DNA of 26,345 nt from a virus. The DNA lies in IMG/VR virus record IMGVR_UViG_3300025652_000455, positions 1-26,345 of that record; one strand, given 5' to 3'. Below, one piece after another: positions 1 through 26,345 of this stretch (within the stretch, counting starts at the first letter, position 1; the number at the start of each line of letters is the position of its first letter). Made by a program: the position numbers and the translations under genes. The notes under the pieces were generated by a model that did not search any database, was not told where the DNA came from, and saw nothing but the letters and a program-made list of their open reading frames with translations.

Positions 1-1
1 C

Positions 2-601
2 AATGGGTTTGTGGATAATGGCCATAAGGTACTGGTTCTCGGAAATGAAGAAGCCATTAAACGTACATGGCAGCGAGCGTATCAAAGTGCTCTAGGCATA
101 AATGAAGCTACCGTGCTTCTGGATGTTCCAGCTGCAGACGCAGCGTTTCATGCCCACACTAAAGGCCTCTTTGAGGCCCGAGGAGCGCAAGATTGGGATC
201 TTACCATGATCGAGCGCTACATTAAAAAAGAGAAACCTGCCGTGGTCTGGGTGGATCAGGCAGACAAGGTCCAAATCTCTGGTAACTTCGCTGCCACGCA
301 TGAGAGATTACGAGAGCTTTATAGGCGTCTTCGAGAGACAGCAAAGCGCTACGATTGTGCTTTAATAGGCGTCTCGCAAGCATCGAACTCCGCGACAAAT
401 GTAAGCTATCTCGACTACACCCACATGGAAGGTTCCAAGATCGGTAAGGCCGCTGAAGCCGACTTCATCATTGGTATCTCTAAATCTGGCACTCCGCTCG
501 ATCCTATGCGGACACTCACTGTGTCAAAAAACAAGCTGACCGGGTGGCATGGGCAAGTTGTCTGTAGCCTTGATGCTGACATTGCGAGGTATGAGGCATG
601 A
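2..601 (+). CDS. DnaB-like replicative helicase, C-terminal part (5' end outside window)
   Basis: The reading frame is open to the left edge, so this is the 3' part of a larger gene; the GTG at position 11 is probably internal. Counting from that GTG, visible elements match the RecA-like core of DnaB-family helicases: a Walker-B-like strand (AVVWVDQADKV, about residues 77-87), a sensor-type motif (LIGVSQAS, about 118-125), a GSKIGKAAEADFIIGI segment that resembles the subunit-interface region, and a C-terminal SKNKLTGWHGQV stretch typical of the family end. The Walker A lysine must lie upstream. The role would be ATP-driven unwinding at the phage fork. The stop overlaps the polymerase start as ATGA, so the two are probably translationally coupled. 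A RecA-like recombinase is less likely because of the C-terminal signature and the neighbour. Confidence 0.72.
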   Translation, partial: NGFVDNGHKVLVLGNEEAIKRTWQRAYQSALGINEATVLLDVPAADAAFHAHTKGLFEARGAQDWDLTMIERYIKKEKPAVVWVDQADKVQISGNFAATHERLRELYRRLRETAKRYDCALIGVSQASNSATNVSYLDYTHMEGSKIGKAAEADFIIGISKSGTPLDPMRTLTVSKNKLTGWHGQVVCSLDADIARYEA

Positions 602-2724
602 TTGTATGTGTCCTCGATTTAGAAACTACTGTGTCTCCATTAGGCGAGATACTTGATCCATCGGCCATGCATTCTGACAACGCCTGTGTCAGTGGCTCAT
701 GGTTAATGATCGAAGACGGCAAGACGTTGGGTCCACTACAGCACTCTGTTTGGTTCCATGACGAAAAACCCCAGCCTGATAGTCGGGAACCCTTACAGAG
801 AGATCTTGGTCGGGCGGATCTGCTTTGTGCTCACAACGACAAGTTTGATGTCACTTGGTTGCTGGAAATGGAGTTTGTGCTGCCAAACGAGATTTGGTGT
901 ACAATGATTGGCGAGTACATATTCTCGCGGGGCATCAGACGGCCACTAAGCTTGAAGGCTACAGCTGAGCGGCGAGACGTTACACGCAAGAAATCTGACC
1001 TAGTAGATGAGCTGTTCGCCAGCGGTGTAGGGTTTGAGAAAATGCCGCTCGATACAGTGCTTGAATATGCTGAAGCTGATGTGGTGAGCTGTGCAGAGAT
1101 TTACTTAGCTCAGATCGAAGATCTGAAGCTGGAGGAAAACATAGGGCTGCTACCCACATTTAAGTTAATGAACGAAATGACATGGTTTCTGTGTGAAATC
1201 GAGCGCAACGGCATTGCTATCGACATGGATGTTTTGGATGAGGTCCGGGTGCAGTTCGAAACTGAGCACACAGCCATTCAAACAGAGCTGGAAAAAGAGA
1301 CCATCGAGGTGATGGGGGACACAGTCACTAATCTCTCCTCGGGGCAGGATATGACCCGCCTGATCTATGGGTACGAGTTTAAAAGTGACCATAATAAGAA
1401 AGCGTTCATTAAGGCGTTTAATATTGGGCTAGGCCCAGATGGCCGTCCTACATATCCTCCCCGGATGTCTGACAGCGAGTGGGTCTTTCACGTCAAAAGC
1501 AACATGCAGCTGGCGTACAGGACTATAGCAGAACGATGTGACCTATGCTCTGGATCAGGCAAGCAGCACAAAGTCACTAAAAAGGGGGATCCATACAAGC
1601 GCCAGCCAGCGTGTAAGATGTGTGAAGGCTCTGGGGCGGTCTACAGACCGACCACCAAAAAGGCGGGTCTTGGGCTGATCCCAGAGGGGCCAGCTGATGC
1701 TACGGCTAACGGGTTCCGGGCCGACAAAATGACTATTCAGCGATTGCTGGTACAAGCCGAGCGTAAGAATAACACTCGAGCGATTAACTTCCTGACCAAA
1801 TACTCCCGGCTAAACGCTCTTAATACTTATCTCAATTCGTTTGTGAAGGGCATTGCCAACCACACCCGGCCAAGTGGCCTTTTACACGCAAATTTTAATC
1901 AGACCACCACTGCTACTGGTCGGCTAAGCTCTAGTAGGCCTAATTTCCAGAACCAGCCCAAGGGCGGTAAATTCCCAGTGCGTAAGGCTGTGGTTAGTCG
2001 ATTTGAAGGCGGACTGCTTGGGGAGATCGATTACTCCCAGCTAGAATTTCGTGTGGCAGGGATCCTGTCTGGGGATAAGCAGATATTAGATGATGTTACC
2101 AGTGGCAAAGATATTCATTCGCAGACTGCAATGATTATTAATAAATGTGCGGCGGATAAGGTTACTAAATCTATGCGACAAGCTGCCAAAGCGTACACGT
2201 TTGCGCCACTGTACGGTGGCATGGGGGCTGGAGAGGCTCCTCACGTACAGGAATACTTTAAATCATACTTCGACATCTATTCTGGCCTCAAAAAGTGGCA
2301 CAAGAAGCTTATGGATGGCGTCATAGAGGATGGCTTAGTTCGCATCCCATGCGGACGCGAGTTTAGCTTTCCAGACGCAGTGCGCTTTAGAAATGGCCGA
2401 GTATCTGGGGCCACCCAGATCGTAAACTTCCCTGTCCAAAGCCATGCCACCGGGACTATCGTTCCATTGGCCTGTGTGAGGGCTCTGAAGGTGTTTAAAA
2501 TGCGTAATCTGCGCTCCAAGTTAATCCTCACGGTCCACGACTCCATCGTGATAGATATCTACCCCGGCGAGCTTGAACAGGTCAAAGAATGCGCTGTCTG
2601 GGCAATGCGAGATATTGAAAATGAGATTGAGGAACGCTTTGGCTACAAGTTGCCTATCCCTCTGGATATTGAAATGGAAATTGGAAAAAACTGGATGGAG
2701 ATGTCGGAAGTGAGCTTGAATTAA
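598..2724 (+). CDS. Family A DNA polymerase with 3'-5' exonuclease domain and inserted DnaJ-type zinc finger
   Basis: This is the replicative polymerase (708 aa). The proofreading domain shows Exo I (D7, E9 in LDLETT), Exo II (N80, D84 in AHNDKFD) and Exo III (Y157, D161). Polymerase signatures are GRLSSSRPNFQNQP (441-454), motif A EIDYSQLEFR (D478), motif B RQAAKAYTFAPLYGG (R527, K531, F535, Y539) and motif C TVHDSIV (H647, D648). All catalytic acids seen in active homologues are present. F535 aligns with E. coli Phe762, a position used to sort phage polymerases by replication style. Two CxxCxGxG motifs (C314/C317 and C339/C342) form a half DnaJ zinc finger between the exonuclease and palm regions, as described for HMO-2011-type marine phages. 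The ATG lies in an ATGA overlap with the helicase gene. Confidence 0.96.
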   Translation: MIVCVLDLETTVSPLGEILDPSAMHSDNACVSGSWLMIEDGKTLGPLQHSVWFHDEKPQPDSREPLQRDLGRADLLCAHNDKFDVTWLLEMEFVLPNEIWCTMIGEYIFSRGIRRPLSLKATAERRDVTRKKSDLVDELFASGVGFEKMPLDTVLEYAEADVVSCAEIYLAQIEDLKLEENIGLLPTFKLMNEMTWFLCEIERNGIAIDMDVLDEVRVQFETEHTAIQTELEKETIEVMGDTVTNLSSGQDMTRLIYGYEFKSDHNKKAFIKAFNIGLGPDGRPTYPPRMSDSEWVFHVKSNMQLAYRTIAERCDLCSGSGKQHKVTKKGDPYKRQPACKMCEGSGAVYRPTTKKAGLGLIPEGPADATANGFRADKMTIQRLLVQAERKNNTRAINFLTKYSRLNALNTYLNSFVKGIANHTRPSGLLHANFNQTTTATGRLSSSRPNFQNQPKGGKFPVRKAVVSRFEGGLLGEIDYSQLEFRVAGILSGDKQILDDVTSGKDIHSQTAMIINKCAADKVTKSMRQAAKAYTFAPLYGGMGAGEAPHVQEYFKSYFDIYSGLKKWHKKLMDGVIEDGLVRIPCGREFSFPDAVRFRNGRVSGATQIVNFPVQSHATGTIVPLACVRALKVFKMRNLRSKLILTVHDSIVIDIYPGELEQVKECAVWAMRDIENEIEERFGYKLPIPLDIEMEIGKNWMEMSEVSLN
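1537..1635 (+). other. Half DnaJ-type zinc-binding insertion inside the polymerase
   Basis: Residues 314-346 of the polymerase contain CDLCSGSG and CKMCEGSG, two copies of the DnaJ CxxCxGxG motif, separated by a lysine-rich 17-residue loop. DnaJ has four such motifs that bind two zinc ions; two motifs are enough for one site. T7 and E. coli family A polymerases have no counterpart at this place, which here lies between the exonuclease and the thumb/palm region. T7 uses its thumb insertion to hold thioredoxin, so a processivity or partner-binding role is conceivable, but that is inference. Confidence 0.9.
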
Positions 2725-2744
2725 GGTTGTTATTAAGGTAAGAT
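2716..2744 (+). promoter_or_regulatory. Candidate sigma70-like promoter before the 272-aa gene
   Basis: TTGAAT (2716-2721) and TAAGAT (2739-2744) are separated by exactly 17 bases and lie in the only real gap of the early operon (2725-2774). The -35 box overlaps the last codons of the polymerase gene. The hexamers match consensus only partly, and the AT-rich context could produce this by chance. A start site would fall near 2750, ahead of an AGGAAA ribosome-binding site for the gene at 2775. Confidence 0.35.
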
Positions 2745-2774
2745 ATATACTCTTAATCAAACATAGGAAAATCT

Positions 2775-3593
2775 ATGACTGACCTCACAACACTCGCCTC
2801 CCCAGAAGAACTTGCCGAAGCTGCAGCTATCTTTGCTGAGCAGGGCCAAGATGAAGCAGCGGTGATTAAATTACCGTTTTTAAAAGTACAGCACGATCCG
2901 AAACTTATGATGAAAGTGCCACATGCTCGTATGGGTATGTACTACGTTCATGGGCCCAGCCCAGCGTATGCTGAAAATATCAAAATGAGAGTATTGTTAC
3001 AGCACACTCAATGGCGACAGCAGTCCACAGAGGACTTCAAAATGATTAACAAATCAATTTTGATGGATAAACGAGGCCAAGAACCTATCGATATGCTTGG
3101 TGGTTTACGTTGCGGACGCCCAGAGGCAAGCATTTGGAAAGGGTTTTCCGATGCGGAGAAGAAACCTTATAAGGACATTGTTTGCACCAGAGTGATGCGA
3201 GGTATCGTAAGCTATGATGGCATTGATCAGAATGGCGATAAAAAGCGCGTCGAGAATGAGCCTGTGCAGTTTCACATGAAGGGCATGAACTTCATGGCGC
3301 TCGGCAAGGTGATAGAAAATCTCAAAGGGTCGGGCAGACAGCTAAGAGATGTGTGGCTGGATATGCATACTGTTGAAGCTGGTATAACCTTTACCACTAG
3401 CTTTGGTATCGACTATGATACTCCTGCCCTGTTAACCTCTGATGTCGTGGCCACTTTAAAAGTGTTTAACGATCAGGCTAGGCAAGAGAACGACAGCATT
3501 AAGAAAAAGCATTACGCAGCTCTTGGTGCAGTCGATCATGCACCTAGCGATAGCTTTAATGGCTACTCCTCCGCGCTCGAGCACAGCGCTTAG
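2775..3593 (+). CDS. Hypothetical protein between polymerase and exonuclease genes
   Basis: This is a 272-aa soluble protein that I do not recognise from sequence. It has no signal peptide or membrane segment. The N-terminus is acidic and alanine-rich (about 1-30); the middle carries a compact Gly/Cys segment (MLGGLRCGRP) and several aromatic positions. A good ribosome-binding site (AGGAAAATCT before the ATG) supports the start. The position directly after polA and before the nuclease is where T7-like phages often place a single-stranded DNA-binding protein. That makes an SSB-like role a reasonable guess from context, but there is no clear OB-fold signature and no strongly acidic C-terminal tail of the T7 gp2.5 kind. 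Function should be treated as unknown. Confidence 0.85.
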   Translation: MTDLTTLASPEELAEAAAIFAEQGQDEAAVIKLPFLKVQHDPKLMMKVPHARMGMYYVHGPSPAYAENIKMRVLLQHTQWRQQSTEDFKMINKSILMDKRGQEPIDMLGGLRCGRPEASIWKGFSDAEKKPYKDIVCTRVMRGIVSYDGIDQNGDKKRVENEPVQFHMKGMNFMALGKVIENLKGSGRQLRDVWLDMHTVEAGITFTTSFGIDYDTPALLTSDVVATLKVFNDQARQENDSIKKKHYAALGAVDHAPSDSFNGYSSALEHSA

Positions 3594-3595
3594 GA

Positions 3596-4456
3596 TTGGC
3601 CCTAGAGAAACTAGAGCTAGAACTCAAAGGTCTAATGCAGTCGCTCTCTAATGGAGCGACTGTAGATGTAGACCCCGAAGTATTTGAAGCCGCTGCTGAA
3701 CAACTCGTCGCAGCCTTTAAAAAACAGCTCACGCAAAAACGAGAAGCAGGATTCAGGGTACGCATGTCCAATGTGGGCCGTCCCTTATGTACGCTCCAAA
3801 TGGAGAAGTCTGGGGCGGAACGGGAATCGTTCCCCTACAATCATATTATGCGGATGATGATCGGTGATTGTGTCGAAGTTATCACCCGTATGTTGCTCAC
3901 CATAGCCAAAGTTGATGTCACCAGTGACGGTGATGATGTGACGATGAAGGTGTCAGAAACCATAGTCAAAGGATCGAGTGATATCGATATCGATGGCAAG
4001 GTTTTGGACATTAAATCCTCCGCACCTTGGGCCTACAAAAACAAATGGGCCAAGGGCTTTGATGCCCTGCTTGCAGAAGACGATTTCGGTTATGTGGGTC
4101 AGTTATTTGGCTATGCGGATGCCCAGAATAAGCCCCCCGGTGGCTGGATAGTTGTAGATAAATCCTCCGGGGAGCTGATGGTGGTGCCTGTCACCGCTAC
4201 CGTTGATCAGTGTAAAGCCATCAGAGCTCGCCGCAAGCATACTGTGGGGTCGCTTGAAAGTGGTGCGCCCTTTCAGCGGGGCTTTGAAGCCGAAGAAGAG
4301 ACCTTCCAGCGCAAAGAAACGGGAAAGAAAACCCTCTGCAAAAGCTGTGGGTTCTGCAGCTTTAAAAGAACGTGCTGGCCCAGCGCGAAGTACAAACCCC
4401 AAGCGGAATCCAAAGCCAAGTTCCCGCCGCACAAGTGGTACGTTGATGCCGATTAA
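3596..4456 (+). CDS. PD-(D/E)XK exonuclease, RecB/Cas4-like, with probable Fe-S cluster
   Basis: Numbered from the TTG at 3596, the core shows GSSDIDIDG (D129), VLDIKSS (D138, K140) and QLFGYADA (Q169, Y173), which fit the D...(D/E)xK...QxxxY pattern of RecB-family nucleases. A C-terminal cluster CKSCGFCSFKRTC (C248, C251, C254, C260), with a possible fourth partner C65 in GRPLCTL, resembles the iron-sulfur staple of Cas4/AddB-type nucleases. It probably degrades host DNA or resects phage ends during replication and recombination. The start is uncertain: the TTG lies only two bases after the previous stop, whereas an ATG at 3632 has AAAGG four bases upstream and is the better candidate (274 aa). 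Its end overlaps the next gene by 11 bases. Confidence 0.82.
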   Translation: MALEKLELELKGLMQSLSNGATVDVDPEVFEAAAEQLVAAFKKQLTQKREAGFRVRMSNVGRPLCTLQMEKSGAERESFPYNHIMRMMIGDCVEVITRMLLTIAKVDVTSDGDDVTMKVSETIVKGSSDIDIDGKVLDIKSSAPWAYKNKWAKGFDALLAEDDFGYVGQLFGYADAQNKPPGGWIVVDKSSGELMVVPVTATVDQCKAIRARRKHTVGSLESGAPFQRGFEAEEETFQRKETGKKTLCKSCGFCSFKRTCWPSAKYKPQAESKAKFPPHKWYVDAD

Positions 4457-4811
4457 GACCTCATCAGCCAAAGCAAAAGGGCGCAAGTTGCAGCAATGGA
4501 CTGCAAAGAAAATACTGTCCAAGTTCAAAGAGCTAGAGCTCGATGACTGTAAAAGCAATCCTATGGGAGCTCATGGCGAGGATGTGCTGCTATCTCCAGC
4601 TGCCAGACGGTTGCTGGGGATCACCATAGAATGCAAAGCCCGAAAAAGCATAGCGGTGTACAGCTACGTTGATCAGGCCACCGCCAATGCCCCAAAGGGC
4701 ATGGAGCCAGTGGTGATCGTGAAGGCAGACCGCAAGCAACCTTTAGCGGTGGTCGATGCAGCCTACTTTTTCAATTTATTAAAACAAGGAGCTCGAAATG
4801 GGTCCGATTGA
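4446..4811 (+). CDS. Small PD-(D/E)XK endonuclease, Holliday-junction-resolvase-like
   Basis: This is a 121-aa protein whose frame is open further upstream (to about 4203), but that part lies wholly inside the exonuclease gene and reads as low-complexity basic sequence. The ATG at 4446, which overlaps the upstream stop, is therefore the chosen start. Core residues are HGEDVLLSPAARRLLG (D46) and ITIECKARKS (E62, K64), the spaced D...ExK pattern of a minimal PD-(D/E)XK nuclease found in many marine phages. It could resolve branched replication or recombination intermediates, a job done by gp3 endonuclease I in T7. It directly follows the exonuclease, so the two probably act in the same end-processing pathway. 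Exact substrate is inferred, not shown. Confidence 0.72.
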   Translation: MPIKTSSAKAKGRKLQQWTAKKILSKFKELELDDCKSNPMGAHGEDVLLSPAARRLLGITIECKARKSIAVYSYVDQATANAPKGMEPVVIVKADRKQPLAVVDAAYFFNLLKQGARNGSD

Positions 4812-5130
4812 TCTCCCCAAAAATACGCTAGCGATTGCCTTCCAAATAGACATGGAAGAGGGCGAGATCAGCGTGATTGCCCAGCATAATCTTGAGCAAG
4901 ACGAGATGGATGAAGTCGAATACCATATGCAAGTGGATCTGCTACTCGGCCTGCAAATGATGCTGGATGCAGCCCCAGAGCTGCTGATTAGACAAGGACT
5001 TTTGCAGCGTCTTTTAATTGATGCCAAAGACGAGGATGGGCCAGAGATTGCCTTCGAACCGGATGAAGAGCTTTTAGATCTGCTTGCCGAAGGCAAGATA
5101 GTCCCCTTTAAAAAGACCCGGATCCATTGA
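4798..5130 (+). CDS. Small acidic hypothetical protein
   Basis: This is a 110-aa, strongly acidic protein rich in Glu, Asp, Leu and Met, with no cysteine, signal or membrane segment and no family I recognise. The start is well supported: AAGGAG lies seven bases before the ATG, and the gene overlaps the end of the resolvase-like gene by 14 bases. The sequence could form two or three amphipathic helices (MQVDLLLGLQMMLDAAPELL region, about 44-63). Tight packing inside the replication operon suggests an accessory role in DNA metabolism or host take-over; nothing in the sequence says which. Confidence 0.78.
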   Translation: MGPIDLPKNTLAIAFQIDMEEGEISVIAQHNLEQDEMDEVEYHMQVDLLLGLQMMLDAAPELLIRQGLLQRLLIDAKDEDGPEIAFEPDEELLDLLAEGKIVPFKKTRIH

Positions 5131-5405
5131 TGGCTAAGTGGGCTGAAGCTGATTGGCACCCGTCTCCCCCTATCCACGCAAATATGGTGGACAAGCCGCC
5201 TCACTATAACTCTGCAAATATCGAGTGCATCGAGGCTATGGAAGCTATGTCGGAAGGCGCTGATATACCCAGCCATCAGGCATATTGCTGGCAAAACTCT
5301 TTTAAATACCTTTGGCGCTGGCCGTACAAAAATGGCCTTGAAGATTTAAAAAAGTGCCGTTGGTATTTGGATCGACTTATCAAAAAACTAGAGGCAGAAC
5401 GATGA
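5130..5405 (+). CDS. DUF3310 family protein (SaV-like, nucleotide kinase related)
   Basis: A 91-aa protein starting at the ATG that overlaps the previous stop (TGATG); a TTG one codon upstream is less likely. The pattern DKPPHYNS...IECIEAMEAM...NSFKYLWRWPYKNGLEDL...RWYLDRLIKKLE is the DUF3310 signature: an HY near the N-terminus, the ECI helix, the KYLWR motif and a final charged helix. Members are common in phage nucleotide-metabolism blocks, but no reaction is firmly established as far as I know. The MazG-like gene begins in an ATGA overlap with its stop, so the pair is probably co-translated and may act together on nucleotide pools. Confidence 0.88.
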   Translation: MAKWAEADWHPSPPIHANMVDKPPHYNSANIECIEAMEAMSEGADIPSHQAYCWQNSFKYLWRWPYKNGLEDLKKCRWYLDRLIKKLEAER

Positions 5406-5884
5406 TAACTCAAGATGATATTGATGATTGCGCGGCAGATCGGCTGGCAGGAATAATCGAAGCTTTTAAGCAGGTAAAAGACCTGCCTGATGATCCTGCA
5501 GACGAATATTGGGATTGCACCCCACTGCAGATGGTACGAGAATTTGCCACTTCTATGGATCATCCTTTGGACGAGAATTGGTACTTTAACATTAAGCTAG
5601 AGGATATGCGCTTTGGCTTAATTCGAGAAGAGTTTGGCGAAGTATCCGACGAGAGTGACGCGGGGAATCACCCAGCGGGTATGCTTAAGGAATTAGCTGA
5701 TCTCATCTACGTGACGTATGGATATGCAGCCACTTACGGATGGGATCTCGATGAGGCTGTCCGACGAGTTCACGTCAGCAACATGTCCAAATTAGGACCA
5801 GACAACAAACCCCTAAAACGTCCAGATGGCAAAGTTTTGAAGGGGCCGAATTATAAAAAACCAGACCTATCAGATTTAGTTTGA
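5402..5884 (+). CDS. MazG-like nucleotide pyrophosphohydrolase
   Basis: A 160-aa protein starting at the ATG in the ATGA overlap; the frame is open upstream to 5354 but that lies inside the DUF3310 gene. The all-alpha NTP pyrophosphatase signature is present: REEFGE (E76, E77, E80) on one helix and KELADLIYV (E97, D100) on the next, the ExxE...ExxD arrangement that binds Mg2+. A C-terminal tail with NMSKLGPDNKPLKRPDGKVL is typical of phage MazG-like proteins of the HisE/phosphoribosyl-ATP hydrolase type. It would hydrolyse (d)NTPs to monophosphates, either to clean non-canonical nucleotides or, as proposed for cyanophages, to affect ppGpp-linked physiology. It stands immediately before nrdJ, consistent with nucleotide supply. 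Confidence 0.88.
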   Translation: MITQDDIDDCAADRLAGIIEAFKQVKDLPDDPADEYWDCTPLQMVREFATSMDHPLDENWYFNIKLEDMRFGLIREEFGEVSDESDAGNHPAGMLKELADLIYVTYGYAATYGWDLDEAVRRVHVSNMSKLGPDNKPLKRPDGKVLKGPNYKKPDLSDLV

Positions 5885-5894
5885 GGGAGCAGAC

Positions 5895-7637
5895 ATGAAA
5901 AATCATTACGGGCCTACGCTGGGTATCTCTGAGGAAATACATAGTATGAAATATCGCTCAGAAGGGGAGACCTTTACTGAAGCTATGACAAGGGTTGCCG
6001 AAGCGCTTAAAGACGATGAGGCGCATTTTAATAACTTTAGAAACATACTTTATAACCAGAGATTTCTTCCAGCCGGGCGTGTGCAGTCCGCTATGGGCGC
6101 ACCGCGCACGGTGACGCCATATAATTGTTTTGTCAGCGGCACTATCCCAGACAGCATGGGAGGTATAACTGGCGCGGTTGGAGAAGCTGCCCGGACGATG
6201 CAGCTGGGTGGAGGCATTGGCTATGACTTTAGCACGATCAGGCCATATGGGGCCCATATCAAGAGTTTGGATAGCAAGTCATCTGGCCCACTGAGCTTTA
6301 TGGGTATCTTCGATGCGACCTGTAAAACTATCGCCAGTGCAGGACACAGACGTGGCGCTCAAATGGCCGTTATGCGGGTGGATCACCCCGATATTGAAAA
6401 ATTCATCCGCGCAAAAAACAACGATACAGAGCTCACACAGTTTAACATGTCTGTGGGCGTCACTGATAAGTTTATGGCGGCGGTTAAAGCCGACACTGAC
6501 TTCGATCTGGTGTTTGAGGGTACAGTCTACAGCACGATTAATGCCCGAGCCTTGTGGGATGATATCCTACGCAGCACATGGGATTGGGCTGAGCCGGGTA
6601 TCCTATTTATTGACCGTATTAACCGCAAAAACAACCTGCATTATTGTGAGCATATAGCTGCGACCAACCCTTGTGGGGAACAGCCTTTGCCGCCCTATGG
6701 GGCGTGTTTACTTGGGTCTTTCAATCTTGCTCAATACGTTCAAATGACGCCTGACGGTAACTACTCCTTTAACATGCTAATGCTTAAGAACGATATTCCG
6801 CATGTTGTTCGAGCAATGGACAATGTTGTGGACAAAGCAACTTACCCGCTGCCCCAGCAAGAGAAGCAAGCCAAGGACACGCGCCGAATGGGGTTAGGTG
6901 TAACTGGCGTGGCTAACGCAATTGAAGCTATGGGCTATACATACGGGTCAGATGATTTCATCCACTGGCTTGAAAAAATCATGGGCGTAATTCGGGACGG
7001 CTGCTACATGACTTCTATCTCTTTGGCCATCGAAAAAGGTAAGTTTCCGTTATACGATGATAAGTACCTGGATTCTGAATTTGCACAAACATTGCCCCTC
7101 AGTATTCGCACTTTAATACAGACACACGGCATCAGAAACAGCCATCTATTGTCCGTAGCTCCTACTGGCACAATTAGCCTTTCAGCGGACAATGTGAGCT
7201 CTGGCATTGAGCCTGTCTTCTCCCATAGTTACGATAGAACGATCCAGACGTTTGATGGGCCAAGGATCGAAACTGTGAAGGATTATGGCTATCAGAACTT
7301 TGGGATCAAGGGCAAAACAACTAATGAACTGTCCGTATTTGATCATGTAAAAGTGCTGAACACAGCATCTAAATATGTCGATAGTGCCTGTTCTAAGACC
7401 TGCAATGTCGGAGATGACGTGGGCTGGGAAGACTTTAAACAAGTCTATATGACCGCATATGAGGGAGGTTCATCTGGCTGCACTACGTTCCGCGCCAGTG
7501 GAAAGCGCTTTGGAATTTTGAATGCTTCAGCGGTAGAGGATGTAGCAGAGCCTGATATCGAAGAACCCGACAACTTTATCGAAGAGGGAGGGGCTTGCTA
7601 TTATGACCCCTCCACAGGCCTCAGAAAGTGTGAGTAA
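5895..7637 (+). CDS. nrdJ: Class II (adenosylcobalamin-dependent) ribonucleotide reductase
   Basis: A 580-aa single-subunit reductase that makes deoxyribonucleotides. Key residues match class II NrdJ: C78 (PYNCFVSG) as one redox cysteine, then N258, C260 and E262 in TNPCGEQ, and C271 in YGACLLG. The spacing N-x-C-x-E-x8-C equals that of the Thermotoga NrdJ active site (N320, C322, E324, C333). PTGTISL is the substrate phosphate-binding loop. C568 and C579 at the tail suit a disulfide shuttle. No radical-generating small subunit gene is nearby, which supports the B12-dependent class. At 580 aa it is a compact version, shorter than bacterial NrdJ, with little room for an N-terminal ATP cone. 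GAGGGAG precedes the ATG. It is the last early gene before the terminators. Confidence 0.93.
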   Translation: MKNHYGPTLGISEEIHSMKYRSEGETFTEAMTRVAEALKDDEAHFNNFRNILYNQRFLPAGRVQSAMGAPRTVTPYNCFVSGTIPDSMGGITGAVGEAARTMQLGGGIGYDFSTIRPYGAHIKSLDSKSSGPLSFMGIFDATCKTIASAGHRRGAQMAVMRVDHPDIEKFIRAKNNDTELTQFNMSVGVTDKFMAAVKADTDFDLVFEGTVYSTINARALWDDILRSTWDWAEPGILFIDRINRKNNLHYCEHIAATNPCGEQPLPPYGACLLGSFNLAQYVQMTPDGNYSFNMLMLKNDIPHVVRAMDNVVDKATYPLPQQEKQAKDTRRMGLGVTGVANAIEAMGYTYGSDDFIHWLEKIMGVIRDGCYMTSISLAIEKGKFPLYDDKYLDSEFAQTLPLSIRTLIQTHGIRNSHLLSVAPTGTISLSADNVSSGIEPVFSHSYDRTIQTFDGPRIETVKDYGYQNFGIKGKTTNELSVFDHVKVLNTASKYVDSACSKTCNVGDDVGWEDFKQVYMTAYEGGSSGCTTFRASGKRFGILNASAVEDVAEPDIEEPDNFIEEGGACYYDPSTGLRKCE

Positions 7638-7701
7638 GCCCTTCCACTAAGGTAATTGTTATGGTACTAACAGTGAGCTAACGTAAGCCAGCCAACAAAA
7701 A

Positions 7702-7723
7702 CCCCCCAGAGTTGACTGGAGGG
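7702..7723 (-). terminator. Intrinsic terminator for the leftward late transcript
   Basis: Read on the minus strand, CCCTCCAG and CTGGGGGG can pair as an 8-bp stem (one G-T wobble) around a 6-base loop, followed at once by five Ts (A-run 7697-7701 on the plus strand). It lies about 90 bases past the stop of the last late gene and is oriented to end late transcription before it runs antisense into nrdJ. Confidence 0.75.
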
Positions 7724-7785
7724 CTTATGTCAGTTAAGAATGTGGCAGCGAGGGGTTCTTGGTCGTTCTCCGAGCTGCTATATAG

Positions 7786-7813
7786 ACCCGGGGGTTGCTC
7801 CCCCGGGTTTTTT
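7786..7813 (+). terminator. Strong intrinsic terminator for the early transcript
   Basis: ACCCGGGGG (7786-7794) and CCCCCGGGT (7800-7808) form a perfect 9-bp GC-rich stem with a TTGCT loop, followed by a six-T run (7808-7813). The T-run overlaps the stop codon of the converging late gene (7812-7814). On the minus strand the stem is not followed by Ts, so it works mainly for rightward transcription. About 150 bases separate it from the nrdJ stop; the rest of 7638-7811 holds no convincing gene. Confidence 0.88.
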
Positions 7814-10800
7814 ATTGGGCTATCGCATTTATTGCTTTAGCAGCTTCGCTTACTTCGCCCTGTGCAGCCTCTACGATGCCCGGGATGCCTTCAGCATCCG
7901 CTTCTAGGTCCGTTTTGATCAGGCCAGATCCAAGGAAATACATTAGGGTTTCTTCTAACAAGGGATCATTCGGATTTTTGTTATATTTGCTGGCTAGAGC
8001 GAGGTACTCATCAGGATTAGCTAGTATGTTTTGGCGGATCATCATAGCGCGTTCATCTGCGTTCATTTTTTCAATTAGTCCACCGAGAATGGACCGAAGT
8101 CTTGTACCGATACGGCTTAAAGGCCCAATAAAGATAGCAATCATACGATTGGTGTTTGTCCGGGCTTGTTGATTAAACGCGGTGCGAGATTGCCCTGCTA
8201 TTGGGCTAGCGCTTTTGAGGGCCTCTGTTTCCCGGGCCATACCAAGAGAGGCTTCAAGACCACTAAACAGCGTCTCTCCCTCATCCCCGTAGATCTCCCT
8301 ACCCACTTGAAACAGAGGGGTGAGCTCATCAGCAGCTCGCTCCCCGGGAGCCACGTTCATGGGTGTTACGCCGCTGGTTTGGAGCTTTCTGCCAATAAGT
8401 TTATCGTCCAGAAACTTGTTGTAGGCTAGCTTCAGTGCGTCCTTGATCACAGGACGATTGGCCTCTGGTGAGGCTTCAATCGCCTGTAGAAGCTGCCTCA
8501 TTCGGCTAACAGTTTCTGACCCGGTAAAGAACCCTGAGAACGCTTTATATGGGTCTGAGGTAGCAAATATCTCATCACTACTCGCAATCTGCTTAAGCTG
8601 TGGGGTGAGAGACTTATCGAAGAACTCTGTAAGAATACTGCCCTGCAGCTGCGCTATACCTTTATCCGCGCTGGCTTTGGTGCTTTCTAATACTTTGAGC
8701 AGCTCCTCCTGACTGCCTTTGGCAGTCTCGAGGCGTTTTAGGAAGCCATTTATCATGTCAGCCTTTTGCGGGAAATTAGCTGATAATACGCTTGAATAGT
8801 TGCCCAGTTCAGCGGTCAGTTTTCCGTAATCAATTCCCTCGATACCGCTGGCCCGGGCGTCTAAAGCAAAGCGGCCTAGAACCTTGAGAACCATATAGTC
8901 CGCAATCTCTCCACCATCGTTTTTGGGCAATGTGCTTAGAGCAGTCTTAAGGTGGGCTATATCAAAGCGATTGCCTCGTTCTAGCCAATCCACAGACAGA
9001 TCTTCAAAGGCGCTATCGTACCCGGGCTGGTTAAATCCTTTGCCCGTAATTGTCGCCGTGAGATCTTCGTTGCTGGTCCGCCCAAGTGTGCTGTCGTAAA
9101 GATCTGCATACTCGGCTAGCTTTGATTGTGGAGAATTTGGCCCACCAGATTTAAACAAGTAATCCTCTTGGAAATACCGCTTAGCTTCCCGGGCGTTTGC
9201 GGCTAACGCATCACCGCCCTCTTCCTCAACAAAATCTAGCATGTCGTTATCGATGAACTTGATAAAGTCCCTGACGGTAGACCCAGCCAAACCGTTGCCC
9301 CGGGTGTATAAATCGCTAGCCAGCTGTGACATTTCTTGGCGGATCTGCTTGTAGAAAAAGCCAAAGTTAAGCTTGGGGTCGTTGTCTAGAAATTCCTGTA
9401 CACGATCTATGACTTCCTCTGGCGTTTCACGGCGCATAGCGCCCTCTTCGCCAGCTTCATCGGCAACCATTTTAGGCTGTACAAGTCTGTGCAGCGTCCC
9501 AACCGGGCGATTACTTTTTACCAGATATTCCGCTTCAGTGATGCTGCCGAGGTTGATGCGTTCAAACTGATCAACGATTGCTTCAGCATCGATTGGCCCA
9601 CCGCTTACGGCTGCGTATTTAGCATCCTTATCAGTGCGTTGGGCTACATACGACACTTCTAAAAGTTTCTTTATGCGGTCTCTGACCGCCGTAGCTGGGC
9701 CTTCTAAGTCAGTGCCATATTGAGCTGCAAGCTTATCAATTACATCTGTGGCCTCTAGGTCTTGATCAAAGCCAGTCATAATCTTTGCGTAGTCTGCATC
9801 ATACTTAGCTTGTGCTTGAGCTAGACCACCACTGACATCATCCACAGATGCCCGGGCAGTCTCCGTTAAAGCCTCGACCCCCTCTTGCAGCTTGGCAGTC
9901 TGCTGAGCAGCCGTATCTCCACCCAGCTCTTGGGCCTGTAGTCTTAAGTCTTGCTGCACAGCTGCGATAGGTGCGTCCACAGCGTCCACTACGGGTGACC
10001 CCGGGATGTTCATGGCCCCAGCTCTAACGCCCAGCGCATTGCTTCGATCCGCTTGGTTACCAGTGCCTTTGAGCAGCGCACTTACCGTATCAATGGTGAC
10101 CTGTTGGTTCTCGTCCATGCCGCGAATAGATTGTACTAGGACTTCCTTATTGTTCTCCACAATCTTAGCTACGCGCTGACGTGCCTCCGCCAGCATTGCT
10201 TCGTTAGCATCGGGTGGAAGGTTAGCCAGCTCGAGAGATAACTGCATATAAACAGCTTTCTCTGGCCCCTTGGCTGCAGTCACAAATCCGTCCAGAAGAA
10301 ACTGAGCTGCCGTGGTGGTAGCGGCCTTTGTTGTAGCTATCGCCCCTAGAACAACCCCGCCAAGGGCCATGCCTTCAGTCAGCGTGTTTAACCTGTGTTC
10401 GATGACCCTGTCTGCTTCCTCGTCCCCAAGATCAGCTAAGTCAGGGAAGGCTGGAAAGGTAGCGTCTGGGCCCATAACGAAAGTACCTTCGTCTGTGCCT
10501 GTGGTCAGCGTTGCAGCCGTTTCCCCGGTAAGTGTCGCGGTGACCCCTTTTAAGGTGTTTACGACAACATTGGCTACCTTAGATGTTGCTTGCGGGATAA
10601 GCGACAAAGCACGTACTGTGCCCACCCCAGTGGGCAGACCAGCAATAATGGCAGGGCCAGCGTCAGCAATCAAAGCATCAAAAAAAGTCCCGCCAGTATC
10701 GACATTAACTGCCTTTTCTTGGGCGCTTTCTACTAGGTCATCTGGATATTGATCGCCGATTGGAGAGGATCTAAGTAGATCAGCCGCATCTGTTTTCTCT

Positions 10801-11237
10801 AAAAAAGCGGCGTCTGCTTCTCTCAAATCAGATACGCTTTCTTGAATACCCTTACTCAGAATTTGTGGCCCACCAACTTTTGCAGTGACATCATAGGGGG
10901 ATACCCCAAAGAGCATTTTTGCCCCGCCCATAAAACTGGTTTCTGGTTCCGGGATCAGTGAGTCACTGCCGTCCTCCCTTACAAATCTATGGGAGTTACC
11001 CACCAGCTCAATATTCGGGTTCAGATCTCTAGTATGTTCACCGTTCTCGTCTTTCTGATAAACAATGTCCTTATATCGGTCCATCGCCTCTCCGAGGCTA
11101 AGACCATCGTACATATTGGTGGGAAAAGCAGCCTCGAAAGAAGGTTGGGACACTGCATCCTTAAATGGATCATCCTCATCATCTTCGACTAAGATTGCAT
11201 CTTTGAATGGATCGTCGTTTACCGCATCAGCAGCCAT
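7812..11237 (-). CDS. Large probable internal virion / DNA ejection protein
   Basis: An 1141-aa protein at the end of the late operon, mostly alpha-helical with long charged helices and almost no cysteine. Two alanine/glycine-rich hydrophobic stretches (around PAIIAGLPTGVGTV, about 190-205, and GMALGGVVLGAIATTKAA, about 290-307) could insert into membranes. Its size, position after the lysozyme-domain virion protein and composition fit the large ejection proteins of podoviruses (T7 gp16 role), but I see no specific family signature. The N-terminus repeats DDPFKDA twice (residues 8-14 and 22-28). The ribosome-binding site AAAAGGGA overlaps the end of the upstream gene, and only three bases separate the two genes. 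Function is inferred from context. Confidence 0.8.
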   Translation of the reverse strand: MAADAVNDDPFKDAILVEDDEDDPFKDAVSQPSFEAAFPTNMYDGLSLGEAMDRYKDIVYQKDENGEHTRDLNPNIELVGNSHRFVREDGSDSLIPEPETSFMGGAKMLFGVSPYDVTAKVGGPQILSKGIQESVSDLREADAAFLEKTDAADLLRSSPIGDQYPDDLVESAQEKAVNVDTGGTFFDALIADAGPAIIAGLPTGVGTVRALSLIPQATSKVANVVVNTLKGVTATLTGETAATLTTGTDEGTFVMGPDATFPAFPDLADLGDEEADRVIEHRLNTLTEGMALGGVVLGAIATTKAATTTAAQFLLDGFVTAAKGPEKAVYMQLSLELANLPPDANEAMLAEARQRVAKIVENNKEVLVQSIRGMDENQQVTIDTVSALLKGTGNQADRSNALGVRAGAMNIPGSPVVDAVDAPIAAVQQDLRLQAQELGGDTAAQQTAKLQEGVEALTETARASVDDVSGGLAQAQAKYDADYAKIMTGFDQDLEATDVIDKLAAQYGTDLEGPATAVRDRIKKLLEVSYVAQRTDKDAKYAAVSGGPIDAEAIVDQFERINLGSITEAEYLVKSNRPVGTLHRLVQPKMVADEAGEEGAMRRETPEEVIDRVQEFLDNDPKLNFGFFYKQIRQEMSQLASDLYTRGNGLAGSTVRDFIKFIDNDMLDFVEEEGGDALAANAREAKRYFQEDYLFKSGGPNSPQSKLAEYADLYDSTLGRTSNEDLTATITGKGFNQPGYDSAFEDLSVDWLERGNRFDIAHLKTALSTLPKNDGGEIADYMVLKVLGRFALDARASGIEGIDYGKLTAELGNYSSVLSANFPQKADMINGFLKRLETAKGSQEELLKVLESTKASADKGIAQLQGSILTEFFDKSLTPQLKQIASSDEIFATSDPYKAFSGFFTGSETVSRMRQLLQAIEASPEANRPVIKDALKLAYNKFLDDKLIGRKLQTSGVTPMNVAPGERAADELTPLFQVGREIYGDEGETLFSGLEASLGMARETEALKSASPIAGQSRTAFNQQARTNTNRMIAIFIGPLSRIGTRLRSILGGLIEKMNADERAMMIRQNILANPDEYLALASKYNKNPNDPLLEETLMYFLGSGLIKTDLEADAEGIPGIVEAAQGEVSEAAKAINAIAQ

Positions 11238-11240
11238 TAT

Positions 11241-13736
11241 TTAATTCCCTTTTCTTAAGGTGTCACCTACTGATGAATTTTGTAGCTTTAGACTGTTAGG
11301 GTATGCATCTTTGAGCGCCTGTGTGACTATAATTGTTTCCCCTTCGTTATATGTAGAAATTAAATCTTGAGGGCTTTTTTCAACAACAGGAGGCCCGGCT
11401 GCAGATGTAGTTTGAAGATCCGTTTTGCCTTCAAGTGCGTCATATAATTGGATAGATTTCACAGGGTCGTAGTTTGGCGAAATATCGCTAGTAAATGCTG
11501 ACTTAGCGTAGTTATTAAAATTTTGCCCATATGGGTACTTTCTCAAACCATCTGTAATTTCTCTTTGGGCAATGATTGAACCAATCTTACCATTACGTTT
11601 AGTTTCAATAGTACGAATTGTACTGGAAATTAGCCTATTTATAAGCGGTAACGCTTTTTCTGGAGACAAGCCTTGCCCAACTTGCTGGAGGTTCATCGCT
11701 AATTCTTTGTCAGATAGACCTTGGCCCGTAGATCCCATCAAACGTGCTTGGTCGTATGCTGCTCTCAATTGCATTGCGAACAACAACTTGTCGTTTTGTG
11801 TGCCCAGCTGTTCAAATATTGGGGTAGCAGCTGTTGCAACCCTTTCGTAACTAACATCATCTTTGCCAAACATAGATGAGAATGCCGTGGCAAACTGATT
11901 GATTTCTTCGTTAGCCCCACCAATCGCTGTAAGGTAATCGTTCATAGCGCCGGGGTTTTCAGTGACTAACTTGCGGTACTCCAGCAGATTATCTACAATA
12001 CTAATGCCGTCTTGAACAAGCTCAGAAGCTTCTTGAATAGGGGTGTTATAGACCTTGACCATCGTGGCTACATCACCCTCTGGAGCAAGGAAGCCTTTTG
12101 TAACGTCTTCTATCACCTGGCTTTCATCGAGCGCATTCACAAAGACTGATGCAGTGACCATCTCACCATCTTCGCCACCTTCTTTAGCCACTTGTCTGGT
12201 AACTTCTTTTACAAGAATTTTACCGCCGAGATCGATCATGCCGTCCTCGCCTACTGGGTAGTACGCTATAGGATCCTTTTTCTCTCGCGCAGCTTTAACA
12301 GCTCGGTCATTGTACATATCCATGACATCGGTCAGCTGGGCGATATAATCCTCTTTAGCGTCTTTAGGAATATTCTCATTGTTCTGGATAGTAAGAATGG
12401 CCCCAGTGGCATCTCCCGAATTTTGTATACGTGTTTTGTCGAGGAACTCTGCAAAGTCGAATACGTCTAAAGTAGTCATAAACTCTTGCACTTGGGCAAG
12501 AGCAGCATTCCTTTCTGCTTCCCCAATGGTATTATCAGCATTAATCGTTGCAATAAGCCTTTCTGCATCATCTTTAGTTTCAATGCTTGCAAAATCGAGA
12601 TCAAAGCCAGCTGGTTTCATTGGTTCCAACGTAACCATGTTTTCTTGATAACCGCCTTCAGTGCCCTCGAAGGGCTGCGATTTATCCCCAGCAGCCCATT
12701 CTTTGAACGCTTGGCTGTTGCTTATATCCTCGACTGTGCTGTCTGCTGTGCCTGTGTCGATCTCTGCAATAAGCTTATCGACATCTTCATCTGAGGTCAG
12801 GTAATTGCCGTTTTTGTCTTTTCGATCTAAGAACTCCCAAGTATATCTAAGGATATTACGCTCATTGCGTTTAATTTTTTCTGGTGTCGCGCCGGGTACG
12901 CCCCGGACCCCGGCAAGCCGTTGTTGAGCGTATCCTATAAAGAGCTTATCCTGAGTTCTCTCATCAAATACCGTGTCATCCGTAATCTCTAACTGCTCAA
13001 AAAGGCCACCTTCCTTCTCAAAGTCACGCAGAGTGCTGCCTACGAACTGATATTTACCAACAGGAGTACTGGCCAGCCCTCTGCCATAGGCGTTTGCTTT
13101 TTTGGGCATAAACTCCTTAGACCAATTAAAATAATCTCCATCTCTTTCAACAAGCTTCAGGACTTCTGGTAGGGTCATCTGAGACACAGGCTTGTCTGTC
13201 TTAAAAAAGGTTTTCTTACCGTCAAACTCCCCAATAAGAAGCGCATTGATGTCCCCGGCGGATTCACCTTGGACAAGCCTGTCCATCATTGATTTATTTT
13301 GACGAGGAATATTTGGTATTACTGCCCCGGCTTTTTCTACCGTAGTGCGGTTAAAACGCCCTGCTTCCGTTGCAGCTTTATAATCAGCTTCAACTTTTGC
13401 AGCATCGCCTTTAAAGTTTACTAGCTGCCCAAACATATAATTAATCGTGCCCTCATCGCCTTGAAAACCCACGTTTAAAGCAATCTGCTGGGCTTGTTTA
13501 AGGTAAAGGGCATCTTCGTCTGCCTGCTTTTCACGCTTTTCTTGCAGCTTAGTCTTTTGTGCTTTCAGATCAGCCGCCTTTAGAGCGTCAGCTTTAAGCT
13601 TGGCGTCCTGTTTTTTACTCATCATAGGCACATAAACAGAGGCGAAGCCCTCCACAAAACTGCCGAATTTATCAGGCTTCTTAGCGTAGTTTATGCTGCC
13701 GTCAGCAACTCCAGCTTGAACGTCACGCCATCCCAT
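11241..13736 (-). CDS. Virion protein with lysozyme/transglycosylase-like domain
   Basis: An 831-aa protein. The frame is open from a TTG at 13754, but the ATG at 13736 has a perfect AGGAG seven bases upstream, so it is the chosen start. A charged coiled coil (about 40-80) leads to a domain (about 149-304) with MMDRLVQGESAGDINALL, a putative catalytic Glu (about residue 158), and STPVGKYQFVGSTLRDF, the pattern of virion-associated muralytic domains that open the peptidoglycan during DNA injection. The remaining ~530 residues are helical and unassigned. With the 1141-aa protein it probably forms the internal core or ejection apparatus. It overlaps the preceding gene by 14 bases. The exact hydrolase class (lysozyme versus lytic transglycosylase) cannot be settled by eye. 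Confidence 0.8.
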   Translation of the reverse strand: MGWRDVQAGVADGSINYAKKPDKFGSFVEGFASVYVPMMSKKQDAKLKADALKAADLKAQKTKLQEKREKQADEDALYLKQAQQIALNVGFQGDEGTINYMFGQLVNFKGDAAKVEADYKAATEAGRFNRTTVEKAGAVIPNIPRQNKSMMDRLVQGESAGDINALLIGEFDGKKTFFKTDKPVSQMTLPEVLKLVERDGDYFNWSKEFMPKKANAYGRGLASTPVGKYQFVGSTLRDFEKEGGLFEQLEITDDTVFDERTQDKLFIGYAQQRLAGVRGVPGATPEKIKRNERNILRYTWEFLDRKDKNGNYLTSDEDVDKLIAEIDTGTADSTVEDISNSQAFKEWAAGDKSQPFEGTEGGYQENMVTLEPMKPAGFDLDFASIETKDDAERLIATINADNTIGEAERNAALAQVQEFMTTLDVFDFAEFLDKTRIQNSGDATGAILTIQNNENIPKDAKEDYIAQLTDVMDMYNDRAVKAAREKKDPIAYYPVGEDGMIDLGGKILVKEVTRQVAKEGGEDGEMVTASVFVNALDESQVIEDVTKGFLAPEGDVATMVKVYNTPIQEASELVQDGISIVDNLLEYRKLVTENPGAMNDYLTAIGGANEEINQFATAFSSMFGKDDVSYERVATAATPIFEQLGTQNDKLLFAMQLRAAYDQARLMGSTGQGLSDKELAMNLQQVGQGLSPEKALPLINRLISSTIRTIETKRNGKIGSIIAQREITDGLRKYPYGQNFNNYAKSAFTSDISPNYDPVKSIQLYDALEGKTDLQTTSAAGPPVVEKSPQDLISTYNEGETIIVTQALKDAYPNSLKLQNSSVGDTLRKGN

Positions 13737-14289
13737 CAGCCATCTCCTCTTCAACTGGTTCTTCGCCCATGCCGAGCATGGTCTGCTGTTCCGCCCCAGA
13801 CGCCTCTAAAGGCTCTTCTGGCATTGCCATGAGACCGCCTTCTGGCGGTTCCTCAAGCATCTCCTCAACAGCTGCTGGTGCTGGGGCTGCGTCTTCCGCA
13901 TCCACTAGGCCGAGCGCTATTTTTAGGGATGTTGGAGTGATCGACACACGATCTTTATCGCTAGCGCCCATCTCGTAGGTTTTGCCCTCAGACTTCGCCA
14001 TAATCTCGATATACCTAGCAACAGGCCCCGCCATTAGGATGGCAAGGTCAATGGGGATCTTTCCCCGGCTGATGCCTTGGAGCATTAAGCTGGCAGTGAT
14101 CACGGTGATTGGGGTCTCCAGATCAATTAGAGACATAATCAGGTCAGTCTCTTGGGGCTCGTCCATCTTAGCGATAAAATATTCAACGCCCTCATCGTAA
14201 TCCACGATGTCCGGGGGACGATGCCATCCATAGTTGCGGGTGTCGGTAGTAAAGTTAGCTCCGGGGATTGGCGAACTAAACTTCTGCAT
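13723..14289 (-). CDS. Hypothetical late protein with acidic tail
   Basis: A 188-aa protein, start placed at the ATG at 14289 (a TTG one codon upstream is weaker), with AGGAG seven bases before it. The first ~130 residues look folded and contain helices with DLIMSLIDLETPITVITASLMLQ and IPIDLAILMAGPVARYIEIM. The last ~55 residues are a Pro/Ala/Glu-rich acidic tail ending EEPVEEEMADGMA. I do not recognise the family. Its place among virion genes suggests a small structural or assembly protein. The GAAGAGGAG that encodes its terminal glutamates also serves as the ribosome-binding site of the next gene. Confidence 0.85.
   Translation of the reverse strand: MQKFSSPIPGANFTTDTRNYGWHRPPDIVDYDEGVEYFIAKMDEPQETDLIMSLIDLETPITVITASLMLQGISRGKIPIDLAILMAGPVARYIEIMAKSEGKTYEMGASDKDRVSITPTSLKIALGLVDAEDAAPAPAAVEEMLEEPPEGGLMAMPEEPLEASGAEQQTMLGMGEEPVEEEMADGMA
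13744..13748 (-). promoter_or_regulatory. Ribosome-binding site that sets the start at 13736
   Basis: AGGAG, seven bases before the ATG at 13736, lies within the glutamate codons of the upstream gene. It decides for this ATG over the TTG at 13754. Confidence 0.8.
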
Positions 14290-14470
14290 CAAGCATCTCC
14301 TCTTCGGTTGGCTCAGCAGCCTCTGGCTCTGCCATCATCACCTCTTCAAGCTTGTCTAGATACGCGGGTGTATAGATCAGCCCTTCTTCAGACATCTCTG
14401 CGATATTCCGAGGCACTTTACCTTCGATAAACCCCTTGATGGATTTCTTAATGGCGTCTTCAAACTTCAT
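14276..14470 (-). CDS. Small hypothetical protein (64 aa) with acidic C-terminus
   Basis: A short protein with a basic N-terminal helix (KFEDAIKKSIKGFIEGKVP) and an acidic tail EPTEEEMLDAEV. GGAG stands ten bases before the ATG, inside the preceding 44-aa gene. Its end overlaps the next gene by 14 bases, and its EEEM codons supply that gene's ribosome-binding site. No family is recognised. The conserved layout (charged helix, acidic tail, overlapping start) matches that of the next gene, which suggests the two belong to one assembly unit. Confidence 0.75.
   Translation of the reverse strand: MKFEDAIKKSIKGFIEGKVPRNIAEMSEEGLIYTPAYLDKLEEVMMAEPEAAEPTEEEMLDAEV
14297..14301 (-). promoter_or_regulatory. 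Ribosome-binding site that sets the start at 14289
   Basis: AGGAG, seven bases before the ATG at 14289, is encoded by the EEM codons near the end of the 64-aa gene. It decides for the ATG over the TTG one codon upstream. Confidence 0.8.
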
Positions 14471-14594
14471 TTTTTTTAAGCTCCGCTATCAACTGTGCTT
14501 GTTGTCTAATTTGTTCCCGTTGCCGCTCCAGTTCTTCGAACTGGCGGTCAACAGCACTCTGCTGTGGAAAGGGTATTACTGTGTCTGAGCTCAC
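14460..14594 (-). CDS. Hidden 44-aa coiled-coil protein with GTG start
   Basis: This small frame fills the otherwise empty 120-base gap between two late genes. It starts with a GTG that overlaps the upstream TGA (GTGA) and ends 11 bases inside the next gene. The product begins MSSDTVIPFPQQSAVDRQFE and continues as an uninterrupted charged Gln/Glu/Arg-rich helix, the composition of a real coiled coil rather than random frame translation. There is no strong ribosome-binding site, so coupling to the upstream gene through the 4-base overlap is likely. No signal or membrane segment is present, so a spanin or holin is unlikely. Function is unknown. Confidence 0.6.
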   Translation of the reverse strand: MSSDTVIPFPQQSAVDRQFEELERQREQIRQQAQLIAELKKNEV

Positions 14595-15592
14595 TTAGGC
14601 AGCGCTGCATAATTCACTAGCAAGTAGCCCTGTGGTCCTTGCACAATAGCTTCGGGGTGGGTCTTCTGGACCTCTTGGGCCATTACGCCAAAGGTGGGCC
14701 CGGTGTTTAAACCCACCCGCTTAGCTTCGGCGTTCCAATCCCAAGTATAGTATCTGATGCCATCCACAGTCTCTAAGTGCTCGACATTTTCTTTGAGGCG
14801 GATATCTGAAGGAAGACCTTCTGTATTTTTTTTCATAGATTTATCTACCGTTTCTTCAAAGTTTCCGCTTATAACTGCATCAATCCCATCCGTATAATTA
14901 GTAACCTCATTGCGGATGATCTTTAATCTCCGCACTAATTCATCAAAATGAGTAGGGTGGTTTCTCTGTAGGTAATCCATGCGTTGGGGGCTTGATTTGC
15001 AGAACGCTGTGCAGGTCAGGCAATCGATAGAACTGTGGTGAATATCAAATCTAGGATCAGTCTCACCTTTTGATTTTAGATACGATTTAACATCGTCATC
15101 AGACCAATCTTCAATCGGAAAGAAATATTGAAAACCATTTTCCCAATCCCCGCTGGACTTATTATCCTTATGTCCATCAGAGCTTCTTTGTCCGGTGATC
15201 ACAGCGGTTGCATCCACATGCTTCGCTAGTGCGTACAGTGGTTGATGAATATTTTCCAAACAGCATTGTAAGTAATCTACAATTTTGACTGCTTTTTTCC
15301 CGGCATAGCGTTGGCCCAAGTGCGTGTTATCTATAGGGACAACGTCAGACGGCATTCCGTTTTTTTCCACCCATTTGGGCTGATCCGATTTATATTTGAT
15401 AAATTTAGGAGACTGCTTTGATACTTCAGTCATGTAGGCTTTAACTTCAGGTACGTTGTTATTGGTATCCACCCAGCCGACATAAATTTTATCTAGATAA
15501 GGTTTTAGTAGATGCCAGACAGCCATGCTGTCTCTACCACCCGAACAAAAGAATATTACGTTCTCATGTTTTTCTAATATTGTTTTGATCAA
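14591..15592 (-). CDS. PAPS/APS-reductase-like enzyme fused to a C-terminal peptidase S74 (ICA) domain
   Basis: A 333-aa protein. Residues 1-230 are an adenine nucleotide alpha-hydrolase (N-type ATP-pyrophosphatase) domain: CSGGRDSMA (P-loop, 16-24), QCCLENIHQPLY (C110, C111), VITGQRSSDG and SIDCLTCTAFC (C191, C194, C198). The CC...CxxC set is the [4Fe-4S] pattern of APS reductases; the C-terminal ECGxH catalytic cysteine is absent. Residues 262-333 are an S74 intramolecular chaperone: SDIRLKENV, then FGVMAQEV (301-308) and LLVNYAAL (324-331). S262 and K267 have the spacing of the Ser-Lys dyad reported for endosialidase tail-spike chaperones, so self-cleavage before S262 is possible. The start is a TTG inside a TTGA overlap; the next ATG would remove the P-loop. 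This domain pairing is unusual. Confidence 0.85.
   Translation of the reverse strand: MIKTILEKHENVIFFCSGGRDSMAVWHLLKPYLDKIYVGWVDTNNNVPEVKAYMTEVSKQSPKFIKYKSDQPKWVEKNGMPSDVVPIDNTHLGQRYAGKKAVKIVDYLQCCLENIHQPLYALAKHVDATAVITGQRSSDGHKDNKSSGDWENGFQYFFPIEDWSDDDVKSYLKSKGETDPRFDIHHSSIDCLTCTAFCKSSPQRMDYLQRNHPTHFDELVRRLKIIRNEVTNYTDGIDAVISGNFEETVDKSMKKNTEGLPSDIRLKENVEHLETVDGIRYYTWDWNAEAKRVGLNTGPTFGVMAQEVQKTHPEAIVQGPQGYLLVNYAALPK
14594..14809 (-). other. Peptidase S74 / intramolecular chaperone domain at the end of the reductase-like gene
   Basis: Codons 262-333 encode SDIRLKENV, DGIRYYTWDW, FGVMAQEVQKTHPEAI and LLVNYAAL, the ordered conserved blocks of the S74 autoprocessing chaperone. Cleavage before S262 would release a 261-aa enzyme and a 72-aa chaperone. 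In known cases this domain trimerises spike or fibre proteins and is then cut off. Confidence 0.85.
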
Positions 15593-17349
15593 AATGCTGT
15601 AATTCCGGCACTAACAATACTCCCTAGTGCCTGATACTTGCCGCTGCTAGAACTTCCGCTGCCGCTCATTGCCCGGATCTGTGCAGCGAGTATTTCAGCG
15701 TCTCTAGTGGCCTCATTGTCGGCACCTTTGAAAATATAGTCCAACAGGTTATCGATGCTGTCCCAAAGCCTGTTCTGGGCCTCTTGAGAGATGTCTAAAG
15801 TGTTTTTTACATCCTGCCCCACCGCCTCAAAAATCATTTCTGTGTTGGCAGTTTCAACAGTCTGTCTCCACTTTGCGTTGGAGACATCAATATTGTATTG
15901 CATTTCACTGCTGAAACGGTCCCGGCTGTCAGACATCTCAGCGTTAAACTGCCTAACTGTGTTGATTTCCCCAGCATTAAATCGCTCGATGGTGTTCATT
16001 TCGGTAGAGTTATGTCGCTCAATTGCGGAGTTGAGTTCGTCATAGAATTTAGCGAAATCGTTTTCACTTTCGGCAGTGAAAAGCCGTTGAGCATTTATAG
16101 CTTTCTGGTCTTCAAAAAGTGCCTGTACAACAGCCTGTTTATCAATAACTTCGGCTTGTTGTTCGTTGGTCAGGTTCTTGAGGTCCATCTCTAGAAACGC
16201 TTTTGCGTTGGTGACCGCAGATGTCTCCCGTGCGCTCAAGTTTCCCAATTCAAAATTCGCTAGGATTTTTGCTTTGTTAATAATTGCCTCTTGTCGATTA
16301 TCGAGGTTTGCAACAGTAATTGTTTGAAAGAAAGCAGCTTCTTTATCAGCTACACCCAAAGTCGCTTCCATCACAGCGTTGGCGTAGGCAGCGGTTGCCG
16401 CTGTCCCGGAGATGCCTGAGAAAGCAATGGTTTTTTGCGTATCACGCACCATCGCCTGTGCCCAAGCTGGGATCTTTGGATCACCGTTGCTATCCTTAAA
16501 TTCAGCGGAGATAATCTCCATCTGGCCGAGAATTGTGGCTTTGTGGTCGGTGTAGTTGCCGTTGCCCAATCTCTCTGCGAGAAGCTTGCCAGCGGGTGTT
16601 GAAGTGTCAATAATTGTAGATATGTTTTGGCTGGCAAAATCATCTAGCGAATTTCCAAGGACGCCCGTCCCGGCATTTTCAGCAGCGACATCAATCTCAA
16701 TATCGTCAGCATTAACAAGATTATCGTCATCGATTTTGCCTGTTGCGGCGTTTACTTTAGTGCTTGCATCAAGTTTGTCCGCTGCAGTGCTTGCCGTAAA
16801 AGTTTCAGCACCCGGGTTTGTAACCTCACCAACAGTTTGTGCAGTACCAGCTGTTTTGGTAGAAACTGTAGGGTCTTCTCCGAGAGCATACCTTGCATCG
16901 TAAGGATCCAAATTTGTTCCCGCTGCATCTGCGTCCAAAGTTGGTAGCAAATCTTCTATTTTTAGGCCGCGACTAGATAACCACGCTTCGGGATCAGCTA
17001 TAATTGCTGCCATGTCTTTTTGTGCAACGTCTAGCCCAGCGTCTGTTGCCATTTTAAGAATGTCTTCGGCGCTTACAGCGCCCGGGGTGCGGACTAAATC
17101 ATCTTCTGTCGAAGTTCCTGTAGCTCCAGACGAGCCGGACGAGTCTTCATCGCCAGAGCGGCCACCTTCATTAGCTAGATCTTCTTGTGTCGTGTTTACT
17201 GTAGATGCCTCTACTTTTTCAGAAAACGAAGTGTTATTGTCATCGCCTTTATAATCTGCGTTATCACCACTAAAAAAAGTATCGCCAGAACCGCCTTTCC
17301 CGCCGCCATCGACCATATCGCCAAAGTCATCATATCCGAAAATAGGCAT
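15589..17349 (-). CDS. Late fibrous/rod structural protein with 11/22-residue repeats
   Basis: A 586-aa protein. Residues 1-90 are Gly/Ser/Asp-rich and probably disordered; 90-330 are mixed and unassigned. Residues 348-512 are 15 consecutive 11-residue units, the first six pairing as 22-residue repeats that begin NLDNRQEAII, NLSARETSAV and NLTNEQQAEV, then units such as NSTEMNTIERF, NAGEINTVRQF and NAEMSDSRDRF. Hendecad spacing predicts a long right-handed or straight helical coiled coil. The C-terminus is Ser/Gly-rich and ends in a small hydrophobic segment. Similar repeats occur in marine phage structural proteins. A tail, fibre or neck rod is the likely role. The gene overlaps the Rz1-like gene by one base (TAATG) and the reductase-like gene by four. 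Confidence 0.85.
   Translation of the reverse strand: MPIFGYDDFGDMVDGGGKGGSGDTFFSGDNADYKGDDNNTSFSEKVEASTVNTTQEDLANEGGRSGDEDSSGSSGATGTSTEDDLVRTPGAVSAEDILKMATDAGLDVAQKDMAAIIADPEAWLSSRGLKIEDLLPTLDADAAGTNLDPYDARYALGEDPTVSTKTAGTAQTVGEVTNPGAETFTASTAADKLDASTKVNAATGKIDDDNLVNADDIEIDVAAENAGTGVLGNSLDDFASQNISTIIDTSTPAGKLLAERLGNGNYTDHKATILGQMEIISAEFKDSNGDPKIPAWAQAMVRDTQKTIAFSGISGTAATAAYANAVMEATLGVADKEAAFFQTITVANLDNRQEAIINKAKILANFELGNLSARETSAVTNAKAFLEMDLKNLTNEQQAEVIDKQAVVQALFEDQKAINAQRLFTAESENDFAKFYDELNSAIERHNSTEMNTIERFNAGEINTVRQFNAEMSDSRDRFSSEMQYNIDVSNAKWRQTVETANTEMIFEAVGQDVKNTLDISQEAQNRLWDSIDNLLDYIFKGADNEATRDAEILAAQIRAMSGSGSSSSGKYQALGSIVSAGITAF
15814..16308 (-). repeat. Fifteen-unit hendecad (11-residue) repeat region
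   Basis: Residues 348-512 of the rod protein split without gaps into 11-residue units. Many start with Asn followed by Ala, Leu or Ser-type residues (NL.., NAKA.., NAGE.., NAEM..) and have hydrophobic or aromatic residues near positions 5, 8 and 11. The 11-residue period (three helical turns) points to one continuous parallel helical bundle of roughly 165 residues. Confidence 0.75.
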
Positions 17350-17594
17350 TAGATTTTATCCTTTTCTTCATGGCAGCGCCGAATACGGTCACGCAAATAA
17401 ACATAGTTTCCGATTGCCTCTTCAATCGCCCGGTTGTTAGGCGGTAGACTTTCGATTTCATCGGCTAGATTGTTGTTGAATGCTTCAGAATACTGCTTCA
17501 ATTGTGGGCAGTATATTTCAAGCTGAGTTCTATAAACCGTTTGAGCGCAACCGGTCAGTGACAGACTTACGATCAACAATAGCAGCGTCTTCAT
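17349..17594 (-). CDS. Rz1: Rz1-like outer-membrane lipoprotein spanin
   Basis: An 81-aa protein with an N-terminal lipoprotein signal MKTLLLLIVSLSLTGC; the lipobox LTGC puts the lipidated cysteine at position 16, leaving a mature chain of 66 residues with a PP pair. Its first 65 bases overlap the 3' end of the Rz-like gene in another frame, the classic overlapping Rz/Rz1 layout. As the o-spanin it would sit in the outer membrane facing the periplasm and bridge to the i-spanin to fuse the two membranes at the end of lysis. The mature part is longer and less proline-rich than lambda Rz1. Two later cysteines (C29, C74) are extra. Confidence 0.85.
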   Translation of the reverse strand: MKTLLLLIVSLSLTGCAQTVYRTQLEIYCPQLKQYSEAFNNNLADEIESLPPNNRAIEEAIGNYVYLRDRIRRCHEEKDKI

Positions 17595-17772
17595 GTTCAG
17601 ACATAGCCTTATAAAAATTAGTGGATTTCTTTTGTGCCTGAAGATCGTCTTCTAGCACTTTAGTCTTCTCTGCAGCTCGTCCTCTAACTCTGCCCATGAC
17701 GTAAATAATAGGTAGGGCGAGGGCTAAAGTAGCGATAATGTAGGTTTTTATTTTACCAAAAATAAACATCAT
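17530..17772 (-). CDS. Rz: Rz-like inner-membrane spanin
   Basis: An 80-aa protein with a short N-terminus, a transmembrane helix (YIIATLALALPIIYVMG, about 11-27), a basic stop (RVRGRAAEK) and a periplasmic coiled-coil segment, the topology of an i-spanin (type II, N-in). It is shorter than lambda Rz. Its stop lies inside the Rz1-like gene, in a different frame. The ATG follows directly after the stop of the 86-aa gene; a second ATG is one codon later. It would pair with the lipoprotein to disrupt the outer membrane. A holin is the main alternative for a small protein with one membrane helix, but the nested lipoprotein gene makes a spanin far more likely. Confidence 0.83.
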   Translation of the reverse strand: MMFIFGKIKTYIIATLALALPIIYVMGRVRGRAAEKTKVLEDDLQAQKKSTNFYKAMSEHEDAAIVDRKSVTDRLRSNGL

Positions 17773-18033
17773 TCAACTACTATCTTCTATTTTGTATTCG
17801 GAAGGGTCTATGTATCGAACCTTTGAAGCAGCACCAAAAGACGTGCCTAGCTTCCAGTTATACAAGCGAAGCCTATCAGCCTTTGTTTGAGGTGTTCTTA
17901 GGCCATAAGCGTCAAATATTTTATTTCCACTGCCAGAAGCCCCTACAGTTTTCCGTAACGCCCTAGCCTGTTGGTCTTTTTGCGTCTTTTGGCGGCGTTG
18001 TTTTTTGCGTATTGCCTTATCGCCCTTCGCCAT
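17773..18033 (-). CDS. Small basic hypothetical protein in the lysis cassette
   Basis: An 86-aa, strongly basic protein with a Lys/Arg/Gln-rich N-terminal third (MAKGDKAIRKKQRRQKTQKD), a Gly/Ser hinge and a tail with FGAASKVRYIDPSEYKIED. No membrane helix, cysteine or signal is present, so it is not an obvious holin or spanin. It starts in a TGATG overlap with the endolysin stop and abuts the Rz-like gene, so all are co-transcribed. The basic N-terminus could bind nucleic acid or membrane phosphate groups. No family is recognised. Confidence 0.8.
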   Translation of the reverse strand: MAKGDKAIRKKQRRQKTQKDQQARALRKTVGASGSGNKIFDAYGLRTPQTKADRLRLYNWKLGTSFGAASKVRYIDPSEYKIEDSS

Positions 18034-18764
18034 CAGTGAACCCCGTCTGAGTGATCCTTAAATCGGGCGTATGCGGCAAGGCCTATGCCACCTATGGCGC
18101 AGACTAAGAACAGTACTTTAAGGCTGTCTGCGTATGGCAATAAGCCCTGCAGCTGCCCTGAGATTTCGTTCATCGCAGTAGCCGCTCCAGCAATCCCTGC
18201 ACCAGCCATTGTTTTGCTTTTAGCTAGTGATTTAGGTGCCGCTGCAGATACTTTCTGTGGCATTTCTGAGCCGCCCTCATCGGAGGGCAGAGCAGCATCT
18301 GAGGAGAACAAAGCAGCCTCTGCAGCACGTCTCCGGGTGAGGCCGTTTAGAGGCGTGAGCTTGCCATCTACCCTAGCTTTGTTCCAGCGCATCAGCTGCT
18401 CTGGCACCTCATCGTATAGCCCTTGATTGAGCTTTTTTAGGAGGGTGGAGCTTTTGAAGGCCCCTGGTCCGAGGTTAAAAACGAAAGACGTGAGAGCGTC
18501 ATATTGGTATTGAGATAAGGGGACATTAACGAGACGTTTAACAGCTTTGCCGTGCTCATTGAGATCTTCTATAAGCCGCTGCTCGCAGTATTCTTTAGTC
18601 CATTTAGTTCCTGATCTGACGCCTCTAGTGGCACCAAATCCACATGTATAACGGTTTGCAGGGCAGCGGTAACTCGAAACCATGCCATCGGGCTGAACAC
18701 GGTGCAGACCCTCAAACTTTTTAACTAGATTGATGCCTTGGGCGGAGATTGTTTGTGGGTGCAT
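18033..18764 (-). CDS. GH24 endolysin (T4-type lysozyme) with C-terminal membrane helix
   Basis: A 243-aa muramidase. The GH24 core covers about residues 5-155: KFEGL with catalytic E18, SYRCPANRYTCGFGAT with C34 where T4 lysozyme has Asp and T40 as the third catalytic-site residue, and the later NVPLSQYQYDALTSFVFNLG and GLTRRRAAEAALF motifs. The Cys-for-Asp version is common in phage GH24 enzymes. The loop between E18 and C34 is about seven residues longer than in typical members. After an Ala/Ser-rich linker a hydrophobic helix (about 215-233) precedes a short charged tail, giving an unusual C-terminal membrane anchor. AAGG upstream supports the start. There is no separate holin gene in the cassette. 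Confidence 0.9.
   Translation of the reverse strand: MHPQTISAQGINLVKKFEGLHRVQPDGMVSSYRCPANRYTCGFGATRGVRSGTKWTKEYCEQRLIEDLNEHGKAVKRLVNVPLSQYQYDALTSFVFNLGPGAFKSSTLLKKLNQGLYDEVPEQLMRWNKARVDGKLTPLNGLTRRRAAEAALFSSDAALPSDEGGSEMPQKVSAAAPKSLAKSKTMAGAGIAGAATAMNEISGQLQGLLPYADSLKVLFLVCAIGGIGLAAYARFKDHSDGVH
18066..18122 (-). other. C-terminal transmembrane helix of the endolysin
   Basis: Codons 215-233 encode LKVLFLVCAIGGIGLAAYA, a 19-residue hydrophobic stretch followed by RFKDH. It is long enough to cross the inner membrane once. Confidence 0.75.
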
Positions 18765-18767
18765 GTT

Positions 18768-20231
18768 TTACCTTGTTTGAGTATACGGAGCCATAAGGCC
18801 GCCGTTGTTTGTGCTCACCGCCGAGCTTAAATTGCCCATCGATGTATTTGCCCCCGGCAGAAATCCATTCACGTACTCATTAGCGTTGGCAATCATCTGA
18901 CCAACATCCATGCGGAATTGGCTTATCTGATTACCAGATTGATCAAAGCTAGTTTCAATCACGGCTCCTTGAGCGTCGAACTCTCGACGCAACGTATTGC
19001 CTTGAGCGTCTAGGCCCTGCGTGACGAGCAAGCCTTGTTGATTAAATGCAGCAGTAAGTTTTTGATACTGGGATCGGGTGGTATCATTTAAAGAATCGCC
19101 AGTGGTCTGTAAAAGGCCACGTATGCTATTCAAATCATTAGTCTGGTTGTTATTAGCAATTTGCTGATCAATAGAGGTGTCGCTGAAACCGCTGGATACC
19201 GCTCGATTAAGCTGGTCAGCATTGCTCTGGTTAGCGATACTTAAAGAATTTACGTTATTGCCGAGGGAATTAAACTGGTTGAGCTGATCGTCTCGCAATT
19301 TTTTAAACGCGTTTGTCTGTGCTTGCTCGAGGTCTGTTCGGGCTTGGTTAGCCAGTGAGACATCATCAGAGTATCTATTGACGTAATCATCAAAATTACT
19401 AACGAATCCGTCTTGCCCGGACTGGAGATCAGCTTGATTGTCTTGCGAGCTAGTTGCGTATATGTCTTGATTTGCGGACATGGTAGAAAGGTCGCTAGTC
19501 AGACCACTCTGGCCTGCTACAAGATCATCCCGAGCAGCTCCCAGCTGAGTGTTTGTAGCGTCTGTTGCTGACGTAATTTTGGCCTTAGTATCATCAATAC
19601 CGGCAGTTAGCGCGCTCGATGCATCATCAAATCTTGTGTTTATATTAGCGTTAGTGTTTGTAAGCGTGTTAGCCGTATCTTGGAACCCTGTATCTACAGC
19701 AGTCTGTAAGTTTGACCCTGCCGTGTCCACGGCATCAAATCGGGTTCCCATATTTGCAAAACCAGTGTTCTGGCTGGTCTGCACATCTCCTATGTCACTG
19801 ACTAACCCACTCTGGCCTTCAACTAAGCCAGACTGGCCCTCTGCTAATGCACCAGTCTCGGCATCAACATAATTTGTGAGATCGGTGAAACCTGTGTCGA
19901 TACGACTACCCAAGCCTGAGAGCAAATCAGTTTGATTTGAAAATTGACCATACAGCCCAGTGGCAGGACTATCTTCGCCCGTAGAGCCTGTACCGATTAG
20001 ATCGCTTATATTCGACTGCCCTGTGGTAAGGGTATCCCCATAGCTTTTCATATCCGTACCTAGCCCACCAATATCAGACCTAATTCCTGCCTGATTAGTC
20101 TGGAGAGTCTGATATTGATCATCTCTCAAGCCGGTCTCTTTGATGGTAGTAGTGCCGCCTTTAAATGCAATCATCCCTGCACGTCGAGGCTGCAGATATC
20201 GGCTCACGCCAAACGGGTTAATCAAGGTCAT
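18768..20231 (-). CDS. Fibrous late protein, coiled-coil rich, likely tail or fibre component
   Basis: A 487-aa low-complexity protein rich in Asp, Gln, Asn, Ser, Thr and Gly without cysteine. Residues 40-330 show repeated short helical motifs (EGQSGLV twice in tandem, AGQSGLTSD, NTRFDDASSAL, GTRFDAVDTAG), consistent with a trimeric coiled coil interrupted by Gly. Residues 396-439 are four clean 11-residue units beginning FNQQG, LDAQG, FDAQG and FDQSG. The N-terminus (MTLINPFGVSRYLQPRRAGM) looks like a docking segment. The ATG follows a GGAG and lies one base after the previous stop. A structural role in the tail or fibre is inferred from composition and neighbours; no specific family is assigned. 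Confidence 0.8.
   Translation of the reverse strand: MTLINPFGVSRYLQPRRAGMIAFKGGTTTIKETGLRDDQYQTLQTNQAGIRSDIGGLGTDMKSYGDTLTTGQSNISDLIGTGSTGEDSPATGLYGQFSNQTDLLSGLGSRIDTGFTDLTNYVDAETGALAEGQSGLVEGQSGLVSDIGDVQTSQNTGFANMGTRFDAVDTAGSNLQTAVDTGFQDTANTLTNTNANINTRFDDASSALTAGIDDTKAKITSATDATNTQLGAARDDLVAGQSGLTSDLSTMSANQDIYATSSQDNQADLQSGQDGFVSNFDDYVNRYSDDVSLANQARTDLEQAQTNAFKKLRDDQLNQFNSLGNNVNSLSIANQSNADQLNRAVSSGFSDTSIDQQIANNNQTNDLNSIRGLLQTTGDSLNDTTRSQYQKLTAAFNQQGLLVTQGLDAQGNTLRREFDAQGAVIETSFDQSGNQISQFRMDVGQMIANANEYVNGFLPGANTSMGNLSSAVSTNNGGLMAPYTQTR
18915..19046 (-). repeat. Four 11-residue repeats in the fibrous protein
   Basis: Units of 11 residues start FNQQGLL, LDAQGNT, FDAQGAV and FDQSGNQ at residues 396, 407, 418 and 429. 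Each has the pattern (F/L)(N/D)xxG followed by six helix-formers, a regular period distinct from the looser repeats upstream. Confidence 0.7.
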
Positions 20232-20232
20232 T

Positions 20233-20664
20233 TTAAATCTCCATCGAAATTACGGTGTAGAGCGGCTTGTACTTCGTGCCGCTCTTGCTGGTTACGTTTT
20301 CCATCCTCTTGACCCACCCTTTGCGGCCCCAGATTTGGACATTTTGGCATTTGTTTTCTCTGGCAAATCGCTCGAAAACTGAATGCCCGGATTGTAATTT
20401 ATCCCAGTCTGCGATTGAACCCCCACACGTCATGATTTGCAGAGATTTGCGGTTGTCGAAGATTAAAAAGCGGGTAGCAAATGCAGAGGTTATCTGATCC
20501 TGATCCACATATACCCAGACATGCATCTGTCCGTTCATAGCCTGCTGAAAGGTCTGAAATGTGGTTATCTCGCCAGCAGAATGCTCAAGTGCGGCATCTA
20601 TATGATGTGAGATTTGAGGCCAGTACTTTAGGATTTCCTCTGCACTTAATAGGTGCAGTGACAT
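20233..20664 (-). CDS. Hypothetical protein, possibly GNAT-fold
   Basis: A 143-aa protein that resembles the small acetyltransferase-fold proteins found near tail genes of many phages: an N-terminal helix pair, a central strand pattern (MHVWVYVDQDQITSAFATRF) and a late NVQIWGRKGWVKRM segment. The acetyl-CoA-binding Q/RxxGxG/A loop is not evident, so it may be a non-catalytic member or unrelated. CAGGA stands before the ATG. It is the first gene after the 83-base gap (20665-20747) and would be the first gene transcribed from the promoter there. Confidence 0.7.
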   Translation of the reverse strand: MSLHLLSAEEILKYWPQISHHIDAALEHSAGEITTFQTFQQAMNGQMHVWVYVDQDQITSAFATRFLIFDNRKSLQIMTCGGSIADWDKLQSGHSVFERFARENKCQNVQIWGRKGWVKRMENVTSKSGTKYKPLYTVISMEI

Positions 20665-20693
20665 ATAAATTCCTGTATCTTAGTTGTTTCAGC

Positions 20694-20722
20694 AGTATAT
20701 CACTTTGTTAATTACTTTACAA
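20694..20722 (-). promoter_or_regulatory. Sigma70-like promoter driving the fibre/lysis/virion genes
   Basis: On the minus strand TTGTAA (20722-20717) and TATACT (20699-20694) are separated by exactly 17 bases. They lie in the only intergenic gap longer than a few tens of bases in the late arm, ahead of the gene starting at 20664. No hairpin terminator is visible in the gap, so upstream transcription probably reads through and this promoter adds to it. Confidence 0.55.
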
Positions 20723-20747
20723 GTACATTAATAATTACACTATGTCC

Positions 20748-23324
20748 TCACGTTTTAACTATAAGCTTTGTAGCAGATATTGCCGTCCCTGCAAAGACAC
20801 TTGGATCATCCGCCGTTAAGCCTATCGTGCCATCAGTTTGCACAAAGTAGCTCTGCCCTGCTGTGAGGCCACCTTGGTTTGTGCTGAGTGAGCCTATGAT
20901 GTCTATTCTTGCAGCACCACCGCTTGCGACCTCTCCCGCAAAGCCTACATCGTAAACCTGTCCTACACCCTGATCGTTTCCACCTGCATCCGAATAAGCA
21001 ACAAGCATACGATCTTCTGTGCTGTTGTAAGAAATTACATTGTGCTGAGAATTTACCTCTGAGTATACTTGTGCAGTATCTAGTGTTACAGTTGTTCCGC
21101 TTATGGTTCCATCTCGTAATGTGCCATAATTAGAGTTTCCACCATCCTGATAAACCATTGCAAGTTTACCACTAGAATTAACTGTGATAGCACCATTTGT
21201 TGTAAACATGTATCCAGTAGTTGTTACTTCTACCTCAGAGCCGAAACTAATATTTGTTCCGCTAACTGTACCAACTACAATTTTACCCTTGTCACTATCA
21301 GCGGCATCTTTGTAAAAAATTGCAATCTTGTTAGTGGTCGGATCAAAAACAGAACAACGCCCCTCCGTGTTTCCTGAATTGAAGGTTGCTTCAGTGCCAT
21401 AGCTTATAGACGTTCCACTAACTGTACCAACTCTGGCGTTTCCATTATTAGAGTTAGCTTGGTCCCTATAACTTGCAACTACTTTTCCTGCATTGGAGTC
21501 ATATGTAGAGTCCATATATCCGCTTTGGCCGTTGTTTATTTCTACTCTTGTACCAAAAGAAATACTTGTTCCAGAAACTGTGCCAACAATTCCGTAACCG
21601 TTAGATGACTGATAATGGCAAACTATTTTTCCATTTGTGCTGTCAAACACAGCATGAGGATAAGATGAATTGGTAGAGTCAACAACAACCGCCGTTCCAA
21701 AACTTATAGCAGTGCCGCTTACCGTTCCAACAATCGCTGTCAGATACCCTGAGTTACCTGCATCAATATAAAAAATAACAACTTTATTATTCGTAGAATC
21801 AAAAACAGGGCTAACATAACTTGTAGACCCTGTTTCAAATACAACAGGCGTACCAAAGCTAACAGTACTTCCGCTTACCGTAGCAACAGCAGCAGTCCCC
21901 TGATTAGAATTGCCTTCATCTTGATAAGCAATAACATGACGATTATTTGTGCTATCATACGCACTGCCAATGTCATCAACAGCACCTGTTTCAAAAACTA
22001 CAGACGTACCAAACCCAAAAGGCGAAGCAGGGCCACTAGACATGCCGATGTAGTTCTCGGCGGTGAGGTTTTTAGTGGTGTACGAAGCTGCGTTTCGTAA
22101 AACTACAGCAGTTCCAGAATTAGAGTTACTAGTATCCCTGTATGCTATTACTACCCTTTCAACGCCAGAGCTAGAGTCATACACTGCAGCCACATCGTCA
22201 GTTCTACCATCTTCATACAGCACAGAAGAGCCAAAACTAATAGCCGTACCACTTACAGTGCCGACTACGAGTTTTCCCTTATCAAGATTGCCACCATCGG
22301 CGTAAGCTATAACAACCTTTTGAGCGTTAGCGTCGTAAGTAGCTGAGAGAGAAGTCTCTATTTGAGAATTCTGAAACACTACGGGAGTTCCAAAGGAAAT
22401 TGATGTTCCGCTAACAGTAGCTACTACAGCAGTTCCTTTGGTGCCGTTGTTATAATCTACATAAGCAATAACTACCTTCTGAGCTACGGCGTCATAAGTA
22501 GTAGATGTACCCGTGGTGGGGCCCGTTTCAAAAACAGAAGCAGAACCAAAACTAATAGATGTCCCGCTTACAGTGCCAACAATAGCCGTGCCGTAGTTAG
22601 AGTTACCATCGTCTCTATATGAAATAACTATCTTTTGGGCATTGGAATCGTAAGCTGATGACACGGCCTCGACAGTAGCACTTTCGAATACAACCGCACT
22701 ACCAAAGCTGATAGATGTACCACTTACTGTGCCAACAATAGCCGTGCCGTAGTTAGAGTTTCCGTTGTCTCTATAAGAAATGACCACTTTCTGAGCATTG
22801 GAGTCATAGGAAAGGGAAGTGAACTCTACCTCACTACTGTCGAACACTACTGGAGTTCCAAAGCTTATTGACGTGCCACTTACAGTGCCTACCACAGCAG
22901 TGCCATCGCTATTGGAGCTGTTATTATAAGAGATAACTACTTTTTGCGAATTGGAGTCGTAGGTAGAAGAAAACTCCTCGGTGTTGCTACTCTGAAACAC
23001 TACGGGAGTTCCAAAGCTGATAGTCGTACCACTTACAGTGCCAACACTAGCCGTGCCGTAGTTGGAGTTTAAGTTGGCTCTATAAGCCACGACCACTTTC
23101 TGAGCGTTCTCATCGTAGGTGGCTGTAACATCAAAGCTTTCCGCTGTCTCAAACACAACAGCAGTGCCTAGCGCTTGGGATTCGCTTGAGCTAGTCTCCG
23201 CAACAACACTAACAGTACCATCAGCATTAACTATAACAGCCTTACCATTAGGCAGCACCCCTGATGCAACAGCCTTCAGTATGCCCTCAGCGTTCGTGTC
23301 TGACGGAATGTATGAAAGCGTCAT
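20748..23324 (-). CDS. Double seven-bladed beta-propeller-like adhesin (14 repeats)
   Basis: An 858-aa protein. Residues 1-50 form an N-cap (AVASGVLPNGKAVIVNADG). Then come 14 units of about 52 residues with consensus VVFE...S..YDSN.QKVVISYRD.GNSNYGTA, then VGTVSGTSISFG, four strands each as in propeller blades. Unit 7 ends in a linker containing NLTAENYIGM, which also occurs before the end module of a paralogue, so the protein reads as two seven-unit propellers joined. The last ~41 residues are a shared end module (GLTAGQSYFV, then DDPSVFAGTA and KLIVKT). There is no signal peptide or cysteine network, so it is a virion protein, probably host-binding. AAGGG before the ATG comes from the end of the upstream gene. 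Confidence 0.85.
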   Translation of the reverse strand: MTLSYIPSDTNAEGILKAVASGVLPNGKAVIVNADGTVSVVAETSSSESQALGTAVVFETAESFDVTATYDENAQKVVVAYRANLNSNYGTASVGTVSGTTISFGTPVVFQSSNTEEFSSTYDSNSQKVVISYNNSSNSDGTAVVGTVSGTSISFGTPVVFDSSEVEFTSLSYDSNAQKVVISYRDNGNSNYGTAIVGTVSGTSISFGSAVVFESATVEAVSSAYDSNAQKIVISYRDDGNSNYGTAIVGTVSGTSISFGSASVFETGPTTGTSTTYDAVAQKVVIAYVDYNNGTKGTAVVATVSGTSISFGTPVVFQNSQIETSLSATYDANAQKVVIAYADGGNLDKGKLVVGTVSGTAISFGSSVLYEDGRTDDVAAVYDSSSGVERVVIAYRDTSNSNSGTAVVLRNAASYTTKNLTAENYIGMSSGPASPFGFGTSVVFETGAVDDIGSAYDSTNNRHVIAYQDEGNSNQGTAAVATVSGSTVSFGTPVVFETGSTSYVSPVFDSTNNKVVIFYIDAGNSGYLTAIVGTVSGTAISFGTAVVVDSTNSSYPHAVFDSTNGKIVCHYQSSNGYGIVGTVSGTSISFGTRVEINNGQSGYMDSTYDSNAGKVVASYRDQANSNNGNARVGTVSGTSISYGTEATFNSGNTEGRCSVFDPTTNKIAIFYKDAADSDKGKIVVGTVSGTNISFGSEVEVTTTGYMFTTNGAITVNSSGKLAMVYQDGGNSNYGTLRDGTISGTTVTLDTAQVYSEVNSQHNVISYNSTEDRMLVAYSDAGGNDQGVGQVYDVGFAGEVASGGAARIDIIGSLSTNQGGLTAGQSYFVQTDGTIGLTADDPSVFAGTAISATKLIVKT
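20919..23171 (-). repeat. Fourteen ~156-bp tandem coding repeats
   Basis: Fourteen units encode the ~52-residue blades of the 858-aa protein. The most alike neighbours share long identical stretches; for example the same 32 bases occur at 22573-22604 and 22729-22760, exactly 156 bases apart. Units 1-6 are closer to each other than to units 10-14. The array is broken once, around 22018-22098, by the linker that marks the junction between the two sets of seven. Confidence 0.88.
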
Positions 23325-23327
23325 GCG

Positions 23328-24797
23328 TTAGCCCTTTACTATTAATTTAGTTGCAGACACAGCAGTGCCAGCAAAGACCGATGGATCATCAGCCGTTAAG
23401 CCTAAGTCGCCGTTGTTTTGAACGAAGTAGCTCTGACCCGCCGTTAAGCTAGACTGGTTATCGTCTATGAAGCCCTTGGCGTTGATCGTGGCAGCTTGGC
23501 CCGATGCGTAGCCGTTAGAGGCAAAGCCTATAAAACTTGGCGTGTTTGGCCCCGGCCCTGCGTTTTGAAACACAGACGCTGTTCCATGCTCAGAGTTATC
23601 AAAGTCAGAATAAACACAGACAACCTTGTTTGCGTTGCTGACAAAAGCTGTCGACAGTTGAAAGGTGCTATTGTTTGTCTGCCCCCCAGTAATATCAACA
23701 GCAGCGCCGAAAGAAATAGATGTCCCACTAACAGTGCCAACAACAAACTTGCCTGTGCCATTTATATTGTCCTGATATGCAATAACCAGCTTATTGGCAT
23801 TACTGTCGAACGAAATTGAATTGTTATTGCCTTCAGTTGATCCTGAGTAAATTACGGGGCTACCAAAGCTGATAGTGGTTCCACTTACCGTTCCTACGAT
23901 TGCAGTTCCCTTGTCTAAGGTACCATCATCCATGTAGGCAATGACAATTTTATTGCTGTTGCTATCAAAAGCTATAGAAGTCCAAGCAGTGCTGGCGCTT
24001 TCAAATGTAACAGGATTGCCAAAACTTAGACTTGTACCGCTTATTGTGCCAATAATAGCCTTGCCATAGTTAGAATTTCCAACGTCACGAAAGGCTATGA
24101 CTACTTTACCAGCGTTACTGTCAAAGGCTGTTGATATATACTGAGTAGAGCCAGTTTCAAATATTACTGATGCGGCAGCATTAGAAATGGTCGTCCCGCT
24201 TACAGTTAAAACTCTGGCCGTTCCCCTGTCAGCGTTAGCATCGTCCTCGTAAGCCACGACAACCTTGTTGTTTACGCTGTCAAAGGTCGCAGAAATAAAT
24301 TGAGTAGCGCCAGATTCAAACACAAGCTCCGATCCAAAAGATATACTATCCCCGCTAACATTCCCCGCAATAGCAGTCCCCCGCTGACTATTCCCACCAT
24401 CCTGATAACAGATAACAACTTTATTTTCGTTGCTATCAAAGGTTGATGCGATATGATTTGTTTGAGCGCTCGCAAAGACCACAGGAGTCCCAAAGGTAAT
24501 TGATGTGCCGCTTAATGTGCCGACAACTGCTGTGCCGTAAGAGGAATTGTTTTGGTCTCGGAATGACACAACAATTTTATTTGAGTTTGAGTCAAACGTA
24601 ACAGAAGGATACAAAGTTCTATCAGCCTCAAAAACAACAGGGTCGCCAACAACCTGATCAACAGTTCCACCCGTTGGGCTTATCAGTCCAACAGTCCCAT
24701 CAGCATTAACAACAACCGTATCACCAGAAGCTAACGCACCACTGGCAATGGCCTGTACTTTTCGGGCTGTATTTCCACGATTGCCAATGATACGCAT
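23328..24797 (-). CDS. Seven-bladed beta-propeller-like adhesin
   Basis: A 489-aa paralogue of the 858-aa protein. It has the same N-cap (AIASGALASGDTVVVNADG, residues 16-34), exactly seven ~52-residue units (about 51-410) with FDSN.NKVVIAYQDGGNS and VGTVSGTSISFG motifs, a short linker with FIGFASNGYASG, and the shared end module (SLTAGQSYFV...ADDPSVFAGTA...KLIVKG). Seven units of a four-stranded repeat is the usual number for a closed propeller ring. Unit 3 has lost the ISFG ending (ISNA). The ribosome-binding site GAGGAGGAG is formed by the terminal EEE codons of the 87-aa gene. It is probably a tail adhesin or spike; binding to a surface glycan is inferred. Confidence 0.85.
   Translation of the reverse strand: MRIIGNRGNTARKVQAIASGALASGDTVVVNADGTVGLISPTGGTVDQVVGDPVVFEADRTLYPSVTFDSNSNKIVVSFRDQNNSSYGTAVVGTLSGTSITFGTPVVFASAQTNHIASTFDSNENKVVICYQDGGNSQRGTAIAGNVSGDSISFGSELVFESGATQFISATFDSVNNKVVVAYEDDANADRGTARVLTVSGTTISNAAASVIFETGSTQYISTAFDSNAGKVVIAFRDVGNSNYGKAIIGTISGTSLSFGNPVTFESASTAWTSIAFDSNSNKIVIAYMDDGTLDKGTAIVGTVSGTTISFGSPVIYSGSTEGNNNSISFDSNANKLVIAYQDNINGTGKFVVGTVSGTSISFGAAVDITGGQTNNSTFQLSTAFVSNANKVVCVYSDFDNSEHGTASVFQNAGPGPNTPSFIGFASNGYASGQAATINAKGFIDDNQSSLTAGQSYFVQNNGDLGLTADDPSVFAGTAVSATKLIVKG
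23560..24647 (-). repeat. Seven ~156-bp tandem coding repeats
   Basis: Seven consecutive units encode the blades of the 489-aa protein. The DNA of the VSGTSISFG segment and the following VVFE segment is shared closely with units in the two neighbouring paralogues. Confidence 0.87.
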
Positions 24798-24803
24798 TTA
24801 TAC

Positions 24804-25067
24804 TTACTCCTCCTCGTCGAGAGTTGGATCAACCCAGTCAGGGTTAGCTGTCCATGTAGTGCCATCAAACGTATAACGATTGCCCGTCCAGTCCGCTGGG
24901 GCGTTGGTCACGTTGTCTGTGACGGTCACTGTGGTGCTGTTCAGATCACCAATAATGAACTGTGCAGGATCACCCACTGTAATGTTGTCTGCCGTAGCAG
25001 TAATAGTCACGTCATCAGCAAGCAGGTACTTGCTCAAGCCGCTGGATGTTTCAACTATTGTCCTCAT
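24804..25067 (-). CDS. Small hypothetical protein between adhesin paralogues
   Basis: An 87-aa protein, Thr/Asp-rich, predicted mostly beta (DDVTITATADNITVGDPAQF, STTVTVTDNVTN), with an aromatic segment GNRYTFDGTTWTANPDW that resembles short surface-binding modules in phage tail proteins, and an acidic end DPTLDEEE. AAAGGA at the end of the upstream adhesin gene lies six bases from the ATG. No signal or membrane segment is present. It could be a cap, chaperone or small tip protein for the adhesins on either side. No family is assigned. Confidence 0.78.
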   Translation of the reverse strand: MRTIVETSSGLSKYLLADDVTITATADNITVGDPAQFIIGDLNSTTVTVTDNVTNAPADWTGNRYTFDGTTWTANPDWVDPTLDEEE

Positions 25068-25071
25068 TTCG

Positions 25072-26345
25072 TTATCCTTTCACGATGATTTCTGTGGCTG
25101 AGATCGCAGTCCCAGCGATTACTGACGGGTCATCAGCCGTTAAGCCAAGCGTCCCATTTGTTTGTACAAAGTATTGCTGGCCTGCTGTGAGGCTGGATTG
25201 CGCACCGTTAATGCCGCTACCAATCTGAACTCTCGCCCTGCCTGTGTCAGCAGCAGCGCCGTCAGTAAAGCCTATGAAGTTCTCAGCGGTTATGTTGGTG
25301 GTGGCGTAGGCGGGTTGGTACACAACAGATGTACCACGAACAGAATTGCCGCCGTCTGTATAGCTTAAAACAACTTTACTAGAATTTGAATCGTATGTGG
25401 CAGAACCCATTATGACCAATGAAGTTCCCGAAAAAACAGAAGGGCTGTCAAAACTTAGGGATGTACCAGTTATTGTTCCAGTAATAACAGTCCCACGACC
25501 AGAGTTTCCCGCATCCGCATATGCTATCACAAATTTATTTGCTATAGGGTCAAAAGCAACGCAAGGAATATCCGTTTTTGCACTTTCAAATACTGCAGGT
25601 GTGCCAAAGCTAATAGTTGTGCCGCTGACGGTCCCTACAATGGCAGTGCCATAATTAGAATTTCCAGTGTCCCTATAAACCACAATTATTTTATTGGTAA
25701 TAGAATCAAAAGCAACATGCGGTTCTCTTGTATCTGAATTTTCAAAAACAACAGATGTGCCAAAGCTGATTGACGTGCCGCTGACCGTTCCTACAATGGC
25801 AGTGCCGTCCCTTGCATTGTTCGCATCTCCATAGACTATAACGATTTTGTTTGAGTTGCTATCAAAAGTCATTGCCGGTTCATAAGCGACCCCTGAATCA
25901 AATTGAACAGCAGACCCAAAGCTAATAGTTGTACCACTTACTGTACCAACTTTGCAGTAAGCTGCACTACTTTTTTTATACGCCACAACGATTTTGTTTG
26001 AGCTTGAATCAAAAGCCATAGATGCGTCTGAATAAGTAGTGCCTGAGTCGATAGTTGCCGCACCTCCAAAACTAATGGAAGTACCACTTACTGTCCCAAC
26101 TTTCGCAGTTGGTTGATTGGAAGAGTTAGAATAGTACACCACTATTTTATTGGAATTGCTGTCGAAGGCGATAGGCATCGGAACATACTGAGCGTTGCTC
26201 GCAATTTGAACAGGCGTACCAAAACTAATAGAAGTACCACTTACTGTCCCAACTACAGCTTTTGGTCTATTTGCATTTCCAGTGTCCCTATATGCTATTA
26301 CTATTTTGTTGGAGTTGCTGTCAAAAGCGGAAAAACCCCAAAGGG
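25072..26345 (-). CDS. Beta-propeller-like adhesin, 5' end outside window
   Basis: The frame is open to the right edge, so the visible ~424 residues are the C-terminal part; an internal ATG at 26178 is not the start. Seven units are visible, the first cut by the edge (ends VVGTVSGTSISFG). The second to fourth are shorter (about 47-51 residues). Then follow the linker TTNITAENFIGFTDG and the end module SLTAGQQYFVQTNGTLGL, DDPSVIAGTA and EIIVKG. If it is built like its 489-aa paralogue, only the N-cap and part of one blade are missing. The end codons AAAGGATAA give the ribosome-binding site of the 87-aa gene. The product is a probable tail adhesin. Confidence 0.84.
   Translation of the reverse strand, partial: LWGFSAFDSNSNKIVIAYRDTGNANRPKAVVGTVSGTSISFGTPVQIASNAQYVPMPIAFDSNSNKIVVYYSNSSNQPTAKVGTVSGTSISFGGAATIDSGTTYSDASMAFDSSSNKIVVAYKKSSAAYCKVGTVSGTTISFGSAVQFDSGVAYEPAMTFDSNSNKIVIVYGDANNARDGTAIVGTVSGTSISFGTSVVFENSDTREPHVAFDSITNKIIVVYRDTGNSNYGTAIVGTVSGTTISFGTPAVFESAKTDIPCVAFDPIANKFVIAYADAGNSGRGTVITGTITGTSLSFDSPSVFSGTSLVIMGSATYDSNSSKVVLSYTDGGNSVRGTSVVYQPAYATTNITAENFIGFTDGAAADTGRARVQIGSGINGAQSSLTAGQQYFVQTNGTLGLTADDPSVIAGTAISATEIIVKG
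25327..26345 (-). repeat. Seven visible ~150-bp coding repeats (array continues to edge)
   Basis: Units encode AFDSNSNKIVIAYRD-type and VGTVSGTSISFG segments. The array runs to the edge of the window, so the total number of units is at least seven. Confidence 0.85.

Follow-up and report, generated by a model that had tools for sequence, protein, structure and literature searches.

How does an enzyme of the PP-loop type come to end in a chaperone tail? S74 domains are intramolecular chaperones whose usual carriers are fibres, spikes or, among the relatives described below, ejection-type virion proteins, whereas one gene of the stretch analysed here (the window, a 26,345-base IMG/VR virus record which is classed linear and is probably a fragment) joins such a domain to a PP-loop enzyme of the PAPS/APS-reductase-like type (PAPSR). 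A sequence-only reading of the window had recognised this two-domain frame and had offered three explanations for it, namely a virion-mounted enzyme, a trimer matured by cleavage, or a deletion fusion.

The open frame lies on the minus strand, the plus strand over positions 14591–15592 being riddled with stops, and starts with a TTG codon (Table 1). Both domains were confirmed by Pfam at scores far above chance, PAPS_reduct at residues 12–196 (E 1.6e-13; 51.5 bits, cut-off 22.5) and Peptidase_S74 at residues 262–315 (E 4.6e-11; 43.3 bits, cut-off 22), and all the motifs named by the sequence-only reading (SGGRDS, the CC and CxxC pairs, S262 and K267) are present. Like other Peptidase_S74 domains, including the endoNF CIMCD, the tail begins with SDIRLKEN and contains the core motifs GVMAQEV and VNY. 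Its Ser-Lys spacing is also of the S74 type, as the earlier reading had claimed: in endoNF, S911 and K916 are likewise five residues apart, the cut falls immediately N-terminal to S911, and K916 serves as the general base (PMC3828593). AlphaFold modelled the S74 domain of the window with a pLDDT of about 78–94 over most of its length and predicted the linker at residues 247–257 to be disordered and without a stalk. Among the top matches listed from a viral structure library, no protein spanned both domains.

Table 1. Features of the PAPSR-S74 locus and its surroundings (positions refer to the window unless a locus is given)
Feature	Position	Strand	Basis or remark
PAPSR-S74 fusion gene, 333 aa	14591..15592	minus	TTG start aligned with M1 of stand-alone homologues
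PP-loop/APS-reductase-like domain (PAPSR) and linker, residues 1-261	14810..15592	minus	Pfam PF01507, Foldseek
PP-loop motif SGGRDS, residues 17-22	15527..15544	minus	
CC pair, residues 110-111, first half of 4Fe-4S-type CC-x80-CxxC motif	15260..15265	minus	
CxxC, residues 191-194, second half of CC-x80-CxxC motif	15011..15022	minus	
S74 intramolecular-chaperone domain, residues 262-333	14594..14809	minus	PF13884, AlphaFold, dN/dS
Ser262, predicted nucleophile; predicted cut P261/S262	14807..14809	minus	Spacing as in endoNF S911/K916
Lys267, predicted general base	14792..14794	minus	
TTGA stop/start overlap of body and PAPSR-S74	15589..15592	minus	Same in L006, L007, L008
Body of ejection-type virion protein, 586 aa	15589..17349	minus	S74 is its own tail in relatives
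Transferred cassette (approximate): last ~22 body codons, PAPSR, first ~4 S74 codons	14798..15657	minus	Nucleotide identity profile
Downstream virion-type genes, 64, 189, 837 and 1141 aa	7812..14470	minus	Same order in relatives with body and S74
Separate S74 ORFs	L189:2613-2825, L191:4779-4991, L208:4761-4991; also L211		

The same two-domain order, for which the earlier reading had proposed a search in other phages, was found in three further IMG/VR contigs, L006 (3300025806_000333), L007 (3300011252_000347) and L008 (3300025137_000256). The fusion of L006 is ~100% identical to that of the window, and both probably represent the same virus. L007 and L008 encode fusions which are 88–90% identical to the window copy (88–89% in amino acids), and the S262/K267 dyad with its spacing of five is kept in the window, L007 and L008. 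The fusion is known from three distinct sequence lineages only, all of them from uncultured viruses.

The origin of the tail is apparent from the gene upstream, which encodes the body of an ejection-type virion protein. This body is joined to S74 in one ORF in 68 records and occurs at full length without S74 in seven, and the order of body followed by PAPSR-S74 was limited to the window, L006, L007 and L008. In the window, PAPSR is placed exactly at the scissile bond between body and S74; the body ends there, and the S74 continues in frame as the tail of PAPSR. The closest empty site found, and a clean one, is that of L015, which contains no PAPSR and reads ...GTIIAAGITKF|SDIRLKEN at the junction, while L007 reads ...GTIIAAGIGAF-stop, followed by PAPSR and ...SLP|SDIRLKEN; these two loci share 93% identity in the body and also 93% in S74. 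The insertion lies at the bond that precedes the catalytic Ser. From these alignments, we consider it nearly certain that PAPSR-S74 arose when PAPSR was inserted into the gene of an ejection-type protein, at the border of its S74. The sequence-only reading had named relatives carrying the two domains as separate genes as an argument against its view; such relatives exist and account for the origin of the gene, yet the fusion is genuine and has been maintained.

Among relatives in which the body carries an S74 tail, matches to phrog_4287 ("DNA ejection protein") and to phrog_6121 ("virion structural protein") extend outside S74 (340–660 in L015, 246–661 in L013). Unlike these S74-tailed proteins, the window body is separated from its S74 by the PAPSR gene. 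The window body alone gave no significant match to the phrog families, no homology to the Burkholderia-type upstream proteins was detected outside its final 26 residues (hhalign probability 9), and its AlphaFold model (helical, pLDDT 46) was too low for use. Another insert at the same joint is seen in L016 (1-2076), where ~150 additional residues lie between an ejection-type body and S74. S74 has also been detached from its body elsewhere. In L189, L191, L208 and L211, it forms a separate 70-aa ORF which starts in the body stop codon (ATGGTTAA) and has lost the catalytic Ser, and in L178 and L179 it has decayed to a remnant. The retention of Ser and Lys in the window, L007 and L008 fits a continuing need for the predicted cut, without proving it.

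PAPSR has a history of its own within this group. Its DNA is 88–90% identical across two phage backgrounds whose bodies share ~57% and whose S74s differ. Between the window and L007, identity at the nucleotide level amounts to 90% in PAPSR (dS 0.33), compared to 57% in the body and 74.5% in S74 (both saturated) and 58.6% in the downstream 189-aa gene (dS 2.2). L007 lies near L015 in body, S74 and 189-aa gene, while the S74 and 189-aa gene of the window lie near those of L009–L014. The identity profile places the breakpoints ~66 nt within the 3' end of the body and ~4 codons into S74. Two backgrounds with such divergent flanks thus received the same PAPSR, by placement or by exchange, and in each it reads in frame into the S74 already there; judged by this profile, it is PAPSR that moved between them, without the S74. 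The fused S74 itself shows dN/dS values of about 0.07–0.12 in most comparisons with fused copies, no looser than unfused ones, these values being noisy over 72 codons. Purifying selection still acts on it, and the Ser-Lys pair is intact.

As to the identity of the enzyme, assimilatory PAPS/APS reductase (CysH) is marked by a C-terminal ECG(L/I)H catalytic cysteine. The distinct members of the PAPSR subfamily all contain the PP-loop SGG[KR]DS (49/49) and nearly all the motif CC-x77-84-CxxC (48/49), but none contains ECGxH (0/49), and the window protein has no Cys beyond C198. PAPSR thus shares with CysH the PF01507 fold and, as in Fe-S APS reductases, the CC-x80-CxxC arrangement, and differs from it in combining an intact PP-loop with the lack of the C-terminal motif. 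Because the scores against the CysH models of NCBIfam were also all far below the cut-offs (37.9, 32.2 and 22.6 bits against 154, 165 and 235), sulfate reduction is unsupported as the function of PAPSR. Foldseek ranked APS/PAPS reductases first (top matches 4bwv and 7rge), followed by LarE and GMP synthetase-type PP-loop enzymes. A PP-loop and Fe-S-type cysteines are likewise found in SspD and DndC of DNA phosphorothioation, both of them ATP pyrophosphatases with a link to sulfur transfer (PMC7188994). The SspD model of PADLOC recognised the Burkholderia homologue in L050 at 5e-13 and the window protein weakly, at 7.8e-4. Unlike SspD and DndC, PAPSR adjoins an ejection-type gene, and no SspA/B/C partners were noticed within the 26-kb window. 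On these motifs and scores, PAPSR is better described as SspD/DndC-like than as a sulfate reductase, a role which is unproven; a literature search for its Fe-S motif returned no paper.

A PAPSR-domain search of IMG/VR yielded 35 viral loci, and those outside the marine fusion group all encode stand-alone enzymes of ~240 aa. In all 35, a virion-type gene upstream stops next to the PAPSR start, and in cellular genomes the same pattern holds for 13 of the 15 loci whose cysteine motif is complete, although these counts come from pattern-based searches and are therefore not unbiased frequencies (the PAPSR-bearing loci span L024–L055 and L221–L235). The products of the upstream genes usually have a C-terminus rich in Gly and Ala, for example ...GTIAGAGIMAF, and include members of phrog_6121 (L024, L026), phrog_4287 (L051) and phrog_8003 (L050); those of the first two families match their profiles only up to the would-be start of S74. 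Within phrog_6121, S74 follows flush after an end of the ...GLGGAGIMAF type in 69 members, none of which is linked to PAPSR (0/69), and the three PAPSR-linked members end at that same residue. The mutual exclusion of S74 and PAPSR behind phrog_6121 indicates that both use one slot, which holds the two together in the marine lineage only. The Bcep22-like PAPS reductases (JC1 gp65 and BcepIL02 gp67) are similar in sequence, with 33–35% identity over 74% of the fusion, and also follow directly behind a virion-associated gene with an ...AGAGIMAF end, but they are stand-alone proteins of 240 aa without S74. We found no paper in the literature which places a PAPS reductase beside internal virion proteins.

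This linkage of ejection gene and PAPSR has a wider reach than the fusion itself and is of greater interest. It means that phage genes labelled as "PAPS reductase" (cysH) include a subfamily without the catalytic cysteine which is tied by position to DNA-ejection genes, and "sulfate assimilation" is therefore a doubtful label for this subfamily. We also entertain, as a speculative extension, a conserved unit in many podoviruses consisting of an ejection protein and an adjacent Fe-S PP-loop enzyme, in which the enzyme would act on the incoming DNA, or else on the ejection protein or together with it, and would have replaced S74 at the processing site; the window would then show an intermediate in which S74 is carried by the enzyme and works in trans.

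In PAPSR-S74, a chaperone tail was captured when PAPSR was inserted at a self-cleavage joint; the parts are known, and their arrangement is new. As the best explanation of the whole, we propose with reasonable though incomplete confidence that a mobile PAPSR was inserted at this joint, is translated by a restart and is cut off, leaving the S74 to work in trans, the uncertain part being the cleavage and in-trans steps. A mobile PAPSR-like gene occupies the slot directly behind the gene of an ejection-type virion protein, and in the marine lineage this slot coincides with the peptide bond that normally separates the ejection protein from its S74 tail. Ribosomes would complete the body, whose C-terminus would already be the "mature" one, and would then restart at the overlapping TTG to produce PAPSR-S74. 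The S74 would trimerise and cut between P261 and S262, releasing a free enzyme of ~261 aa, like the stand-alone homologues, and an S74 of ~72 aa, unless the S74 stays on; once free, it could continue to assist the ejection protein, now in trans. The enzyme would be an ATP-pyrophosphatase/Fe-S sulfur-transfer enzyme acting in the infected cell, not in the virion. The separate S74 ORFs in L189, L191, L208 and L211 provide a precedent for an S74 off its body. This proposal is opposed by the knowledge of S74 as a chaperone acting within its own chain and by the seven full-length bodies which manage without any S74; the small number of lineages with the fusion and the undetected homology of most of the window body to the Burkholderia-type proteins also count against it. 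If it holds, a built-in self-cleavage site would provide a safe joint at which a structural gene can take up an AMG-like phage gene and stay unbroken, and PAPSR-S74 would represent a natural test case for an S74 chaperone working in trans.

Alternatively, the S74 may now serve PAPSR itself, trimerising or folding the enzyme and then being cut off or staying on, which would create a new trimeric enzyme. The conservation of Ser262, Lys267 and the S74 core in three lineages at a dN/dS of about 0.1 and the rejoining of the fusion in frame on two backgrounds speak for such a role, but about 46 other members of the PAPSR subfamily do without S74, the disordered linker offers no stalk, and we know of no need for trimerisation in PAPSR-type enzymes, which also counts against it. 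We therefore regard this role as rather unlikely, while the trimer matured by cleavage from the sequence-only reading is a possible prediction for PAPSR-S74. Similarly doubtful is the view that the insertion left the S74 as a mere passenger on its way to loss, with PAPSR working with or without the tail. Some bodies and the PAPSR-linked ejection genes elsewhere indeed lack S74, and another family split it off and then let it decay (L178/L179). However, the S74s of L007 and L008 (dS 0.9, dN/dS 0.10) show intact catalytic residues and no nonsynonymous excess, and the fused copies kept the Ser which the split copies elsewhere lost; the fused S74 could be too young a passenger for decay.

A −1 frameshift at the TTGA overlap, which would yield some body-PAPSR-S74 protein and an enzyme carried on or injected by the virion, is highly improbable. 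In all three lineages, the two frames differ by −1 and share a conserved overlap, GCATTTTGAT, and the junction RNA folds slightly better than shuffled sequences (z −2.0), but there is no slippery heptamer of the X XXY YYZ type at GCA TTT TGA, and the stem near the junction of the window is not visible in L008. A restart at TTG, a codon that lines up with the starts of the homologues, is an ordinary explanation. The homologues give no virion evidence for PAPSR either: the reported virion proteome of JC1 contains gp64, gp67 and gp68 but not the PAPSR homologue gp65 (PMC9144972), and in BcepIL02, gp66 and gp68 are annotated as virion-associated, whereas gp67 is not. Absence from such data is weak evidence, and these homologues carry no S74; the virion-mounted enzyme of the earlier reading is not supported. 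Finally, an assembly or sequencing error, which that reading had considered for the junction near 14809, or a deletion fusing two distant genes, neither of which the window alone could exclude, can practically be dismissed, because the same joint and TTGA overlap recur in independent contigs at 88–92% identity, and because relatives show PAPSR inserted between the ejection-type protein and its own S74 tail, with S74 and downstream synteny unchanged compared to the empty-site relatives.

The remaining genes of the window place it among known phages. Its DNA polymerase ORF (598–2724) contains two CxxCxGxG repeats (CDLCSGSG...CKMCEGSG), and a DNA polymerase with a partial DnaJ domain and two such repeats is a mark of HMO-2011-type marine phages (PMC9038755). 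Named relatives are the Roseobacter phages CRP-738 and CRP-235. The small spanin-like genes between lysozyme and body (17347–17777) are 91–95% identical to the L007/L008/L015 type, while the lysozyme matches the other background at 89–93%, indicating local mosaicism. Three large tail-type genes (20748–26178) contain many repeats like VVISYRDNGNSNYGTAIVGTVSGTSISFGTPVVF and have similar C-termini (SLTAGQ.YFVQ...GTA.SAT..IVK). A small protein encoded at 20233–20664 occupies the position of the "putative acyltransferase" of CRP-738, and other phages too have an annotated acetyl- or acyltransferase ahead of their ejection/PAPSR or ejection/S74 units (loci compared with the window: L004, L136 and L139).

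Follow-up and report, generated by a model that had tools for sequence, protein, structure and literature searches.

The window analysed here, the whole stretch of 26,345 nucleotides (positions 1 to 26,345 of IMG/VR virus record IMGVR_UViG_3300025652_000455), closes with three tandem, repeat-bearing genes, which raises the question of what these genes encode and what their products do for this marine phage. The DNA polymerase of the window is closest to those of HMO-2011-type phages (54.8% to CRP-3), and p143, p487 and the lysozyme follow the CRP-3 order, so that polymerase and gene order both place it among the HMO-2011-type phages. These are reported to be among the most abundant in the ocean in the accessible text of PMC6918029. 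The array lies on the minus strand at the positions given by the initial annotation:

25072..26343, minus strand: array gene 1, open at the window edge with 423 aa visible and its 5' end outside the window
about 26343-25291, minus strand: visible part of the gene 1 propeller, seven-bladed
about 25290-25075, minus strand: gene 1 C-terminal frame segment
24804..25067, minus strand: 87-aa partner gene, between array genes 1 and 2
23328..24797, minus strand: array gene 2, 489 aa, a frame with one seven-bladed propeller (HMM and predicted model)
24672..24770, minus strand: gene 2 N-terminal frame segment, residues 10-42 (profile segment)
23547..24662, minus strand: gene 2 seven-bladed propeller, residues 46-417 (model and fold search)
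23331..23546, minus strand: gene 2 C-terminal frame segment, residues 418-489
20748..23324, minus strand: array gene 3, 858 aa, a frame with two seven-bladed propellers (HMM and predicted model)
22086..23177, minus strand: gene 3 propeller 1, residues 50-413
22029..22085, minus strand: gene 3 junction between the propellers, residues 414-432, with the frame strand NLTAENYIG
20940..22028, minus strand: gene 3 propeller 2, residues 433-795
20751..20939, minus strand: gene 3 C-terminal frame segment, residues 796-858 (direct-repeat family D9, anchor splitting)

The array genes are all open, point the same way and lie 3-6 bases apart. This arrangement suggests co-expression; it goes no further towards the initial proposal that they serve as several copies or alternative adhesins on one virion.

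The repeats were counted in several ways. In a direct-repeat search, one 63-nt stretch recurred up to 22 times, mostly at a spacing of ~156 nt. Splitting at an anchor motif gave 7 units in the 489-aa protein and 13 in the 858-aa protein, while a profile HMM gave 7 and 14; the unit missed by the anchor is a degenerate blade around residues 696-750. Partial gene 1, whose first unit is cut by the window edge, yielded 7 units with the HMM and eight anchor matches, i.e., seven units and one false anchor. The complete gene was found in contig L009, which overlaps the window by 11,015 bases with 2 mismatches; it encodes 483 aa with 7 units by HMM. With units of about 48-55 residues, the earlier count of ~52-residue repeats in sets of seven (seven in gene 2, seven visible in gene 1 and seven plus seven in gene 3) was correct, and it holds for the complete copy of gene 1 as well.

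AlphaFold modelled the 489-aa protein with high confidence as a seven-bladed propeller (pLDDT 92.5, pTM 0.86). In a fold search against solved structures, residues 46-417 of gene 2 matched YncE (Z 32.8) and the lectins BP39L, PLL and PHL (Z 29-32). Each half of the 858-aa protein was likewise predicted to be a confident seven-bladed propeller with similar matches, the frame part of that model being of low confidence. All three rings are closed and consist of seven four-stranded blades according to the predicted models and blade counts. Predicted models and fold matches thus bear out the seven-bladed propellers proposed initially, and a linear solenoid or separate Ig-like domains were rejected, since the models are propellers.

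The blade had also been described as belonging to no recognised named family, and Pfam and NCBIfam searches agreed: matches were scattered across family members and formed no coherent family. The commonest, Cyclophil_like2 (PF18050), occurred in A1 (26 of 85 members) and in A2 (10 of 21) and passed its cut-off in L025, L032 and L084. Given that these matches span just 30-42 residues of the 115-position profile, inside the repeats, we take them as cross-matches. SGL (PF08450) passed in L025 and L065 but sits in their extra insert, and was rejected as the blade family.

Among the 172 homologues with both frame ends identified, a set that was not dereplicated, the HMM detected seven units in 143 and 14 units in 20; the remaining nine had 13, 13, 11, 6, 5, 5, 3, 0 and 0 detected units, which we interpret as blades too diverged to reach the HMM threshold. 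With exactly 7 or 14 blades detected in 163/172 proteins, the family offers a natural experiment in how propellers close. Similarity among the blades of one propeller (0.498) matches that between blades of the same index in different proteins (0.496), and recent amplification from a single blade is therefore not supported.

Each array protein combines the propeller with a second domain, a frame of ~105 residues that is built from the N-terminal and C-terminal segments and into which the propeller is inserted. Besides frames that hold one or two propellers, there are frames with other inserts and frames that are empty. Seven frame ORFs lack a propeller (L103-L107, L109 and L137); contig ends truncate L103 and L106, and L137 carries Mtd_N. 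Three empty frames lie directly after a gene homologous to the 87-aa partner (49-85% identity), the same place that array gene 2 occupies. Extra insertion points in the frame host a second propeller or other domains, and a single second site was rejected, as the sequences use three or more positions in addition to the main one. The insert of L084 looks cupredoxin-like by eye; Pfam gave no such match.

The frame itself weakly resembles phage cement proteins, at a level that is suggestive of membership in that family and below cut-off. Of 10 joined frames, 6 matched Phage_cement_2 (PF09956) below cut-off (E 5e-4 to 0.08) and 8 matched at least one of PF09956, PF22758 and PF23982; for empty frames the corresponding figures were 4/6 and 6/6, and among full-length members PF09956 appeared in 2/85 at E 0.01. 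The best scores, 20.7 bits for a joined frame and 21.1 bits for the empty frame L104, stayed under the curated PF09956 cut-off of 24 bits. Against solved structures, the frame profile retrieved no cement protein and weakly matched PLL3 (E 5e-4 for the chain, with no single stretch significant).

Where on the virion the proteins sit was approached through fusions and neighbours. Tail-fibre PHROGs were found in 7 of the 10 longer relatives chosen for scanning, and Mtd_N is fused in L080 and L137. A homologue of HMO-2011 gp43, CRP-3 gp31 or ICBM2 gp54, all annotated as tail-fibre genes, was present in 26 of 81 sources, many of which are short contigs. The 87-aa partner matches the N-terminal part of ICBM2 gp48, a 'tail fiber protein' (42% over 81 aa, E 5.8e-19), and lacks the Phage_tail_APC chaperone domain found C-terminally in gp48; it resembles half of a tail-assembly chaperone. 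The tail-fibre and Mtd_N fusions, the nearby tail-fibre genes and the chaperone-like partner together point to the array products as tail receptor-binding proteins. The receptor-binding role assigned to the propellers initially fits this context; what has to be amended is that the proteins are not propellers alone and include the frame domain.

The cement likeness could instead mean that the frame is a capsid cement or decoration domain, in which case the propellers would decorate the head and might, for instance, attach the phage loosely to cell surfaces or particles. This is the strongest of the alternatives, and an unlikely one. Besides the sub-cut-off matches, it draws on the six of 81 sources in which a coat-gene homologue adjoins the propeller gene (L027, L045, L052, L054, L075 and L078). 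However, three of these same coat-adjacent cases (L052, L054 and L075) are among those with fusions to tail-fibre segments or Mtd_N, the cement matches fail both at the curated cut-off and against solved structures, and the array's partner is chaperone-like.

Support for an exchange of propellers came from comparing frames and propellers between contigs. Between L009 and its near relative L012, all three array genes are 93-99% identical in DNA in the first and last windows of the comparison and 31-79% identical inside; in every one of them, identity falls off on both sides near the border between frame and propeller, and the flanking genes are 83-100% identical. In 36 dereplicated pairs whose frames share at least 90% identity, the propellers were only 0.35-0.68 identical, their mean of 0.48 being close to the 0.46 of random pairs. 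Conversely, L010 gene 3 and L012 gene 1 have propellers 95% identical in frames 0.63 identical, and propeller 1 of gene 3 in the window shares 91% identity with that of L012 gene 2, with frames at 0.59. Counting against exchange, 44 of 106 frame pairs (>=90%) had propellers at least 80% alike when the set was not dereplicated.

That no cassettes are exchanged seems improbable to us. Propellers do vary in defined segments and might simply diverge faster than frames, and since all mosaics come from metagenome contigs, assembly may have joined wrong copies where the ends are conserved. Against this stand the drops in identity near the borders and the near-identical propellers in clearly different frames, the latter not being explained by divergence. 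The same arrangements also recur in contigs of different datasets: L015, L016 and L051 (with identical gene 1), L061/L062, L031/L042 and L036-L038.

The propellers appear to be binders rather than enzymes because no residue is conserved in a blade-specific manner, except for three columns at the exit of blade 7. Each blade has two variable segments, and the face that carries them was inferred from strand order. In a codon analysis of 13 propeller pairs, the variable segments were under purifying selection overall (dN/dS 0.30 and 0.18, core 0.11), which counts against our reading, and positive selection on them was not shown. In one pair, propeller 1 of the 858-aa protein and L012 gene 2, the variable segments held 32 nonsynonymous and 10 synonymous changes, and the core 10 and 15. 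That the propellers are not passive adhesins but enzymes, such as a surface-polysaccharide lyase or glycosidase, is the least probable alternative of all: seven-bladed propeller enzymes exist, some phages are known to have propeller depolymerases, the fold matches include streptogramin B lyase (2qc5, Z 31.2) and sialidases top the Foldseek list, but the blades are near-symmetric, share no private conserved residues outside the blade 7 exit, and superpose poorly on sialidases.

Taken together, we consider it probable that the three array products are tail-associated adhesins, each with a split frame that carries one or two host-binding propellers exchanged by recombination. The conserved frame would sit at or near the end of the tail fibre, with the 87-aa partner helping assembly, and the propellers would bind the host surface through the face on which each blade carries its two variable segments. 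Propellers would then be exchanged by homologous recombination within the conserved frame DNA that flanks them, changing receptor specificity while leaving the virion-attaching part untouched. Related phages share the frames and differ widely in their propellers; this has the look of a plug-in arrangement for switching targets. A more far-reaching version, to which we give somewhat less than even weight, is that a domain with distant kinship to capsid cement proteins serves as a standard socket with several insertion points, that three different sockets are present per virion and that recombination deals propellers into any of them. Should this be true, phages with otherwise near-identical genomes would differ in all propeller adhesins at once. 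With a conserved frame and exchangeable propellers, receptor specificity would have a readable marker that can be followed in metagenomes, and the frame alone and the frame with its propeller are small, defined proteins for direct binding tests.

Several known systems share features with the array. The PLL/PHL (Photorhabdus) and BP39L (Burkholderia) lectins are seven-bladed too and among the best fold matches, but these bacterial lectins have neither frame domain nor array, and the propeller profile searched against the PDB retrieved no PLL and no match at the level of the blade sequence. Cement proteins (PF09956, PF22758 and PF23982) show weak end-to-end likeness to the frame in some members and are not known to have an inserted propeller. 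Lentibacter phage ICBM2 (Cobavirinae) encodes a distant homologue, gp49 (25% over 96%), adjoining tail-fibre and tail-fibre-assembly genes as well as gp48, the relative of the 87-aa partner; gp49 is, however, a single gene with only 4 blades at the HMM threshold, compared with three genes in the array. In the related genome of HMO-2011, the comparable region gp28-gp42 is a run of short 'tail fiber' genes with a C1q-type gene, which by length and annotation are not propellers.

T4-type adhesin gp38 has conserved flanks and exchangeable recognition segments; it swaps short segments within one adhesin, whereas the array would swap whole propellers in a split domain. Among phage propellers, the accessible text of PMC4901313 describes PhiKZ gp131C (PDB 4GBF) as a seven-bladed propeller on the baseplate with a proposed receptor-binding role; in that text, which is what sets it apart from the array, it is not described as a multi-gene array with exchangeable propellers. 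The same text mentions endosialidases as phage propeller depolymerases and reports propeller domains in the receptor-binding proteins Gp45 of Staphylococcus phage phi11 and P2 of PRD1, which have five blades instead of seven, that of phi11 lying within a stem-platform-tower trimer. In the literature searched, which included few subscription journals, no description of this array was found. If its products are adhesins, the array would be a variant of the modular phage adhesins, which are already known as a kind.

The window is a 26,345-base IMG/VR virus record whose DNA polymerase is nearest to those of HMO-2011-type podoviruses (54.8% identity, Roseobacter phage CRP-3), and the genes following the propeller array stand in CRP-3 order: p143 corresponds to gp28, p487 (487 aa) to gp27 and the lysozyme to gp26. 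Contig L009 shares 11,015 bases with the window, at 2 mismatches, and reaches further upstream. Its genes run in the order tail fibre (like HMO-2011 gp43), gp42-like gene, propeller gene 1 with 483 aa, the 87-aa partner, propeller gene 2 with 489 aa, propeller gene 3 with 858 aa, p143, p487 and lysozyme. In the window, gene 1 and partner are separated by 4 bases, partner and gene 2 by 6, and genes 2 and 3 by 3:

25072-26343, minus strand, array gene 1
24804-25067, minus strand, partner (87 aa)
23328-24797, minus strand, array gene 2 (489 aa)
20748-23324, minus strand, array gene 3 (858 aa)
18768-20231, minus strand, p487, repetitive, with a weak apolipoprotein-type match
14591-15592, minus strand, 333-aa ORF fusing a PAPS-reductase domain (PF01507, 1.6e-13) with a chaperone-of-endosialidase domain at the C terminus (Peptidase_S74, PF13884, 4.6e-11)

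The S74 domain is elsewhere typical of virion or tail-fibre proteins. Seven relatives were found in genome assemblies, all MAG contigs, and their lineage labels differ so widely that they carry little information on hosts.

The initial annotation had proposed seven-bladed beta-propellers, and structure prediction with fold search agrees for the 489-aa protein and both halves of the 858-aa protein. The 489-aa model, built from 85 single-propeller proteins, had a mean pLDDT of 92.5 and a pTM of 0.86; the 858-aa model, built from 21 sequences, reached 83.3 and 0.51, with pLDDT below 50 at residues 1-48, 415-435 and 795-818. In VIA-align comparisons, residues 46-417 of the 489-aa protein matched YncE (Z 32.8, rmsd 2.6, 307 aligned), BP39L (Z 32.1) and the PLL and PHL lectins (Z 29-31), with WD40 propellers just below; in the 858-aa protein, residues 50-413 and residues 433-795 each gave like matches. 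Sialidases, which are six-bladed, topped the Foldseek list by E-value, but with rmsd of 6 to 27. In a viral structure library, the fourth match was an ICBM2 protein, below three without a name. Searching solved structures by sequence found no relative, and coherent coverage of the blade was not obtained from any Pfam, PHROG or NCBIfam model.

The reading as propellers proved incomplete, and the array proteins also share N- and C-terminal segments outside the propeller. Joined, these segments matched phrog_4368 in 9/9 sequences, in the one displayed as a single stretch (residues 3-103). Seven ORFs contain this frame without a propeller:

L104, L105, L107, L109: 115-117 aa
L103, L106: truncated by contig ends
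L137: 157 aa, carries Mtd_N

In L104-L106, the empty frame directly follows an 87-89-aa gene with 49-85% identity to the window partner. Further insertion points exist. One, immediately behind the NLTxENYIG strand, is occupied in 14-blade proteins by their second propeller, in L017:9470-10954 by its sole propeller and, in L084:9461-11242, by a ~100-residue insert in addition to frame and propeller. The latter insert looks cupredoxin-like by eye and is without Pfam match. A more C-terminal point holds SGL-type inserts in L025 and L065, with akin segment patterns in L023, L064, L066, L073, L074, L076 and L077; L055 has an insert farther along toward the C terminus. In L025:4479-6728 and L065:1896-4244, the SGL-like domain (PF08450) is a second repeat-domain type beside the seven-bladed propeller. 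Together, the phrog_4368 match, the propeller-less ORFs and the further insertion points indicate, at the sequence level, that the array protein is a predicted frame domain with a plugged-in propeller. The 2350-aa ORF L095:5451-12500, from a MAG contig labelled Euryarchaeota, has four N- and four C-segments with 27 detected blades and is a putative bead-chain form of this architecture.

The annotated repeats in sets of seven were borne out, with seven in gene 2, seven visible in gene 1 (seven in its complete copy) and 7+7 in gene 3. Viral contigs yielded 144 relatives, and 80 of them were retained. Among the ORFs of these contigs, two phage records and the window (both frame ends required, not dereplicated), 143 of 172 proteins had 7 detected blades and 20 had 14; the other nine had 13, 13, 11, 6, 5, 5, 3, 0 and 0. 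Two complete frames, L047:6789-8258 and L067:5074-6699, hold inserts without a blade-HMM match, either diverged propellers or another insert type. Across 952 unique blades, variation was greatest in two segments, one at positions 9-16 and one comprising positions 29, 31, 35 and 36, with conservation over most of GTVSGTSISFG and at the D and K in FDSNSNK. Up-and-down four-stranded blades are established to have the D-A crossover on the same face as the B-C loop; we infer the strand assignment behind the placement of the variable segments from the 489-aa model. Selection on the propellers is purifying (dN/dS over 13 pairs: core 0.11, variable segments 0.30 and 0.18). Conserved residues peculiar to one blade were confined to three columns at the blade 7 exit, an argument against there being one active site.

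The array proteins are probably located on the tail. Tail-fibre PHROGs occurred in 7/10 longer relatives chosen for the scan, Mtd_N lies at the N termini of L080 (3.2e-18) and L137 (8.8e-14), and homologues of annotated tail fibres (HMO-2011 gp43, CRP-3 gp31, ICBM2 gp54) were present in 26/81 sources. Moreover, the partner aligns with the initial 78 residues of ICBM2 gp48, a protein that carries a Phage_tail_APC domain (9.8e-19) at residues 85-137; in 63/81 sources, a partner relative, APC-bearing ones included, sits no more than 400 bp from a propeller gene. A head location, clearly the less probable, would fit below-cut-off matches of the frame to cement families and a coat homologue near the propeller gene in 6/81 sources; however, the frame profile retrieved no cement protein among solved structures, where PLL3 matched weakly.

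Comparison of L009 with L012, a contig with related array genes, suggests that propellers and frames are shuffled between genes and phages. Their flanks are alike (tail fibre 95.7% over 281 aa compared, gp42-like 100%, partner 92%), and p487 is 83% identical, with its neighbours above 98% (p143 98.6%, lysozyme 99.6%). The outermost 90-base window at either end had 93-99% identity in 3/3 array genes, and the interior fell to 31-79%. Frame identities were 0.88, 0.84 and 0.82, against 0.39, 0.50 and 0.42-0.53 for the propellers, close to the level of random propeller pairs (mean 0.46, 600 pairs). Likewise, L015 and L061 had frames at 0.93, 0.80 and 0.89 and propellers at 0.38, 0.44 and 0.46-0.48. 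Dereplicating 120 single-propeller proteins at 97% left 88, a set from which pairs alike in both parts are dropped; here, frame identity reached 90% or more in 36 pairs, whose propellers were at 0.35-0.68 (mean 0.48). Without dereplication, propellers were at least 80% alike in 44/106 such pairs and below 65% in 61/106. In the opposite direction, propeller 1 of window gene 3 shares 91% identity with the propeller of L012 gene 2 (frames 0.59), and the propellers of L010 gene 3 and L012 gene 1 are 95% identical (frames 0.63). The main worry is that these mosaics are assembly chimeras; identical or near-identical genes do recur across contigs of different datasets. Homologous recombination in the frame DNA flanking the propeller would be the simplest route for such exchange.

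Precedents for propellers in phage receptor-binding proteins, according to PMC4901313, are the five-bladed phi11 Gp45, PRD1 P2 and the seven-bladed PhiKZ gp131C, the function of the last being unproven. The host-recognition genes of marine phages are often situated in variable islands, according to PMC3909814. Propellers in phage receptor-binding proteins are already known; the frame with exchangeable propellers, of which we found no description in the literature searched, is apparently new.
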